Shown here: positions 1 through 64,000 of the stretch, piece after piece
Layout: each line of letters begins with the position of its first letter
How positions within the stretch are numbered: the stretch's first letter is position 1
Assembly: GCF_003568845.1 (NCBI RefSeq)
Contig: NZ_CP030127.1
Coordinates: 248,001-312,000, forward strand
Source: Indioceanicola profundi
GTDB taxonomy: Bacteria; Pseudomonadota; Alphaproteobacteria; Azospirillales; Azospirillaceae
Length of the DNA stretch: 64,000 nucleotides
Reading direction: 5' to 3'
The notes under the pieces: model-generated
Told to the model about the DNA's origin: nothing
What the model saw: only the letters and a program-made list of their open reading frames with translations
Database searches by the model: none
Translations under genes and position numbers: made by a program

Positions 1-2
1 CG

Positions 3-533
3 GGCAATCCGCTTGAGCGCGGCCTGCCGGACCTGCTGCATCTGCCACTGGAGCCCGGCGACCAACTGGGCGGCGCGCTTTCCCTTCTGTTCGGGGAGGC
101 GGGCGGAAGCGGCTGCGGCAGGCAGGTCATCCTGGACCGGCTGGCGGAGGTGGCGCTGGTCTATCTGCTGCGCCACGCAATGGCCCGTGCAGGGCAGGAG
201 CCCGGCCTGCTGGCGGGACTCGGCCATCCGGCGCTGGCGCGCGTGCTGACCCGGATGCATGAGGACCCTGCTGCCCCCTGGACCCTTGAGCGGATGGCGG
301 AGGTGGCCGGCATGTCCCGGTCCGCCTTCGCAGAGACCTTCAGAACCGTGGTGGGGCAGACGCCCGGCACCTATCTGCAGGGCTGGCGCCTGCAACTGGC
401 GCGCGCCGCTCTTTCCGCCGGCCGGACCCTTAAACAGGCCGCCCGCGAGGTCGGCTATGACAGCCATGCCGCGCTGTCGCGGGCATTGTCGCGTCGGAAG
501 CCGGCTACGGTGACCGAAGCCATCTCCGGCTAG
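3..533 (+). CDS. AraC-family transcriptional regulator, C-terminal part (5' end outside window)
   Basis: The reading frame is open from the window edge to the stop at 531-533, so the gene is cut at its 5' end. The first visible residues (GNPLERGLPDLLHLPL) match the end of the cupin-like ligand domain seen in AraC regulators of the AraC_binding/Cupin_6 type. The last ~100 residues form the double helix-turn-helix: the first helix pair lies in WTLERMAEVAGMSRSAFAETF, the second in LKQAAREVGYDSHAALSRAL. It should bind DNA as a transcriptional regulator; the inducer and targets cannot be read. An internal ATG at 150 is not a likely true start, because the family motif continues upstream of it. Confidence 0.85.
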   Translation, partial: GNPLERGLPDLLHLPLEPGDQLGGALSLLFGEAGGSGCGRQVILDRLAEVALVYLLRHAMARAGQEPGLLAGLGHPALARVLTRMHEDPAAPWTLERMAEVAGMSRSAFAETFRTVVGQTPGTYLQGWRLQLARAALSAGRTLKQAAREVGYDSHAALSRALSRRKPATVTEAISG

Positions 534-608
534 GCCACGCCGTTCTGGAGGGGGACGGATGCCGCCAATCGGCGGAGCCGGACTGTTCGGGCGCAAGGCC
601 GGAGGGCG

Positions 609-989
609 TCAACTTTTCCCGCCATCCTCGGTCACCAGCCTGCGGATAGCCTGAACCAGTTCCGAGAGCTGATAGGGCTTGGTGAAAACATCGGTGAACT
701 CGCCATCCAATTGCTTCGGAGGCATGGCGCTGGTCAGGACAATCGGCACCCCTGCCAGATCCTGGTCCTGCCGCAGTGTACGGGCAAGCTCCTGGCCGTT
801 GATCCTGGGCATCATGTAGTCCGTGATGACAGCATCCGGCCGCTCCCGGCGTGCCAGGTCCAGCGCCTGCTGCCCGTCATGGGCCATGATGGCGACGAAC
901 CCCTCATCCTCCAGGAACTGCGCCACCGTCAGTGCGATGATCACCTCATCGTCGACGACGAGGATTCTAGGCGCCCTCCGATCCCCCAT
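609..989 (-). CDS. Single-domain response regulator
   Basis: The product is a 126-residue stand-alone receiver domain without an output domain. Acidic residues D13/D14 lie in VVDDE, the phospho-acceptor is D57 in VITDYMMP, the switch threonine is T86 and the conserved lysine is K104 in FTKP. I place the start at 989 because receiver homology begins there and a GGAGG lies about 13 nt upstream. The longer open frame to 1367 reads as low-complexity, non-homologous sequence and would overlap the kinase gene. It lies 286 bp downstream of the HWE kinase on the same strand. That suggests it is a phosphorylation target, passing signal by protein contact rather than by DNA binding. Confidence 0.85.
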   Translation of the reverse strand: MGDRRAPRILVVDDEVIIALTVAQFLEDEGFVAIMAHDGQQALDLARRERPDAVITDYMMPRINGQELARTLRQDQDLAGVPIVLTSAMPPKQLDGEFTDVFTKPYQLSELVQAIRRLVTEDGGKS

Positions 990-1275
990 CTTTAAGCGCC
1001 TTCCTCCATTCTCTTTCCAGGTCCGGCCAGCAGCCATATCGGCTGACAGCCCTGCCGGCCCGGGACTGTGGACCTTTTCCCCCTCGCTCATCCGCACCGC
1101 ACGGAACAGCGAACCGGACCGGTTGCCCTGGTTACGCCGGTAGGCGCACCCGGGGCCATTGATCAACAAGCGCTCAACTTTGTCGTCGCTGGCGCCTGCA
1201 TCCATGCGGAACCAGCGCAATTCGACGGGCCTGCCTGCGCATCGGGGAGCTTGGTTCCCAAAGGCGCCGACAGGC

Positions 1276-2334
1276 CTACGACACCACTGACCGGAATGTT
1301 TCCGGAGCACTGGCTCCGAAAGGAAAACGGGCGGTGAACGTCGTGCCTGGAGCCGCCCGCCCGACATGCAGCGTGCCGCGGAGCCGTGCGACCTGGGAGC
1401 GGATCATGGACATGCCGAAGCTGCGCGAGGCCGCCGGGTCGATATTGTCCGGGAGGCCGCGCCCCTGATCGGACACCACCAGCTCGCACCCATCCGCATG
1501 ACGCCGGAATCTGATTTTGATGCTGCCGGCCTGATCGGGCGCGTAGGCGTATTTGTAGGCGTTCAGGACGAGTTCGGCCACGATCATCCCAAGCACGACC
1601 GAGATGTCCGTGGGAACTTCCGCGCCAGCATCTGCGTCCAGAACCAAGGTACGAAGCTCATTCCTCGCAAAAAAGGCGGAGCGCAGTTCGCGGCACAGGC
1701 CTTCCAGGTAGGATGCCATGTCCTGGATCGCGGCCCCGCTCTGATAAAGCTGGCGATGGACCAGAGCCATGGACCGCACCCGCGCCATCATGGCGGCAAG
1801 ATCATTCTGAAGGTCCGGATCGGAGCTTTTACGCTGCTGCCGTTCCAGCAGATTGCACATGATCTGGAAGTTGTTGGTCACCCGGTGGTTCAGCTCCTGA
1901 AGCTGAAGCTTCTGCTGGTCCACCATGCGGATCAGGGCATTGCGGGCATGGCACCGTTCGGTGACATCCCATACCTGGATCAGCACGCCCGTTCCGCCAT
2001 CCAGGTCCATCCGGCGGACGTTCACGTCGTGCGACATCGGACGTCCATCCTGGCAGCGCAGGGGGAACAGCATGGGATGCAGGGTGTGCGACAGAACGCC
2101 GGGCACGCCGTAGGCGATCGCATCCTCCACGGCCGTCTGGAACAGGGAGTTCCGGAGGGCGGGAAGTTCCTCCCACAGGGGCCGTCCGGAGAGATCTTCC
2201 GCGGGCAGGCCCGAGACCCTCTCCATCCAGCTGTTCCAGTGCCGGACCCGCAGATCCCGGTCGAGAACAACGATGCCGCATTCGATCTCATCGAGGAGGG
2301 CGAAGCCGATATTGGTCGTAGTGAGAGGCATCAT
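1276..2334 (-). CDS. PAS-domain sensor histidine kinase, HWE/HisKA_2 type
   Basis: This is a 352-residue soluble kinase with no membrane segment. Residues ~10-125 form a PAS fold (DRDLRVRHWN, ending in VLIQVWDVTER). The phospho-accepting histidine is H150 in LQELNHRVTNNFQ, the H-box of the HisKA_2/HWE group typical of alphaproteobacteria. N258 (AELVLNAYKYA) and DQGRGLPDN form the ATP-binding N and G1 boxes. The gene begins with ATG at 2334, which overlaps the stop of the upstream CheC gene in an ATGA junction, so the two are translationally coupled. It probably senses a cytoplasmic cue and phosphorylates the receiver protein at 609-989. The ligand is unknown. Confidence 0.9.
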   Translation of the reverse strand: MMPLTTTNIGFALLDEIECGIVVLDRDLRVRHWNSWMERVSGLPAEDLSGRPLWEELPALRNSLFQTAVEDAIAYGVPGVLSHTLHPMLFPLRCQDGRPMSHDVNVRRMDLDGGTGVLIQVWDVTERCHARNALIRMVDQQKLQLQELNHRVTNNFQIMCNLLERQQRKSSDPDLQNDLAAMMARVRSMALVHRQLYQSGAAIQDMASYLEGLCRELRSAFFARNELRTLVLDADAGAEVPTDISVVLGMIVAELVLNAYKYAYAPDQAGSIKIRFRRHADGCELVVSDQGRGLPDNIDPAASRSFGMSMIRSQVARLRGTLHVGRAAPGTTFTARFPFGASAPETFRSVVS

Positions 2335-2969
2335 TTTGATGACCCGTCCTGGCCGGGAAGATTTGCGATGAACTCACGGATCAGTGTCCGAAGCTCGGTG
2401 AGAGAGGGAATATCCATGAGAAGGGCAATATAACCGTTTAGGTTACGGGACCGGACCGCAAAATCGATGTACAGGAACAGGACCATCTCATCGGCGCCGG
2501 GCTCCCGCTCGGCCAGGAGTATGCGCCGTCCGTCCCCCCGCAGAACCGTCGGCAGCGCGATCTTCAGCCCTTGTCGGAGCGTATTGGCGATGACCGCCAA
2601 GCAACCGTTCAGAATGATGTTGCCGATCTCGGTCAGCGCCTCCTGTTCGATGTCGGCGATGTCCGCGATGCTGGGCGCAGCCTCCACTTCCATCAGGGCG
2701 CGGACCAGGTCGAAGCTGCGGGATTCCGGGAAGATCAGCAGGGCATGGCCGGAAAAGGGACCGGTGAAGCGCTGGCCGATGGCGACCAGTTCCGCCGCCT
2801 CGCGCATGGACAGAAGGTCCGCCGCCGCGAGAATGGGCAGAATCTCGACCTTCGGCACCGATAGCAGAACCTGGTCATCCAGCAGACGGCTCAGGCTGGT
2901 GGCTGCCCGCCCCACGCCCATGTTGACCAGCTCGGTCAGGGCATCGCGCTCAAGGTCCGTCAACTCCAC
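2331..2969 (-). CDS. cheC: CheC-family CheY-P phosphatase
   Basis: The 212-residue protein has the two phosphatase signatures of CheC-type proteins. One lies near the N-terminus (DALTELVN, with Glu and Asn in D-x3-E-x2-N). The second is around residue 115 (EALTEIGN), each followed by the usual gly/ala-rich helix. CheC proteins dephosphorylate phosphorylated CheY-like receivers. Here the gene is first in a leftward cluster with an HWE kinase and a stand-alone receiver. No che, mcp or flagellar genes are nearby. The likely partner is therefore the local receiver rather than a flagellar CheY. Family assignment is firm; the partner is inferred from position. Confidence 0.88.
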   Translation of the reverse strand: MELTDLERDALTELVNMGVGRAATSLSRLLDDQVLLSVPKVEILPILAAADLLSMREAAELVAIGQRFTGPFSGHALLIFPESRSFDLVRALMEVEAAPSIADIADIEQEALTEIGNIILNGCLAVIANTLRQGLKIALPTVLRGDGRRILLAEREPGADEMVLFLYIDFAVRSRNLNGYIALLMDIPSLTELRTLIREFIANLPGQDGSSK

Positions 2970-3440
2970 AATCGATCACTTTCCTGGTCGTCACGTCGCG
3001 GCCGTCATTTCAAGGCCACATCATCAAGGCTGTATCCCGCAGCCCGCCTTTGGACCAGCATCAGTCTGCTCTAATGCGTGTGGATAGGGAACCAAGTCGT
3101 CGATGGACAGTGAAAAAAAATGAAGCGGCCGTGCCCGCGATGTGTGGCTTTCATCGCCGAGGAGGTGTCGGCGGCACAGGGTTTGCCACTGTGCAGGGAG
3201 TTGTCGCGGCTGAAGAAACACCCCATGAGTGTATCGGTTCCCGGTTCCGGCTTCAACCTCGGCGGTTCTGGCGTACCGGACTGCGGCTGGCACCGACTGA
3301 CAGGTACAGGCACTGGTCTGGCGATCTATACCTAGGTTTAGCTTCACGACGCCCGGCGGCATGGCAGGCTGCGCAACCGTGAACGTTGCCGGCCATTGGG
3401 CTGCGATCTTCCTGAGGACGTGCTATAGACAGGAACGTGA
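2970..3440. other. Intergenic stretch upstream of cheC
   Basis: About 470 bp without a convincing gene. Short open frames on both strands read as low-complexity translations with no recognisable domain. The segment next to 2970 must contain the leftward promoter of the cheC operon, but I cannot point to clear -35/-10 boxes. An eight-A run occurs at about 3114-3121. Confidence 0.5.
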
Positions 3441-3677
3441 ATGCCTGGGCCGGATCGAACAGGAACAACGGCTGAGATGATCTGCATGTTCGTCTGGCAG
3501 CGGATCGAGCGTGCCAAGCACCTGATGCTCACGACCGATGAGCCGCTGGCCCGGATCGCTCTGGATTGCGGGCTGGCGGACCAGTCCCACCTGACCCGTC
3601 TGTTCCGGACGCGGGTGGGAATGAGCCCGCAATCCTGGCGGCGGGAGCAGGGCGCTGCGCTGCTTCTCGAGGTCTGA
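3441..3677 (+). pseudogene. AraC-type DNA-binding domain remnant (second helix-turn-helix only)
   Basis: The 78-residue product has only the last ~50 residues of an AraC/XylS domain: RIERAKHLMLTTDEPLARIA, then GLADQSHLTRLFRTRVGMSP. The first helix-turn-helix and the whole ligand domain are missing. The frame has stop codons immediately upstream of the ATG (tag at 3424-3426 and tga just before the start). A full-length gene therefore does not exist here. An AGGA lies 6 nt upstream of the ATG, so the short protein could in principle be made. A half AraC domain normally does not bind DNA alone, so I treat it as a decayed gene. Confidence 0.65.
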
Positions 3678-3819
3678 CCCGGCTGGTCGTTTTTCCTTCG
3701 AGCAGTTACCGGAGAACGCCGTTGGAACCCCGTTCACGGTGCTTTCTGGCGGCGCTCTGGTTGCGGGATGTGCAGGGGCACTGCCGTAACGCCTCCGCAC
3801 TTTCCTGGTGCATAGCCCG

Positions 3820-5454
3820 CTATTTCGCGGCTGCGACCTTGAGGATGGTATCAAGACCAGAGATGTTCGTGGCTTCCGACATAAGCTGTCCATCCTGGGC
3901 CGGAGCGAGCGGGGCGAAGTCCGGGACCACGACCTTGCCCTGCTCCAGATCGCGGCTGATCTGCGCGATGGCCGCGGCCAGCGCGTCCACGTCCGCTCCC
4001 TCCACCACCTCGGGCAGCGGGTCCAGCCCGGCCGAGGCATAGACCGACCCTAGCGCGTTCTGCACCTCCGCATAGGCCCGGTCGCGCGCGCGTGTCGCCA
4101 GCAGCGCGCTCGCCGCCGCCCGCACCCGCTCCAGCCGGGTCTGCGCCTCCGACAGCGCGGCACTTTCCGTGTTGGACAGGATGCGCTGCTCCACATCCTG
4201 CAACGCCGCCGCCCGGGTGAACAGCGTCGTGGCCCGGCCATAGCGGTGCCAGGCCAGGTTTACCTGGGTCAGCACCGCCATGCGCAGCGCCAGCCGGCGG
4301 GCCTCCGCCACCTCCATGCGCGCGGCGTTCGCCTGCTTCACCTTGCTCCAGTTCAACAGCGTGAACAGGTTCCAGGTCACCTGCACCCCGGCATCGGCCC
4401 AGTCCTGGTTCACCAGATAGGAGTTGGTGTCGTAGTTCAGCCCGGCATACAGGTTCGCCCCCGGCAGCAGCCGCAGCAAAGCGCTGCGCGCCTCGGCCGC
4501 CGCGTTGCGGGCCAGATAGGCCTCTTCCCGGATCTCCGGCCGCTTCACCATGGCCACCCGCTCCAGCGCGTCCAGCCGTAGCGGCATGGCCGGCACGGCC
4601 AGCTGGGTCTCGGCCGGCACGGCCAGCCGGTACTCGCTGCCGGGAGGCAGGTTCATCAGGCTGGCCAGCTGCGACTTGGCCACGGCCAGCTCGGCGTCCA
4701 CAGCCTCGAGCTGCTGCACGATCTCCAGCATGGCCTTCTGGAAGCGCAGCGCATCGAGCGGCGGCAGCAGGCGCTGGCGCTCGGTCTGCTCGGCATAGGC
4801 CAGCACCTCGCGGGCTTGCGTGAGGATGGCGTCCACTTGCGGCCGCAGCCGGTCGGCGGTGACGGCCTCCCACCAAGCGGCGCGCACCTGCTCGGAGAGG
4901 GCCAGCACCACGCGGCGGCGGCGTTCCTCGGCGGCGAGGATGCGGTTGGCCTGGCTTTTGGCGCCGTAGTAGCTCAGGCCGAAATCCAGGATGTTCCAGG
5001 AGAGCTGCACGTCGGCGGTGCCGGAGGTGCGCTCCTGGCTGGTCGAGGGCTCGAGCGAGACATTGCCGGTGGCGACCGATTCGGAAACGGAGGCCTGGGT
5101 GTTGGAGCGGGTGCGCAGGCCGGCACGGGTGGTGAGCTTGGGCAGCAGGTCCTGCTTGGAGACGTCCAGCAGGCTGTCCTCCAGCGCGCGCTCCATCACG
5201 GTCTGGCGGTGCTGGAGGTTGTACTTGAAGGCGCGCGCCAGCGCCTGCTCCAGGGTCACAGGGCCGCTCACCGCTTCCTGTGCCGCGAACATCGCCGCAC
5301 GGTCCGACACAGCCTGCCCGATCTGCTCCTCCAAACTCATCGGCTCAGGGCGGATCGCGCAGGCCGAAAGGGCGGCGAGGAGCAGGGCGGAGGTGCCGAG
5401 CAGGCGCGCCCGCCGGGCGAAGTTGAAAGAACGCGGGCTCTGCGCGTGGATCAT
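3820..5454 (-). CDS. TolC-family outer-membrane efflux/secretion lipoprotein
   Basis: The 544-residue protein starts at MIHAQS. A lipoprotein signal follows, with lipobox LSAC and the acylated Cys at position 32. The ATG at 5454 is preceded by GAAAGGG. The rest is the duplicated, alanine- and glutamine-rich helical hairpin pattern of TolC/OprM proteins (VTLEQALARAFKYN, repeats of LxxAxxARP-like helices, WNLF near residue 330). Such proteins form trimeric outer-membrane channels for type I secretion or RND efflux. It lies 118 bp downstream of, and on the same strand as, the giant LEPR adhesin, so it is likely the exit channel for it. No ABC transporter or membrane fusion protein gene lies alongside; those partners must be encoded elsewhere. 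Confidence 0.9.
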   Translation of the reverse strand: MIHAQSPRSFNFARRARLLGTSALLLAALSACAIRPEPMSLEEQIGQAVSDRAAMFAAQEAVSGPVTLEQALARAFKYNLQHRQTVMERALEDSLLDVSKQDLLPKLTTRAGLRTRSNTQASVSESVATGNVSLEPSTSQERTSGTADVQLSWNILDFGLSYYGAKSQANRILAAEERRRRVVLALSEQVRAAWWEAVTADRLRPQVDAILTQAREVLAYAEQTERQRLLPPLDALRFQKAMLEIVQQLEAVDAELAVAKSQLASLMNLPPGSEYRLAVPAETQLAVPAMPLRLDALERVAMVKRPEIREEAYLARNAAAEARSALLRLLPGANLYAGLNYDTNSYLVNQDWADAGVQVTWNLFTLLNWSKVKQANAARMEVAEARRLALRMAVLTQVNLAWHRYGRATTLFTRAAALQDVEQRILSNTESAALSEAQTRLERVRAAASALLATRARDRAYAEVQNALGSVYASAGLDPLPEVVEGADVDALAAAIAQISRDLEQGKVVVPDFAPLAPAQDGQLMSEATNISGLDTILKVAAAK

Positions 5455-5571
5455 GATCACTGGCACCCTTTCTGGCTCCGGCGGGCTCTGGCCGCTCAAT
5501 CGGAGGATTGGTTTGTTCTGGTTAAGGAAGGCGGAATGGGCGGGGGATGGCTGTCTCCCCCGCCCCGGGCC

Positions 5572-8500
5572 TCAGGCGGCCTGCTGGTCCACGACAGGTC
5601 CGGTCGGCTCCGCCTGCTCCTCGGCCTCGGCCGGGGTAGCGCCCGCCCAGAGACCCAGGCCGTCGAGGAAGGCCAGCCCGTCGGCCAGCCAGCCCTCACT
5701 GCTGGCCGCCCGGATGGCCGCACTGACCGGCGGCTTGCCCTCGAGTGGAAGGGCTTCGGATCCGGCGCGGCTATCCCGGGCGGGTCCGTCCGTTCCGTCT
5801 GCCGGAGCCGGTTGTGCCTCGTCGTTTTCTGGTCCAGGCGCCTGCGCAGGGGCGGGCTCTTGCGGGGCGCTGCCCTGCCCGGGTGCGGCTTCCCGGCCGG
5901 CGGCGGTGGTTTCACGGCGGACCTGGATGTTGAACCGGGCCTCGGCCGAATTGCCCTTGTTGTCCCGTGCCACCACCTTGATCAGAAGGGTAGCTTCCGT
6001 GCCGGGCGGCGGCGTCACCGCGAAGGTGCCGGTCACCGGGTCGAAAACAATCCAGTCCGGTAGCGGTGAACCGTCCGCCATCCCTGCGGTGACGCTGACC
6101 TGGGCCGTGCTGTCGGTGCTGACGAAAGTGCCCGGCGGCAATGCCAATTGGGTAGTCCGCGGGGCCTCGTTGTCGCTGCTGCGTGCGGCGACGGCGGTAT
6201 CCGGTGGATTCTGGGCCAGCATTAGTGTGGACACCTCCGCCCCTGTACTCCGGCTGGCGGACGCGGACGATACGACGGCGACAACGCTTGAGCCGTTCGT
6301 GATGGGTACGACGACGCTGGCCCCCAAATCCGGCGGCGGCGGGGGCACCGGAGCCGCCACGGCAATGGGAGCCGATGGAGATGCGGGCGGTGCCGTGGGT
6401 AGTGCGGGCGGCATGACCGGCGGGGCCTGAGGTGGTGCGGGTAGCATAGACACCAGGGTCGGCAGCGCTGGCAGAACTGGCTGTGGCGCGGGTGGCTCCA
6501 CCGGGACCGGTGCTGGAACGGGTTCAGCCGGCGGTACCGGTACTGGCTCCACCGGGACCGGTGCTGGAATGGGTTCAGCCGGCGGTGCCGGTGCTGGCTC
6601 CACCGGGACCGGTGCTGGAGCGGGTTCAGCCGGCGGTGCCGGTACCGGCTCCGCCGGGGGCACTGACGGGCCTGGCTCAACAGGGGGCGGCGGTGGCGGC
6701 GCAATCACCATCGTCACATCCTTGCTGGCCGAGGCGCCTGCGCCATCGGTTGCGATGATCGTGATTGTCTGCGGACCCGATGCCGACCCGAGCGGCCGGC
6801 CGGAGATGGTGCCCGTAGTCGGATTAAAGCTCAGCCCGTTGGGCAGGTTCTGCACCGCTAGCGTCAGCGTGTCTCCCGCATCTATATCTGTGAACAGCCC
6901 GCCCGGAAGAGTGAAACTCATCTCCTGCCCGATTTGGCCTTGAATGAGGGGAACAGTGACACCGGTTGGAATTGGCGCGTCGTTCACCGGCGTGACCATC
7001 AGCGTCACCGTGGTGGTGGCCTCCTTGGCCCCACCGCCACCGATGTTGCCACCATCATTGATGCTGACGGTCAGGGTGCGGTTGGTCGTGTCGTCCTGAG
7101 GCGTGGTGTAGGTGAGCCGGCTGGCGGTGATGAAGGCGTTGATGCTGGCGGTGGTGCCGGTCAGCGTCAGGGCCGTGGCGGTGCCGCCCACGGTGACGCC
7201 GCTGCCGGAGTCGGCAGCCAGGGTGCCCGCCGGGACGGACAGCGTCACCGTAACAGGCCCAGCGCCCGCATCCACATCGGCGAAGCTAATGCCCGTCAGC
7301 GCACTGGCCACATCCTCCGTCACCGTCAGACCCGCGGGCGCGGTGATGGTCGGTGCATCGTTCACAGCCGCAACCGTAACGGTGCGGTGGGCTGCCGCGC
7401 TGGTGAAGGTGCCGTCATTCACGGTGAAGCTGACCGTGCGATCGGCCGTGGTCGGCGTGTCGGAGGTGTTGCGGTAGGTCACGGCCCGCAGCGCGGCCTG
7501 CCACTCCGCAACTGTTGCCGTGGCGCCAATTGATTCCAGCGTCAGGAGACCGGCATTGTAGTCCTTGACGGCGATGTTGCCCATGCCGGGGCCGTTGGTG
7601 AAGGCCAGTTCGTCCTGGCCGGGGACGAACCCGCCGATGATGCTGACCGTCGCGGTGGCAAGGGTCGGGGAGTCGTCGGTGATCACCAGATCGGGTGCCA
7701 CGGCCACCGACGCCTGTTCAAAGGCGGCCGTCGTCCCCGTCACGGTCAGGACAGGCGGGGTATTCGTCACCGGCCGGTCGTCGTCCAGCGGGGGATAGCC
7801 CGGATCCTCGGGGGCGTTCGGCGTCCCGGTGGTGTTGCCGGGCAGGAAGATGGGGCCTTGGCCGTCATCCCGGATGGTGGCGGTGCCGCTAACGCTGCTG
7901 CCCGAGGCCGCGCGGGTGACGGTGAGGCTGAACGTCTCCGCCCCTTCATTGGCGGTGTCGTTGATGATGGGCGTGCGGACCAGCAGCGTGGCCCCGGCCA
8001 GGGTGAGGTCGGTGCCGGGCGTATAGGCTACCCAGGCGCCGCCGATACGGACCTCCAGCCCGGGCCCGAAATCCTCCGTCCCGTCGGTGGCGATGGTGCC
8101 GTTGCCGTTTTCGATGATGGCGGTGCCGTTCGCGAGCGCCAGCCGGATCACCTGGCCGATATTGCCGGTCACGGTGAACACGGCGTAGGGCGAGGCCTCG
8201 TTCACGGTGATGCTGTTCACCGAGACGCTGCGGTCATCGTCCAGATAGGCGGGGTAGCTCGTATCGCCCGGCGCGTTCGGAATGCCGGTTGTGTTGCCCG
8301 CCGTGAAGATGGCGCCGGTGCCGTCATCCTGGATCGTGCCCGTGCCGTCGACACTGGTGGTGCGGCCGGTCAGCGTCGCCCGCAGGATGAAGGTCTCCGC
8401 CCCCTCCAGGATCGTGTCCTGTTCCGCCTGGATGTTCACGCGGACCAGGATCTTGCCGTCGGCGCCGAACGTGGGCAGGGCCGCCTGCTCATCATAATTG

Positions 8501-11500
8501 GCCCAGTCCAGCCCGTTCCAGACCTGGAGCGTCTGGCCCGCATCGATATTCGCCCGGCCGGCGACCGTGCCGTTCAGGCTGTCGTTGATCAGCTGCAGCC
8601 GTGCGGTCTGGCCGGAGTTTCCGGTCAGGGTGAAGATGGCGTAGGGCGAGGCCTCGTTGACCATCGGGCTGCTGACGGTCAGGGTGCGGTCGTCGTCCAG
8701 CGCGGGATAGCCGGGGTGGTTGGTGGCAGTGGCCGTGCCGGTGCTGTTGTCCGCCAGATAGATGTCGCCCGTGCCGTCATCATAGATGCTGGCCGTGCCA
8801 TAGACGGCGCGGTTGGCGCTCATCCGCTTCACTTCGAGCGCAAAGGCCTCCTGCCCCTCGAAAACGGTGTCGTTGATGATGGCGGTGCGGACCAGCAGGG
8901 TGGTGCCGGCCATGGTGAGGTCGGTGTTCGGCGTATAGGCGACCCAGCTCGTGCCGTTGTGGTACTCAAGGCCGGGGCCGAAATCCGCCCCAGCCGTGGC
9001 CGTGCCGGCCACCAGCGCCAGCCGGACAACCTGCCCGGCATTGCCGGTGACGGTGAAGACGCCATAGGGCGATGCCTCATTCACCGCGATGTTGTTGACC
9101 GTGAGGGTGCGGTCATCATCCAGATAGGCGGGGTGCCCACCGTTATTTGGGTTGTTGGCGGTGAAGCTCTGGTTGCCGGACAGGTAGATGGTACCGGTGC
9201 CGTCATCGACGATGCTGCCCGTGGCGCTGTATGCCCCGCCCGCCTTGTTCAGCGCGGTCAGGCGGATCGTCTCCTCCCCCTCCGCCAGATCGTCGCCCAG
9301 CACAGCCGCGCGGACCAGCAACGTACCGCCGCCCGGGATGGCCACCGCGGTGCCGGTATAGGCGACCCAGTTCGTGCCGTTGAAATATTCCAGGTTGGCG
9401 GACACGTCCAAGCCAAGGGTGGCGCGGCCTGCCCCCTCCCCGGTGCTCTCAAGCGCCAGCCGCACCTGCTGGCCCTCCGCCCCCTGCACCTGGAACAGGA
9501 TGTGGGGCGAGGCCTCGTTGACGCGCGTGCCGGTCACGGTCAGGGCGCGGTTGTCGGGGGCCACGACGATGTCGACGGCCGAGCTGTCCTGCAGCCCGGC
9601 GGCATCGCGGGTGGTGATGCGCACCACGTCGCGGCCGCTGAAGTCCTGCGCCCCCGCATAGGTCAGGGTCGCCAGCGCCGCGTTGATCTGGTCCTTTGTG
9701 CCGGTCAGGGTCACCGTGCCCGTGCCGGCATTCGCCGCCGCCGCCCCGTTCAGGTTCCCGAAGTTCAGCGTCCCGGCCTCCGCCGTCAGCACGACGGTGA
9801 GGGAGTCATCGTCCACATCGGCGACGGTGATGCCGGTGATGGTGGTGCTGCCGCCCTCCGCCACCGTGAACCCACCCGTCGTGACGGTGTTCACGGGCGC
9901 GTCATTGGCACCCTGGATCGTCACCGTCAGCGTGGCCGTCGCGGTCGCGCCCGCCAGATCGGTGACGGTGTACTGGAAGGTGTCCGTCTGCGTCTGCCCG
10001 GCGCCCAGCGCCTGGATCACAGGGTTGGAATTGTCCACGGTGTAGACGTAGCTGCCATTCGCCCCGATGCGCAGGCTGCCGTAGGTCCCATTGACGAGCG
10101 TGCCGTTGGCGGAGGTCGTGCCGCCGGTGACCGCCGTGGCGCCGATCAGGGAAACCCGAAGGACATCATCGGCATCGACATCGCGGTCGTTGGCAAGGAT
10201 GTTGCCGACCGGGTTGATGCCGGCTGTCGCGTTGCCGGTGCCCCCCGCCTCCACCGCGAAGGCCGTGTCGGCCGTTGCCACCGGCGCGTCGTTCGCACCG
10301 CGGATGGTGATGGTCAGGCTCGACGCGGCCGTGCCGTTGTCCGAGTTGGTGACGAAATAGGTAAAGGCCTCGGTCAGGGTGTCGGTCTCGGTGCGCAGCG
10401 CATCGACCGCCGGGTTGCTGTTGTCCAGCGTGTAGGTGTAGGTGCCATCGCTGCTGACGGTCAGGGTCCCGTACCGCCCCACGACGGGGGTGTTCGTCCC
10501 GACCACCACCGGATCGGCGGAGCCATTGGTGACCCGGGTAACATGAAGATTGGTGGTTCCACCCGGCGTCGTGTCGTTATCCAGCAAGCCGCCGACGACA
10601 GATGCAGTATTCTCGGTGATGTGGTCGGTGTCGGCGAGCGCCGTTGGATCCTTCGCCCCGGATCCCAGCACCGTCACGAACAACGTCGCCGTGGAGGTGG
10701 CGCCCGCCGCATCCCGCATCGTGTACTGGAACGACTCAACCGCGGACTGCCCAAACGACAGGTTCGGGTTGTCGGTCGCCGGCGTGTAGACGTAGCTGCC
10801 GTTGGCATTCAGAAGCAGCGTGCCGTGAGCACCATTCAGCGTTACCGAGGTCTGGCTGCCTGAAAAGGTGAGGCTGGAACCGTTAAGCTTCTGCGCAGCT
10901 GCAAGTGTGATCTGCGTCACCACGCCGTTCGTCAGCTGAACGTTGTTGACCGTGGTGGAGAACTGGACACCATCCGCATTGAGGCCCGAGACGGTCATCC
11001 CAGCGGAAATCGTGCCGGCTGGTGCGGTTATGTTGATGGTGGTTGACGCCGGCGCGCTCACCGACTGGAACGCTGCAACACCGTAATTGCCGCCACTCAC
11101 CTGGTTGGAGAAGCCGAAGTGCGTGTTGGGCTCGATCCCGACGAAGGCCAGGGAATGGCTGACGGTCAGCACCCCTCCAGTGTTCGAGCCGACGGTGACC
11201 GGTTGCCCGTTGTAGAAGACCTGGGCGCCCCTCGCTCCGTTCGAGTCGAAGAATACCAAGTGGCCTGCGCTGATGAAGTTGAGGTTCCCGCCGGTCGGGT
11301 GCGTAAAGGTGACGGTGGTGGCCCCCGCCGATGAGCCCGTTGCTGTCGCACCGAATTGCAGGGTCTTCGTGTCCCCAGCATCCACATCCGTGTCGTTGCC
11401 CAGCACGTTGCCGGTGGCATCGAAGCCGGTGACAGCTCCGGTCCCGGTCGTGGTTTCCTTGGCGACATTGTAGTCGTTGTCGGCGACCGGCCCGTCGTTG

Positions 11501-13890
11501 GCGCCGCGGATGGTGATGCTGAGCGTGCTGCTGGCGGCAAGTGCTGCGTTGGCGGCGGAATAGGTGAACACCTCGGTCAGGGTGTCGATCTGCGCGCGTA
11601 GCGCCTGCACGGCGGCATTGTTGTTGTCGATGACATAGGTGTAGGCGCCGCTGCTGTTCAGCGTCAGCGTGCCGTAGCGGCCGACCACCGTGAACACGCC
11701 GCCATTCTGGGTGCTGGAGCCCGCGCCCGTCACTGCGGTCACGGTCGGCGTGCCGCCGTCCGGATCGCTGTCGTTGGTCAGCACATTACCGGTGGCGTTG
11801 GTGCCAAGCGTGGTGTTGTTCGTGCCGCCGGCCTCATCCGCGATGCCGGTGTCGGGCGTCAGGACCGGGCGGTCCGGAACATTGACGACGTTGAAGGTGA
11901 TCGTCTTCGCGACAGGGTCGAGGTCGACACCACCGTTGGCCGTCCCGCCATCGTCCCGCACCTGGAAGGTGAAGCTGGCGTAACCGGTTCCGAACTGATT
12001 GGCCGCCGGGGTGAAGCGCAGCAGGCCCAACTGGGCCGCGGCGATCTGATCCCCCTGCGCGACCGCGACACCGTTCAGCGTCAGCGTGCCCGCGGTGGGA
12101 AGCGTGGTGATGCGGACGGAGTGGAAGCTGTTGCCCGGCATATCGTTCGCGTCCGTGGAGCCGAAGTCGCGGGCGCTGAACCGGTAGCTGGTATCCTCGT
12201 CCAGCGTGATCGTCTTGTCGGCGCCGCTGGGGGCGTCATTCACGGCAGTGATGCTGATCGACAGCGTGGCGGTGGCCGTGCCGCCGCGCGTATCCCCGAT
12301 CGTGTAGGTGACGGTGGGCACTGGGCCGGCATAGTTCGCGGCCGGCGTGAAGCTGTAGCTTCCATCTGCGGCCATCGTGAACTGGCCGACGCCCGTGATC
12401 GTCACGGGTTGGCCAACGGTGCCGGTGGTGCCGCCGAAGCTGAAGCCGGTGACGGCAAGGCTGTCGCCGTCCGGGTCGCTGTCGTTGATCAGCACATTGC
12501 CGGTGTTGCCCGTGCTGTCCTCCAGCACCGTGCGCACGTCGTTCCCGGCAACGGGCGCGCGGTTCGGCAGGATCAAGGCGTTCATCGCGCTGTCCACCCG
12601 GTCGGAGGAGCTGCCGATGAACTTGAAGGTCTGGCCGTTGGCCGTGCCCGCGCTGCCCAGTCCGTTGAAATGGGCCTGGTCCACGACAAGGATGTAGGCC
12701 CGGTTGTCGTTCGGATTCCGGTCGCCGTCGCGATTGCCGTCGGCGGCGGCCTTGTCCATGTCGGTGAAATCGGCGTCCGACCAGAAGTAGAAGCCACGGA
12801 CAACGCCGTTGACCTTGATGGGGCGGCTGATCCAGCCGAAATGCTCAACGCTGTTGATTGTGACCCGCGCCAGGACGTCGTTGCCGGAGAAGTTAGTGCT
12901 GGGTTGCATGTCCGTGATCGTCACGCTTCCCAGCGAGGTGCTGTAGAAGTAGTGGCGATTCTGCTCCTTCTCCGCCAGGAACGCGGTCCCGCCCGTATCC
13001 GGACCGGTGTAGACTTGATAGGCGTTGACGAAGGTCATCTTCGCCGTTTCAACGTTGTAGGCGACCCCGTCCAGTTGGATGACGGACCGATCATCCTCGA
13101 CAGCGATCCGGGCGCTCTCCACGAAGTTGACGCTGCGCCCGATCACGGCGTTCGCAAACGCTTCCCCCTCATCCCCCATCGTGTCGGCTTGAGGGTTTAG
13201 GAAGTGGTCAATCGCATGGCCATACTCCTCAATCAGGGTCAAGGTCAGCACCTGCGCGTCGGCTTGTGCCTGCCACCAGTCCGAATTGATGAAGATCGTC
13301 GGTGTGCCACCAGGGCCGTCCGCAGCGAAGGCGGCGAAAGTCCCGCCCATTGAGTCAGCGTCGACGAACTGAATCACTAAGTTGAACGTCCCATCTGCGA
13401 TCTGCTGGCACACCATCTCAGCTCGCGCGATCCAGTCGGCTGAGGGCTCGGACTGATTGCCTGGGAAGTTCTCAAACAATTTGAGGTGGCCGCTGACTCC
13501 TGCAAGGTATTTGGCGATCAGCTCCTCGACGCCTGGGCGGACAGTGTCGCGCAGGGCCTGCCAGTTGCCCAAGCCGGCATCTATGAGGGCAGTCTCCGTC
13601 CGCCCTGTCCCGCTTCGGTCATCCGGCCAGAGGACGCCTCCAACCTTTGTTCCCGCCAGCATGGGGGTGTTCTCCGCCTCATGCGTAGCCTGGGCGTCCT
13701 GTTCCGGCTGCAACGCCGGCTCTCCAGCAGGCAGGCGGGCCGCTCCCGAATCGGTCGACACTTCCAGTGCAGTCGCAACCAGGGCCGCATCGAACATGAT
13801 GCGGGGCTCCAGCGCCATGGCTGAGGCCGCGGTTCGCTGCCGCCGCTTGGAAGTGGAATGGGAAGCGGCGGTATCGGAACGGCGAGTCAT
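5572..13890 (-). CDS. Giant LEPR-motif adhesin with VCBS/cadherin-like repeats
   Basis: The product is 2772 residues from the ATG at 13890. There is no Sec signal; instead an N-terminal basic stretch leads into LEPRIMFDAA at residues 27-36, the hallmark of a family of large secreted/surface proteins. Next comes a domain of ~250 residues containing LIEEYGHAIDHF, resembling an HExxH zinc motif with the first His replaced by Glu. Many VCBS/cadherin-like repeats follow (units with NDAPV, NVLxNDxD, GxYxYT). Four ~130-residue repeats of the form VNEASPYAxFTxTGNxGQ come next, then a putative-Ig domain, a proline-rich linker, a second putative-Ig domain and an acidic C-terminus. The design fits a type I-secreted biofilm or contact adhesin. 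The TolC-type gene lies immediately downstream. Confidence 0.9.
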   Translation of the reverse strand: MTRRSDTAASHSTSKRRQRTAASAMALEPRIMFDAALVATALEVSTDSGAARLPAGEPALQPEQDAQATHEAENTPMLAGTKVGGVLWPDDRSGTGRTETALIDAGLGNWQALRDTVRPGVEELIAKYLAGVSGHLKLFENFPGNQSEPSADWIARAEMVCQQIADGTFNLVIQFVDADSMGGTFAAFAADGPGGTPTIFINSDWWQAQADAQVLTLTLIEEYGHAIDHFLNPQADTMGDEGEAFANAVIGRSVNFVESARIAVEDDRSVIQLDGVAYNVETAKMTFVNAYQVYTGPDTGGTAFLAEKEQNRHYFYSTSLGSVTITDMQPSTNFSGNDVLARVTINSVEHFGWISRPIKVNGVVRGFYFWSDADFTDMDKAAADGNRDGDRNPNDNRAYILVVDQAHFNGLGSAGTANGQTFKFIGSSSDRVDSAMNALILPNRAPVAGNDVRTVLEDSTGNTGNVLINDSDPDGDSLAVTGFSFGGTTGTVGQPVTITGVGQFTMAADGSYSFTPAANYAGPVPTVTYTIGDTRGGTATATLSISITAVNDAPSGADKTITLDEDTSYRFSARDFGSTDANDMPGNSFHSVRITTLPTAGTLTLNGVAVAQGDQIAAAQLGLLRFTPAANQFGTGYASFTFQVRDDGGTANGGVDLDPVAKTITFNVVNVPDRPVLTPDTGIADEAGGTNNTTLGTNATGNVLTNDSDPDGGTPTVTAVTGAGSSTQNGGVFTVVGRYGTLTLNSSGAYTYVIDNNNAAVQALRAQIDTLTEVFTYSAANAALAASSTLSITIRGANDGPVADNDYNVAKETTTGTGAVTGFDATGNVLGNDTDVDAGDTKTLQFGATATGSSAGATTVTFTHPTGGNLNFISAGHLVFFDSNGARGAQVFYNGQPVTVGSNTGGVLTVSHSLAFVGIEPNTHFGFSNQVSGGNYGVAAFQSVSAPASTTINITAPAGTISAGMTVSGLNADGVQFSTTVNNVQLTNGVVTQITLAAAQKLNGSSLTFSGSQTSVTLNGAHGTLLLNANGSYVYTPATDNPNLSFGQSAVESFQYTMRDAAGATSTATLFVTVLGSGAKDPTALADTDHITENTASVVGGLLDNDTTPGGTTNLHVTRVTNGSADPVVVGTNTPVVGRYGTLTVSSDGTYTYTLDNSNPAVDALRTETDTLTEAFTYFVTNSDNGTAASSLTITIRGANDAPVATADTAFAVEAGGTGNATAGINPVGNILANDRDVDADDVLRVSLIGATAVTGGTTSANGTLVNGTYGSLRIGANGSYVYTVDNSNPVIQALGAGQTQTDTFQYTVTDLAGATATATLTVTIQGANDAPVNTVTTGGFTVAEGGSTTITGITVADVDDDSLTVVLTAEAGTLNFGNLNGAAAANAGTGTVTLTGTKDQINAALATLTYAGAQDFSGRDVVRITTRDAAGLQDSSAVDIVVAPDNRALTVTGTRVNEASPHILFQVQGAEGQQVRLALESTGEGAGRATLGLDVSANLEYFNGTNWVAYTGTAVAIPGGGTLLVRAAVLGDDLAEGEETIRLTALNKAGGAYSATGSIVDDGTGTIYLSGNQSFTANNPNNGGHPAYLDDDRTLTVNNIAVNEASPYGVFTVTGNAGQVVRLALVAGTATAGADFGPGLEYHNGTSWVAYTPNTDLTMAGTTLLVRTAIINDTVFEGQEAFALEVKRMSANRAVYGTASIYDDGTGDIYLADNSTGTATATNHPGYPALDDDRTLTVSSPMVNEASPYAIFTLTGNSGQTARLQLINDSLNGTVAGRANIDAGQTLQVWNGLDWANYDEQAALPTFGADGKILVRVNIQAEQDTILEGAETFILRATLTGRTTSVDGTGTIQDDGTGAIFTAGNTTGIPNAPGDTSYPAYLDDDRSVSVNSITVNEASPYAVFTVTGNIGQVIRLALANGTAIIENGNGTIATDGTEDFGPGLEVRIGGAWVAYTPGTDLTLAGATLLVRTPIINDTANEGAETFSLTVTRAASGSSVSGTATIRDDGQGPIFLPGNTTGTPNAPEDPGYPPLDDDRPVTNTPPVLTVTGTTAAFEQASVAVAPDLVITDDSPTLATATVSIIGGFVPGQDELAFTNGPGMGNIAVKDYNAGLLTLESIGATATVAEWQAALRAVTYRNTSDTPTTADRTVSFTVNDGTFTSAAAHRTVTVAAVNDAPTITAPAGLTVTEDVASALTGISFADVDAGAGPVTVTLSVPAGTLAADSGSGVTVGGTATALTLTGTTASINAFITASRLTYTTPQDDTTNRTLTVSINDGGNIGGGGAKEATTTVTLMVTPVNDAPIPTGVTVPLIQGQIGQEMSFTLPGGLFTDIDAGDTLTLAVQNLPNGLSFNPTTGTISGRPLGSASGPQTITIIATDGAGASASKDVTMVIAPPPPPPVEPGPSVPPAEPVPAPPAEPAPAPVPVEPAPAPPAEPIPAPVPVEPVPVPPAEPVPAPVPVEPPAPQPVLPALPTLVSMLPAPPQAPPVMPPALPTAPPASPSAPIAVAAPVPPPPPDLGASVVVPITNGSSVVAVVSSASASRSTGAEVSTLMLAQNPPDTAVAARSSDNEAPRTTQLALPPGTFVSTDSTAQVSVTAGMADGSPLPDWIVFDPVTGTFAVTPPPGTEATLLIKVVARDNKGNSAEARFNIQVRRETTAAGREAAPGQGSAPQEPAPAQAPGPENDEAQPAPADGTDGPARDSRAGSEALPLEGKPPVSAAIRAASSEGWLADGLAFLDGLGLWAGATPAEAEEQAEPTGPVVDQQAA
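6494..6660. repeat. 51-bp tandem repeat encoding a Pro-rich linker
   Basis: Units starting at 6494, 6545 and 6596 are each 51 bp and nearly identical. A partial fourth starts at 6647. On the minus strand each encodes 17 residues rich in Pro, Val, Ala and Glu (pattern EPxPxPPAEPxPAPVPV). The repeat lies in the adhesin between two putative-Ig domains and probably acts as an extended spacer. In-register 51-bp slippage would change linker length without shifting the frame. Confidence 0.9.
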
Positions 13891-14240
13891 TTTATCTCGT
13901 CCATGGACGCAGGAGGCACGCCTTGGCGGTATCGAAAAACGCAGGCCTATACCAAGGTAACCTGCATTATCCCCACCCATATCTTCTTGGCTAGGGCTTT
14001 CGTGTGGATTTTAGCTAAATCGACAGGTTTCGTCTCCGAACTGCTACAGTCAGGCCGGACCCGATTTGGTCCGGACTATGCATCCAGGGCTGCTTGATCC
14101 GGCATGACGCGTGACTAGGGTTCCGAGCGCGTCATTTCGGCGGAGGATCGCCATGGAATGTTTGGGCATGGACCCTGTTCGGCCGCTGCGCTAAGCGTGG
14201 GCGGAGCTGCTACCTGTTTGCACAAGGTGAAAGGGCCGAC
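13891..14240. other. Divergent intergenic region between adhesin and M20 peptidase
   Basis: About 350 bp separate the leftward adhesin start (13890) from the rightward peptidase start (14241). It must carry both promoters. The part nearest the adhesin is less GC-rich than the flanking genes. I see no clear sigma-70 boxes or strong palindromes, apart from a short GGTAACC around 13957. Confidence 0.5.
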
Positions 14241-15623
14241 ATGTCCCATCTGGACCAAGTACTCGCTAAGATTGATGCGGACCTTGAAGTCTCGCTGAAC
14301 CGGCTGTTCCGGTGGCTGGAAGTGCCGTCCATCTCCACCGATCCCGCCTATAAGGACCATTGCCGTGCGGCGGGCCAGTGGCTTGCGGAGGAGCTGAAGA
14401 ACATCGGCATCGACGCCTCCTTGCGGGAAACAGGCGGACATCCGGCGGTCGTTGCCCATGCCAAGGGCGAGGGAAAGCTTCGTGCCCTGTTCTATGGCCA
14501 TTACGACGTGCAGCCAGTGGACCCGCTGGATCTCTGGGACAGGGCGCCCTTCGAGCCAAGCATCATCACGCTTCCCGACGGTCGCAAGGCCATCAGCGCC
14601 CGCGGCGCTGCGGACGACAAGGGCCAGGTGCTGACCTTTGTCGAGGCCTGCCGCGCCTGGAAGGCGGTGACGGGCTCACTGCCGATCAACATCACCTTCC
14701 TTGTGGAGGGCGCGGAGGAGGATGGGTCCAAGTTCCTGCCCGAATTCATCGAGGCCAACAAGGATGAGCTGAAGGCCGATGTCGCCCTGGTCTGCGACAC
14801 GAACATGTGGAATCAGGACACGCCGCAGATCACCTCCTCCCTGCGCGGCATGGTCTATGAGGAGGTGATCGTGCGCTGTGCCGACCGGGACCTGCACTCA
14901 GGCCAGTTCGGTGGCGCTGCGCGCAACCCGATCCACGTGCTCTCCAAGATCATCGCAGCCATCCACGACGAGAGCGGCCGCATCACCATCAAGGGCTTCT
15001 ATGACGGCGTGCCGGAAACCCCGCCGGAGGTACTGGAGCAGTGGAGGGGTCTCGGCCTCGGCGAGGCGGAATTCCTCGGCCCCATCGGGCTGAAGCATTC
15101 CGCGGGGGAGACAGATCGCATGCTCATCGAGCAGGTACAGTCCCGGCCGACCTGCGACGTGAACGGCATTATCGGCGGCTACACGGGCGAGGGCACCAAG
15201 ACGGTAATCGCTGCGGAGGCCCGGTGCAAAATCTCCTTCCGCCTCGTGGGCGATCAGGACCCGGAGAAGATTTCGGCCAACTTCCAGGCCTTCGTGCGCG
15301 AGCGCATTCCCGCCGATTGCTCGGTTGAGTTCATCAAGCACAAGGGTTCCCGCGCCCTCGCTCTGCCGCATGACTTCCCGGCCCTGGTGGCAGCAAGGTC
15401 GGCTCTCCGGGACGAGTGGGATAAGGACCCGATCGTCATCGGCTCCGGAGGTTCGATCCCGGTCGGCGGGGATTTCAAGCGCATCCTCGGTCTGGATACG
15501 CTCTTCGCCGGTTTCGGTCTCGATGACGACCGCATCCATTCACCGAATGAGAAGTACGATCTGAAGAGCTTCCACAAGGGCACCCGCTCCTGGGCCCGCA
15601 TTCTCGCGGCTCTGGCGGAATAG
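14241..15623 (+). CDS. M20-family metallopeptidase (dipeptidase-like)
   Basis: The 460-residue cytosolic hydrolase has the two-zinc active site of the M20 family. H87 and D89 lie in GHYDVQP, the bridging Asp in GAADDKGQ (D125/D126), and the catalytic Glu pair in EGAEEDGS (E159/E160). A dimerisation insert follows (HSGQFGGAARNP), and GSGGSIPV lies near the C-terminus. Length and motifs match M20 dipeptidases that cleave short peptides or N-acyl amino acids. The exact substrate cannot be read. The start is supported by AAAGGG upstream. It appears monocistronic, with a large hairpin 12 bp after the stop. Confidence 0.9.
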   Translation: MSHLDQVLAKIDADLEVSLNRLFRWLEVPSISTDPAYKDHCRAAGQWLAEELKNIGIDASLRETGGHPAVVAHAKGEGKLRALFYGHYDVQPVDPLDLWDRAPFEPSIITLPDGRKAISARGAADDKGQVLTFVEACRAWKAVTGSLPINITFLVEGAEEDGSKFLPEFIEANKDELKADVALVCDTNMWNQDTPQITSSLRGMVYEEVIVRCADRDLHSGQFGGAARNPIHVLSKIIAAIHDESGRITIKGFYDGVPETPPEVLEQWRGLGLGEAEFLGPIGLKHSAGETDRMLIEQVQSRPTCDVNGIIGGYTGEGTKTVIAAEARCKISFRLVGDQDPEKISANFQAFVRERIPADCSVEFIKHKGSRALALPHDFPALVAARSALRDEWDKDPIVIGSGGSIPVGGDFKRILGLDTLFAGFGLDDDRIHSPNEKYDLKSFHKGTRSWARILAALAE

Positions 15624-15634
15624 GGTGCGGCTCC

Positions 15635-15692
15635 GGCAGGCCGGCGCGCGCCGATCTCCCATCTTCAGAGGGATCTGTGGCGCCGGCCTGCC
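15635..15692 (+). terminator. Large GC-rich hairpin after the M20 peptidase
   Basis: A perfect 13-bp stem pairs 15635-15647 with 15680-15692 around a 32-nt loop. No T-run follows, so it may be a terminator or an RNA 3'-end stabiliser. Confidence 0.55.
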
Positions 15693-15821
15693 CTTCCGTA
15701 TGCCCGGAGCGGGTTGAGGCTCAGCGACGCTCCTTACTTTCGCGCAGACTTTGCAGGGGGGGCTTGCTTTCCGGTGCGGCGTCCGCACAGCCGTAATGGC
15801 TTGCGGGTACGTCAATTCTAT

Positions 15822-15840
15822 GCAAATGAGATGCGTTCTT
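15822..15840 (+). promoter_or_regulatory. Candidate Fur box upstream of the TonB receptor
   Basis: The 19-bp sequence GCAAATGAGATGCGTTCTT lies 41 bp before the receptor ATG. It resembles the left half of known proteobacterial Fur sites (GCAAATGAGAAT...) with a degenerate right half. Iron control of this receptor operon is expected for the family. Confidence 0.4.
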
Positions 15841-15880
15841 AATATCAAGGGGCGCCCGTCGAGGGTGCGGATGTGGAGCC

Positions 15881-18052
15881 ATGAGGACGTCTTCCTGGGT
15901 ATGTGCGCTGTTTGCAGTTGCCTGCGGTCTGCCCCTGAACGCCGCAGCACAGGAGGGTGCCGCCGCACCCGCGGAGGAGATCGAGGAGATCGTCGTCATC
16001 GGCAGCGGTTCCCAGGTCGGGCTGACCGGTACCTATGCCGGCGGTCAGGTCGCCAGGGGCGGCAGGGCCGGCCTGCTGGGCAACCTGGACATGATGGACA
16101 CTCCTTTCGCGACCACGGCCTATACCGCCGACCTCATCCGGGAGCAGCAGGCCCGTAGCGTGGCCGACGTGCTGCAGAACGATCCGGTGGTGCGTGTCGC
16201 CCGCGGCTTCGGGAACTTCCAGGAGCTGTATGTCATCCGCGGCTTCCCGGTCTATTCCGACGACATGACCTATAACGGCGTCTACGGCATCCTGCCCCGC
16301 CAGTATGTGGCGGCGGAACTGCTGGAGCGGGTGGAGGTGTTTCGCGGCGCGAATTCATTCCTGAACGGTGCGGCGCCCGGCGGCAGTGGCGTCGGCGGGG
16401 CGATCAATCTGGTCCCCAAACGGGCCCCGAACGAGCCCCTGAACCGCGTCACCCTGGGCTTCGAGAATGACGGCCAGGGCTATGGCGCAGTGGACTTCGC
16501 ACGGCGCTTCGGCTCCGGTGAAGGGGTGGGCGTGCGCCTGAACGCCGTCCGGCGGGACGGCGAAACCTCGATCGAGGACCAGGACCGGGAATTGACGGTG
16601 CTGTCGCTGGGCAGCGATTATCAGGGGGAACGGTTCCGCTTCTCCGCCGACATCGGCTACCAGGACCACCACATAGATGCGCCGCGCCCCAGCGTGACTC
16701 CGGCAGGCGGGATTCCCCGTGCTCCGGATGCAGGTTCCAACTTCGCCCAGCCCTGGACCTACACGGACGAGGAGCAGCTCTTCGGCGCGGTGCGCGGCGA
16801 GTATGATGTCACGGACAGCATCACCGTCTGGGCTGCGGCCGGCGGCCGGGACGGCAAGGAGGACAACGTCCTGGCCAATCCCACGGCCGTGGCGGATGGA
16901 ACCACCACCACCTACCGCTTCGACAATGTGCGCGAGGACGAGGTGTTCTCGGCCGATGCGGGCGTGCGCGGCGAGTTCGCGACCGGCCCCGTGGAACACC
17001 GGCTTGTGCTGTCGGGCTCGACCGTCTCCCTCAAATCCCGAAACGCCTACGCATTCTCGAACTTCGCCGGTTTCGCGGGCAGCCTGTACGACACTGTGAC
17101 TGTCGAGCCCCCGGCCGCGGACTTCTTCGTCGGCGGAAGCCTGTCCGATCCGCGCGTGACGGAGAGGACGGACAATTCCGGCATCGCGGTCGCCGACATG
17201 CTGTCGTTCCTGGACGGGGCGGTCCTGCTGACCCTGGGCGTCCGCTATCAAGAGATCGAGACAAAGTCCTACGACTACAACACGGGCGCGGAGCTTTCCC
17301 GCTACAAAGACGATGCCACGACCCCGTCCGTCGCCCTGGTCTACAAGCCGATGGAGGAGGTCTCGCTTTACGGCAACTATGCCGAAAGCCTCCAGCCCGG
17401 GCAGATCGCTCCGGCCACCAGCGGCGGCGTTCCCGTGCTGAACGCCGGGGAAGTCCTGGCGCCCTTCCGGGCCAAGCAGTACGAGGTCGGAGCCAAGTAT
17501 GACGGCGGCGATTTCGGCGGCACTCTCAGCCTGTTCTCCACCACCCTGCCCAGCGCTTTCGTCATCGATAATGTCTTCACCGATGCCGGCCGGCAGCGGA
17601 ACCGCGGGGCGGAATTGAGCCTGTTCGGTGAGCCGGTGGACGGGCTGCGGGTGCTCGGCGGCCTTACCTGGGTGGAGGCCGAGCTGCGGCGCACGGCGGA
17701 CGGGCTGTTCGAGGGCAACACCGCGGTCGGCGTGCCGGACTTGCAGGCCAACCTCAATGTGGCCTGGGATGTGCCAGCGGTTCCAGGCCTTACATTGGAT
17801 ACGCGCCTGACCTATACCGCCTCCCAATATACGGACGCGGCCAACGCCACGGAAATCCCGTCCTGGACCCGCTGGGATCTGGGCGTCGGCTACGAGACGG
17901 AGATCATGGGACGGCCGGTTTCCCTGCGGGGCAGGGTCGAGAATGTCATGGATAAGGATTATTGGGCCTCCGCCGGCGGGTTCCCCGGCGCAAACTATCT
18001 GGTCCTGGGCGGTCCGCGCACCTTCGTCCTTTCCGCCTCCACCGAGTTCTGA
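15881..18052 (+). CDS. TonB-dependent siderophore receptor
   Basis: The 723-residue outer-membrane protein has a signal peptide ending near LPLNAAAQ and a TonB-box-like IEEIVVIG at about residue 36. The plug domain (LLERVEVFRGANSFLNG, then GGAINLVPKRA) is followed by a ~550-residue beta-barrel ending in a terminal Phe (SASTEF). Size and plug sequence fit the siderophore-receptor group. The next genes are a PepSY-TM protein and a small membrane protein on the same strand with short spacing, so this is an iron-siderophore uptake operon. A candidate Fur site lies just upstream. The siderophore cannot be named from sequence. Confidence 0.92.
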   Translation: MRTSSWVCALFAVACGLPLNAAAQEGAAAPAEEIEEIVVIGSGSQVGLTGTYAGGQVARGGRAGLLGNLDMMDTPFATTAYTADLIREQQARSVADVLQNDPVVRVARGFGNFQELYVIRGFPVYSDDMTYNGVYGILPRQYVAAELLERVEVFRGANSFLNGAAPGGSGVGGAINLVPKRAPNEPLNRVTLGFENDGQGYGAVDFARRFGSGEGVGVRLNAVRRDGETSIEDQDRELTVLSLGSDYQGERFRFSADIGYQDHHIDAPRPSVTPAGGIPRAPDAGSNFAQPWTYTDEEQLFGAVRGEYDVTDSITVWAAAGGRDGKEDNVLANPTAVADGTTTTYRFDNVREDEVFSADAGVRGEFATGPVEHRLVLSGSTVSLKSRNAYAFSNFAGFAGSLYDTVTVEPPAADFFVGGSLSDPRVTERTDNSGIAVADMLSFLDGAVLLTLGVRYQEIETKSYDYNTGAELSRYKDDATTPSVALVYKPMEEVSLYGNYAESLQPGQIAPATSGGVPVLNAGEVLAPFRAKQYEVGAKYDGGDFGGTLSLFSTTLPSAFVIDNVFTDAGRQRNRGAELSLFGEPVDGLRVLGGLTWVEAELRRTADGLFEGNTAVGVPDLQANLNVAWDVPAVPGLTLDTRLTYTASQYTDAANATEIPSWTRWDLGVGYETEIMGRPVSLRGRVENVMDKDYWASAGGFPGANYLVLGGPRTFVLSASTEF

Positions 18053-18072
18053 TCACGCGAGGAGCACCGGAC

Positions 18073-19215
18073 ATGATGACATCCAAGGCCATCCGCACCT
18101 GGTCGTTCGTCCACAAATGGACCAGTTTGGCCTGTACGGTCTTCATGCTGATGCTCTGCCTCACGGGCATGCCGCTGATCTTCCATCATGAGATCGAGCA
18201 TGCGCTGGAAGGGGAGGAGTGGGTCCCGGCCAACCCCGACGGTGCCCTGCTGGACCTGGACCAGGTGCTGGACCGGGCCATCGCCAACCGGCCCGGCGAG
18301 GTGCCGGTGTTCATGAGCTTCGACGAGGACCGACCGGTGGTGAACGTAACCACGGCTCCGCTGCCGAGCTCGCCGGAAAGCGAGATGCATTTTGCTTCCT
18401 TCGACCGGACCAGCGGCGATCTGGTGCCGCCGGCGGCGGGCGGCGGCTTCATGGATTTTCTGCTGCAACTCCACACGGACATGTTCCTGGGACTGCCGGG
18501 AATGCTGTTCCTGGGGTTCATGGGGCTCCTGTTCACGGTGTCCGTCGTCTCCGGCGTGGTGCTCTACGCCCCATTCATGCGCAAGCTCGGTTTCGGCACC
18601 CTCCGGCTCCGCCAGTCGCGGCGGGTGAAGTGGCTGGACTGGCATAATCTGCTGGGCATCGTCACGGTCGCCTGGGTGCTGGTGGTGGGGCTGACGGGCG
18701 TGGTCAACACCCTGGCGACGCCGATCATTGGGCTGTGGCGCACGGATCTGGCGCGCGAGCTGGCCGCCGACCATGAGGCCGGCGCGGCGGTGGGCGGCTC
18801 AGTGCATGCGGCCGTGGAGTTGGCCCGGCAGCAGGCCCCCGGAAACTGGGTGCAGTTCGTCGCCTTTCCGGGTAGCGGCTTTTCCACGGACCGGCATTTC
18901 GCCGTGTTCCTGCAGGGTGACACGCCGGTCACCAAGCATATCATAACGCCCGTGCTGGTGGATGCGGCCACCGGCGCCTATGACGGCATGCGGGAGATGC
19001 CGTGGTATGCCAAGGCACTGTCCCTGTCGCAGCCGCTGCATTTCGGCGATTATGGCGGCCTGCCGCTGAAGATCCTATGGGCGCTGCTGAACACCGCGAC
19101 CATCATCGTGCTGGGCAGCGGGGTTTATCTCTGGCTCCGTCGACCGGTCTCCGCTCGTCTGCCGCAATCCATGGGGCGGAACGGCGCCGCGGCACCCCGG
19201 CCGGAGGGGGCGTGA
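18073..19215 (+). CDS. PepSY-associated TM-helix protein (siderophore operon)
   Basis: The 380-residue inner-membrane protein starts at MMTSKAIRTW, 9 bp after a GGAG and 20 bp after the receptor stop. It begins with the family signature of a first membrane helix (IRTWSFVHKWTSLACTVFML), then a periplasmic PepSY region. Two central helices follow, with conserved histidines in WHNLLGIV, and a last helix near NTATIIVLGSGVYLWL. Proteins of this PiuB/PepSY-TM family occur with TonB siderophore receptors. They are thought to reduce ferric siderophores with heme carried by the paired histidines. The role is inferred from family and operon. Confidence 0.88.
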   Translation: MMTSKAIRTWSFVHKWTSLACTVFMLMLCLTGMPLIFHHEIEHALEGEEWVPANPDGALLDLDQVLDRAIANRPGEVPVFMSFDEDRPVVNVTTAPLPSSPESEMHFASFDRTSGDLVPPAAGGGFMDFLLQLHTDMFLGLPGMLFLGFMGLLFTVSVVSGVVLYAPFMRKLGFGTLRLRQSRRVKWLDWHNLLGIVTVAWVLVVGLTGVVNTLATPIIGLWRTDLARELAADHEAGAAVGGSVHAAVELARQQAPGNWVQFVAFPGSGFSTDRHFAVFLQGDTPVTKHIITPVLVDAATGAYDGMREMPWYAKALSLSQPLHFGDYGGLPLKILWALLNTATIIVLGSGVYLWLRRPVSARLPQSMGRNGAAAPRPEGA

Positions 19216-19404
19216 ATGCCGGCCGGATACTCGCCCGCTCGCATATATGGCGTGCCGACGGTCATCGCCGTGCTGAGCATGGTCGGTCTCATCGTGGCGC
19301 TGTTCGGTGATGGCGGCTGGGACGTCGCCGCTTGGCTGGGGCTGTGCGCCCCGGTGCTGGCAACCGCCTGGGCTGTCTGGAGCCGCCCCCGTTCGAGGGA
19401 ATAG
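19216..19404 (+). CDS. Small two-helix membrane protein of the siderophore operon
   Basis: The 62-residue protein starts on the base after the PepSY-TM stop codon, so translation is coupled. It has two hydrophobic helices (VPTVIAVLSMVGLIVALFG and AAWLGLCAPVLATAWAV) separated by a short polar turn. Its positively charged C-terminus should lie in the cytoplasm. Small proteins of this layout often end TonB receptor/PepSY-TM operons, but no function is established. It may stabilise the PepSY-TM partner. Confidence 0.75.
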   Translation: MPAGYSPARIYGVPTVIAVLSMVGLIVALFGDGGWDVAAWLGLCAPVLATAWAVWSRPRSRE

Positions 19405-19439
19405 GCAGCACAGTCTGCCAGCTTACCTGTTGCAGGTTC

Positions 19440-20717
19440 ATGCATCAGGTCTATGTCACCATCTCCCTGGCGGGCGTTCTTGTGCTGGTTCTGGCCCTCT
19501 GCTCCAGGACCGTCAAGAAGACGCCCCTGGCGGAACCGCTCATCGCTACGCTCCTCGGCATCGCAGCGGGACCGCATCTACTAGGCTGGGTCGATCTTGC
19601 CCACTGGGGCAAGCCAGAAACCATTCTGGTTGAGGCGACGCGGCTCGCGCTCTCCATCGCGCTGATGGGGGTGGCCCTGCGGATCAGCATGAGCGATCTC
19701 CGCACGGTGGGCCGGCCGGTGCTGTGGCTGCTGACCGCAGGCATGCTGCTGATGACCGGCCTGGGCTGGCTGACCGCATGGTGGGTTCTGGGGCTGGCGC
19801 CGGTACTTGCCCTGCTGGTGGGAGCTGTTCTTGCGCCGACGGACCCGGTCGTGTCCTCATCCATCGTCTCGGGGGAGTTCGCGGCCAGCCACCTGCCGGT
19901 CCGTGTGCGCGCCGTACTCTCGCTGGAGTCCGGGGCCAATGACGGGCTGGCATACCCGTTCGTAATGCTGCCTCTGCTGCTGCTCACCCACAGTCCTGCG
20001 GGGGAGCCGGTGCTGACCTGGCTACTGGACCGGTTCCTGGTGGATGTTGTGCTGGCGGCGCTGGGCGGGGCCGCGCTCGGTTATGCGACGGGCAAGGCCC
20101 TGAAGGGGGCGGAGCGGTTGGGCATGGTGGAAAGCTATTCCATGCTCACCCTGACCATCTCCCTCTCGCTCCTCACCCTTGGGCTGGCGCGGATCACGGG
20201 CACGGACGGGCTGGTGGCGGTATTCACGGCGGGCCTTGCCTTCAATGCCGCCAGCGGCAGCGCCGACAGGCAGGCTGAGGAGCGGGTGCAGGAGGGGGTC
20301 AACCAGCTTTCCACCCTTCCGGTCTTCCTGCTGTTCGGCGCAGCGCTCCCCTGGAGCGACTGGGCCGAGGCGCCGTGGATGTACGCCCTGTTCGCTGTCC
20401 TGATCCTGGTGCTCCGCCGTCCGCCCATGTTCCTGGCGCTGTGGCCGATCCTGAAACGGCCCCCTCTGGACGGCCGGGACATGGCGTTCCTGGGTTGGTT
20501 CGGCCCGCTTGGCGTTGCCGCCATCTTCTACAGCACCCACGCGGCGGAGAAATCGGGGGAGGGGATCGTCTGGTACGCGGGCGCAGCGGCCGTGCTCGCC
20601 TCTGTCATCGCCCATGGGACGAGTGCGGCATCGCTGACCATGCTTTACGCCCGCCATGGCGGACGCCAGCCGCGGGAGCCGGAGCGGGCGGCGGAGGCGA
20701 TGTCCGCCAAGAGCTGA
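19440..20717 (+). CDS. Cation/proton antiporter (NhaP/CPA1-like)
   Basis: The 425-residue polytopic membrane protein starts at MHQVYVTISL. It has about 12 hydrophobic segments and the CPA1-type core motifs GAVLAPTDPVVSSS and LSLESGANDGLAYPF. The acidic residues of these motifs bind Na+ or K+ and H+. Such antiporters export monovalent cations in exchange for protons, for pH and salt homeostasis. The upstream AGG is weak, and the start could lie further upstream in the same frame, but the membrane homology begins here. It is 35 bp downstream of the siderophore operon and could be read through from it. A strong hairpin follows. Confidence 0.9.
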   Translation: MHQVYVTISLAGVLVLVLALCSRTVKKTPLAEPLIATLLGIAAGPHLLGWVDLAHWGKPETILVEATRLALSIALMGVALRISMSDLRTVGRPVLWLLTAGMLLMTGLGWLTAWWVLGLAPVLALLVGAVLAPTDPVVSSSIVSGEFAASHLPVRVRAVLSLESGANDGLAYPFVMLPLLLLTHSPAGEPVLTWLLDRFLVDVVLAALGGAALGYATGKALKGAERLGMVESYSMLTLTISLSLLTLGLARITGTDGLVAVFTAGLAFNAASGSADRQAEERVQEGVNQLSTLPVFLLFGAALPWSDWAEAPWMYALFAVLILVLRRPPMFLALWPILKRPPLDGRDMAFLGWFGPLGVAAIFYSTHAAEKSGEGIVWYAGAAAVLASVIAHGTSAASLTMLYARHGGRQPREPERAAEAMSAKS

Positions 20718-20769
20718 TTTCCCGGAAATACGGGACTGGCGCAGCGTGCAGTTCTGTCGTAGCAGGGCC

Positions 20770-20799
20770 GGTCGGTGGGGCTCATAGACCCCACCGACC
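20770..20799. terminator. Perfect 11-bp hairpin between convergent genes
   Basis: Stem 20770-20780 pairs with 20789-20799 around an 8-nt loop. It sits between the rightward antiporter and the leftward esterase and could end transcripts from both sides. No T-run is present on either strand. Confidence 0.55.
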
Positions 20800-20844
20800 C
20801 ACCGGACTGCTCATGGACGCATGGGCGTTCACACCTGCCGGTCT

Positions 20845-22068
20845 TCAGACAGGATCAGCCACCCGGTTCTGTTGATCCAGGAAGAACCGCATCATTTCGC
20901 GCGAGGCATCGGGCCCCCGCGGATCGGTGTAGGAGCCGGCGGCACTTCCCCCCGCCCAGGCATGTCCGGCCCCATGGATGGTCCAGACTTCGCCCAGCGT
21001 GCGCCCCTTGTCGTCGCTCCGGACCGTGCGGCTGTAGGCATGTCCGCCGGGGGCCTGGCCTCTTTGGCTTGTCAACCTGCTCCCGCCTGCCGGACCTGCA
21101 AACTGGCCGGCCACCGCATCGCCGTTGCGCGGATTGACAGTGGTGTCCTGGTCGCCGTGGAAGATGATCGCGGGAATGGCGCGGTCAGCCAGCCGATCCG
21201 CGGCCGAGCCCTGCCGCATCGCCGTGAAGGCGGAGGGCATGTCCCTGGCCGCCCCGACCGGCAGGCCCGAATGAATGCCGACGGCGGCATAAAGATCCGG
21301 ATAGGCCGCCGCCATGATGGCGGCCGCAGCGCCGCCAGCGGACAGGCCTGCAATATAGACGCGGGCCGGGTCCACATCGTGGTCGCGCATGATCTGCCGC
21401 GTGATGCCGGCAAGCAGGGAAGGTTCGCCCCGGTCGCGCCGCTGATCCTCCGGATTGAACCAGTTCCAGCACCTGTTCGCATTGGCCGATGTCGGCTGGG
21501 CCGGATAGGCGACCAGAACGCCGAATTCTTCCGCCAGACTGTTCATGCGGGTTCCGGCGGCGAAGTCGTCCGGGGACTGGGTGCAGCCGTGCAGCATCAC
21601 CACCAGCGGACGCCGTCCTTCCGGCAGGTTGGCGGGCACATAGAGCTTGTAGGCCCTGGTGCCGGCCTGATTGCTGTAGGACGCGGTCAGGAAGGCGGCG
21701 CCGTCGGGCAATGGATCGGCCGCGGGCCGCGCGCCGGCAATGCCGCCGCCAAAGCCCGGCTTCACCTTGACCTTGAGTTGACGCAACGTTTCGGCAAGCC
21801 CGTGCCGTGGGCGTGCATGCAGTCCGGCACCGAATGCACCGGCGCGATCAGCGTCAGGCTTGGCCTTGGGCTTGGCGCCAGGCCGGGACGCCGGGCCATC
21901 CAACACCACATAATCCGCGTCGATCGTGGCGGGAGAGGCCTTGGTTGCCGGTTCCGGGCTGCCTGAACTCTGGAACAGGCGCTGGATCAGCGCGGTGGCC
22001 TCCGCCAGCTTGCCGTCACGGGTGAGGCGGGTCGCTTCTTCCATACCGGCTTTGAAATCGAAGGGCAT
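20845..22068 (-). CDS. PHB-depolymerase-family esterase (Esterase_phd)
   Basis: The 407-residue alpha/beta hydrolase starts at MPFDFKAGME, with AAGGA 7 nt upstream. A ~100-residue helical N-terminal region precedes the catalytic domain. That domain shows the oxyanion motif MLHGCTQSPDDF, nucleophile S243 in GLSAGGAAA, an Asp in HGDQDTTVNP and a His in GAGHAWAGG. The family includes extracellular short-chain PHA depolymerases, feruloyl and acetylxylan esterases. No Sec signal is visible, so it may be intracellular. It is transcribed leftward behind a CopG-type regulator gene. The substrate is uncertain. Confidence 0.88.
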   Translation of the reverse strand: MPFDFKAGMEEATRLTRDGKLAEATALIQRLFQSSGSPEPATKASPATIDADYVVLDGPASRPGAKPKAKPDADRAGAFGAGLHARPRHGLAETLRQLKVKVKPGFGGGIAGARPAADPLPDGAAFLTASYSNQAGTRAYKLYVPANLPEGRRPLVVMLHGCTQSPDDFAAGTRMNSLAEEFGVLVAYPAQPTSANANRCWNWFNPEDQRRDRGEPSLLAGITRQIMRDHDVDPARVYIAGLSAGGAAAAIMAAAYPDLYAAVGIHSGLPVGAARDMPSAFTAMRQGSAADRLADRAIPAIIFHGDQDTTVNPRNGDAVAGQFAGPAGGSRLTSQRGQAPGGHAYSRTVRSDDKGRTLGEVWTIHGAGHAWAGGSAAGSYTDPRGPDASREMMRFFLDQQNRVADPV

Positions 22069-22135
22069 ATCGGGTCCTTGCATGCGCATTTTTGCGCAGA
22101 GAATGGGTTGGTGCCCCTGAAGGGGACGCCGGAGA

Positions 22136-22555
22136 TCACTGGATGCGGTCGGCCAGGGCGGCCTTGACGGCGGCACTGGCGTGCAGCGCGCCCAGGACAG
22201 AGAGAGAGGAGATGGATGCGCGGGCGAGCTCGGGGCTGACATCCTGGGCAATGCTGGCAAGCCCCAACACGCGGATGTCCAGCATTTCTCCAGCATCGCG
22301 CACTGCTTCGAGGTCCCGGCGGCTGAAGTGCCGCAGGCCGAGATCCACGCTCTTCCGCGTTACGGCCTGCCGAACCACGTCGGCGTGCCGATCGATCTGG
22401 TTGCGGATCGCCGTCCGGATGAGATCGGTGCGGTTGGAATAGAAGCCTTCCTGGACCAGAAGATCGATCTGACCCAGATCGACGAAGCCGAGATTGATCG
22501 TGATCTTCTCGCTCTCGGCCATTTTCGGGCGTATCTCGTGAACATTGTCCGCCAT
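22136..22555 (-). CDS. CopG-family (ribbon-helix-helix) transcriptional regulator
   Basis: The 139-residue protein carries an N-terminal ribbon-helix-helix segment (ITINLGFVDLGQIDLLVQEG, then FYSNRTDLIRTAIRNQID), the DNA-binding unit of CopG/Arc repressors. Its C-terminal half is helical and likely oligomerises. I place the start at 22555 (MADNVHEI), preceded by GGATGGA; an in-frame ATG at 22570 is possible. It lies directly upstream of the PHB-depolymerase-like esterase on the same strand and faces the alpha/beta hydrolase gene. A 7-bp palindrome in the intergenic space is a good candidate for its own operator. Confidence 0.82.
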   Translation of the reverse strand: MADNVHEIRPKMAESEKITINLGFVDLGQIDLLVQEGFYSNRTDLIRTAIRNQIDRHADVVRQAVTRKSVDLGLRHFSRRDLEAVRDAGEMLDIRVLGLASIAQDVSPELARASISSLSVLGALHASAAVKAALADRIQ

Positions 22556-22573
22556 CGCTGATCCATCCAATCA

Positions 22574-22589
22574 CCATCCATGTGGATGG
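22574..22589. promoter_or_regulatory. Palindromic operator candidate for the CopG regulator
   Basis: Perfect 7-bp arms (CCATCCA / TGGATGG) separated by TG lie 19 bp upstream of the CopG start. A partial third arm (ATCCATCC) lies next to the start codon. Ribbon-helix-helix repressors typically bind such short palindromes near their own promoters. Confidence 0.5.
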
Positions 22590-22727
22590 TATATGGAGTT
22601 GGTTCGAGTCGATTGCAAGGATGGAAAACAAGGACCGCCAATCCGCGCCGGTTCCTGACAGCCCGTAACACCTTCGCCAGCGGCATGTTGTGTTGCATTG
22701 CACAAGCTCTGTGCTGGAGCCGTAACG

Positions 22728-23768
22728 ATGAACAGAATTCACCACCACCGCCCCGCATCCGGTCCGCATCTGACGCGCACAGGCGCCGTCATTGGCATGA
22801 CCGCGCTTGCACTCGCCGCCGCGGCGGCAAATGCCTATCAGACCCGCCGGGCCGAGAGGCGGAATCCTCCCGTCGGCCGGTTCGCGGATGTCGACGGGGT
22901 GCGGCTCCATTATTTGGAGAAGGGTGACGGGCCGCCTGTCGTTCTCCTCCATGGCAACATCGTTTCCGCCCAGGATTTCGTATACAGCGGCCTTTTCGAC
23001 CGGCTGGCGGCCCGATACAGGGTCATCGCGATCGAGCGGCCGGGTTTCGGTTATAGCGAGCGGCCGCGGGGCACCGCATGGACGCCGCGGGCGCAGGCTG
23101 ACCTTCTGAGCCGCGCCTTTGATGTTCTAGGAGCTGAGCAGCCCCTGGTTCTTGGCCACTCGTGGGGAGCGCTGGTTGCGGCGGCCCTTGCCCTTGATCA
23201 TCCGGAGGCGGTGCGCGGCCTTGTCCTGCTGGGCGGCTATTACTACCCGACTGCACGTGCGGACGTGGTCTTGACCGGACCGCCGGCCCTACCGGTTGTC
23301 GGCGACCTGTTCTGCCATACGGTTTCGCCGCTGGTGGGCGCTGCCCTGATGCCGGTCTTCATCAAAGGGATGTTTACGCCGCAGCAGGTGCCGGCGCGGT
23401 TCTCACGCTCCTTCTCCACCGGAATGGCGCTCCGGCCCAGCCAGCTTCAGGCAATGTCCAGGGACGGCGCCATGATGGCCGCCGCCGCGTCCGGCCTGCA
23501 GCACAGGTATGGAGAGCTGAGAATGCCGCTCGCCATCATCGCCGGAGCCGGAGACAAGGTCGCGGATATCGACCGGCAGTCGAAACGTCTCCATGAGGAG
23601 GTTCGGCATAGTTCTCTGCGCCTGATACAGGATGCCGGCCATATGGTGCACTATGCCGTGCCGGACGAGGTTGCAGCCGCGGTGGACGAGGTGGCGGCAA
23701 GGGCCGGGCAGCGAGCCCGGCTTGGCGCTACGGAAACAGTCCTGGACCGTTCGGCGGCTCTGACCTAG
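22728..23768 (+). CDS. Membrane-anchored alpha/beta hydrolase
   Basis: The 346-residue protein starts at MNRIHHHRP behind GGAG. An N-terminal hydrophobic helix (AVIGMTALALAAAAANAY) should anchor it in or export it across the inner membrane. The catalytic fold follows: oxyanion motif VVLLHGNIVS, nucleophile Ser in LGHSWGALVAA, an acidic residue near GAGDKVADI and a catalytic His in DAGHMVHY. It resembles the broad alpha/beta hydrolase-1 family (esterases, lipases, epoxide hydrolases). Its last four bases overlap the end of the convergent LuxR-type gene. The substrate is unknown. Confidence 0.85.
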   Translation: MNRIHHHRPASGPHLTRTGAVIGMTALALAAAAANAYQTRRAERRNPPVGRFADVDGVRLHYLEKGDGPPVVLLHGNIVSAQDFVYSGLFDRLAARYRVIAIERPGFGYSERPRGTAWTPRAQADLLSRAFDVLGAEQPLVLGHSWGALVAAALALDHPEAVRGLVLLGGYYYPTARADVVLTGPPALPVVGDLFCHTVSPLVGAALMPVFIKGMFTPQQVPARFSRSFSTGMALRPSQLQAMSRDGAMMAAAASGLQHRYGELRMPLAIIAGAGDKVADIDRQSKRLHEEVRHSSLRLIQDAGHMVHYAVPDEVAAAVDEVAARAGQRARLGATETVLDRSAALT

Positions 23769-24445
23769 CGGTCGTTGCCCGCCAGGGTGATCTGGGCTTG
23801 ATGGCTGGAAGCCATGCCGTTGTTCATTGCCCACATGGCCGCCTGGGTCCGATTGGTAACCTTCAACTTCCGCATCAGGCTTTTCAGGTGGACCTTGACT
23901 GTGGCCTCTCTGATGCGCAGAGCATTGGCGATCACCTTGTTGCTCTCGCCGTCCAGAAGGGCGCGCAGGATCTGCGTCTCACGTCCGGACAGGCCGCTCA
24001 TCCGCACATTCGTCGCTTCGGAATAAGGCGCCTCGCGAAGAAGGCGCATCAGCTCGGAAGGAAACACCTTTTCGCCCATGGCGACCAGGCGCATCGCCTG
24101 CGCCAGCGCCTCCACCGAACGGTCCTTGGTGAGGCAGCCGTCGGCGCCGGCCTCGAACACCGTCTGCAGCCGTCCGGCCGTCGGGGTTGCCGTCAGATGG
24201 ACGATACGCACCCCGGGCAGGGCCTCCTTGAGGGTAAGGATGTCTGTTCCCAAACTCTGATCGGCTGCAACATCCAGCAGGACGATATCAACCCGGTCCT
24301 TGAGATCGCGGGCGCTGAGGAGCCGCAGCGCGGTTGCTACATCGCCCGCCTCGACAATCACCTGCATATCCTGCGGGAGGATGCAGCCGAGCCCGGCTCG
24401 GAAAAGATTGCATGGGTCGATGATTAGAAGCCCGGTGTGATCCAT
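23765..24445 (-). CDS. LuxR/NarL-type response regulator
   Basis: The 226-residue protein starts at MDHTGLLIID, with AGGGAA 7 nt upstream. Residues ~1-120 form a receiver with the phospho-acceptor in VDIVLLDVAAD and a conserved Lys in GCLTKD. The usual acidic pair is reduced to one Asp (IIDP), so magnesium binding may be altered. The C-terminal ~65 residues are a GerE/LuxR helix-turn-helix (LSGRETQILRALLDGESNKV, then ATVKVHLKSLMRKL). No kinase gene is adjacent; the propeller hybrid kinase 1.4 kb away transcribes in the opposite direction. Targets are unknown. Confidence 0.88.
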   Translation of the reverse strand: MDHTGLLIIDPCNLFRAGLGCILPQDMQVIVEAGDVATALRLLSARDLKDRVDIVLLDVAADQSLGTDILTLKEALPGVRIVHLTATPTAGRLQTVFEAGADGCLTKDRSVEALAQAMRLVAMGEKVFPSELMRLLREAPYSEATNVRMSGLSGRETQILRALLDGESNKVIANALRIREATVKVHLKSLMRKLKVTNRTQAAMWAMNNGMASSHQAQITLAGNDR

Positions 24446-25037
24446 GATTATTCCCTGGTATGCTATGGTCCCGCATATAAATGTAGAGCAGACTACCACC
24501 TGTTGAGTGGCGATGCTCATTTTTCCGAGGATTATTATGGGTCCGCGCGAACTATTTCGGCGCGGCTGTGACTATTCCAGTAATGTTCTTCAACCTTGAG
24601 CCCCGCCGCCGTGCGTGACGCAGTGTGGTCGCTGCGGCAAGCCGACGGCAAACCGATCCACCATGTCCATTTGTTGGAAAGGGGTGATCCCGCAACCGGC
24701 TGACCGCTTCAGCTTCGTCGAAGCTGATTGAATTGAATTGTGCAGCCGTGGTCGGCATCGGTTTCTGCGCCCAGCAGCGTTCCTCGGCCCGCGCCGGCGC
24801 AATGCTCCCGAGCCGGCCCCTGCGGCCTGTCGGCTTTGCCGCCGCGCTGGTTGTCCTGAATGGCGGTCACAGGGCCAAGCCGGCAGACCGCCCTTCAGTA
24901 AGCTCGCCAGAGATCACGGCGTGCTGCTGTACTATCTGGAGGTGGACAAAGAGGGTTGGACTTTTGAACAGATCCAATCAGAAGCGGCCTGCGCCTGCTT
25001 TTGGAGTTCATACCAGATTGGACGGTGGCGTCCCTGA
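24446..25037. other. Intergenic stretch without a recognised gene
   Basis: About 590 bp. The right end of the stretch carries nothing but the 3' side of the DUF882 gene. The 24446-24540 part is AT-richer and should hold the leftward LuxR-gene promoter. One short plus-frame segment near 24900-25000 translates to plausible protein (RDHGVLLYYLEVDKEGWTF). It lacks a credible start upstream and matches no family I know, so it may be a gene scrap. Confidence 0.4.
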
Positions 25038-25577
25038 TCAGCTCTGCCAGCAGCGCGACGGGCCGCTGTCCAGATGGACGAAGCCGGACTTCGGATAATA
25101 TCCGACGCCGCCGCAGTCGAGATGCTCGGCCGCCCGACGGATCTGCTCCAGGCTGCGCCCAGGCAGCCATAGATCCGCTGCCCGGCCCAGCGTGTGATAG
25201 CTGCGGGAGACGGCCCGGCCGCGACGCACCAGGCGCGCATTGGTCTTCTCGCTCCGGTAGCCGGATGTCACATGAAACGGGGCCGGGGTGTCCAGGCGGT
25301 GCTGGACCTGCCATAGGAAATCGAGCAGTTGCGGATCGACGTCGCACATCTCGCCTGTGTTCCGGTCGCGGAGCAGGTTGCTGACCTCGACCAGAGCTTC
25401 CGGAATATAGCGCCCGTCCGCCCAGTAGGTGGCGCGGAATGTCTCACCATCGGCCGTGGCCAGAAGGTGTAGCCGCCGCGGCTTGCGCGGCGGGACGAAC
25501 ACATCTGAACGGGCCTGGGCGGGTGCGACCAGAAGCATGGCGGCACTGGTCAGGATGAACTGACGACGGTGGAGCAT
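25038..25577 (-). CDS. DUF882/M15-type exported murein peptidase (YcbK-like)
   Basis: The 179-residue protein starts at MLHRRQFILT with AAGGA upstream. A Tat-like or Sec-like signal follows (HRRQFILTSAAMLLVAPAQA). The mature domain carries peptidase M15A zinc-binding elements: SYHTLGRAADLW gives a His and an Asp, and GFVHLD the second His. An upstream TSGYR motif is typical of the family. These periplasmic enzymes cut or trim peptidoglycan crosslinks. The gene is monocistronic and points away from the propeller kinase gene. The specific bond cut is not known. Confidence 0.86.
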   Translation of the reverse strand: MLHRRQFILTSAAMLLVAPAQARSDVFVPPRKPRRLHLLATADGETFRATYWADGRYIPEALVEVSNLLRDRNTGEMCDVDPQLLDFLWQVQHRLDTPAPFHVTSGYRSEKTNARLVRRGRAVSRSYHTLGRAADLWLPGRSLEQIRRAAEHLDCGGVGYYPKSGFVHLDSGPSRCWQS

Positions 25578-25867
25578 AGCTTCCTTGATCTGGTAGGTGG
25601 CAAGATCATGAAACCCCAATAGCTGGATCGGCCCGGCCGGGGATACCTCATCAAAGTGGGTCCGGCGGACTCAAAGGCAGCAGTTCTATCCGATCGGAAG
25701 GGCAGACCTGCGGGCCGGGCAGGGCGGAACCCGACATAAGCTGCTGAATAAACACTATTTTAACGATACTTACCCAAGTTCCCGGCCGAACAGGAGAGGG
25801 ACCGCCGAGGTCGCATGGTGGTCCGTTCCATCTCGGCGCGTGACTCCCGGGGTGGAAGGAACAGGCA

Positions 25868-28800
25868 GTGGTGGTACGGCAGCTCCTCATGCGCTCCGTG
25901 AATCGGCGGCCGTCGTCCGGCCTGGAGTCGGACCCGGCCCGCGCGCCGGTGCGAAGCGGACTGAACGCGCTGGCATCCGCAATTGCAGACTGCTTCCACG
26001 TTACTGCAAAGATCCGGCCTGTCCGGGCGGCCTTTCTGCTGGTAGCCGTCTCAATCCTGGGGAGCATGACCCCTGCCGCATCGGCGGAAGAAACGGCTGA
26101 TCCTTGGCAGCGCTTTGCCGCCGTCGTTTTCCATGACCTCACCACCAAGAACGGGCTTCCGCACGATACGGTAAGCGCCATGGCGGAGGACCGGGACGGG
26201 CTGATCTGGATCGGCACCTTTGGCGGGCTCGTCCGCTATGACGGTTATCGGTTGCAGAGCATGGAGGGGCGGGCAGGCAGCACCGGAGCCTTGCCGGACG
26301 CCTATGTCCGCAGTCTGCTGCCCTTGCAGGACGGCCGGATGCTGATCGGCACCAACGCCGGCGGGCTGGTCATCCACGATCCCGTGCACGACCGCTTCCA
26401 GCCCGTCCCGATCGGCCCCGGCGGGACCTCCCACGCCAAGATATTCGCGCTGGCTGCATCCCGTGGGGAAGCGGTCTGGATTGCCACCGAGCAGGGGCTG
26501 GACCGCATGGACGTCGCCAGCGGCGCGATCCGGCCGGTTCCATTGCAGTTCGCCGATGGCAGCGAACCCGAAAGCCGCCGCCTGTTCGCCGTGATGGAGG
26601 ACAGCAAGGGCAATCTGTGGATCGGCGGAAAGCTGGGGCTGGCGGTCCGCTGGGCCGGTTCGGCGGCATTCCACCGTCTCGAAGCCGCGGACCCTGAAGC
26701 CGCCACCGTCCTGGCGGGTGAGACCTGGGCGTTCCTGGAGGACTCCAAGGGCCGCATCTGGTTCGGCACCGGCGTGTCCGGCGCCGGCTACATCGATCCC
26801 GGCACCCGCCGCGCCCATACGCTGCCCGGCCTGTCGGAGCCGGGAGGACTGGCGAACCGGCGGACCATCCGCAGCATCCTGGAGGTCGCGCCGGACCGGT
26901 TCTGGTTCGGCACCGACGGGGCCGGCATCATCCTTGCCGACATGAATACCGGCTACACCGACCGGCTGGCGAACGATCCCGCCATCGCCACCAGCCTCAA
27001 CGGCGACGGCATACGCAGCCTGATCGCCGATCGGTCGGGCAATGTCTGGGTCGGCACCCACCGCGGCGTGGAGCGGCACGATCCCCTGGCGCGCACGGTG
27101 CGCAGCATTTTCGCATCCCCCAGCGCCGCGCGCGGCCTGAGCGTCGACGGGGTGATATCGACGCTGACCAGCCGGGACGGCCGCGTCTGGGCGGGGCTGG
27201 TGCTCGGGCGCATCGACGTGTTCGATCTGGCCGTCGGGCAGGTGCACCGGCTGGCCCTGCCGGAGCCGCAGGCGGGCCGCGATGTGCAGGCGCTGCTTCA
27301 GCTTCCCGATGGTCAGGTCCTCGCCGGCTCACGCGGCGTGGCCCGGATCGACCCCTTCAGCTTCGCCGTCACGCCTTCCGCCATCGCCTGCGTCGAGGAC
27401 AGGATCATCCTTTTCCTGGGGCTGGACGGCCAGGATATCCTGGTCGGCACCTATGACGGCCTGTTCCGCTACACCCCGGCATCGGGCGCCTGCACCTCTT
27501 ACCAGCATGACCCCGCCAATCCGGAAAGCCTGGCCGACAATCATGTCCGTGTCGCCTTGCGGCTGCCCGACGGCCGGCTGGTGGTTGGAACGGCCCGGGG
27601 AATCAGCATCGCGGAACCCGGAGCGTCCGTCTTCCGCAGCATCCGGCCGATGCAGGGGAACCCGCAGGCGCTGCCCCACGGCTATGTCACCAACATCAGC
27701 GTCGACTCTTCCGGACGTCTCTGGGTTGCCATGTCGGGCGGCGGCATCGCCACGACCACCCTGGACCAGCTGGCCGGGACGCCGAATTTCGAGGTGATCG
27801 ACCGGCGGCACGGGATGCCGCACAACAATGTGGATTCGCTGGTCCAGGATGCTGCGGGCCGCTTCTGGGCCGCGACGCCGACCAATCTGGTCGCCATCGA
27901 TCCCGGGACACGGGCCGTGCGCCGCCTGGGTGAGCGGGACGGGGTGACCGTGGACAGCTATTTTATCCGCGGAATGGGAACGGGGCCGAACGGCGAAATC
28001 CTGTTCGGCGGGCCCGGCGGACTGTCCATCATCGATCCGGACGCGCTGGAGCATACGGCGCCGAACCCGGCGCTGGCGATCACCGGCCTCAGCATCAACC
28101 AGACCTCCCTGCCGCCTGCCGCCGTTCCTGTTCATGGCGGCGTGCTGGAGCTTGCTCCGGCGGAACGCAGCCTCAAGGCGGATTTCGCCCTGCTGGATTA
28201 CAGGGCCCGGTCGGACCTGCGCTATTACCACAAGCTGGAGGGGTTCGACGCGGACTGGATCGAGGCGGCGCAGCTCCTGCCGTCCGCGACCTATACCAAC
28301 CTGCCGTCGGGCCGCTACGAGCTGCGGGTGCGGGCGGTGTCGGCGGCCAGCGGGCAGGAGAAGGGCGCCCTGTCGCTTCAGGTGCGGGTGGCGCCTTTCT
28401 GGTACGAGACCGACTGGTTCCGCATGCTTCTGGGTGTGGGCGGGTTCGGGTTCATCCTTCTGATCGTGCAGGCCCGGACGGCCATCCTGCGGCGGCGGCA
28501 TCAGGCCCTTGAACGCGTGGTCGCGGCCCGCACGCAGGATCTTGAGGAAACCAACCAGCGCTTGGCGGAGGCGAAGGAAGCCGCGGAAGCGGCGGCAAAT
28601 GCCAAGGCCGCCTTCCTGGCCAGCATGAGTCACGAAATCCGAACTCCGCTGAACGGGGTGATCGGCTTCAACAACCTTCTGCTTGAGAGCGATCTCGACC
28701 CGCAGCAACGAGCATGGTCCGAGGTGGTGCGGGATGCAAGCCGATCCCTGTTGACGGTGGTGAACGACGTTCTCGACCTGTCCCGCAGCGAGGCCGGGCA

Positions 28801-30106
28801 GCTCGAACTGGTGCTGGAGCCTTTTGCCCTTGCTGACTTCGTGCATGCCTCGGCGCGGATCGTGGCTGCGTCCGCGGCGGAGAAGGGGCTGTCACTGGAG
28901 GTGACGCTGGCCGACGGGCTACCCGCTTTTGTCCTGGGGGACATGCACCGGCTTCGTCAGGTGCTGTTAAACCTGCTCAACAATGCGGTGAAGTTCACGG
29001 AAACGGGTGGGATCACGGTCGCAGTATCCTCCCCCCAAACGCCGGGACAGGTCCGGGTCGCAGTCAGCGATACCGGCATCGGCGTGCCCGCGGACCGGCA
29101 GAACCGGCTGTTCCAGCGATTCAGTCAGGTTGATGCCACGCATGCCCGGAAATATGGCGGCACCGGTCTCGGGCTTGCGATCTGCAGGGCCATCGTGACC
29201 CGCATGGGCGGTACGATCGGGGTGGATTCCGCGGCGGGGCGCGGCAGCACCTTCTGGTTCGAGGTGCCTTTGCCGGAAACCGCCCCGGCGCAATCCTCTC
29301 CGACCCTTCCGGCCGGGCATGGGGCGGGGCGTCCCAGGCACATCCTCGTGGCGGAAGACTTGGCCGCGAACCAGCTCCTGGTCAGGACCATCCTGACCAG
29401 GGCCGGGCACACCGTCGATTTTGCGGAGGATGGGGCTGTGGCGGTGCGAAAGGTGCTGTCCGGCGACTACGACCTTGTGCTCATGGATGTGCAGATGCCC
29501 GAGATGGACGGGTTGGCGGCGACGCGCGCCATCCGGGCGCTGCCGGCCCCGGTCGGACGGGTGCCCATCCTGGCCCTGACCGCCAATGCCCTTCCGGAGG
29601 AGGTCGCCCTGTGTCGCGCCGCCGGCATGGACGGCTATCTGGGCAAGCCCATCGATCAGGCCGCCTTGCTGGCCGCCGTCGATGGCTGGAGTGTTGCTCA
29701 CGGAACCGGGCTGCCTGCCTATCCCAAAGGGGCGCAGCCTGGGGCGGTGCTGGACGGGACAGTCTGGTCGGGGCTGAGCCGGAGCCTCGGCCCACAGCTC
29801 CATTCCGAACTGCTGGAATCCGTCGTCGAAACCATTCCCAGGCACCTGGATGCGCTGTTGTTCACGCAGGACCGGACACTGATCCGACATGAGGCCCATG
29901 CGCTCCGCTCCGTCGCATCCAATTTCGGTCTTGCCGCCCTGGCGGAAGCTGCCGGAGGACTGGAGCGGGCGGCGGGCCTGGCAGAGGAGCCGCTCGGGAC
30001 CCGCTTGGAAGAGCTGCGGGCTGCGATGACGGCCACCTTGCGGGAGATACGCTCCCGCACCTCGGAGAAAGAGGCGCTGGAGCCTATCGTCCTGGATCAT
30101 TCCTGA
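25868..30106 (+). CDS. Hybrid sensor kinase with two-component propeller, receiver and HPt domains
   Basis: The 1412-residue protein probably starts at a GTG (25868) behind GGAAGGA; ATG at 25889 is an alternative. A hydrophobic export segment lies near residues 53-75. A periplasmic seven-bladed Reg_prop propeller spans residues ~80-760 (blades with [15 protein letters not shown]-like motifs), followed by a Y_Y_Y domain (~770-850). A membrane helix lies near 855-875. The cytoplasmic part has HisKA with H922 ([10 protein letters not shown]) and HATPase ([17 protein letters not shown]). A receiver follows with D1207 ([13 protein letters not shown]), and an HPt domain with H1344 (AHALRS). It is a complete phosphorelay, likely sensing a carbohydrate or envelope cue. 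No regulator gene is adjacent. Confidence 0.92.
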
Positions 30107-30706
30107 ACCCGCGGTGCTGCTGCCCGGCGGGCGGCGCAAGCGCCATCCGCTGGAACCGAGGTCGAACTGCTGCCGGGCACGTAGCGAAGAAGGGCAGGAG
30201 CGGACGGCAAAGGAGACGGCCGGCCTTGGCCGGTCCGCCTTGCGCGCGTTCAGCCGGGGTGCCTCCCGGCGCCCGGCATCTGCATGGTAGCTGGGACAGA
30301 GACCGTCAGCGGCTTGGCTATTCGGGAACGGATGCGGGAATCTCACCGCCAATGCGCCGTGACTCCCCGGCAGTGTGCTGTCCTACGGGGCTGTTGTGCA
30401 GGCTGTCCGCGGTGGTGAAACCCGGCGCGCGGCGCGCCTGACTGACCAGTGCACAGGCGCTGGCCCGGAATCCTTGCATGGTGGCCGCATAGCGGCGTGT
30501 GCTATCGTCCATTCGTCGCTGCTCCCGAGCGCCTTCGAAGCCGACCCGGCTTCTTCAACTCTGCTTCTCAACATTCAGCCCCCCTCTGCTGTCACGGAAC
30601 TGCAATCGCAGGCTTTCAGCCCGTTGGCGGGAAGCATCGCCACCGCGATTGGAACCGCCAGTCCGCCGCTGCCGAGGGACCGCACGGTCGACGTCGGATC
30701 ATCTGC
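30107..30706. other. Intergenic stretch between hybrid kinase and amine oxidase
   Basis: About 600 bp lie between the 3' ends of two convergent genes. Several short open frames exist on both strands, but none shows a recognisable domain, a good ribosome-binding site or a signal peptide. I see no RNA gene or clear terminator. Confidence 0.5.
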
Positions 30707-31936
30707 CTAGGCTGCCTTGAAGCCGCGTAAAGCCCGGAGGGCCTGCCGTCCCGCGGCGCGTCCGCTCAGATAGGCGCCGTGGGCGGTGGAGTAGGATTCC
30801 GCCGAGCAGGCCTCGCCCGCGAAGAACAGGCGGTCCTCCACCGGGCTGGCAAGGTCCGACCGGGCTGCGGCGGCGCCGGGTACGGCATAGGAATAGGACC
30901 CGCGGGCCAGTGGATCGGCGCCCCAGAACCAATGCGCCCGCTGGACAAGGCGGCTGACGATATCCTGGCCCAATAGCCCGCGCAGCTCATTCAGGGCGAA
31001 GGACGCCATGGCGGCCGACCCCTGCCGTTCCAACTCCGCGGCAAGATTGCCGCCGAAGAAACATTCGACCAGAGGCCGTCCGCTTGGGCGGATCTGGTAG
31101 TTTCCCGTATCCGCCCGCTGGATCGAGCCGAGAAGATGGTGATCTGCGGGCAGGTCGTCGGCTGGACCGCGGATGGCGAAATACAGCTTGTCGGCAAGAC
31201 CCAACGGCAGGGCGGCGGCGGCGTCCCGCTTGCCGGGCAGTGCCGGCAGGAACTGCAGCTCCCCTTCGGCCAAGGCCGGCGTCGGCACGGCGACGATCGC
31301 GGCCTTGCAGGCCAGCCCGCCCTGGCCGGTCTCCACCCTGATGCGCCGGCTGCGGTGGTCGATGCGCGTGACCCTGGTGGAAAGCGCGACGGGGACCCTT
31401 CCACCATATTGAGCGATGGCATGGCCGTACCCGTGCGAGACACGCCAGTTCCGGCCGGTGTCCGCATAGCGCGCCGTATCCTCGGCCGAGATCAGGGTCG
31501 GATCGGCGCCGCTGATGTAGGAGGTCACCGCCGCCAGCAATGGATTCCAGCGGCCGCCCGGTTCCAGCGCATCGGCCACGGGCCGATCCGGCGTCTCCGC
31601 GCCGATCCGGTCCAGCCGGTCGTAGAAGCCGGCCCGGGCGGCGTTCCAGTCAGCCTGGTCGCTGCCGCCGACCTTGCCCCAGTCGGGCTCCGTCCGGTCG
31701 ATACCGCACCCCATGACTTTGGCGATCCGGGTCAACGGATTGCGGTCGGCCGAGTGCAGCCAGCCGCAGCCAAGGTCGATCGGCAGTCCAGGCTCCGGCT
31801 CCACCGTCCAGGCGCGTCCGCCGACCCGGTCGCGGGCCTCCAGCACCAGTACATCCACGCCCGCCCGGGCCAGCAGGCGTCCGGCGGCCAGGCCCGCGGC
31901 ACCGGCGCCGATCACGATCACGTCGCGTTCGCTCAT
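30707..31936 (-). CDS. FAD-dependent amine oxidase-like oxidoreductase
   Basis: The 409-residue flavoprotein begins with the Rossmann FAD motif VIVIGAGAAGLAAGRLLARAG, then GGRAW in ARDRVGGRAWT. It ends with the C-terminal FAD motif LFFAGEACSAESYSTAHGAY. This layout is that of flavin monoamine oxidases and related enzymes that oxidise primary or secondary amines to imines with O2. No signal peptide is evident. It is transcribed away from the phosphate-type TonB receptor gene, and the 252-bp gap must hold both promoters. The substrate amine is unknown. Confidence 0.88.
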   Translation of the reverse strand: MSERDVIVIGAGAAGLAAGRLLARAGVDVLVLEARDRVGGRAWTVEPEPGLPIDLGCGWLHSADRNPLTRIAKVMGCGIDRTEPDWGKVGGSDQADWNAARAGFYDRLDRIGAETPDRPVADALEPGGRWNPLLAAVTSYISGADPTLISAEDTARYADTGRNWRVSHGYGHAIAQYGGRVPVALSTRVTRIDHRSRRIRVETGQGGLACKAAIVAVPTPALAEGELQFLPALPGKRDAAAALPLGLADKLYFAIRGPADDLPADHHLLGSIQRADTGNYQIRPSGRPLVECFFGGNLAAELERQGSAAMASFALNELRGLLGQDIVSRLVQRAHWFWGADPLARGSYSYAVPGAAAARSDLASPVEDRLFFAGEACSAESYSTAHGAYLSGRAAGRQALRALRGFKAA

Positions 31937-32188
31937 CTACCCGCTCTGTCCTGTCAGCCGGCATATGTGCCCTCGCGCACGGCATGGCCGCTCCAACTGG
32001 ATGGCTGGGCGTCGGTTCCCCGATGGTCGGGATGTCTGTTGCTGATTTGCATACATCCGGCCCCCCCTTCGGCGCAGACGAAAAGGTTCATACGACCGTC
32101 AACAGCCCGCAACGTTTCTGGGCGAAGGGTCCCCGCACTCATCCGGGCGCCGCATGGCGTCCCCAATCAGAATGCTCGGGAGCCCTCC

Positions 32189-34615
32189 ATGGTCCGTTCG
32201 ACCAGTCTCAAGGTCGCTTTGATGTTCAGCGCCGCTGTTGTTGCCCTGCCTTCCGCGGAAGCGCGCGCTCAGCAGCTTGAGGAGATCATCGTCACGGCGC
32301 AGAAGCGCGAGCAGGCGGCCGCCGATGTGCCGATCGCCCTCAGCGCCTATTCGGGCGAGTTCCTGGAGACCCTGGGCCTGCGCGAGCTGGATGAGGTGTC
32401 GGAGTTCGTGCCGGGCCTTCAGGTCCAGTTGCAGAGCCCGAACAATCCGGGTCTGGTCGTCCGCGGCATCACGTCGGACAGCGGCGCGGCCAACCAGGAG
32501 GCGCGGGTCTCCGTCTTTATCGATGGCGTGCCGGCCAGCCGCGCCCGTGGAGCCATCTCGGAGCTGTTCGATATCGAGCGGGTCGAGGTGCTGAAGGGGC
32601 CGCAGGGCACGCTGTTCGGCCGCGGCGCGCAGATCGGCGCAGTCAGCATCGTTACCCGCAAGCCCTCCGTTGATCAGGTCGAGGGTGGTGTTCGCATCGG
32701 GATCGGCAATTACGAAGCCCGCGAGTTCGAAGCGGCGTTCAACGCTCCGGTCACGGACAACAGCGCAATCCGCATCGCTGCGGTCCATCGTGAGCGCAAC
32801 GGCTATATCGACAATATCCTGGGCGACGAGGCTCTGAACGGCGTGCAGGTCGACGCCGTGCGCGGCTCCTTCCTTCTGACGTCGGGCGACCGGTTCGACC
32901 TGACGGCCACCGTGAACTATCAGGAGGACGACTATACCGGCACCTCCTTCAAGTCCCGGCTCGTCCCTCCGCCCATCGCCGGCGGCAGCACCAGCCCGTA
33001 CGAGGCGGCCGCGCTGACGCGCGGCGACAATCTTGGTGTCGACCGCGAACTCTTCAACGCCACGCTTCAGGCTGAGTACGAAGTATCGGACAGCATCTCC
33101 CTGACCTCCATCACCGGGTATCGTGAATTCGATGCCTATGAGGAATTCGATGCGGACGGAACCTTCGGCTATCTGCTGGAATTCGGCGAAGATGCCCATG
33201 GCGAGCAGTGGAGCCAGGAACTGCGCGCCAACTTCGATGCGGGCGGCAGCTTCCAGGGCTTCGTGGGCGGCAGCTTCTTCCATGAGAAGGGCTACCAGCG
33301 GGTTCCCTTCTCCTCGGATGAGCGGCTGTTCTCCGGCCTGTTCCTGGAGCAGATCCGGCCGACCCTGGCGCCGGGCATCGAGCAGATTCGCGCAGGGCTG
33401 AACGCCAATCCCGCCGCCGCCCCGCTTGCCGGACTTCTGCCCGCCTTCCCGGCCTTCCAGAACCCGTTCGCCCCGACGACCCCTGCCAACAGCCTGGCCT
33501 TCTTCAACCAGCTCAAGACCTTCCTGGCAGCCGCCCGTGGGGCTGGCGCCGCAGCCTTCCTGCCGGCCAGCTTCACGGGTCTGGTGGATAATCTGCCGAC
33601 GACTCTGCAGCCGCTGGCCTTCGGCGAATTCACGAATTTCGGCGAGACGACGGCCTGGGAGGCCTTTGCCGACGGCACCTGGCACCTGACGCCCGAACTG
33701 TCTTTGACCGCAGGCGTCCGCTACACCTATGAGGAGATGGAGACCACATACGAGCAGGGCGTGGCGCAGCCGGGACTGCTGGCCATCGCGTTCCCGCCGC
33801 TCGCGGGCAATTCGCTCTCCGAGGATTTCCATTCCTGGGTCGGGCGCGCGGTCGCCAGCTATCAGCCCACCGACAGCAGCCTCTTCTATGCCAGCGTTTC
33901 CAAGGGACGCCGTCCTGCGGTGGTCGAGGTGACGGCCAGCGCCGCCACGACCGGCGTGCTGGATGCGGAGACGGTGTGGAGCTATGAGGCGGGCGGCAAG
34001 ATCTCGACGCTCGGCGACATGCTGCAGCTTGAAGGCGCGGTGTTCTATTACGACTACGATAATTTCCAGACCTCCGTCGCCAACCCGGAGGGCACCAACC
34101 CGCCCTTCATCAATGTCGATGCCGGCAAGGCGTCTGCGCTCGGCTTCGAGGGGTCATTCGTCGCCAGCCCGACCGAGTGGCTCGACCTGTTCGGCAACTA
34201 CGCCTACATCGACGCGGAGTTCGACGACACGGACAGCGACGGCAATCCGCAGGAGCGGGCCGGAAATACCTTCCGCCTGACACCGAAGCATTCTTTCGCC
34301 CTCGGCATCCGTGGGTCGGTGCAGATCGCCGACGGGCTGAACGCCTTCGTCACCCCGACCTATAATTGGCGGTCGCGGGTCTATTTCGACGACAACAATA
34401 CGCCGGGGATTGAGCAGGGGGCGTATGGCCTGCTGAACCTTCGCCTCGGCATCGAAGCGCCGGACGGCAACTGGTCGGTCACGGCCTTCGCCAGCAACCT
34501 GCTCGACAAGGAATACCTGATCGACGCGGGCAACACCGGCGAGTCCTTCGGCTTCCCGACCTATGTGGCCGGCGCTCCCCGCTTCTATGGTCTGGAAGCC
34601 AGCATCCGCTTCTGA
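32189..34615 (+). CDS. TonB-dependent receptor beside phoD
   Basis: The 808-residue receptor starts at MVRSTSLKVAL; the frame is open ~1 kb further upstream but without homology. A signal peptide ends near SAEARAQQ, and the TonB-box-like EEIIVTAQKREQ follows at once. The plug contains RVEVLKGPQGTLFGRGAQIG, and the barrel ends in SIRF. The sequence belongs to the large receptor group often used for organic nutrients, not the classical siderophore subgroup. The next gene, 122 bp downstream, is a Tat-exported PhoD phosphatase. This suggests import of a phosphorylated or organophosphate substrate, but the ligand is not shown. Confidence 0.9.
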   Translation: MVRSTSLKVALMFSAAVVALPSAEARAQQLEEIIVTAQKREQAAADVPIALSAYSGEFLETLGLRELDEVSEFVPGLQVQLQSPNNPGLVVRGITSDSGAANQEARVSVFIDGVPASRARGAISELFDIERVEVLKGPQGTLFGRGAQIGAVSIVTRKPSVDQVEGGVRIGIGNYEAREFEAAFNAPVTDNSAIRIAAVHRERNGYIDNILGDEALNGVQVDAVRGSFLLTSGDRFDLTATVNYQEDDYTGTSFKSRLVPPPIAGGSTSPYEAAALTRGDNLGVDRELFNATLQAEYEVSDSISLTSITGYREFDAYEEFDADGTFGYLLEFGEDAHGEQWSQELRANFDAGGSFQGFVGGSFFHEKGYQRVPFSSDERLFSGLFLEQIRPTLAPGIEQIRAGLNANPAAAPLAGLLPAFPAFQNPFAPTTPANSLAFFNQLKTFLAAARGAGAAAFLPASFTGLVDNLPTTLQPLAFGEFTNFGETTAWEAFADGTWHLTPELSLTAGVRYTYEEMETTYEQGVAQPGLLAIAFPPLAGNSLSEDFHSWVGRAVASYQPTDSSLFYASVSKGRRPAVVEVTASAATTGVLDAETVWSYEAGGKISTLGDMLQLEGAVFYYDYDNFQTSVANPEGTNPPFINVDAGKASALGFEGSFVASPTEWLDLFGNYAYIDAEFDDTDSDGNPQERAGNTFRLTPKHSFALGIRGSVQIADGLNAFVTPTYNWRSRVYFDDNNTPGIEQGAYGLLNLRLGIEAPDGNWSVTAFASNLLDKEYLIDAGNTGESFGFPTYVAGAPRFYGLEASIRF

Positions 34616-34638
34616 TCGGCCAATCCTGCATTCCCTAT

Positions 34639-34690
34639 CCCGGCGGCCACGGTGCGCAGGCGCTGTGGCCGCCGGGTTGGATCGCTTTTT
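34639..34690 (+). terminator. Rho-independent terminator after the TonB receptor
   Basis: A perfect 12-bp stem (34639-34650 with 34665-34676) around a 14-nt loop is followed, after nine bases, by TTTTT at 34686-34690. The phoD gene begins 47 bp further on. It probably separates or attenuates the two genes. Confidence 0.7.
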
Positions 34691-34737
34691 CCAAAGCCGG
34701 TCCAGCCCGGCAATGCCCGTCCTCAGGAAACCAGTTC

Positions 34738-36801
34738 ATGACGAACCCTTGCTCCACGGCCGGGCTGACCCGGCGGTCCCTGATCCAGCGGATGGTCGCC
34801 ACGGGCGGGCTGACGCTGATTACGGCCGGTGCGGCCGGTATTCCCGGCATCGGACCGGCGCTGGCGGCCGGCAATGGCTTTCGCTTCCCGCAGGGCCTTG
34901 CCTCCGCCGATCCGACGCCGGACGGCGTCATACTGTGGACCCGCGTGCAGGCTGCGGACGGGGCGACGCCCGCCTCCGTGCCTCTGACTCTCCAAATAGC
35001 GGAGACGCCGGATTTCGGCCGCGTGGTGGTGGACCGGACGGTGGAGGCGCTGGCCGCCCATGACCATACCGTCCGTGCCCTGGTGACGGGACTCCAGCCC
35101 GACCGCGTCTACCATTACCGGTTCCTGGCCCAGGATGGCAGCCGGCCGGAATTCACCGGCCGCACCCGCACCGCCCCGCTGCCGGAGGCGGACCGGCCGG
35201 TACGGCTGGCCTTCGTCTCCTGCCAGAGCTTCGAGGACGGCTACTACGGCGCATACCGTGCCATCATCAATGAGGACAGGACGAAGGGCATCGACTTCGT
35301 CCTGCATCTCGGCGACCAGATTTATGAGACCGTAGGCTATGGACAGGTCCGGAATGCCAGTCCGCTGCCCAGCGGAGGACGCCCGATCCGGGAGGCCGCG
35401 GACGGCAAGGGGCCGGTCCAGGCCGATGGGCTGGAGGATTTCCGGCATCTCTATCGCACCTTCCTGTCGGATCCGGACTACCGGGAAGCGCGGGCGCTGT
35501 TCCCCTTCGTTTCCATCTGGGATGATCACGAGTTCTCCAACGACAACTGGCAGACCGTGACGACCTACACGCTCGCCGGCCGGTCGGCCGCCGCGTTGAA
35601 GGCAGCGGCGAACCAAGCCTGGTTCGAATATATCCCGGCCCGCCTGGATGCGGATTTCCAGCCGGCCACAGTGGGCGACGGTCTGGCCGCCACGGCTCCC
35701 ACACGGGAGGACGGGCTGGCCGACGATCCGGACAATCTGGCGGCACTCGGCACCCTTGGCATCTACCGCGCTTTGCGCTGGGGCCGGAATGTGGAGCTGG
35801 TGCTGACCGATACCCGCAGCTACCGCTCCGACCATGCCGTTCCGGACGAGTTGGCGATGATGGTCGCCAACACGGCCACGTACTTTCTGCCCAAGCCGCT
35901 GGTCCAGCTCATGGATGCGGGGCGGACGGCGAATGGCGGAAATCCGCCGGCGACGATCCCGGTCGGGGATCGGCAGGTGCCGAACCCGCGCAAGGATTCC
36001 CCGCCGGGCACGCTGCTGGGACCGCAGCAGAAAAATTGGGTGAAGGAGCGGCTGAAGCGCTCCGACGCCACCTGGAAGCTGTGGGCCAATTCCGTCCCGC
36101 TCATGCCGATGCGGATCGACATGCATGCCATCGACGAAAAGGCCACGGATGTCGTGCTGACTGCCGACGCCTGGGACGGCTTCATGGCGGAGCGGAATGA
36201 GCTGCTGGGCTTCCTGAAGCGGGAAGGGGTCACGAACGTGGTCAGCCTGTCCGGCGACCATCACCAGAGCTTCGCCGGCATGCTGTACGACGATTACGAC
36301 GCGCCGCAGCCGATATCGGTGGGGGTGGAGTTCAGTGTCGCCGGTATCTCCAGCAATCCGGTATTCCAGAGCGCCGCCAGACTCATGAAGCCGGACAATC
36401 CCGTCCGCCCCCTGGTCGTGTTCGACGGCGCCGCGCTGGGCCGGCCGGCCGGCACGATGGTGGAGAATATGAATCTCACCTTCCTGTGGGGAACCAGGGC
36501 CGCCATGACGGCGGCAAAGACCGGGGACGTCGCGGCGGCGCAGGCGGCACGGAATCCGCGGCAGAATCCCCACCTGCGCTATTGCGACACCAACTGCAAC
36601 GGCTTCGGCCTGCTCACCGCGGATCGGTCGGGGGTGGAGGTGGAGATGGTGGCGACTGCGCCGGCACGTCAGGATCATGGGCGGGACGGAGCGCCGGTGC
36701 TGCGCACGGCCCGCTTCCTGGTTCCCTTACAGGAACCGGGAAAGCAGGTCGTGATGGATGAGCCCGTCGTGAGCGGCGAAAAGCCCTTTCCCCTGGCCTG
36801 A
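34738..36801 (+). CDS. phoD: Tat-exported PhoD-type alkaline phosphatase/phosphodiesterase
   Basis: The 687-residue enzyme begins with a Tat signal (TRRSLIQRM, arginines 12-13, then a hydrophobic stretch ending near GPALAAG). PhoD family motifs follow: SCQSFEDGYYGAYRAI, VLHLGDQIYE (metal-binding Asp), SIWDDHEFSNDNW and SGDHHQSF. These bind iron and calcium in known PhoD enzymes. It hydrolyses phosphomonoesters and/or diesters in the periplasm. It follows a TonB receptor gene and may supply it or be supplied by it. The gene is longer than typical PhoD (~550-600 aa), with an insertion near residues 330-430. Confidence 0.88.
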   Translation: MTNPCSTAGLTRRSLIQRMVATGGLTLITAGAAGIPGIGPALAAGNGFRFPQGLASADPTPDGVILWTRVQAADGATPASVPLTLQIAETPDFGRVVVDRTVEALAAHDHTVRALVTGLQPDRVYHYRFLAQDGSRPEFTGRTRTAPLPEADRPVRLAFVSCQSFEDGYYGAYRAIINEDRTKGIDFVLHLGDQIYETVGYGQVRNASPLPSGGRPIREAADGKGPVQADGLEDFRHLYRTFLSDPDYREARALFPFVSIWDDHEFSNDNWQTVTTYTLAGRSAAALKAAANQAWFEYIPARLDADFQPATVGDGLAATAPTREDGLADDPDNLAALGTLGIYRALRWGRNVELVLTDTRSYRSDHAVPDELAMMVANTATYFLPKPLVQLMDAGRTANGGNPPATIPVGDRQVPNPRKDSPPGTLLGPQQKNWVKERLKRSDATWKLWANSVPLMPMRIDMHAIDEKATDVVLTADAWDGFMAERNELLGFLKREGVTNVVSLSGDHHQSFAGMLYDDYDAPQPISVGVEFSVAGISSNPVFQSAARLMKPDNPVRPLVVFDGAALGRPAGTMVENMNLTFLWGTRAAMTAAKTGDVAAAQAARNPRQNPHLRYCDTNCNGFGLLTADRSGVEVEMVATAPARQDHGRDGAPVLRTARFLVPLQEPGKQVVMDEPVVSGEKPFPLA

Positions 36802-36882
36802 TCCCGGTGCTGCCGCAGCGCGTCCGCCCCGGCGCGCTACGGCAATCCGGCTCCGCGGGAAGAAGATGGGGCGGACGAGCGG

Positions 36883-36910
36883 TTGACGTCGTCCCGCCGC
36901 CATATAAGCT
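36883..36910 (+). promoter_or_regulatory. Possible sigma-70 promoter upstream of the DUF6152 gene
   Basis: TTGACG at 36883-36888 is followed 16 bp later by TAAGCT at 36905-36910, overlapping an ATATAAG. The gene starts about 54 bp downstream. The -10 match is weak. Confidence 0.3.
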
Positions 36911-36963
36911 CTCTGCAAGGCCAGCCCCGATGCGGGGCGGCTGGCGCACCGGGGAGACTGGCA

Positions 36964-37353
36964 ATGGAATTCCACGCGATCAAGCGGATGCTGGCCTGCG
37001 GACTGGTGGCGGGAACCGCCTTCGCATCGAGTGCGGCCGCCCACCATGGCTGGGACTGGGCGGAAGCCGACCAGATGGAGCTGACCGGAACGATCCAGGA
37101 AGTCTATATCGGCCAGCCACACCCGAGCCTCCGGGTGGAAACCGAGGAGGACGGCATCTGGACCGTGGAACTCGCCAATCCCCGTCAGACGGAAAATGCC
37201 GGATTCGTGGAGGGATCGGCCGAAGCCGGGGACAAGGTCGTCGCCCTTGGCAACCGGTCCCAGAACCCGGATGAAAAGCGGATGAAGGCCGTCCGCATCA
37301 CCATCGACGGCCGGAACTTCGACCTCTATCCGAACCGCATCCAGAGCCGCTGA
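36964..37353 (+). CDS. Periplasmic DUF6152-type protein
   Basis: The 129-residue protein begins at MEFHAIKRML. A signal peptide ends near FASSAAAHHGW, placing an HH pair at or close to the mature N-terminus. The rest (MELTGTIQEVYIGQPHPSLR, then GDKVVALGNRSQN) matches DUF6152 family sequences, which are small secreted beta-rich proteins of unknown function. The start is chosen because the signal peptide begins there. It is followed 11 bp later by a membrane protein gene; the two form a small operon. The terminal His pair would suit metal binding, but this is conjecture. Confidence 0.72.
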   Translation: MEFHAIKRMLACGLVAGTAFASSAAAHHGWDWAEADQMELTGTIQEVYIGQPHPSLRVETEEDGIWTVELANPRQTENAGFVEGSAEAGDKVVALGNRSQNPDEKRMKAVRITIDGRNFDLYPNRIQSR

Positions 37354-37364
37354 CGGTTCCCTTG

Positions 37365-37838
37365 ATGGAGCTGCTGCAGGCGCTTTCGGAATGGCCGGTC
37401 GCCGCCGCCCTGCGCCGGTCGAACGTGGCCTATCCGCTGGTGAATGCAGCCCATATCTTCAGCTTCGGGCTTCTGATCGGCGCGATCGTGACACTCGATC
37501 TGCGGCTGCTGGGTTTTTTCAAGGGCCATGCCGTCGGCGCGCTCGGCCCGCCGCTGTCCCGCATCGCGGCGGTCGGGCTGGCGCTGGCCGTCGTCACGGG
37601 CTTCCTGCTGTTCTCGGTCCGGCCAGCGGCCTATGTCCAGAACCCGGCCTTTCTCGCCAAGGTCGGGCTGGTCGGCCTCGGGACGGCAAACGCCATGCTC
37701 CTCCGCCTCAACCCCTACTGGCACCGTGCGCTTGCCGGCGGCGACGTCCATGGCTTGGTGAAGCTTTCAGCCGCGCTCTCGCTCGCCATCTGGGCCGGCG
37801 CCATCGTCGCCGGCCGCTGGATCGGGTTCCTGCAATAG
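37365..37838 (+). CDS. DUF6644-type integral membrane protein
   Basis: The 157-residue protein has four hydrophobic segments (SNVAYPLVNAAHIFSFGLLI, then RIAAVGLALAVVTGFLLFSV, a third near FLAKVGLVGLGTANAML and a last near SLAIWAGAIVAG). It carries a conserved HIF in the first helix and resembles DUF6644/DUF2214-like proteins. ATG at 37365 is chosen over an in-frame TTG one codon earlier. It forms an operon with the DUF6152 gene. Function is unknown; the two may act together at the membrane. Confidence 0.7.
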   Translation: MELLQALSEWPVAAALRRSNVAYPLVNAAHIFSFGLLIGAIVTLDLRLLGFFKGHAVGALGPPLSRIAAVGLALAVVTGFLLFSVRPAAYVQNPAFLAKVGLVGLGTANAMLLRLNPYWHRALAGGDVHGLVKLSAALSLAIWAGAIVAGRWIGFLQ

Positions 37839-37869
37839 TCGAAGGAACCCGGATCACGCTGCCAGCCGC

Positions 37870-39357
37870 CTACTCGGCGGACTGGTCCAGGAGCGGGGAA
37901 ATGCCAACGGGTTTGCTTCCACCCCTGGGCAGCCGGCCACAGGCGATCATGCCGATGCCGGTCAGGACAAGCAGAGCGTCCATCGTGATCATGGCGGGCA
38001 TTGGCGCGTCCAGCGTTGCAAGGTGCCACAGGGCCGTCAGGCACAGCAGCCCGCCAAGCGCCGCGCGCAGCCAACGGGCAGAGGCGGCGGCATTGCCGAT
38101 TGCGGCGGAACAGCCGATCATCATGGCCAGCCCGCCCCAGAACAGGGCCGTCATCTGCGCCTCCGGCCCTGCCAGGGCGCGGTAATCATAGGTCAGGACC
38201 AGCAGTGCCGGCGCTCCCCAAAGGGTCGCAACCCAGGCCGCCTCCAGCCGGGGGGAGGCGCGCCCGCGCTGCCGGCGCTTGATCAGCCAGATCCAGACGC
38301 CGGTGCCCGTCATCACCATCAGCGCCAGTCCGAAGACCATATAGGCCAGCTTCACCGGCAGGCCGCCGAAGCTGCCGAAATGCAGCTTGTAGACCGAGGC
38401 GGCCAGCTGCTGACCAAGCGTACCGTCGGCAAGTCCGGTCGTCCCCTGGAAATGGCCATCGCTATCGAAGGTATAGTATTCCCCGAAGATCAGCCGGCGC
38501 GGATGATCGGCCAGGATTTGGAGATACTGCCCCGCTGTCGCCGGCTCATGCAGGATCACATAGGTCGGACGCACTTCGGGATGCGCCGCCGCCATGTGCC
38601 GCAACGCGGCTTCGATGTTCGCTAGGGGGGCGGCACGCTCATTATGGGCGGGTTCGGCGCCGAAGACCGGCGCGAAAACCGCTTCCATGTCGCCATTGTA
38701 GTAGATGCTGGCCATTGCGAAGGCCAGGACGGTGGCAAGACCGATCAGGGCGCCGGTTATGGCGCTCGCAAGGCTGAATGGCAGCGTCCAGACGCCAAGC
38801 CGGTTGTGCCAGTCGGCGAAGGCAAGCTGGCGCTGGCCGCGGGCGCGCAGGCGGAAGGCGTCGCGGAAGATGCGGGGATGGGCCAACACCCCGCCGACGA
38901 CCAATGCCGCCAGCATCACGCCCAATGCGCCGACCACGGTCAGTCCCAGCGTCGATGGCAGGTGAAGATAATAGTGCAGGCCGATCAGGAACTCGGTCCA
39001 GGCATGGGCCTCCGGTCCGGCGACATTGCCGTCCGCGTCGATATAGACGGCTTGGTTGTCGGTCGTGATGACGGTACGGGGAAGGGCATCCGTCGGCAGG
39101 TGGACATAGAAATGCTCGGTCAGCGGCTTGCCATTCTCGCTGGCCAGCACCTGCCTGGCGGCGCGCTGGACCGCGGCCGGATCGATTGCCTCCATCTCCG
39201 CGATGTTCGGCTGTTCCCAGCGCTGCCACTCCTCATGCACGACGATCATCGTGCCGCTGAGGGCGAGAAGATAGATCAGTCCGCCGGCCAGCAGGCCGAC
39301 CGCCGCATGCCCGGACAGGGCCCGACGGACCAGATCGGCGGATGGAAATGCAGCCAT
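37870..39357 (-). CDS. PepSY-TM protein of the second iron operon
   Basis: The 495-residue membrane protein starts at MAAFPSADLV, with GGGAGGG upstream. It has the N-terminal helix and HE motif of the PepSY-TM family (LLALSGTMIVVHEEWQRW). A PepSY periplasmic region follows (TVITTDNQAVYIDADGNVAG), then central helices with WHNRLGVWTLPF. C-terminal helices include a ferric-reductase-like WIWLIKRR. It is the last gene of a leftward operon that starts with a TonB siderophore receptor. It likely helps reduce ferric siderophores. It is longer than the related 18073-19215 protein, having two extra C-terminal helices. Confidence 0.85.
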   Translation of the reverse strand: MAAFPSADLVRRALSGHAAVGLLAGGLIYLLALSGTMIVVHEEWQRWEQPNIAEMEAIDPAAVQRAARQVLASENGKPLTEHFYVHLPTDALPRTVITTDNQAVYIDADGNVAGPEAHAWTEFLIGLHYYLHLPSTLGLTVVGALGVMLAALVVGGVLAHPRIFRDAFRLRARGQRQLAFADWHNRLGVWTLPFSLASAITGALIGLATVLAFAMASIYYNGDMEAVFAPVFGAEPAHNERAAPLANIEAALRHMAAAHPEVRPTYVILHEPATAGQYLQILADHPRRLIFGEYYTFDSDGHFQGTTGLADGTLGQQLAASVYKLHFGSFGGLPVKLAYMVFGLALMVMTGTGVWIWLIKRRQRGRASPRLEAAWVATLWGAPALLVLTYDYRALAGPEAQMTALFWGGLAMMIGCSAAIGNAAASARWLRAALGGLLCLTALWHLATLDAPMPAMITMDALLVLTGIGMIACGRLPRGGSKPVGISPLLDQSAE

Positions 39358-39368
39358 CGTTCCCTCCC

Positions 39369-39941
39369 TCAGATAGCCAGCCAGAGCGCCGCACCGGCGA
39401 TGAACCCGGTGCCGAGAAGCGGCTTCAGCATCGCAGCCGGCCGCGTCTGCAGGAGAAGCAGGACCGCCAGTGTGGCCCAGGCGACAGGAAGGGCCAGCAG
39501 CCCGAGCGTCGTGCTGTCCGCTTCCAGCCAGCCTGCTGCCCGCGTCAAGGCTTGTAGAGCCAGGGCGACAAGGCCCGCCGCCATGCCGGCTCCCGGCACA
39601 GTGATCAGGAATACGGCGAAACGCCGGGCCAGACCCTTGGCCCCTTCGGGGCGCAGCAGGATTGTTGGCGCGGCCTCGCGGATCGGACGTTCCTTCGCCG
39701 GCCGCGAGGTTGCGGCGGCCCGCGCCAGGATCAGGAACGCTGTCACCATTGCTGCGATGAACCCGACGGCGATGCCCCAGGCCCCATCCGCTGCGGCCAG
39801 AAGAATAAGGCCTGCCAGGAGGGCAAGACATCCGGTCCAGGTCCGGACGCCGTCCCAGCCTCTCGCCCATGCCAGGCGGAGAAGGGCGATGCCCGCGACG
39901 ATGATCGCAATGCCGAGTGCCGTTTCCATGATGCCGCCCAT
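39369..39941 (-). CDS. Hydrophobic membrane protein of the second iron operon
   Basis: The 190-residue protein has about five membrane segments (ALGIAIIVAGIALLRLAWA; CLALLAGLILLAAADGAWGIAV; FAVFLITVPGAGMAAGLVAL; LLALPVAWATLAVLLLL; a last near FIAGAALWLAI). The start could be ATG 39941, four bases after the receptor stop, or ATG 39929. It lies between the TonB receptor and the PepSY-TM protein genes, with only a few bases on either side. I recognise no family. Its job is probably to support siderophore uptake or reduction at the inner membrane. Confidence 0.72.
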   Translation of the reverse strand: MGGIMETALGIAIIVAGIALLRLAWARGWDGVRTWTGCLALLAGLILLAAADGAWGIAVGFIAAMVTAFLILARAAATSRPAKERPIREAAPTILLRPEGAKGLARRFAVFLITVPGAGMAAGLVALALQALTRAAGWLEADSTTLGLLALPVAWATLAVLLLLQTRPAAMLKPLLGTGFIAGAALWLAI

Positions 39942-39945
39942 TCTG

Positions 39946-42048
39946 TCAGAGCCGGTAGGAGAGGGTGGCGATCACGGAGCGGCGTTCGCCGGGATAGCAG
40001 TCGCCGCGCGCAAGGCATGTGGTGAAGTAGTCCTCGTCGGTGACGTTCCTGGCGTTCACCGATAGATCCCAGCTTCCGAATCCATAGCCGATGACGATGT
40101 CGCCCACTGTATAGGCATCGGTCACATAGGTGATCACTTCGCTGGTCAGGGCGGAGATGCCGGAGCTTTCGCTCTTGCCGATGTGGCGGACACCGGCGCC
40201 GAGGCGGAACCCTGCGAGCGGCCCCTCGCTGAAGCTGTAGATTCCGAACAGCGATGCCTGGTGCTTCGGGATGCTCGACAGGGGGAGGCCGTTCGGGTCT
40301 TCACTATCGAGCAGACTATAATTGGCGTCGATGCGGAAACCGCCGATCGTCCCGTTCGCTTCCACCTCGATCCCGCGGATCTTTGCGGTGCCTTCCTGCT
40401 GGCTGTCCGCGCCGGCGACGGCCTGCGGGTTCGGCAGGTTCGACTGCTCGATATCAAAGCCGGCAACGGTGACGAAGGCCGGCACGCCCAGCACCTGCCA
40501 CTTCACCCCTGCTTCGTACTGCCGGCCCTCCTGAGGCTTCAGCCGGTTTCCCGTCAGCGTGTCGATACCGACCACGGGCTGGAAGGATTCGGCATAGCTC
40601 ACATAGGGGGAAATTCCGAGGGGCAGGCGGTAAAGCGCCCCGGCGCCGAAACTCGTCGTCGTGTCGCGCTGGGTCGTGCCCCGCTGCACCCGGTTCTCAA
40701 CCTCATCGAAGCGGACGCCGGCATTGACGATCAACTGACCGAAGGTGATCTGGTCGCTGATGTAATATCCGACCTGCTCGACGAAGTTCGACGGGGCATC
40801 GATCTGCAACGCCCGCATCTCGGCTTCCGTCGGGGCATTTCCATAGACCGGGTCGAAGACATTGATGGTGCCGCGGTTGAGGCTGGCAGAGTCGCTGTCG
40901 GTCGTCACATCCTGGTACTGGATGCCGGCCAACACCTCATGCTCCAGCGGCCCCGTCGTGAACATCCCGCGCAGGCGGGAGTCGAAGGCAAGCTGTTCCG
41001 ACCGGTTGTCCGCCAGGTAGAAGGTGCGTCCGGCGTTGCCGTCGGCATCGATGCGCGGCACGCCGGTGCCCAGGAAAGTGGGCCAGGACTGCCAATAGTC
41101 CGCATCCGATTCGACGTAGCGCGCCACCCCTTCGAAATCCAGCCAATCGGTCAGGCGCTGCTCCGCAATCAGCATCAGCGACACCGATTCCGAATTGTAG
41201 CGGTTGAATCCGGGCTCGCCGAGATACTCCGTCGTGTCGATCCTGCGGTCGTCCGCCGTGGGCAGCAGCGTGCCCGTGACAGGATAGAACTGGTGGGCGG
41301 TATCCGTATCCTGTCGGGTATAGTTGGCAAGAAGGCTGATCGTCGTGCCGGATGCCGGCTGTATCGTGACGGCCGGCGCCACGACGATCTTTTCCTCATC
41401 CACCTCGTCGATCTGGGTGCCGGTATCCCGGTACAGCGCCACGAGCCGGGCAGTTCCGACCTCGCCCGTCCCCGGAATGTAGCCGTTCAGGTCGGTCGCG
41501 ATCTCATAGCGGTCATGGGAGCCGACGCGGCCGCGGAATTCTGCAGCGGTCCCGGCGAAGGGACGCTTGGTCACCACATTGATGATGCCGCCCGGCGAGC
41601 CGGATCCGTAGAGCACGGATGCCGGCCCCTTCAGCACCTCCACCTGCTCCAGCGTATAAAGCTCAGGGCGCGGGTTGTTGTAGAAGCCGAACAGGAACTG
41701 AAGATTGTCGCGGTACTCCGGTACGTCCAGGCCGCGTACGGAGCTGAAGTCGCCACGGGTGGAGAACCCATAGGGTTCGGCGGTGACACCGGCCGTGTAT
41801 CCCAGGGCATCGTCCAGAGTTTCAAAGCCTTTGTCCTGGAAGTCGAGCGCCGTCTCGATCGAGATCGACCGCGCCGTTTCGAGGATCGGCGTGTCCGACT
41901 TGGTCGCGCCGAAGCGGCGGAGCTGCCCGGTTACGATGATCTCCTCCGGCTTGTCCGGCGCCACCTGTGTGAGTGCGTCCTGCGCCCAGGCCGCGCCGAC
42001 CGGAACCATCAAACTGCCCGTAACGAGTAATGCCGTAACTCGGCTCAT
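39946..42048 (-). CDS. TonB-dependent siderophore receptor (second iron operon)
   Basis: The 700-residue receptor starts at MSRVTALLVT, with GGAGGGGCGGAG immediately before. A signal peptide ends near GAAWAQD, with a TonB-box-like EEIIVTG following. The plug contains LEQVEVLKGPASVLYGSGSP, and the barrel ends in ATLSYRL. It belongs to the siderophore-receptor subgroup. It heads a leftward operon with a membrane protein and a PepSY-TM protein. A good Fur-box candidate lies 34 bp upstream of the ATG. Ligand identity is not readable. Confidence 0.92.
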   Translation of the reverse strand: MSRVTALLVTGSLMVPVGAAWAQDALTQVAPDKPEEIIVTGQLRRFGATKSDTPILETARSISIETALDFQDKGFETLDDALGYTAGVTAEPYGFSTRGDFSSVRGLDVPEYRDNLQFLFGFYNNPRPELYTLEQVEVLKGPASVLYGSGSPGGIINVVTKRPFAGTAAEFRGRVGSHDRYEIATDLNGYIPGTGEVGTARLVALYRDTGTQIDEVDEEKIVVAPAVTIQPASGTTISLLANYTRQDTDTAHQFYPVTGTLLPTADDRRIDTTEYLGEPGFNRYNSESVSLMLIAEQRLTDWLDFEGVARYVESDADYWQSWPTFLGTGVPRIDADGNAGRTFYLADNRSEQLAFDSRLRGMFTTGPLEHEVLAGIQYQDVTTDSDSASLNRGTINVFDPVYGNAPTEAEMRALQIDAPSNFVEQVGYYISDQITFGQLIVNAGVRFDEVENRVQRGTTQRDTTTSFGAGALYRLPLGISPYVSYAESFQPVVGIDTLTGNRLKPQEGRQYEAGVKWQVLGVPAFVTVAGFDIEQSNLPNPQAVAGADSQQEGTAKIRGIEVEANGTIGGFRIDANYSLLDSEDPNGLPLSSIPKHQASLFGIYSFSEGPLAGFRLGAGVRHIGKSESSGISALTSEVITYVTDAYTVGDIVIGYGFGSWDLSVNARNVTDEDYFTTCLARGDCYPGERRSVIATLSYRL

Positions 42049-42081
42049 CTCCGCCCCTCCTGATGTGCTCAGAGGCGTGAT

Positions 42082-42100
42082 AATGCGACTCGTTCGCGTT
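42082..42100 (-). promoter_or_regulatory. Candidate Fur box upstream of the second siderophore operon
   Basis: AATGCGACTCGTTCGCGTT is close to the proteobacterial Fur consensus AATGCGAATGATTCGCATT. It keeps the TGCGA/TCGCG arms. It lies 34 bp upstream of the receptor start, where a repressor would block the promoter. Confidence 0.6.
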
Positions 42101-42333
42101 TGCAAGCGTGCTCGCTCTGCGGCAGCGAGATTATGGTATCCTGCATCCCATGAATGCACCGGCGTGACGGCGACTGCGGCCCGGCAGCCCTCGATATAGA
42201 GCTGCGGGTTGAAGCAAGGCGTGACGTTGCTTCCCTTTGGCCGCATTCCATCCGGAACAGAACCGCACGCCGGGGCATTCCTCTAACCAGGAGCTACTCA
42301 GGCTCTGGAACGAAAGCAGGTTGGGAAAATGCC

Positions 42334-43089
42334 ATGTCGAGCTGGAGGAGGACTGCCCGTTCGGGTCTGAAGGCCGCGGCACGACGGATCGGGCTGCTCG
42401 AACCGCCGGCCAATTACGATGTCCATCTCTATGAGACGATCAGCCGGCTGCGCCGCTGGACGGACCAGGACGTGATCTTCGACGTCGGGGCCAATGACGG
42501 CCGGACCATTCTCCGCCTTGATAAGCACCTTCCTCCTGCCCGCATCTTTGCGTTCGAGCCGGTTGCCTCCACCTTCGCCACCTTGCAGGAACGTACGTCC
42601 CATCTTTCCAACGTGCGGTACTTTCCGCTGGCGCTGGGCGCCGAGCCCGGTGAGCAGACCATGTATATCAACGAAAGCGCCGCGGTGAATTCGTTGCGCC
42701 CGGACTGGGGCTCCTGCCAGCACACGGAAACCATCCAGATGACCACGCTGGACCAGTTCGTGGAGCAGAACGGGGTGGAGCGTGTCCATCTGCTGAAGAT
42801 CGATGCCGAAGGCCACGATCTGGAGGTTCTGAAGGGGGGAGCGGAAACACTGTCGCGCTCCAAGGTGGACATGATCGAGGTAGAGGCCGGCTTCTCGGCG
42901 CCCGGCCGGCCGCAGCCGTCCTTGGAAGAATTCCGCATCCTTCTGGCCGACTACGGCTATCATCTCTATGGCATCTACAACCAGTGCCGCGGGCGTCGGA
43001 CCTCACGCCGTGACGGCGGGCAAGCGCCTGAAATCCTGGTTTACTGCGACGCGCTCTTCATCAATGTGCAAAGTGACCTCAACGCCTGA
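42334..43089 (+). CDS. FkbM-family methyltransferase
   Basis: The 251-residue protein starts at MSSWRRTARS; the frame is open upstream but without homology. It shows the FkbM SAM-binding core: IFDVGANDGRTILRL (motif I), FAFEPVASTFATL, then TLDQFVEQNG and LLKIDAEGHDLEVLKGG. Such enzymes O-methylate sugars or small molecules, often in surface polysaccharide, glycan or lipid clusters. Downstream lie a GH16 glycanase and a YjbE-like protein gene, which fits a polysaccharide role. The upstream frame begins close to the divergent TonB receptor operon. Confidence 0.85.
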   Translation: MSSWRRTARSGLKAAARRIGLLEPPANYDVHLYETISRLRRWTDQDVIFDVGANDGRTILRLDKHLPPARIFAFEPVASTFATLQERTSHLSNVRYFPLALGAEPGEQTMYINESAAVNSLRPDWGSCQHTETIQMTTLDQFVEQNGVERVHLLKIDAEGHDLEVLKGGAETLSRSKVDMIEVEAGFSAPGRPQPSLEEFRILLADYGYHLYGIYNQCRGRRTSRRDGGQAPEILVYCDALFINVQSDLNA

Positions 43090-43568
43090 AGGTCAGCTGT
43101 TCCGCACCGCCGCCTGCCAACCGTCACCGGCTCGCCCCTGAAGGGGCCGGGCGCAATGCCCCGCGTCGGCAGCTTCCAACCCGGCCCGCAAAGCTTATTT
43201 CAGTCGGCGGAATATCGTGCTCCCGCTGCCGTGTAAATGTCCGAGTGGAATTGGCGAGCTACTGATTCGTGCCTTCCGAATCGGTATTGAAAGAAGTAGT
43301 TACTCCGCTATTCGCCGAGTAACGCCGTAGCCTCTAGCCCTCACTATACCACGGGCGTGCGGTCATAAGTTCCTGGATAGATGCGGATGGTCACAGATAC
43401 TGCCGCATTTTCTGCATTGGGACCATTTTGGTCACGAGATCATCGGGTGTGGTTAATGTGCTGTTAAGAAATAGGCTCAGATTCTGTCCCCTGTCTCGGG
43501 CGAGGTAGTCGTCCGCCGGCCATCCCCTCACGGGCGTGGCAAGGGCACCAATGACAGGGGATGGTACG
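43090..43568. other. Long leader region upstream of the GH16 gene
   Basis: About 480 bp, less GC-rich than the genes around it. It contains two inverted repeats (reported separately) and a short GCCCC-TGAA-GGGGC hairpin at 43134-43147 that may help end the FkbM transcript. No credible gene is visible. Confidence 0.55.
43264..43323. repeat. Two consecutive inverted repeats upstream of GH16
   Basis: First: GATTCG (43264-43269) with CGAATC (43277-43282), 7-nt spacer. Second: GTTACTC (43299-43305) with GAGTAAC (43317-43323), 11-nt spacer containing a further GC/GC pair. Spacing and location ~245-305 bp before the GH16 start fit operator sites or a regulatory hairpin. Confidence 0.5.
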
Positions 43569-45701
43569 ATGGCTGAAAAGTTCGACATGTCGAACTACAC
43601 GCTGCTGTTCAACGAGCAGTTCGACAGTTTCCGCCTCTGGGGGCAGAGCGGTGCGGTCTGGAAGACGTCCGGCTATTGGGACGAGCGGTCCCTGCCCGGC
43701 AATGGCGAGAAGCAGTTCTACATCGATCCCAGCTACAAGGATCTGGGCGTCAACCCCTTCAAGCACTCCAACGGTGTGCTGACGCTCCGGGCTGAAAAGG
43801 CGCCCAGCTCACTCAAGTCCAAGATCGACAACATGGACTACACCTCGGGCATGATCACGTCCGAGCGCGCTTTTTCCATGCAGTACGGCTATTTCGAGAT
43901 CAAGGCGCAGATGCCGGAGGGAAAGGGTCTGTGGCCTGCCTTCTGGATGCTGACCATGGATGCCAAATGGCCGCCGGAAATGGACGTAATCGAGATACTG
44001 GGGCAGGAGCCGGACAAACTCTATGGCACCTCCCACTACATCGACGCCAACGGAAAGAAGGTCGTGGACTACATCCGCAGCTTCGGCCTGTTCGACAGTT
44101 CCGACGGGTTCCACACCTACGGCATGGATTGGCAGAAGGATAAGATCGTCTGGTATTATGACGGCATCAAGGTCGGCGAAGCGGCCAACCACAGCTTCGA
44201 CCAGCCCGCCTACATGATCGCCAATCTGGCGGTCGGCGGCTACTGGCCCGGCAGCCCGAATTCCACGACGCCGTTCCCGGCGGACATGAAGATCGACCAT
44301 ATCCGCGCGTACCAAAAGAAGGTCGACCACAAGGTCGTGGGCATCCCGAAAGATTGGTCCGCCATCGGGGCCGACGCCTTCACAAAGATGACGGCCGATG
44401 GGGCCAAGACCACATGGAATGAGGATTATACGCTTGGCAGCACGGAGACCAAGGTCGTCCTGCTGAATGACTGGGCGCGCCACATCACAGGCAACGACAA
44501 GAACAACTATCTCGCTTCCGCCAACGGCCAGTACATCGAGCTGAAGGGCGGCAAGGGCAACGACACCTTGCTGGGCGGTAAGGGAACAGACGTCTTCATC
44601 ATCCGCAACGGCGACGGCAACGACACCATCCTGGACCTGTCCAACAGCGTCAACAACACCGACAAGATCCGCCTGGAAGGCTTCCACTTCACCCATTTCG
44701 ACGATGTGAAGCCCTGGCTCAGCCAAGTCGGGTCGGACGTGATCCTGCGGCTGGACAAGGATCAGGCCCTGCTGCTGAAGAATACAAGCATCGCCAAGCT
44801 CGAACCGGAGATGTTCGTCTTCGCAAAGTCGGTGGCAGCCCCGGCCAATGCGCCCGCGGTCTCAGGCTCCACTCCGTCCACCTCGTCGGCGGTCAATATC
44901 GGTGTCGGTACTACAGAGGCGGAGAAGCTCAAGCTCAGCGGCGGCTACGTTGTGGAGCAGAAGAGCGGTGTCTCCGGCGGGGCGCAGATCAAGCTGACCG
45001 GCAGCGGCGAAGCATCCGGCACCTTCACCGGTGCGGACGGCACCTACAAGATCAGCGTCCGCTATCTCAACGAGTTCGACGGAACCGCCAACTTCGCGGT
45101 CAAGGTCGATGGCAAGACCGTCAACTCCTGGACCGGCAGCGGCAGCAACAGCACGGACGTGGCCCAGACCCGCAGCTTCACCGTCGATCTGGACAAGGGC
45201 GACAAGATCACCCTGGCCGGCACCCAGGGTGGCTGGGAGCAGGCCCGTTTCGACTGGATGAAGATCGAGAAGGCGGTATCCGGCCCGACCATCGGCGTCG
45301 GCGTGACGCAGGCGGACAAGCTGACGCTGAGCGGTTACGTGAAGGAAACCCATACGGCCGCTCACGACGATACGCTGATCATGGTCCAGGGCAGCGGAAC
45401 GGCAAAGGGCACATTCTCCGGAAAGGACGGCCACTACAAGCTGGCGGTCGGCTACCTCAACGAGGATGACGGCGCGGCCGACTGGTCGCTTCAGGTCAAC
45501 GGCAAGACGCTCGGGTCCTGGACGGGCTCGGGCGGCAATGGGACGATCCGGTCCCGTGTCTTCGAGCTGGACCTGCATACGGGCGACCAGATCACGGTGA
45601 CCGGAAGCCACGATGTGGGCGAATATGCTCGTGTCGACTGGGTCAGCGTCACCGATCGGGTCAATCTGGTCGGCGTTGGCACGGACGGTTCCTGGAGCTG
45701 A
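43569..45701 (+). CDS. Secreted GH16 beta-glycanase with RTX segment and duplicated C-terminal domain
   Basis: The 710-residue enzyme starts at MAEKFDMSNY behind AGGGGA and has no Sec signal. Residues ~1-255 are a GH16 domain with the catalytic signature EMDVIEIL (E137 nucleophile, D139, E142 acid/base). Residues ~325-360 carry RTX calcium-binding nonapeptides (GGKGNDTLLGGKGTD), the usual mark of type I secretion. Residues ~445-572 and ~576-700 are two related jelly-roll-like domains (GVGTTEAEKLKLSG; GVGVTQADKLTLSG). They resemble carbohydrate-binding modules of the CBM6/35 kind. The plan is like rhizobial ExsH/PlyA enzymes that trim exopolysaccharide. Substrate is inferred. Confidence 0.9.
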   Translation: MAEKFDMSNYTLLFNEQFDSFRLWGQSGAVWKTSGYWDERSLPGNGEKQFYIDPSYKDLGVNPFKHSNGVLTLRAEKAPSSLKSKIDNMDYTSGMITSERAFSMQYGYFEIKAQMPEGKGLWPAFWMLTMDAKWPPEMDVIEILGQEPDKLYGTSHYIDANGKKVVDYIRSFGLFDSSDGFHTYGMDWQKDKIVWYYDGIKVGEAANHSFDQPAYMIANLAVGGYWPGSPNSTTPFPADMKIDHIRAYQKKVDHKVVGIPKDWSAIGADAFTKMTADGAKTTWNEDYTLGSTETKVVLLNDWARHITGNDKNNYLASANGQYIELKGGKGNDTLLGGKGTDVFIIRNGDGNDTILDLSNSVNNTDKIRLEGFHFTHFDDVKPWLSQVGSDVILRLDKDQALLLKNTSIAKLEPEMFVFAKSVAAPANAPAVSGSTPSTSSAVNIGVGTTEAEKLKLSGGYVVEQKSGVSGGAQIKLTGSGEASGTFTGADGTYKISVRYLNEFDGTANFAVKVDGKTVNSWTGSGSNSTDVAQTRSFTVDLDKGDKITLAGTQGGWEQARFDWMKIEKAVSGPTIGVGVTQADKLTLSGYVKETHTAAHDDTLIMVQGSGTAKGTFSGKDGHYKLAVGYLNEDDGAADWSLQVNGKTLGSWTGSGGNGTIRSRVFELDLHTGDQITVTGSHDVGEYARVDWVSVTDRVNLVGVGTDGSWS

Positions 45702-45895
45702 CGAAAGGCGCGGCGCCGGCAGGCTGGTCTGGCAACGTAGTTATCCGCTGCTAAGTATCGTGGAGGCCACTCCCCAATTGCCGGTCGACCTACTCCTTCT
45801 CCCGGCGATGGCGGGCAGGCGGTCCACGCTATCCTGAGGATATCGGCGGGGCCGCTAACCGCCGGCCGAAGAAATCCGCACCAACGGGGGGAACC

Positions 45896-46222
45896 ATGCA
45901 CAGGACCATCGCCGGTTACGGCACTGCGATTGCGCTTGTCCTGGCTCATCTGCCGGTCCAGGCCGAACCGCTGCAACCACAGTCGCAGGTCGCGCAGAAC
46001 CAGACCGGTTCCGGCGGGGGAGCAGGTGCCGGAACAGGCACAGGCGGAGCAGCCGGCGCTGGGGCTGCCGCCGGTGCGGCATCCGGGACGATGTCGATCC
46101 TGCCGCTGGTCGGCGCAGCGGCGCTGATCGCCGGCGTCGTTGCCGTGGCTGTGGCCGATGACGACGATGACACCGTCCCCGCAACATCCACGACGACGAC
46201 AACTGCGACCAGCACACGCTGA
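45896..46222 (+). CDS. YjbE/GfcA-like small exopolysaccharide-associated protein
   Basis: The 108-residue protein starts at MHRTIAGYGT with GGGGGG upstream. It has a signal peptide ending near LPVQA, a glycine/alanine-rich stretch and a hydrophobic segment (ILPLVGAAALIAGVVAVAVA). An acidic DDDDD and a Thr/Ser-rich tail follow. This order (signal, Gly/Thr-rich, hydrophobic, acidic, T-rich) is that of Enterobacterial YjbE and GfcA proteins, which sit in exopolysaccharide/capsule operons. Residue-level similarity is low, so the assignment is by composition and layout. GH16 and FkbM genes nearby support it. Confidence 0.55.
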   Translation: MHRTIAGYGTAIALVLAHLPVQAEPLQPQSQVAQNQTGSGGGAGAGTGTGGAAGAGAAAGAASGTMSILPLVGAAALIAGVVAVAVADDDDDTVPATSTTTTTATSTR

Positions 46223-46251
46223 CTGCAAATTTCCACGGCAGTCCAAGAGAA

Positions 46252-46285
46252 AAGGCTCGCCTGCCTCCAAGCAGCGGGCCTTCTT
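46252..46285 (+). terminator. Terminator after the YjbE-like gene
   Basis: An imperfect stem, AAGGCTCGCCTGC with GCAGCGGGCCTT around a 6-nt loop, is flanked by an A-rich side and TTCTT. The layout is typical of rho-independent terminators. Confidence 0.55.
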
Positions 46286-46472
46286 CATGCCGGCGATCCG
46301 GACGCGATCCGAAACGGTCGTCTAAACCACTAACCTCAATCGCCCTGTCGAGGTTGTATCATGGGAAAGAGGTACATTCCATCTTGCTGTCCAGTCATCT
46401 TCTGTCCCGTTGCGACCCATGTGCCACAAGCAGAAAGTAAATATCGGTCTGCCTGAAGCATAGAGGTGTGCG

Positions 46473-47042
46473 ATGCGAAAATGGATCGTCGGACCTGGAT
46501 TTGCAGAAGAGTATGACTTGCACGGCACAAGCGGGAGGGACGTCATCCTGCCGCGAGCCGCGACATCCGTTCATGATGGCGCCGGAAACGATAAGGTTTT
46601 CGGTGCCGATAATACGGCCCAGACATTTTATCTCTCCAGCGGGCGTGACGTGATCCACTTCGGCGTTGGTGACTATCTCTTCACCCGCTCGCCCGACCAG
46701 GATCGTGACAAGTACATATTTCATGCGCCGGGACGCGGCGGGCGGGACGCAGAGGCAGTCGATGAGTCCGCCCGCATCATGATGTTCGATATCGCCCGGG
46801 ATGAACTCTCCATTCGCGGCTATACCACCCGCGATCTGGCCGGACCTGTGGACTGGATGCTGACCCGGAACGACGGACCGCCCGGCGACTTCTTCTCCGA
46901 CTGGTTCTGGTCGGCCGACATGAAATTCAAAGACGGGACGCACCTTCTCGTGGAAGGCGGCACGCTGGGCGAGACCCCGCCGGACCCCACCGATCTGGCT
47001 GTGAAGATTCCTGGGCCCTCGGACCTGTTCTGGTACGCCTGA
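46473..47042 (+). CDS. RTX-like calcium-binding protein of unknown function
   Basis: The 189-residue protein starts at MRKWIVGPGF behind GAGGTG. It has no signal peptide. Its first ~70 residues contain RTX-like turns (GTSGRDVILPRAATSVHDGA, GNDKVFGADN, SSGRDVIHFGVGD) with the GxxGxDxI pattern of calcium-binding nonapeptide repeats. The remainder is unlike any family I know and ends in an aromatic-rich SDLFWYA. Such proteins can be type I secretion substrates. It lies behind a terminator and is followed by a strong terminator, so it is a single-gene unit. Confidence 0.65.
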   Translation: MRKWIVGPGFAEEYDLHGTSGRDVILPRAATSVHDGAGNDKVFGADNTAQTFYLSSGRDVIHFGVGDYLFTRSPDQDRDKYIFHAPGRGGRDAEAVDESARIMMFDIARDELSIRGYTTRDLAGPVDWMLTRNDGPPGDFFSDWFWSADMKFKDGTHLLVEGGTLGETPPDPTDLAVKIPGPSDLFWYA

Positions 47043-47070
47043 CCCGGTCCAGGCGGGCGGCATGCGTTGA

Positions 47071-47100
47071 GGGCGGGGGCAGAGGTCCCCGCCCTTTTTT
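47071..47100 (+). terminator. Rho-independent terminator
   Basis: A perfect 8-bp GC stem (47071-47078 with 47087-47094), 8-nt loop, followed by TTTTTT. It ends the RTX-like gene transcript. Confidence 0.9.
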
Positions 47101-47255
47101 GCGACCGTTCCGGCGGAAGTGCCCGCCCTTGACTGTTCAGGAGGGGAGGGAAGGCCGTCCGCATCTGCTCGCTTGTGGTACCCCGGCGATGTCCCGGAAA
47201 TGTGGCGGAGCTGAATCGTCTACACAGTCCAGGGGTGCTTCTGGGAGGGGGAGCC

Positions 47256-47525
47256 ATGCGTACGTCCACGATGCGCCGCAAGCCCATATCGCCAGGGCAA
47301 TGCCGGGCGGCCCGCGCAATCCTGATGATGACAAGGGAAGTCTTGGCCAGGAAGGCGAAGATCGCGAACGCCACGCTGGCCGACTTCGAGCTGGGCAAGA
47401 GGACGCCTCATTCCCACACATTGTCGGTGATCCGATCCACCTTGGAAGAGCACGGGATCGTCTTCATCAACTCCGGCGGATCGGGCGCTAGACAAGGAGA
47501 GGGGATATTCCACGCGCTGTATTGA
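47256..47525 (+). CDS. XRE-family helix-turn-helix regulator (small)
   Basis: The 89-residue protein starts at MRTSTMRRK, with GGGAGGGGGAG just before. Residues ~12-65 form an XRE/Cro fold (ISPGQCRAARAILMMTREVL, then KIANATLADFELGKRTP), close to the short XRE regulators that end in FINSGGSG. Its small size implies dimeric operator binding without an effector domain. It lies ~1.1 kb upstream of the curli genes on the same strand and might control them, but nothing shows this. No toxin gene is adjacent. Confidence 0.82.
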   Translation: MRTSTMRRKPISPGQCRAARAILMMTREVLARKAKIANATLADFELGKRTPHSHTLSVIRSTLEEHGIVFINSGGSGARQGEGIFHALY

Positions 47526-47909
47526 TGCCTCGATGCTCCACAAGCGAATTGCCGCGTAGCCGTCTGGCAGAACGGCCCTGCGTCGGCTCGCTCGAGCAGG
47601 AAGTCGTAACGTACCGAAGCTGTTGTCAGACGAATAATCCAAGATTAACCAAATATACGGGCTATGATAGCAGAAGAATGTCTCTTACGAGGAAAGGTGC
47701 ATTGACCTTGGAATGATTAAGACTTGCGTTGACTTTGCCGAATCTGGGTGGGCATAATCCGGCATTGTCTTCCGGCATTTACACTGCCGCACTGGAGAAA
47801 ACCCAATACTGTGCCAGAAGCCTGCTGCGATGTAGCCGGGCAGCTCTTCCCTGTTCTTTTTCAGGACAAGGAACGCTGCTTGGACCACTCGGTTCAACAG
47901 GGGTCGAAA
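47526..47909. other. Intergenic stretch between XRE regulator and small membrane protein
   Basis: About 380 bp, with an AT-rich part around 47630-47760 that stands out from the flanks. It carries the candidate promoter listed at 47729-47758. Short open frames here have no recognisable domain. Confidence 0.5.
47729..47758 (+). promoter_or_regulatory. Candidate sigma-70 promoter
   Basis: TTGACT (47729-47734) and CATAAT (47753-47758) are separated by 18 bp. The small membrane protein gene starts about 150 bp downstream. Confidence 0.4.
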
Positions 47910-48203
47910 ATGGCGATACAGAACAGGACAGGGCCGGTCCGTGCCGCCGGCCCGGTGCTTCCCCAGAATCTTATCCTGTGCGCCAGTCTGGCGGCAGTCG
48001 TCTGGATGGCGCCGATCGGATACCTGTTTGCACGGCAGGCGGATTGCTCGGCGGATGCGCCGGCCGATGCACCCAATCCGACTGACTCGGACCAAGCAGG
48101 CCTCGAGAAGAACAGGGATACAGCCGCCGTCCTGGGCAAGGCGCTACTCTGGGCCATGCAGGTGGGAACGGATAGCATCCCGGCGGATGCCGGACCACCG
48201 TAG
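47910..48203 (+). CDS. Small single-helix membrane protein, unknown function
   Basis: The 97-residue protein starts at MAIQNRTGPV behind AGGGG. One membrane helix (LPQNLILCASLAAVVWMAPIGYLF) is followed by an acidic, Asp/Ala-rich region (ADCSADAPADAPNPTDSD) and a short helix. The open frame extends further upstream but without a better start. It matches no family I recognise and is not CsgE-, CsgC- or CsgH-like. It may be real given its promoter and ribosome-binding site. It lies before the curli genes. Confidence 0.45.
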   Translation: MAIQNRTGPVRAAGPVLPQNLILCASLAAVVWMAPIGYLFARQADCSADAPADAPNPTDSDQAGLEKNRDTAAVLGKALLWAMQVGTDSIPADAGPP

Positions 48204-48664
48204 CCGGACCCTGCGTTCAAGCCCAGGAACCTTCGAGGCAATGTTTTCCCGGGATGCCTTCCAGGACTGCCCCGTCGCCTTCCGACCCGGACGGCCGCGG
48301 GCAGTGAGAACCTGCCCGATGCGAGGCGGGCCAGGACGGAAGCGCAGAGCGTGACCATGCCGGGAACTGAATTCCTGAGGCAGCAGCGCCGCGCCGACCG
48401 ACATGAATGGGATAGCCTGAGTGGTCCCACCGTATTCATTCTATACTGAATAAGAAACCATTCGGCCGCCCTACCCTGATGGGAACACTTTCGGCGACTT
48501 CGGACGAAAAACGCCATCTCCTGCATGGGGGTTTCGTGAAACAAGCCCCTCCCGATACTTCTAAGCCATGCCGCGGCCGGCGTGTCCGTCAGCCTCGGAA
48601 AAGAAATCCTCCAATGGATGCGTCCAGTGCGGGCCGGGTCGCCAGTACTGGAGGGAGAAACAAC
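48204..48664. other. Long leader upstream of the curli operon
   Basis: About 460 bp before csgF. It holds an inverted repeat TATTCA (48433-48438) with TGAATA (48447-48452), overlapping a TATACT at 48442-48447 that could be a -10 box. It also holds a leader hairpin: GGGG (48527-48530) and GTTTC (48531-48535) pair with GAAAC (48538-48542) and CCCC (48546-48549), with a 3-nt bulge. The main curli promoter and regulator site are likely here. A short frame after the XRE-side gene is not convincing. Confidence 0.55.
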
Positions 48665-49117
48665 ATGGCTAGAATCCCTAGTGCGTCACTTGCCGCGATG
48701 TGCATCGCCGCCACTTTCGGCATGGCAGCCTCCGCGTCCGAACTGGTCTACCGCCCGGTCAATCCGTCCTTCGGCGGGGACCCGTACAACAGCAACCATC
48801 TTCTGGGCACGGCCAACGCCAACGATCGGTTCAAGGACCCGAACGCGGTCGATCCCTTCGACCTGATCGAAACAGACCCCCAGCGGCAGCTTGAACAGGC
48901 CCTGCGGGATAATCTGATCTCTTCCCTGGCGTCCCAGGCGTCCCAGACGATCCAGAACGCCGGGCCGGGCACCTACGAGATCGGCGGCACCCGTATCGTG
49001 ATCAGCGATGCCAACGGGCAGCGGACGACAACGATCACGAACCTGGATACCGGCGCCACCAGCCGGATCGTTGCGCCGATCCCGACCGGCACCCCTGGAC
49101 TGCCCGGCGGCTTCTGA
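48665..49117 (+). CDS. csgF: Curli assembly factor CsgF
   Basis: The 150-residue protein starts at MARIPSASLA, with GGAGGGAGAAAC upstream. A signal peptide ends near AASASEL. The mature N-terminus LVYRPVNPSFGGDPYN is the conserved CsgF segment. In E. coli that segment binds inside the CsgG pore and couples it to the nucleator. The C-terminal part carries a beta-rich domain with ITNLDTGATSRI. It is first in an operon with csgG and curlin genes. Length is close to E. coli CsgF (138 aa). A mature N-terminus this well conserved implies that the CsgG-CsgF contact is kept. Confidence 0.92.
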   Translation: MARIPSASLAAMCIAATFGMAASASELVYRPVNPSFGGDPYNSNHLLGTANANDRFKDPNAVDPFDLIETDPQRQLEQALRDNLISSLASQASQTIQNAGPGTYEIGGTRIVISDANGQRTTTITNLDTGATSRIVAPIPTGTPGLPGGF

Positions 49118-49186
49118 CCCGCTGAACCCCCTCCGGTTCCCCACTGAAGGTGGGCGGGGCCGGCTGCTGCCAAGGAATTTCCGACC

Positions 49187-50257
49187 ATGCGTGCAATCCG
49201 TAACCTGCTGCTGGCCGCGGCAGGAACTCTCGCGCTCGCCGCCTGTACATCAGGCCCGTCGCACCTGGAACTGGCGCGCTCCGAAGCGCCCGAACATGAA
49301 CTCAGGACCGGAGCCCTGAACGAGCTCCAGTCCCTGCCGCCGCCGCTGCACAGGATCGCGGTCGCCGTTTACGGCTTCAATGATATGACCGGGCAGAACA
49401 AGCCCAATGAGAGCTTTCCGGAATATTCCCGCGCCGTGACCCAGGGCGGGACCTCGATCCTGATCAATGCCCTGGAACGCGCCGGAGACAGATCCTGGTT
49501 CACGCCCGTCGAGCGCTCTTCTCTGCAAGCCTTGCTCCAGGAGCGGCAGATCATCCGGGTCACCCGCCAGGAATATGGCGGCGACAACCTTCCGCCTCTG
49601 CCGCCGCTGACCTATGCCGGCATCATGCTGGACGGCGGCATCATAGGCTATGACAGCAACACGCTGACGGGCGGCTTCGGCGCGCGGTTCCTCGGGATCG
49701 GCGCCAGCACGCAGTACCGCCGGGACACCGTGACGGTCTATCTGCGGGCCGTCAGCGTCCGGACCGGCGAGGTCCTGAAAAGCGTCAATATCAGCAAGAC
49801 GATCTACTCGATCGGCGTGGATGGCGGCGTCTTCAAGTATGTCGACTACAAGAAGCTGCTGGAAATCGAGACCGGCCTCACCACCAACGAGCCGGTGACA
49901 CTGGCGGTCAAGACCGCGGTCGAGAAAGCCGTCCACACGCTGATCATGGAAGGGCTGATCGACGGGTACTGGACCTTACAGGACCGGTCCCTGGTGGAGC
50001 CCCTGGTCAGCCGGTACACGCAGGAGCGGGACGGCGTCTACGGCGTCGAGACCATTCATGCCTACCAGAACGGGGTCCGGCTGGAGCCGCCGACGAGCCA
50101 ATCGCCGGTCATTCGGAACGGAAGCCCGGAAGCCGAACTGGCCCCCAAGGTGGAGCCGGGCGTGCCGGAGGCGTCCAGCGGGCCGACCTACGTGCTGCCC
50201 AGCGGCCAGAACCCGATCCCGTCCGGGGATCGCCGGAGGATGCCGCCCGGCAAGTAA
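49187..50257 (+). CDS. csgG: Curli secretion channel CsgG (with C-terminal extension)
   Basis: The 356-residue lipoprotein has lipobox LAAC (acylated Cys at 20). It matches E. coli CsgG along its length: AVAVYGFNDMTGQNKP; WFTPVERSSLQALLQERQIIR; DGGIIGYDSNTLTGGFGARF; GIGASTQY; SVNISKTIYSIGVDGGVFKYVDYKKLLE; TNEPVTLA. In E. coli this nonameric pore exports curlins across the outer membrane. A ~75-residue Pro-rich C-terminal tail (from RYTQERD) goes beyond E. coli's length (277 aa). The constriction loop differs from E. coli (see findings). Partner genes csgF and curlins are adjacent. Confidence 0.95.
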   Translation: MRAIRNLLLAAAGTLALAACTSGPSHLELARSEAPEHELRTGALNELQSLPPPLHRIAVAVYGFNDMTGQNKPNESFPEYSRAVTQGGTSILINALERAGDRSWFTPVERSSLQALLQERQIIRVTRQEYGGDNLPPLPPLTYAGIMLDGGIIGYDSNTLTGGFGARFLGIGASTQYRRDTVTVYLRAVSVRTGEVLKSVNISKTIYSIGVDGGVFKYVDYKKLLEIETGLTTNEPVTLAVKTAVEKAVHTLIMEGLIDGYWTLQDRSLVEPLVSRYTQERDGVYGVETIHAYQNGVRLEPPTSQSPVIRNGSPEAELAPKVEPGVPEASSGPTYVLPSGQNPIPSGDRRRMPPGK

Positions 50258-50269
50258 TCCTGATCTTCA

Positions 50270-50351
50270 CCGGGGGATCTATTCCGGTCCCCCGGTCTCC
50301 ACCCAGTGCATTCGTTGGGACCTTTGACATGTCCGCTGGGCAATTCCGCCC
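50270..50351 (+). promoter_or_regulatory. Three-stem RNA element A upstream of the first curlin gene
   Basis: Stem 1: 50270-50277 with 50288-50295, loop TCTATTCCGG. Then ATTCGTT, stem 2 GGAC-GTCC (50318-50321 with 50331-50334) and stem 3 GGGC-GCCC (50338-50341 with 50348-50351). The same arrangement recurs before the second curlin gene, with compensating base changes. Confidence 0.65.
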
Positions 50352-50379
50352 GATTATAGAAGCGAAAGGCTAAAATCCC

Positions 50380-51516
50380 ATGCGCAAAACACTTCTCGCG
50401 GCAGCGGCCCTGATCGCCTTGACCTCTCCGGCCATGGCAGGCGAGTTCAGCGACGCCTATATCCTGCAGATCGGCGGCTCCAACGCCGCGACCCAGGACC
50501 AGACCGGCTCCCGGCATTCCGCTGCGACTGTGCAGGCTGGCGATTTCAACTTGGCCGAAACCGTCCAGACCGGCTCCTACAATACCGGGCTGATCCTCCA
50601 GGCCGGCGACAAGAACAACGCCTTTCAGAGCCAGACCCGGGGCGGCGATGACAACTTCGCCAGCGCGAGCCAGAGCGGCGACTATCACTGGGCCTTCCAG
50701 AACCAGTATGGCGACGACAACTTCGCCAAGCTGACCCAGGTCGGGCGGAACAACCTCAGCCGCTCCACCCAGACCGGCGACGACGGCATGGTCCTCTCGT
50801 ACCAGGACGGTCGGTGGAACCGGTCCTACGTGACCCAGGAGTCGGATGAAAGCTTCGCCAAGGTGGTCCAGATCGGCGACCGCAACGAGAACAACCTGAC
50901 CCAGAAGGGCAAGGCCGACCACAAGGCCACCGTACTCCAGGTCGGTGACTACAACACTGCCGACCAGTGGCAGGACGGTAAGAAGAACGAGGCCGATGTG
51001 GTCCAGATCGGTGACCGCAACGATGCCGAGCAGCGCCAGTACGGCGAGACCAGCGACGCCAAGATCGTCCAGATCGGCGACGACAACGAAGGCACCCAGT
51101 TCCAGAGCAGCTCCGCCTCCGGCAACGACCTGGACATCGTCCAGATCGGCGACAAGAACGAGGCCGACCAGACCCAGTTCGGCCGCGGCAGCGACGGGCT
51201 GGCGATCCAGATCGGCGGCGGCAACAAGGCCGTCCAGCTGCAGAGCGGTCCCGAGCATGAGGCCAAAATCCTCCAGGTCGGCATCGGCAACGACGCCAAC
51301 CAGGAGCAGCGCGGCAACGTGTTCGAGGCCACGATCCTGCAGGTCGGCGGCTGGAACACCGCCGATCAGGTCCAGTATGGCGCCCGTGACAACGAGGCCG
51401 TCGCCGTCCAGGCCGGCTTCTACAACACCGTGACGCAGAGCCAGGACGGCCGCGCCCATGAGGCGATGGCGGTCCAGGTCGGCTGGAACAACAGCGCCAC
51501 CCAGACCCAGAAGTAA
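50380..51516 (+). CDS. Curlin-repeat amyloid subunit 1 (CsgA-like, about 32 half-repeats)
   Basis: The 378-residue protein has a signal peptide (MRKTLLAAAALIALTSPAMA) and then about 32 half-repeats of ~11 residues. They follow the pattern xAxxxQxGxxN, i.e. the alternating strands of a curlin beta-solenoid, equal to ~16 rungs. E. coli CsgA has five. Each rung keeps the Gln/Asn ladder (VVQIGDRN, VLQVGDYN, ILQVGGWN). The repeats are rich in Asp/Glu and Lys/Arg compared with CsgA. It is the largest of three curlin genes here and is the likely main fibre subunit. The start is ATG 50380 with AAAGG upstream. Confidence 0.9.
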   Translation: MRKTLLAAAALIALTSPAMAGEFSDAYILQIGGSNAATQDQTGSRHSAATVQAGDFNLAETVQTGSYNTGLILQAGDKNNAFQSQTRGGDDNFASASQSGDYHWAFQNQYGDDNFAKLTQVGRNNLSRSTQTGDDGMVLSYQDGRWNRSYVTQESDESFAKVVQIGDRNENNLTQKGKADHKATVLQVGDYNTADQWQDGKKNEADVVQIGDRNDAEQRQYGETSDAKIVQIGDDNEGTQFQSSSASGNDLDIVQIGDKNEADQTQFGRGSDGLAIQIGGGNKAVQLQSGPEHEAKILQVGIGNDANQEQRGNVFEATILQVGGWNTADQVQYGARDNEAVAVQAGFYNTVTQSQDGRAHEAMAVQVGWNNSATQTQK

Positions 51517-51524
51517 TCGGCTGC

Positions 51525-51605
51525 GGGTGGGGGTCTATTCCGGCCCCCACCCTCCTCTCCCGCCTATTCGTTCGGACCTTTCCCATCGGTCCGGGGCAAT
51601 GCCCC
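51525..51605 (+). promoter_or_regulatory. Three-stem RNA element B upstream of the second curlin gene
   Basis: Stem 1: 51525-51533 with 51544-51552, with loop TCTATTCCGG identical to element A. Then ATTCGTT, stem 2 GGACC-GGTCC (51574-51578 with 51588-51592) and stem 3 GGGGC-GCCCC (51593-51597 with 51601-51605). The stems are longer than in element A, but order and spacing are the same. Confidence 0.65.
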
Positions 51606-51633
51606 TCCACCACCCCATAGAAGAGAAACAATC

Positions 51634-52320
51634 ATGAAGAAGATCCTTCTCGCCGCCACCGCCCTCGTCGCCCTGTCCGGCGCCGCCAACGCGGCCAGCT
51701 TCAGCGATGCCTATGTGCTCCAGATCGGCGGCGGAAACGTCTCCACCCAGGAGCAGATCGGCTCCTACCATGACGCCGAGACCAGCCAGTTCGGCCGCAA
51801 GAACGACGCCCATGTCGTCCAGACCGGCGAAAGCAACGATGCCGAGGTGAGCCAGCACGGCTTCCGGAACGACGCCACCGTGACCCAGTTCGGCTACAAG
51901 CTGGACGCGGAAGTCTCGCAGGACGGCGCCCTGAACGATGCCACTGTGACCCAGGCCGGCTTCTACAGCGACGCCGAGGTCGATCAGGACGGCTTCGATA
52001 ACGCCGCGACGATCGCCCAGTTCGGTTCCGCCGATGCCTTCGTGACGCAGGATGGTTCCTGGAACGAGGCGATGGTGATCCAGACCGGCATCGCGCATTT
52101 CGCGACGGTGACCCAGGACGGCAAGAGCAACGAAGCCACGATCCTGCAGGCCGGTTTCGGCAATGACGGCAGCGTGGACCAGTACGGCTCCCGCAACGAC
52201 GCCTGGATGGTCCAGGTCGGGGCCGGGAACTCCGCCATGGTCTCGCAGACCGGCTACAAGCATGACGCCGTCGTCACGCAGTTCGGTCACGGCAACAGCG
52301 CCTACGTCACTCAGCGTTGA
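51634..52320 (+). CDS. Curlin-repeat amyloid subunit 2 (about 19 half-repeats)
   Basis: The 228-residue protein has a signal peptide (MKKILLAATALVALSGAANA) and ~19 curlin half-repeats of 10-11 residues (DAYVLQIGGGN, DAHVVQTGESN, DATVTQFGYKL). It ends without a tail in SAYVTQR. The first ~20 mature residues closely match subunit 1 (FSDAYxLQIGGxN), so the two are paralogues. Each half-repeat starts with DA, giving a strongly acidic surface. It is separated from subunit 1 by the duplicated RNA element. It probably co-assembles with, or substitutes for, subunit 1. Confidence 0.9.
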   Translation: MKKILLAATALVALSGAANAASFSDAYVLQIGGGNVSTQEQIGSYHDAETSQFGRKNDAHVVQTGESNDAEVSQHGFRNDATVTQFGYKLDAEVSQDGALNDATVTQAGFYSDAEVDQDGFDNAATIAQFGSADAFVTQDGSWNEAMVIQTGIAHFATVTQDGKSNEATILQAGFGNDGSVDQYGSRNDAWMVQVGAGNSAMVSQTGYKHDAVVTQFGHGNSAYVTQR

Positions 52321-52331
52321 TCCGGCCGGTC

Positions 52332-52355
52332 AATGGGGGACTTCGGTCCCCCATT
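52332..52355 (+). terminator. 10-bp UUCG hairpin between curlin 2 and curlin 3
   Basis: AATGGGGGAC pairs with GTCCCCCATT (52332-52341 with 52346-52355) around a TTCG tetraloop closed by C-G, one of the most stable RNA hairpins. No T-run follows. It is likely an mRNA stability or partial-termination element between the cistrons. Confidence 0.7.
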
Positions 52356-52384
52356 AACTTCAACGACAGATCGAGGCTGAAATC

Positions 52385-52918
52385 ATGCGTATCGGGACGC
52401 TCCTGGCCACCCTCATGTGCCTCATGACCATTCCGGCCGCGGCAAGCGAGCTGTCGTTGCTGCATGCCGGTTCGCCCCTCGGATCGGACGGGTGGGGCGA
52501 GGCCTCCATCCTCCAGGCTGGCGCGGGCAATCTCGCCGTTCAGGAACAGATCGGCTACAGCAACGGGTTCGTCGCTCAACTCGGCGTCGGCAACTCCGCT
52601 TCGCAGTTCCAGGCCGGCGCCAGGAATCAGGCTTTCACCTTCCAGTCCGGAGAGGGGAACGCTGCCATCACAAACCAGACCGGAACCGGGAACTCGGCGT
52701 CAACGCTCCAGTACGGCAAGGGAAATGTGGCCGTCACCAACCAGTCCGGCAGCTTCAACTCCGCCAGCATGGTCCAGACCGGCCTTCAGTACCTTCTCGT
52801 ATATCAGCGTGGGGCCCTGAACCAACTGACGCCCGGGCAGGTTCCGGCACAGTCGGCACTGATCCTCCAGCAGGGCGTGAACGCCGAACCCACTGTCATA
52901 CCCCTCCGGGGGCGGTGA
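52385..52918 (+). CDS. Curlin-repeat subunit 3 with non-repeat tail (nucleator candidate)
   Basis: The 177-residue protein has a signal peptide (MRIGTLLATLMCLMTIPAAA) and a ~20-residue lead-in. About nine curlin half-repeats follow (EASILQAGAGN, SASQFQAGARN, AAITNQTGTGN). A 40-residue tail that departs from the repeat comes next (LLVYQRGALNQLTPGQVPA, then LQQGVNAEPTVIPLRGR). Repeats here are Ser/Asn-rich and nearly uncharged, unlike subunits 1 and 2. The layout (short repeat domain plus divergent end) resembles CsgB. No other CsgB-like gene is present, so it may be the nucleator. This role is inferred. Confidence 0.85.
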   Translation: MRIGTLLATLMCLMTIPAAASELSLLHAGSPLGSDGWGEASILQAGAGNLAVQEQIGYSNGFVAQLGVGNSASQFQAGARNQAFTFQSGEGNAAITNQTGTGNSASTLQYGKGNVAVTNQSGSFNSASMVQTGLQYLLVYQRGALNQLTPGQVPAQSALILQQGVNAEPTVIPLRGR

Positions 52919-53255
52919 ACCGCCGCAACAATCGGTGTCCAGGACACCGGCACCCGCACGGCCTTTGTCAGAGGCCGGGCCGGGGCGTCAGCCCCGAGGA
53001 TCGCCCCGGCGATCCGGATTTTAGCCAGCCTCAACCCGGCATGCCCCCATGCCGGGTCTTTTCCATGTCCGCTCGCTGCCCGCAACTGCCTTCCGCATCG
53101 AGAATGCGGGGCGTCACACGCCGTCTGCAACTGTTGACGACCTGATCGCCAAGCCGTCGGCAGGAATGAAAGTGCAGCGGCCCGGTCCTGCGCAGGCCGA
53201 TCAGTAGTCTGCGGCGCATCGATTGGGAACAGAACCGGAAGGATTGCTTGAACAG
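52919..53255. other. Intergenic region after the curlin genes
   Basis: About 340 bp. It contains two small hairpins (GGGGC-GCCCC at 52982-52995) and the strong terminator listed at 53034-53062. No gene is evident. Its right end holds the ribosome-binding site of the DUF2254 gene. Confidence 0.6.
53034..53062 (+). terminator. Rho-independent terminator of the curli operon
   Basis: A perfect 10-bp stem (ACCCGGCATG with CATGCCGGGT, 53034-53043 and 53048-53057) with a CCCC loop is followed by CTTTT. It lies 115 bp after the third curlin gene. Confidence 0.85.
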
Positions 53256-54545
53256 ATGAGGGAGCGCCTCCGCCATTACTGGCAGTTCGTCCAGTCGAGC
53301 CTTTGGTTTGTGCCGAGCCTGATGTGCATCACGGGGGTGGCGCTCGCGGTCGCTCTGCTCGTCTGGGGCACAGGCTTGATCGAGGATTCGGCGAGCTATT
53401 GGATATTGCACACCGGCGACGTGGATAATGCGCGTGAGCTGATGTCGGCGCTCCTCTCCGGCATGATCACGATGTCGTCCCTTGTCATCTCCATCACCAT
53501 GGTTGTGTTGACGCTGGCAGCCGGCCAGATCGGCCCCCGGCTGATCCGGAACTTCATCCAGGATCGCGTAACGCAGACGGTGCTGGGCTTCTTCCTGGCC
53601 GACATCCTGTACCTGCTGGTGGTCTTCCGCTCCGTGGACAACGGCAGCGATGCTGTGCCCCATCTGGCGGTGACGGTGGGAACGGTGCTGACCGCGGCTT
53701 CGATGCTTGTCCTGCTGTTCTATGTTCACCGGCTGGCCCGCTCCATCATCTACGACAATTTCATTCAGAGCGTGGCCGTGGAACTCCGCAGCGCCATCCG
53801 GCATCTCTTGCCGGAGGAGCAGGATTATCGGCCACCTTCCTATGAATTGGGAGAGGACCATGGATGGATAGATATGGGCCGGGATGGCTATATTCAGTCT
53901 GTCAACCATAAAGCGCTGGTGGATGCCGCCTGCAAAGCCGATGCGGTGATCCGGCTGCATGTCCGGCCCGGAATCTTTGTTCTGAGCCGCGGCGAGCATA
54001 TGGCCATCTATCCGGCGGCCGCACGGACCGACGAGGTTTGTCGCCAGGTACGGGATGCCTTCATTATCGGGTCCGAGCGGGTTCCCACGCAGGACATCGA
54101 GTTCGGATTCCGCCAACTGGTCGAGATCGCCGCGCGGGCCCTGTCGCCTGGACTGAATGATGTCTTCACCGCCGTGGCGGTGATCGACAACATCTCCGCC
54201 GGTCTGACCGACATTTTCGCGCGGGGGCTTCAGCCATCCACCAGGTGCGACCGGAACGGCGCTCTGCGCCTGGTTCTGGACGTTGCGGATTACAGCAGCA
54301 TCGTCGGCGAGGCGTTCGACCAGATCCGTCATTCGGGCCGCGGCAATCCCGCGATCCTGCTCCGCCTCGCCGACGCCATCTCGCGCCTCGCCCCCTGCAT
54401 AAGCTTGGCGGCCCAGCGGCGGCCGGTGCTGGAGCAGTTGGACATGATCCTGGATGCGGCCGAACGCAACATCGCCACGCCACGCGATCTTGCGATGATC
54501 CGTGCGAAGTGCCAGGAAGCCCGGAACCGCCTGGTGCAGGGCTGA
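53256..54545 (+). CDS. DUF2254 membrane protein
   Basis: The 429-residue protein starts at MRERLRHYWQ (an in-frame TTG at 53223 is possible). The N-terminal part has four membrane helices (SSLWFVPSLMCITGVALAVAL; MSSLVISITMVVLTLAAG; GFFLADILYLLVVF; VTVGTVLTAASMLVLL). It carries the DUF2254 signature LSGMITMSSLVISITMVVLTL. The cytoplasmic C-terminal domain (from SIIYDNFIQSVAVELR) holds conserved RALSPGLNDVFTA. The family is widespread but of unknown function, possibly mechanosensory or transport. It is a single gene behind the curli terminator. Confidence 0.85.
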   Translation: MRERLRHYWQFVQSSLWFVPSLMCITGVALAVALLVWGTGLIEDSASYWILHTGDVDNARELMSALLSGMITMSSLVISITMVVLTLAAGQIGPRLIRNFIQDRVTQTVLGFFLADILYLLVVFRSVDNGSDAVPHLAVTVGTVLTAASMLVLLFYVHRLARSIIYDNFIQSVAVELRSAIRHLLPEEQDYRPPSYELGEDHGWIDMGRDGYIQSVNHKALVDAACKADAVIRLHVRPGIFVLSRGEHMAIYPAAARTDEVCRQVRDAFIIGSERVPTQDIEFGFRQLVEIAARALSPGLNDVFTAVAVIDNISAGLTDIFARGLQPSTRCDRNGALRLVLDVADYSSIVGEAFDQIRHSGRGNPAILLRLADAISRLAPCISLAAQRRPVLEQLDMILDAAERNIATPRDLAMIRAKCQEARNRLVQG

Positions 54546-54569
54546 TATCCTGGTGTGATGCCTCGGCCC

Positions 54570-55259
54570 TTATTCGATCGGCGGCGTGGGAAGGATCGTG
54601 AGTTCGTGGACGTCCACGCCCTCGGGCTGGCTCAGGGCGTAGACGACACTACGGGCCACATCGTCGGGATTGAGGGAATTCGGCTGCGGCGCGTCGAAGA
54701 AGGGCGTGTTCACGACCCCCGGTTCGATGAGCGTGACACGGACACCGGTGCCGCGCAGCTCCTCGCGCAGGCCGTAACCGATGGCGGAGACCGCCCATTT
54801 CGTGGCGGCGTACATTGAGCCGGCCAGCACCCGCCGTCCGGCGACGGAGCCCGTGATCAGCACATGACCGCGCGCCGCCTTGACATGCGGCAGTGTGGTG
54901 CGGAGCGTGTAGGCCACGCCCAGGATGTTGACGTCCACCATCCTGCGCCAGCTTTCCGGCGGCGCGCCGGAGAAGCCACCGGGCTTTCCGCCGGTACCGG
55001 CATTGGCGAAGACGGCGTCGATGCGGCCAAACCGTTCGGCCACTGCGTCAGCCATCCTTTCCTGGCTTTCGTAATCGGCGACATCGCAGGGTACGGCGAA
55101 GGCGTTCTCCTGCCCGATCTCCTCCACCAGACTGGTAAGCTTGTCGGCGGATCGGGCTGCCAGTGCCACGCGCCAACCGTGACCCGCGGCGGCGCGGGCC
55201 GTTGCCGCGCCAATGCCGCTGGACGCACCGGTGATAAGCAGGACTTTGCCATCTGGCAT
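54570..55259 (-). CDS. Short-chain dehydrogenase/reductase
   Basis: The 229-residue enzyme starts at MPDGKVLLITG behind GGAGGAA. The NAD(P)-binding motif is TGASSGIGAATARA, NANAG is present near VFANAGTG, and the catalytic triad is Ser in ITGSVAGR with Tyr and Lys in MYAATKWAV. Length is typical of classical SDRs. Substrate specificity cannot be read. It is single-gene and faces the anti-sigma gene with a 318-bp gap. Confidence 0.88.
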   Translation of the reverse strand: MPDGKVLLITGASSGIGAATARAAAGHGWRVALAARSADKLTSLVEEIGQENAFAVPCDVADYESQERMADAVAERFGRIDAVFANAGTGGKPGGFSGAPPESWRRMVDVNILGVAYTLRTTLPHVKAARGHVLITGSVAGRRVLAGSMYAATKWAVSAIGYGLREELRGTGVRVTLIEPGVVNTPFFDAPQPNSLNPDDVARSVVYALSQPEGVDVHELTILPTPPIE

Positions 55260-55577
55260 GGGCGATTCCTCCGAATTCCGAAGTCATGAAGCTCGCGCCG
55301 GAATGTCCGGACCTGCATCCAACGGCCGGGGCAGGCGGTTGGTCCGGTGGCTGCATGGATGGCCCGCCTGGATTCCCCTCTGCGGAGAGGGCGTGAGTGG
55401 TAACGCTTGGGGGAGGGTTGAAGTAGGGACGCTTGTCGATCTTACTGAGAGCCTGGAACTCCTGACAGGACGGCAGTGCGGCAGGTTTTTGCCGCCCCAC
55501 CCGGGTGAGTTCGGAAACTGCCGCGCAGCCGGGCTTGAGCGTTGAACCCGGCGGGCGGCTTGCATGAGACTCCCAAC
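55260..55577. other. Divergent intergenic region between SDR and anti-sigma genes
   Basis: About 318 bp. It should hold both the leftward SDR promoter and the rightward anti-sigma promoter. GGAAACT (55513) and CGTT (55540) are an ECF-like pair, but at about 20 bp they are spaced too widely to count. I see no other clear site or gene. Confidence 0.5.
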
Positions 55578-56018
55578 ATGCTTCATTTGACGGATGAGCT
55601 GCTTGTTGCCTATGCGGATGGTGAGCTGAGCCGGGAAAGCGCCTCGTGGGTCGAGGCCGAGTTGATGCGCAACCCGCAGGCGCGCAAGCGGCTGGATGCG
55701 TTTCAGCAGGTGTCCGGCCTGGTGCTCAAGGCCCACAGGACGGCAGGGCAGGCTGGCAGGAGAGTGGAAACCGCTCCTGCCGTCTGGATGCGTCCGGCCG
55801 GCTATGCCCGTGCCGGTCTGGCTTTCGCCTGCATGGCCGGGCTGCTTTGGGTTGGCGGCGATCTGGTGTCGCATGATACGGGCAGCCAGAATACGCAGCA
55901 GGCGGCGGTGAGCCACTCCGCCCCGTCGGAGACGGAAGAGGCGAGCAGGGTGGACCCTTCGGGCGACGTGGTCATGGCCGCGTGGCTGCGGGGAACCCAC
56001 GCGGCGCCCTATCGGTAG
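55578..56018 (+). CDS. Anti-sigma-factor-like membrane protein
   Basis: The 146-residue protein starts at MLHLTDELLVAYADGELSRE. Residues 1-50 match the N-terminal anti-sigma domain (DELLVAYADGEL, then VEAELMRNPQARKRLDAF), but the zinc Cys/His of the ZAS type is not present. A membrane helix follows (RAGLAFACMAGLLWVGGDL), then a short periplasmic tail. Such proteins hold an ECF sigma factor at the membrane. The nearest sigma gene starts 663 bp downstream on the same strand, an unusual distance for a pair. A terminator hairpin lies between. Confidence 0.72.
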   Translation: MLHLTDELLVAYADGELSRESASWVEAELMRNPQARKRLDAFQQVSGLVLKAHRTAGQAGRRVETAPAVWMRPAGYARAGLAFACMAGLLWVGGDLVSHDTGSQNTQQAAVSHSAPSETEEASRVDPSGDVVMAAWLRGTHAAPYR

Positions 56019-56052
56019 AATTCAAGGCACCTGTGGATTGGATGACCACAAT

Positions 56053-56092
56053 AATGGCGTGATCACCGGGAAGTCCGGTGCATCACGCCATT
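56053..56092 (+). terminator. Long near-perfect hairpin after the anti-sigma gene
   Basis: A stem of 11 + 6 bp with one bulged C (arms AATGGCGTGAT...ATCACGCCATT and CACCGG...CCGGTG) closes on a 5-nt loop. GTTTTC follows. It is the likely terminator of the anti-sigma transcript, 35 bp past the stop. Confidence 0.75.
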
Positions 56093-56120
56093 ACGTTTTC
56101 AGCTTCACGTTTTCAGCTTC
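56093..56120. repeat. 14-bp perfect tandem duplication
   Basis: ACGTTTTCAGCTTC occurs twice head to tail (56093-56106 and 56107-56120), right after the terminator hairpin. It could be a slippage scar. Confidence 0.85.
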
Positions 56121-56681
56121 GTGGATTTTCCCGCACCGGCAATGCTCGCCAAACAGGGAACGCCTCGCGGCTGAGGAGGGGCGAGCTGCGGAAACTGACA
56201 GGCTTGCGCGTCAGAGGGAATTTCGAGCGCGGTTTGAAAGTAATCGGCAGCGGCTATTCTTTAAAAAGAATAAAGCCCGTATTTAACTTGTGCGCCGATT
56301 GCTCCGCTGGAGAACCGTTGTCGAGGCGGTCCGGCAGGGTGCATCACAAGCACCTGAGAAGAGTACAACATAGCCGGGCATGGGGTCTTGCCCTTTCAGG
56401 CGATGTTCCAAATTTACAAGGGGTAATCCGCTTTCGGACAATGAAGGGGCTTTCACCCGCTTGTGGGGCTGTATCTACCCGATCTATCCGGGAGATGTGT
56501 CGGCATTCCCGCTCCGCCCGGCTAGTTGACTGGGACAGCGGCGATAATCCCTCCGCTGGTCATTACGATTGACAAAAATTTATGTATTTCTGTGTCTGTC
56601 GGGGCGGGAGGCAGAAACGGCGCGTCATCGCGCTGGTGAATTACGGCACGTGCGCAGTCCTCGAACCGCAGGCAACGTGTC
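56121..56681. other. Intergenic region upstream of the ECF sigma gene
   Basis: About 560 bp. Open frames here give basic, low-complexity translations with no family match. Its right end is less GC-rich around 56560-56600 and includes a TTGACA at 56569 without a good -10. The sigma gene promoter must lie within, but I cannot fix it. Confidence 0.5.
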
Positions 56682-57305
56682 ATGACTTTGACGGTCCCAT
56701 ATTCAGTACAGTCCGGTGCCGAATGGAAATGGCCGGAGCCGGAGGAAGATACTGCGGTATCGAATAATTCCGAAGCAAAAGAGTCCGTCGCCGCTTCCCA
56801 GGATCATGTGCACTCACTGCTGGATGTGTTGCCCGGACTGAGGCGATTTGCAAAATCGCTGACCGGCAGCATGGCGGAGGCGGACGATCTGGTGCAGATG
56901 GCGGTGGAGCGCGCCTTGCGTCAGCCGCAGGCGCTGGGGGGCGTTGCCAATCTGGGCAGTTGGATGCGCTGCGTGATGCGCAACGGCTGGCTCGACAACC
57001 GGAAGTCGGCTTGGCACCGCTACAGGGTCTCCGAGGAGAGCTCCGGCGACGTGATCGGCGAGGATGGCGAGAGTATCGTTGCTGTGCGTTCCCAATTGAG
57101 AGCCGTTCAGGCGGCCATGGCGGCACTTGCGCCGGAACTTCGCGAAGCGCTGGTCCTGGTTGCCGTCGAAGGTTTGAGCTACCGTGACGCGGCGGAGCGG
57201 CTCGGCATTCCGGTCGCCTGCCTGAACAGCCGCGTAGCCCGGGCGCGGGCAACCCTGGCGGAGGAAGTCGGGCTGCTGCCCGCCAAGAACCCGAAGGGGC
57301 GCTAG
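56682..57305 (+). CDS. ECF-type RNA polymerase sigma factor
   Basis: The 207-residue protein starts at MTLTVPYSVQ; the first ~40 residues look like a loose extension. Region 2 spans ~47-115 (LRRFAKSLTGSMAEADDLVQ, then LGSWMRCVMRNGWLDNRK). Region 4 spans ~135-190 (ALAPELREALVLVAVEGLSY, then LGIPVACLNSRVARARATL). No extra C-terminal domain is present. ECF factors direct stress or envelope regulons. The anti-sigma-like protein upstream on the same strand is the obvious partner candidate, though separated by 663 bp. Confidence 0.88.
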   Translation: MTLTVPYSVQSGAEWKWPEPEEDTAVSNNSEAKESVAASQDHVHSLLDVLPGLRRFAKSLTGSMAEADDLVQMAVERALRQPQALGGVANLGSWMRCVMRNGWLDNRKSAWHRYRVSEESSGDVIGEDGESIVAVRSQLRAVQAAMAALAPELREALVLVAVEGLSYRDAAERLGIPVACLNSRVARARATLAEEVGLLPAKNPKGR

Positions 57306-57381
57306 TCCAGCCGGACATGTTGATTGCGGCGGCGGCATGAACTTCGCCGGATGCGCGGCGACAGCCGCCGCCTCCTTCCAG

Positions 57382-57714
57382 TCAGCAACAGCTTTCGGCC
57401 CTGCTCCCGGAAGCGGTCTGCCCCGCCGCCGGACGGGTGCAGCATTCCTCGGTTAGAAAGCCCATCAGGCTGTCCATCTGCCGATAGACGGGGCGGCAGT
57501 ACAAGGTGCGCCCGCCCCGCACCTGCTCGATCAATCCGACGGTCACGAGCTGCTTGACGTGGTGGGACAGGGTGGAGGGAACCACTCCCAGTTCCTCACC
57601 TAATGCGCCGACCGGAAGTCCCTCATCCCCCGCCTGGACCAGCCGCCGATAGATGGCGAGACGGGTCGGATGGCCCAGTTCGGCAAAGCAGCGGGCGGCG
57701 GTCTCCATATCCAT
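57382..57714 (-). CDS. arsR: ArsR-family metalloregulator (leftward)
   Basis: The 110-residue repressor starts at MDMETAARCF; AGGA lies 8 nt upstream, and an in-frame ATG at 57741 has no ribosome-binding site. It has the ArsR winged-helix (HPTRLAIYRRLVQAG; VPSTLSHHVKQL; GLIEQVRGGRTLYCR). C-terminal cysteine pairs (EECCTRP near residue 90 and a terminal SCC) suit trivalent arsenic or antimony binding. It is divergent from a second ArsR gene with a 143-bp gap. It likely represses one or both promoters until arsenite binds. Confidence 0.9.
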   Translation of the reverse strand: MDMETAARCFAELGHPTRLAIYRRLVQAGDEGLPVGALGEELGVVPSTLSHHVKQLVTVGLIEQVRGGRTLYCRPVYRQMDSLMGFLTEECCTRPAAGQTASGSRAESCC

Positions 57715-57857
57715 CGAGACATTCCTGTACTGGGCGGTCATGGCGGCGCCAAGGCCGCATTCCGCCAAGATGGTCCGTCGCCTCCGCGATTTCCAGATTT
57801 GCGGGCTCCGGCCGTCGCGGCATTGACACGAGCCGAATCTTTCATCATCGTCGAAGG

Positions 57858-58208
57858 ATGGAAACGAAAGCCGCCATTGAAGCGTTCGCGGCCCTGGCCC
57901 AGGAAACCCGGATCGGGGTGTTCCGCCTGCTGGTCCAGGCCGGTCCGAACGGCCTGTCCGCGGGAGAGATATCCCGTCAAGTGGGTGTTCCCGCCTCCAC
58001 ACTGTCCCATCATCTGGCGACGCTGGAGCGTGCCGGGCTGCTGCGCTCCTGGCGGGTGCAGCGCCAGATTTTCTATGCCTCCGATTTTGAGGGGACGCGG
58101 CGTCTGCTCGCCTTCCTCATGGAGGATTGCTGCCAGGGCAGGCCCGAACTCTGCGGGTCCGGCTTCGCCGATGCCGCGGCCTGCGAACCGGATTGCCGGG
58201 ATCGGTAA
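57858..58208 (+). CDS. arsR: ArsR-family metalloregulator heading the ars operon
   Basis: The 116-residue protein starts at METKAAIEAF; a GAAGG abuts the ATG. The winged-helix core is QETRIGVFRLLVQAG, then PASTLSHHLATLERAGLL. Its C-terminal stretch is cysteine-rich (EDCCQGRPELCGSGFADAAA, then CEPDCRDR), a plausible As(III) site in the ArsR type with C-terminal thiols. It is first in the operon with two arsenate reductases, Acr3 and ArsH. Two ArsR proteins of different thiol layout could answer different arsenic species. Confidence 0.9.
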   Translation: METKAAIEAFAALAQETRIGVFRLLVQAGPNGLSAGEISRQVGVPASTLSHHLATLERAGLLRSWRVQRQIFYASDFEGTRRLLAFLMEDCCQGRPELCGSGFADAAACEPDCRDR

Positions 58209-58240
58209 CCGCACATGGCCGCCGACGGAAAGGAGTGACC

Positions 58241-58765
58241 ATGTCCGAGCGGGTCTTCAACGTCCTGTTCCTGTGCACCCACAACTCCGCCCGCAGCGCC
58301 ATGGCGGAGTGCATTCTGAACCGGGAAGGCAAGGGCCGCTTCCGCGCCTTCAGCGCTGGAAGCCAGCCATCCGGGCGTATCAATCCCCATGTCCGCGACC
58401 TGCTGAACCATCTCGGCCACGACACCGCAAATCTGCGCTCCAAGAGTTGGGATCAGTTCGCAGTGCCCGGCGCGCCGCAGATGGACCTGATCTTCACCGT
58501 CTGCAACAGCGCGGCCGGCGAGGTACGCCCGGTCTGGCCCGGCCATCCGACGACGGCGCACTGGGGTTTTCCCGACCCGTCGAGCGCTACAGGCACCGAC
58601 GCGGAGAAGGGGGCCTTCACGGCCGATGTCTACCGGCAGACCCAGAGCTGCCTACAGGCCTTCGTGGCGCTTCCGATCGGCTCGCTCGACCGGCTCCGCC
58701 TGAAGCAGAGGCTGGATGAGCTGGCGGACCAGTCCACCATTTCCGAACCGGAGGAGCCCGCATGA
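58241..58765 (+). CDS. arsC: Low-molecular-weight phosphatase-type arsenate reductase
   Basis: The 174-residue enzyme starts at MSERVFNVLFL behind AAGGAG. It has the P-loop CTHNSARS (CX5R) of the LMW-phosphatase-fold arsenate reductases and VCNSAAGEVRPVWPG with a further Cys. It reduces arsenate to arsenite using thioredoxin or mycothiol-type partners. Its last four bases overlap the start of the next, unrelated arsenate reductase gene. Length is above the ~135 aa norm, with an acidic C-terminus. Confidence 0.9.
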   Translation: MSERVFNVLFLCTHNSARSAMAECILNREGKGRFRAFSAGSQPSGRINPHVRDLLNHLGHDTANLRSKSWDQFAVPGAPQMDLIFTVCNSAAGEVRPVWPGHPTTAHWGFPDPSSATGTDAEKGAFTADVYRQTQSCLQAFVALPIGSLDRLRLKQRLDELADQSTISEPEEPA

Positions 58766-59187
58766 GCGCGGTCACCATCTACCACAACCCGGCCTGCGGC
58801 ACGTCGCGCAACACGCTGGGCCTGATCCGGAATGCCGGGATCGAGCCCACCGTGGTCGAGTACCTGAAGACGCCGCCGGAGTGCGAGAGGCTGGTCGAAC
58901 TTGTGCGTGAAATGGGCATTCCGGTCCGGGCGCTGCTCCGGCAGAAGGGCACCCCCTATGTAGAGCTTGGCCTCGATGATCCGGCTCTGACCGATGACCG
59001 GTTGATCGACGCCATGATGGCGCATCCCATCCTGATCAACCGACCGATCGTTGTGACGCCCCTGGGCGTGCGCCTGTGCCGCCCGTCGGAGGTGGTGCTG
59101 GACATTCTTCCCGCCCCACAGCGCGGCGCCTTCACCAAAGAGGGTGGCGAGCAGGTCGTTGACGATCAGGGCCGCCGCTTGGCGTGA
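58762..59187 (+). CDS. arsC: Glutaredoxin-dependent (ArsC/Spx-fold) arsenate reductase
   Basis: The 141-residue enzyme has the ArsC signature [13 protein letters not shown] (catalytic Cys), then LKTPP and [12 protein letters not shown], followed by [16 protein letters not shown]. It reduces arsenate with glutathione and glutaredoxin. Its start overlaps the previous stop by ATGA. Two non-homologous reductases side by side give the cell two electron sources for the same step. Length equals E. coli ArsC (141 aa). Confidence 0.95.
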
Positions 59188-59198
59188 GCGAGGAACAG

Positions 59199-60266
<1,068 letters not shown>

Positions 60267-60282
60267 TCTCCCGAAGGCCGAC

Positions 60283-61038
60283 ATGCCCGACACAGAAGCA
60301 CCTGATCTCGACACTTTCCCCAGCCTGGATGAACTTTTCCTGGACATTCCGGACCTAAACCAGCTGACGCCTGCAAGACCATCCACGCACCCTCCGCGAA
60401 TCCTGCTGCTCTACGGCTCCTTGCGCGAACGGTCCTACAGCCGCTTTCTGACGGAGGAGGCGGCGCGATTGCTGCGGCGCATGGGGGCGGAGACCCGGAT
60501 TTTCGATCCGCGCGACTTGCCGCTGCCGGACAGCGTACCCGCCGACCACCCCAAGGTGGTCGAATTGCGGTCCCTGTCGCAATGGTCGGAGGGGCAGGTC
60601 TGGGTCAGTCCGGAACGGCACGGCACCATCACCGGCATCCTGAAGGCACAGATCGACTGGCTTCCGCTGGAAAGCGGGGGTATCCGCCCGACCCAGGGAC
60701 GCACGCTGGCCGTGATGCAGGTGTCCGGCGGCTCGCAGAGCTTCAACGCGGTGAACGCCATGCGCGTGCTCGGCCGCTGGATGCGCATGGTTACCATCCC
60801 GAACCAGAGCAGCGTTCCCAAGGCCTTCCAGGAATTCGACGAGCAGGGGCGGATGAAGCCCTCGCCCCTCTACGACCGGGTCGTGGATGTGATGGAGGAG
60901 CTTTACAAGTTCACCCTTCTGGTCCGGGACCGCAGCGACTACCTCACCGATCGCTACAGCGAACGTCGTGAAGAGGCACTGAAGCGGGCCTCCGAAGCGG
61001 CGACCCTGGCGGCAAAGGCCATGGACGGGCGACGCTGA
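60283..61038 (+). CDS. arsH: ArsH NADPH-dependent FMN reductase
   Basis: The 251-residue flavoprotein starts at [10 protein letters not shown] behind GAAGG. It has the FMN-binding [12 protein letters not shown] and [18 protein letters not shown], typical of ArsH, and [20 protein letters not shown]. ArsH oxidises trivalent organoarsenicals (for instance methylarsenite) to less toxic pentavalent forms with NADPH. It is the last gene of the first ars operon, 16 bp after acr3. Confidence 0.95.
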
Positions 61039-61086
61039 CCAGGGCGCGGGGCAGTGGGAATATTTTGAAGAAAATAGAAATGAGCA

Positions 61087-61130
61087 TTGACGCGCATCCC
61101 GGGCGCTGTTATTTCGAATAACATCGAAAT
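61087..61130 (+). promoter_or_regulatory. Candidate promoter with ArsR-type operator before the flavoprotein gene
   Basis: TTGACG (61087-61092) and TATTTC (61110-61115) are 17 bp apart. Over the -10 lies a 7-bp inverted repeat, ATTTCGA (61111-61117) with TCGAAAT (61124-61130), spaced by 6 nt. An overlapping GTTATTTCGAATAAC palindrome sits at 61108-61122. The gene starts 63 bp on. This suggests a second ArsR-controlled unit. Confidence 0.5.
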
Positions 61131-61192
61131 GAAAGACGGGGCCGTGCCGGAGCAGACGGCGTGGCCCGGCCTACCTACCTGGGAGAATGGTG

Positions 61193-62641
61193 ATGAAGCA
61201 TCCCGCACACCCCATTGTCGTGATCGGCGCCGGCCCGGTCGGTCTTGCTGCCGCCGCGCACCTGCTGGCCCGCGGACTTGAACCGCTGGTGCTGGAAGCC
61301 GCGTCCGATGTGGCCGCGAACATGCGCGACTGGGGCCATGTCCGTCTCTTCTCACCCTGGCGCTACAATATCGACAGGGCGGCGCGTGCCCTGCTGGAGC
61401 GGCATGGTTGGGCCGGACCGGACCTTGAATTGCTGCCCACCGGTAGAGACCTCGTGGAGCAGTATCTCCGCCCGCTGGCGGCTCTGCCGGACATTGCCGG
61501 CCGGCTGCGGCTCGGTCACCGCGTGGTCGCTGTCAGCCGCCGGGATGTCGACAAGGTGAAAACCGGCGGGCGAGATGCTTCGCCATTCGTCGTGCGATAC
61601 GAAACTGCGGATGGCGAGGTTGAACTCCTTGCCAGCGCCGTGCTCGACGCCTCCGGCACCTGGGCCACGCCGAACCCGTTGGGTGCGAATGGCCTGCCCG
61701 CCATCGGGGAGAAGGCATTCGCCAGCCGTATCCATTATGGCATCCCGGATGCGACCGGCGCCTTGCGCAACCGCTATGCTGGCCGGTGCACAGTGGTCGT
61801 CGGGGCCGGCCATTCGGCGGCCAACGCCTTGCTTGACCTGGCGCGTCTGGCCGGACAGGAGCCCGGAACCCAGCTGGTCTGGGCCGTGCGCGGCACGGAC
61901 CTGCGCCGGGCTTTCGGCGGCGGCGATGCCGATGCGCTGGTGGCCCGCGGCGCCTTGGGAACGGCGCTCCGGAACCTTCAGGCCGGCGGCGGGCTGGAGC
62001 TGGTGACCGGGTTCAGGGTGGTGAAGGTGGCGGCTGCGGGCGAGCAGCTTTTCCTGGAAAGTTCCGATGGCCGCCGCATTGAAGGCATCGACGAGATTGT
62101 CGCGGCGACCGGCCAGCGCCCCGATCTTGTGCCGTTGCGAGAGTTGCGGCTGAAGCTCGATCCCTGGTTGGAATGCACAGAGGCGCTGGGACCCCTGATC
62201 GACCCGAACCTGCACAGCTGCGGCACGGTCCGGCCGCATGGAGTACGGGAACTTTCCCACCCCGAACCGGGATTCTATACGGTCGGCGTCAAGAGCTACG
62301 GCCGGGCACCGACCTTCCTCATGGCGACGGGGTATGAGCAGGTCCGGTCCATCGCCGCCTTCCTGGCAGGCGACACCGAAGCTGCCTACGATGTGCAGTT
62401 GGACCTTCCGGAAACAGGCGTGTGCAGCAGCAACCTGGGACCTGACCCGCTTGCCGGTGCGGACGGCGGATGCTGCGGCGGACCCGCTCCGGCGGACGCG
62501 GATGCCTGCTGCGCCAAGGACGCCGGTATCAAGGCCTACGACGGGGCGGGATGCGGCTGCGGCGGCACGGCCGGGCAGGAACCCGCAACCCTCAACCCGG
62601 CGCCTGTGCCTTCCGGCTGCTGCAGCCAGAGGGCGGCATGA
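61193..62641 (+). CDS. FAD/NAD(P)-dependent oxidoreductase with Cys-rich tail (ars-linked)
   Basis: The 482-residue flavoprotein starts at MKHPAHPIVVIG (ATG 61187 is closer to the ribosome-binding site than usual). It has two Rossmann motifs: VVIGAGPVGLAAAAHL for FAD and VVGAGHSAANALLD for NAD(P)H. The last ~57 residues hold eight cysteines as CC, CC, C-G-C and CC, beginning at C427 (GGCCGGP, ADACC, GAGCGCGG, SGCCSQ). Such a tail could bind arsenite or another soft metal. It is like ArsO-type flavoproteins in ars clusters. The start of the MFS gene overlaps its stop (ATGA). Confidence 0.78.
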   Translation: MKHPAHPIVVIGAGPVGLAAAAHLLARGLEPLVLEAASDVAANMRDWGHVRLFSPWRYNIDRAARALLERHGWAGPDLELLPTGRDLVEQYLRPLAALPDIAGRLRLGHRVVAVSRRDVDKVKTGGRDASPFVVRYETADGEVELLASAVLDASGTWATPNPLGANGLPAIGEKAFASRIHYGIPDATGALRNRYAGRCTVVVGAGHSAANALLDLARLAGQEPGTQLVWAVRGTDLRRAFGGGDADALVARGALGTALRNLQAGGGLELVTGFRVVKVAAAGEQLFLESSDGRRIEGIDEIVAATGQRPDLVPLRELRLKLDPWLECTEALGPLIDPNLHSCGTVRPHGVRELSHPEPGFYTVGVKSYGRAPTFLMATGYEQVRSIAAFLAGDTEAAYDVQLDLPETGVCSSNLGPDPLAGADGGCCGGPAPADADACCAKDAGIKAYDGAGCGCGGTAGQEPATLNPAPVPSGCCSQRAA

Positions 62642-63870
62642 CATCGGCCTTTCCGGCCGGAAGGGCCGCTTTTCCGGCCCGGGAGCGCCCCCGTCGCGGC
62701 CTGATCGCAGGGCTGGGGGTGGCCCAGATCATCTCATGGGGGACGCTGGTCTACAGCTTTCCCCTATTGGCGGCTCCGACGATGCAGGTGTTCGGTCTTG
62801 CCCGGACGGACGTGTATCTGCTGGCGTCCATGGCATTGTCGGTTGCGGCGCTTGCGGCCTATCCGGTTGGCGTTCTCATCGACCGGGGACATGGCCGAGC
62901 AGTAATGGGATCGGGGTCCATGCTGGCCGGCATCGGCTTCCTTGGCTGGTCGCAGGCGCAATCCGTCTGGCAGCTCTATCCTTTGTTCCTGCTGCTCGGC
63001 CTTGTGCAGGCGATGGTGCTCTATGATGCGGCCTTCGCCACGGTGGCGCGGCTGACGGGCTCCGGCGCACGGCGCGCCATTACCGCGCTGACCCTTTGGG
63101 GCGGCTTCGCCAGCACCGTGCTGGTGCCGGTGACGCAGCTTCTGCTGGACTGGCTCTGCTGGCGTGGAGCCGTCGCTGCATTGGGGCTTGCCAATCTGGC
63201 GGTCGCTGGGCTGACCGCAGCCATTCTGAGGGAACCGGCCTTGCCTGCGGCCCCGGCCGGCCCCGATACGCTTGCCGCGAACCAGCCGACTATGCCGGCC
63301 CCCCTCCGACAGGCGGCAAGCCGGGCAGCATTCTGGCTGCTGCTCCTGGCCTTCGCCGCTCATACCGGCATCTTCACGGCGTTGAGCTATCATCTCTACC
63401 CGTTGCTGGTGGAGCGCGGGTTGGAACCAGCAGCCGTGGTAGGGGCCATCGCCATGATCGGCCCGGCCCAGGTGGCCGGACGGATCGCAGTAACTGCTCT
63501 GGCCGGGGATCTGTCCGTCAGCCGACTGGGATCGGTGGTCGTGGCCGGGTTCCCGCTGGCCGTGCTGCTGCTTCTCGGCTCCGGCTCCACCCTGCTGATG
63601 GTCCATGCCTTTGCGGTGCTCTACGGGGCGGCCAACGGCGTCATGACCATCGTGCGCGGCCTTGCCGTGCCCGAAATGCTGTCCCGGACGGGATATGGTG
63701 CGATCAATGGCGCGATGGGGGCGCCGGCGACCCTGGCCAAGGCGGCGGCACCTGTGCTGGGCGCCTATCTCTGGCAGGCTTCCGGCGGCTACAACGCCCT
63801 GCTCCTCGCGGCGATGGCCGGGGCCGCCATGGTTGCGGCCTGTTTCTGGGCAGCGGTGCTCAGCCGGTGA
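62638..63870 (+). CDS. MFS transporter linked to the ars cluster
   Basis: The 410-residue protein starts at MTSAFPAGRAA, overlapping the flavoprotein stop by ATGA. It has ~12 membrane helices with the MFS loop signature PVGVLIDRGHGRAVMGSG. Translational coupling to the flavoprotein implies a shared task, perhaps export of the oxidised arsenic compound. MFS pumps of the ArsK and ArsJ kinds occur in ars operons, but I cannot tell which, if either, this is. Confidence 0.8.
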   Translation: MTSAFPAGRAAFPARERPRRGLIAGLGVAQIISWGTLVYSFPLLAAPTMQVFGLARTDVYLLASMALSVAALAAYPVGVLIDRGHGRAVMGSGSMLAGIGFLGWSQAQSVWQLYPLFLLLGLVQAMVLYDAAFATVARLTGSGARRAITALTLWGGFASTVLVPVTQLLLDWLCWRGAVAALGLANLAVAGLTAAILREPALPAAPAGPDTLAANQPTMPAPLRQAASRAAFWLLLLAFAAHTGIFTALSYHLYPLLVERGLEPAAVVGAIAMIGPAQVAGRIAVTALAGDLSVSRLGSVVVAGFPLAVLLLLGSGSTLLMVHAFAVLYGAANGVMTIVRGLAVPEMLSRTGYGAINGAMGAPATLAKAAAPVLGAYLWQASGGYNALLLAAMAGAAMVAACFWAAVLSR

Positions 63871-63895
63871 GGGGGGGCCTCCCTGTCCTGGCGGC

Positions 63896-64000
63896 CTACT
63901 CCCGGTACTCAACCAGCGTATCCAACAGTACATGGACGGCGATAGCTGCGGGAACTGCTAGCAGCAGGCCCCATATGCCCCATATGCCGCCACAGATCAG
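63896..64000 (-). CDS. AI-2E family transporter, C-terminal end (5' end outside window)
   Basis: The minus strand reads LICGGIWGIWGLLLAVPAAI, then ending in VLLDTLVEYRE and a TAG at 63896-63898. The GGIWGIWGLLLAVPAA motif is the conserved last membrane segment of AI-2E/PerM-type permeases. The frame continues past the window end. It converges with the MFS gene, separated by 25 bp. Confidence 0.75.
   Translation of the reverse strand: MICGGIWGIWGLLLAVPAAIAVHVLLDTLVEYRE

Follow-up and report, generated by a model that had tools for sequence, protein, structure and literature searches.

The window, a stretch of 64,000 nucleotides from Indioceanicola profundi, contains a curli gene cluster in the order csgF, csgG, major curlin 1, major curlin 2, and curlin 3, the last of these in the csgB position (Table 1). 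The gaps in front of curlins 1 and 2 (50258 to 50379 and 51517 to 51633) follow the plan described in the original prediction: both have a copy of stem 1 with the shared sequence TCTATTCCGG, then ATTCGTT, and then two smaller hairpins, stems 2 and 3. The 10-nt sequence TCTATTCCGG had been read as the loop of stem 1. It is common to both copies but is partly paired, the fold being an 11-bp stem closed by the 6-nt loop UAUUCC. Taken whole, the gaps in front of these two curlins show only a moderate folding advantage over shuffled sequences (z of -1.63 and -2.38). The third gap (52321 to 52384), before the minor curlin, has a strong hairpin of its own (z of -3.49) and no ATTCGTT element.

Table 1. 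Features of the curli cluster and its intercistronic gaps, in window coordinates
Feature	Position	Strand	Match
csgF	48665..49117	+	Pfam PF10614 CsgF, E 1.1e-22
csgG	49187..50257	+	Pfam PF03783 CsgG, E 5.8e-60
Stem 1 copy 1, intercistronic GC hairpin 3' of csgG, ACCGGGGGATC-TATTCC-GGTCCCCCGGT	50269..50296	+	
ATTCGTT box copy 1, core of the conserved element	50310..50316	+	Covariance model R1 at 50308-50337, 33.3 bits (sequence in R1 training set)
Stem 2 copy 1, GGAC-CTTTGACAT-GTCC	50318..50334	+	
Stem 3 copy 1, GGGC-AATTCC-GCCC	50338..50351	+	
Major curlin 1, 378 aa, curlin repeats	50380..51516	+	Pfam PF07012, E 3.1e-37
Stem 1 copy 2, hairpin 3' of curlin 1, GGGTGGGGGTC-TATTCC-GGCCCCCACCC	51525..51552	+	
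ATTCGTT box copy 2	51566..51572	+	Covariance model R1 at 51564-51595, 22.6 bits (sequence in R1 training set)
Stem 2 copy 2, GGACC-TTTCCCATC-GGTCC	51574..51592	+	
Stem 3 copy 2, GGGGC-AAT-GCCCC	51593..51605	+	
Major curlin 2, 228 aa	51634..52320	+	Pfam PF07012, E 8.9e-48
Third intercistronic hairpin, UUCG loop, 3' of curlin 2	52332..52355	+	
Minor curlin 3, csgB position, 177 aa	52385..52918	+	Pfam PF07012, E 8.7e-7

The conserved part of the major-curlin leaders

Relatives were found with the curlin protein and Pfam PF07012, and named relatives (including Skermanella aerolata, several Azospirillum species, and Telmatospirillum sp. J64-1) by CsgG alignment; the sample consists of 17 curli clusters from Azospirillaceae and Telmatospirillum sp. 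J64-1. The leaders read across these clusters share ATTCGTT, one further base, and a small hairpin that starts with G and has TTT at the start of its loop. The hairpin is 4 to 5 bp long, and its sequence is variable but covarying. This element lies in the gap between csgG and the first major curlin in 17 of 17 clusters, 49 to 110 nt from the curlin gene and once 210 nt from it, and it recurs in 5 of the 11 gaps between major curlins; none of the 17 gaps before the minor (last) curlin has it. At two loci (L066 and L068) the element overlaps the csgG stop codon and was counted by reading the leaders, not from the gap table. The boxes of two genomes (G081 and G097) are recognisable by eye and score below the model threshold. 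On the minus strand of one locus (L056, genome G007), a single csgG-to-curlin gap holds two elements, at 5101 and 5191 of the reverse complement, as if a gene between them had been lost; the orphan copy has the weaker stem.

In an ungapped comparison of 21 leaders, the information lay between about -5 and +17 relative to the box, and the flanks had almost none. In predicted folds the mean unpaired probability is 0.71 for the box versus 0.56 for the whole leader, and box A+T content is 73% versus 54%; the predicted hairpins are weak, at about -4 to -11 kcal/mol. As judged from these leaders, the conserved unit is AUUCGUU-N followed by stem 2 with its U-rich loop, not all three stems.

The original prediction had instead treated the three stems as one duplicated element. 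Both window gaps do share the order of the stems and the stem 1 loop, and TCTATTCC, at 50278 and 51534 of the window, recurs in the stem 1 loop of a Skermanella-group genome (G034, L055). Against this, the gap table for the 17 clusters shows that a strong stem 1 hairpin is missing from 7 of the 17 csgG-to-curlin gaps that carry the element and that GC hairpins of the stem 1 type also occur in gaps without it, including those before the minor curlin; their loops are otherwise mostly unrelated (UUCG, UCCG, GCAA, and others). Stem 3 was found only in the window, in Skermanella aerolata, and in Telmatospirillum (L112, with the same letters as window copy 1), and it is absent in Azospirillum. With stem 1 separating from stem 2 in relatives and stem 3 limited to three lineages, a single three-stem element is extremely unlikely.

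Stem 1 with its shared loop is a separate part, a generic hairpin 3' of the preceding gene's stop codon. Strong GC hairpins follow most curlin genes in the gap table, and these intercistronic hairpins look like 3'-side mRNA barriers, as in the puf operon of Rhodobacter, where an intercistronic hairpin is a decay barrier (PMC6238624). The puf operon, also alphaproteobacterial, offers a between-gene hairpin that resembles stem 1; the puf hairpin, however, is a 3' decay barrier, and its description mentions no AUUCGUU box joined to a covarying hairpin (PMC6238624). We rejected stem 1 as an intrinsic terminator because no run of U follows the GC stem in the curlin gaps of the window; one terminator-like site lies at 53034, after the cluster. 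A dispersed repeat was also rejected. TCTATTCCGG occurs 16 times genome-wide (14 beyond the window pair, with 5 for a reversed-pattern control), and the contexts read show no such hairpin and mostly look coding. The many intergenic genome copies expected if the element were REP-like were looked for and not found.

Covariation, strand, and range of the element

The compensating changes that the original prediction had noted between the two window copies come from stem 1, the part that is not conserved: 5 of its 11 pairs are changed on both sides, and for stems 2 and 3 the difference between copies is chiefly one of length. True covariation in stem 2 is visible only once relatives are included. 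In alignment A3, in which the 3' arm was placed by hand and the loops were shortened, a placement that favours pairing, all 72 cells are paired (100%), and the covariation score is 0.686 versus 0.246 for shuffled alignments (0 of 500 shuffles as high; ≤0.16 when slid). Pair 2 is G-C, A-U, C-G, or G-U; pair 3 is C-G, A-U, or U-G; and pair 4 is C-G, U-A, or U-G. In a blind search reaching 16 nt, the 4-nt arm found a partner in 16 of 21 leaders, compared with 6.1 leaders when the downstream sequence was shuffled and 9.4 when it was swapped, and the controls never reached 16 in 5000 trials. Alignment A6 gave 98.6% of cells paired and a score of 0.650 versus 0.294 shuffled (0 of 500), but it was aligned by and fitted to the covariance model and so is not an independent check.

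Folding of the 24 nt that follow the box is on average more stable than that of mononucleotide-shuffled versions (mean z of -1.8). The complementary strand of this region folds nearly as well, so the main argument for the strand is where the element sits in the leader; the G-U evidence for the plus strand is thin, amounting to 3 cells.

The compensatory changes found in relatives bear out the proposal of a selected RNA structure before curlins 1 and 2. Stem 2 also passes the refuting test set in the original prediction, in which the stems would be unpaired in homologues or the similarity only a recent duplication. The CsgG proteins of element-bearing relatives are 56 to 70% identical to the window CsgG and window curlins 1 and 2 are 39 to 43% identical to each other, and for this reason the similarity does not reflect recent duplication. 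These comparisons show a short cis-acting leader element of major curlin genes that selection keeps in Azospirillaceae and Telmatospirillum.

When 17 whole curlin-bearing genomes were searched with covariance model R2, 19 of the 22 matches fell in curli clusters, though the majority of these had gone into building the model; with R1, nearly all top matches over 82 family genomes were in curli clusters. The Telmatospirillum element, which is independent of the R1 training set, scored 27.2 bits with R1. Three R2 matches lie outside curli clusters: one of 32 bits (G009:C50), one of 24 bits about 40 kb from the curlin genes of the same genome (G091:C55:114845), and one of 22.4 bits inside an open frame (G030:C2). 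The G009 site (L080, G009:C50:12002-12033, minus strand, 29 to 32 bits) is the best match outside curli clusters. It is likewise preceded by a GC hairpin, and its neighbours are a fadB-like gene on one side and an acyl-CoA-dehydrogenase-like frame on the other (names from translations only).

Among 385 genomes of the class, most of them without curli, only the window's own element scored above 27 bits. No match was found at 70 named csgG loci outside Azospirillaceae and Telmatospirillum (Sphingomonadales, Caulobacterales, Acetobacteraceae, and others). A first contig scan with the window CsgG as the query found nothing. Weak model matches outside curlins (L089-L096, L100-L106, and L109-L111) were rejected; the ones read (L089-L096, L100-L103, and L109-L111) fall within or next to unrelated genes or score close to background. 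In three same-genus genomes without curlins (L090, L093, and L094), ATTCGTTTGTCCATTTTCGGCGGGC (in one copy ATTTCGTT) lies upstream of the same gene, with scores near background; one stretch of the downstream gene was searched and had no Pfam match.

No family in Rfam 15 reached its gathering score, which agrees with the original statement that no such element had been described, and the open-access literature searched held no description of one. Structured mRNA leaders are of a known kind; the AUUCGUU-hairpin family appears new. Within the genomes searched, the element is almost specific to major curlin genes in Azospirillum-type bacteria, and it therefore probably helps to set the amount of fibre protein made.

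Candidate mechanisms

The best model, to which we give somewhat less than an even chance, is that the major-curlin message is processed and its 5' end protected, by analogy with papBA and puf. The curli cluster would be transcribed as one message, and RNase E or a similar enzyme would cut in the A+U-rich, single-stranded box. The 5' end so created on the major-curlin segment would be shielded by the hairpin after the box, together with stem 3 where present, and each curlin gene would have its 3' end protected by the hairpins that follow it. The major-curlin message would then outlast the csgG and minor-curlin message, and fibre subunit would be made in excess, as happens with papBA and puf.

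In papBA, RNase E cuts upstream of the papA 5' stem-loop (PMC5927463). The two systems share an unstructured A+U-rich site with a hairpin directly after it, before a major fibre-subunit gene on a polycistronic message (PMC5927463), and the predicted folds of the curlin leaders have this layout, with the box mostly unpaired and the stem starting one base later, before the curlin gene. The curlin element differs in its seven near-fixed bases and loop UUU, in its repetition before paralogues, and in that cleavage here is predicted. The WUU of the RNase E motif RN/WUU is present, and a purine two bases before the cut is found in only about half of the leaders. Also counting against processing are the seven nearly fixed bases and fixed loop UUU, which exceed the general needs of an RNase E site, the weakness of the hairpins, the thin G-U evidence for the plus strand and similar folding of both strands, and the 32-bit match in G009:C50, which lies away from curlins.

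The strict conservation of the box is better explained by a specific partner than by processing, and for this reason we retain, as a somewhat unlikely alternative, the idea that box and hairpin are a candidate site for a trans-acting regulator. Either an RNA-binding protein or a small RNA whose seed is AACGAAU would then control the translation or stability of the major curlins together. Seven near-invariant, mostly unpaired bases, a fixed G at the base of the stem, and a fixed UUU suit such a sequence-specific partner, and the repetition of the element before paralogous genes is like that of a regulon site; yet at 49 to 110 nt upstream of the start codon the element is outside the usual window for small RNAs at the ribosome-binding site.

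The same upstream position and repetition per gene could belong to a DNA site, either a transcription factor operator or part of a promoter before each major curlin, and an inverted repeat can be an operator. We consider this improbable. No second conserved block at a fixed spacing was found in the 21 leaders, no sigma-70-like promoter was found in the gaps (weak evidence), and the stem arms change sequence together, unlike an operator read by its sequence. A sigma-54 site and a likeness to rRNA boxA (GCUCUUUG in Azospirillum), both considered by eye, were set aside, since from genus to genus the letters that match change along with their pairing partners.

The original prediction had also raised control of translation. 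A switch that hides or exposes the ribosome-binding site (a riboswitch or thermometer) would be in keeping with a structured leader of a biofilm gene, and the Erythrobacteraceae curlin leaders described below do have mutually exclusive helices covering that site. In the Azospirillaceae leaders, however, pairing of the box, arm, and loop is no better with the ribosome-binding site of the same leader than with those of other leaders (P of 0.64 to 0.96), in a comparison whose positive control, the stem arms, preferred their own partner (P of 0). The element is moreover only about 30 nt long and has no Rfam riboswitch match, and we regard such a switch as very unlikely. A tandem glycine/c-di-GMP riboswitch is associated with csgG-type genes (PMC9481103) and resembles the curlin element as a structured RNA linked to curli genes, but it is a large RNA with two aptamers, and the curlin element matches neither it nor any riboswitch family in Rfam.

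Curlin leaders in other lineages and curli control

A different conserved leader precedes the first curlin after csgG in Erythrobacteraceae, Sphingopyxis, and related MAGs (alignment A7, with 13 aligned loci: L136:5632-5730, L134:9090-9190, L145:5998-6097, and ten more, one locus having a doubtful Flavobacteriaceae label). There, GGUUAUCGCC can pair with GCGAUAACC upstream or with AAGGUGAUGC downstream, the latter containing the likely ribosome-binding site, and the helices are mutually exclusive. Pairing in the two helices is 92% and 96%; their covariation is not clearly above shuffles, the sequences being too alike, and only the inner hairpin exceeds its shuffles. We suggest this leader as a candidate translational switch.

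At Caulobacteraceae-type loci (L121 at 9169 and 10426; L122 at 9152 and 10409), CTTCGTCCG...GTTTGCC stands before successive curlins and is possibly another lineage-specific leader motif. First-curlin leaders at four further loci (L129, L132, L147, and L179, labelled Hyphomonas and other MAGs) share GGGGACA...GGCTGG-like blocks. Read together, these leaders suggest that several lineages of Alphaproteobacteria have structured major-curlin leaders and that the RNA differs from lineage to lineage.

Alphaproteobacteria are reported to be without csgD, the master regulator of curli in enteric bacteria (PMC3521004). We speculate, while thinking it unlikely, that the element is a dedicated recognition site through which some trans-acting RNA or protein sets how much major curlin is made relative to minor curlin, and that other alphaproteobacterial lineages evolved different leader RNAs to the same end. 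If true, a trans-acting site would jointly control the major-curlin messages in a class reported to be without csgD. A short RNA element that is nearly specific to curlins would be a direct handle on how curli are adjusted in these bacteria.
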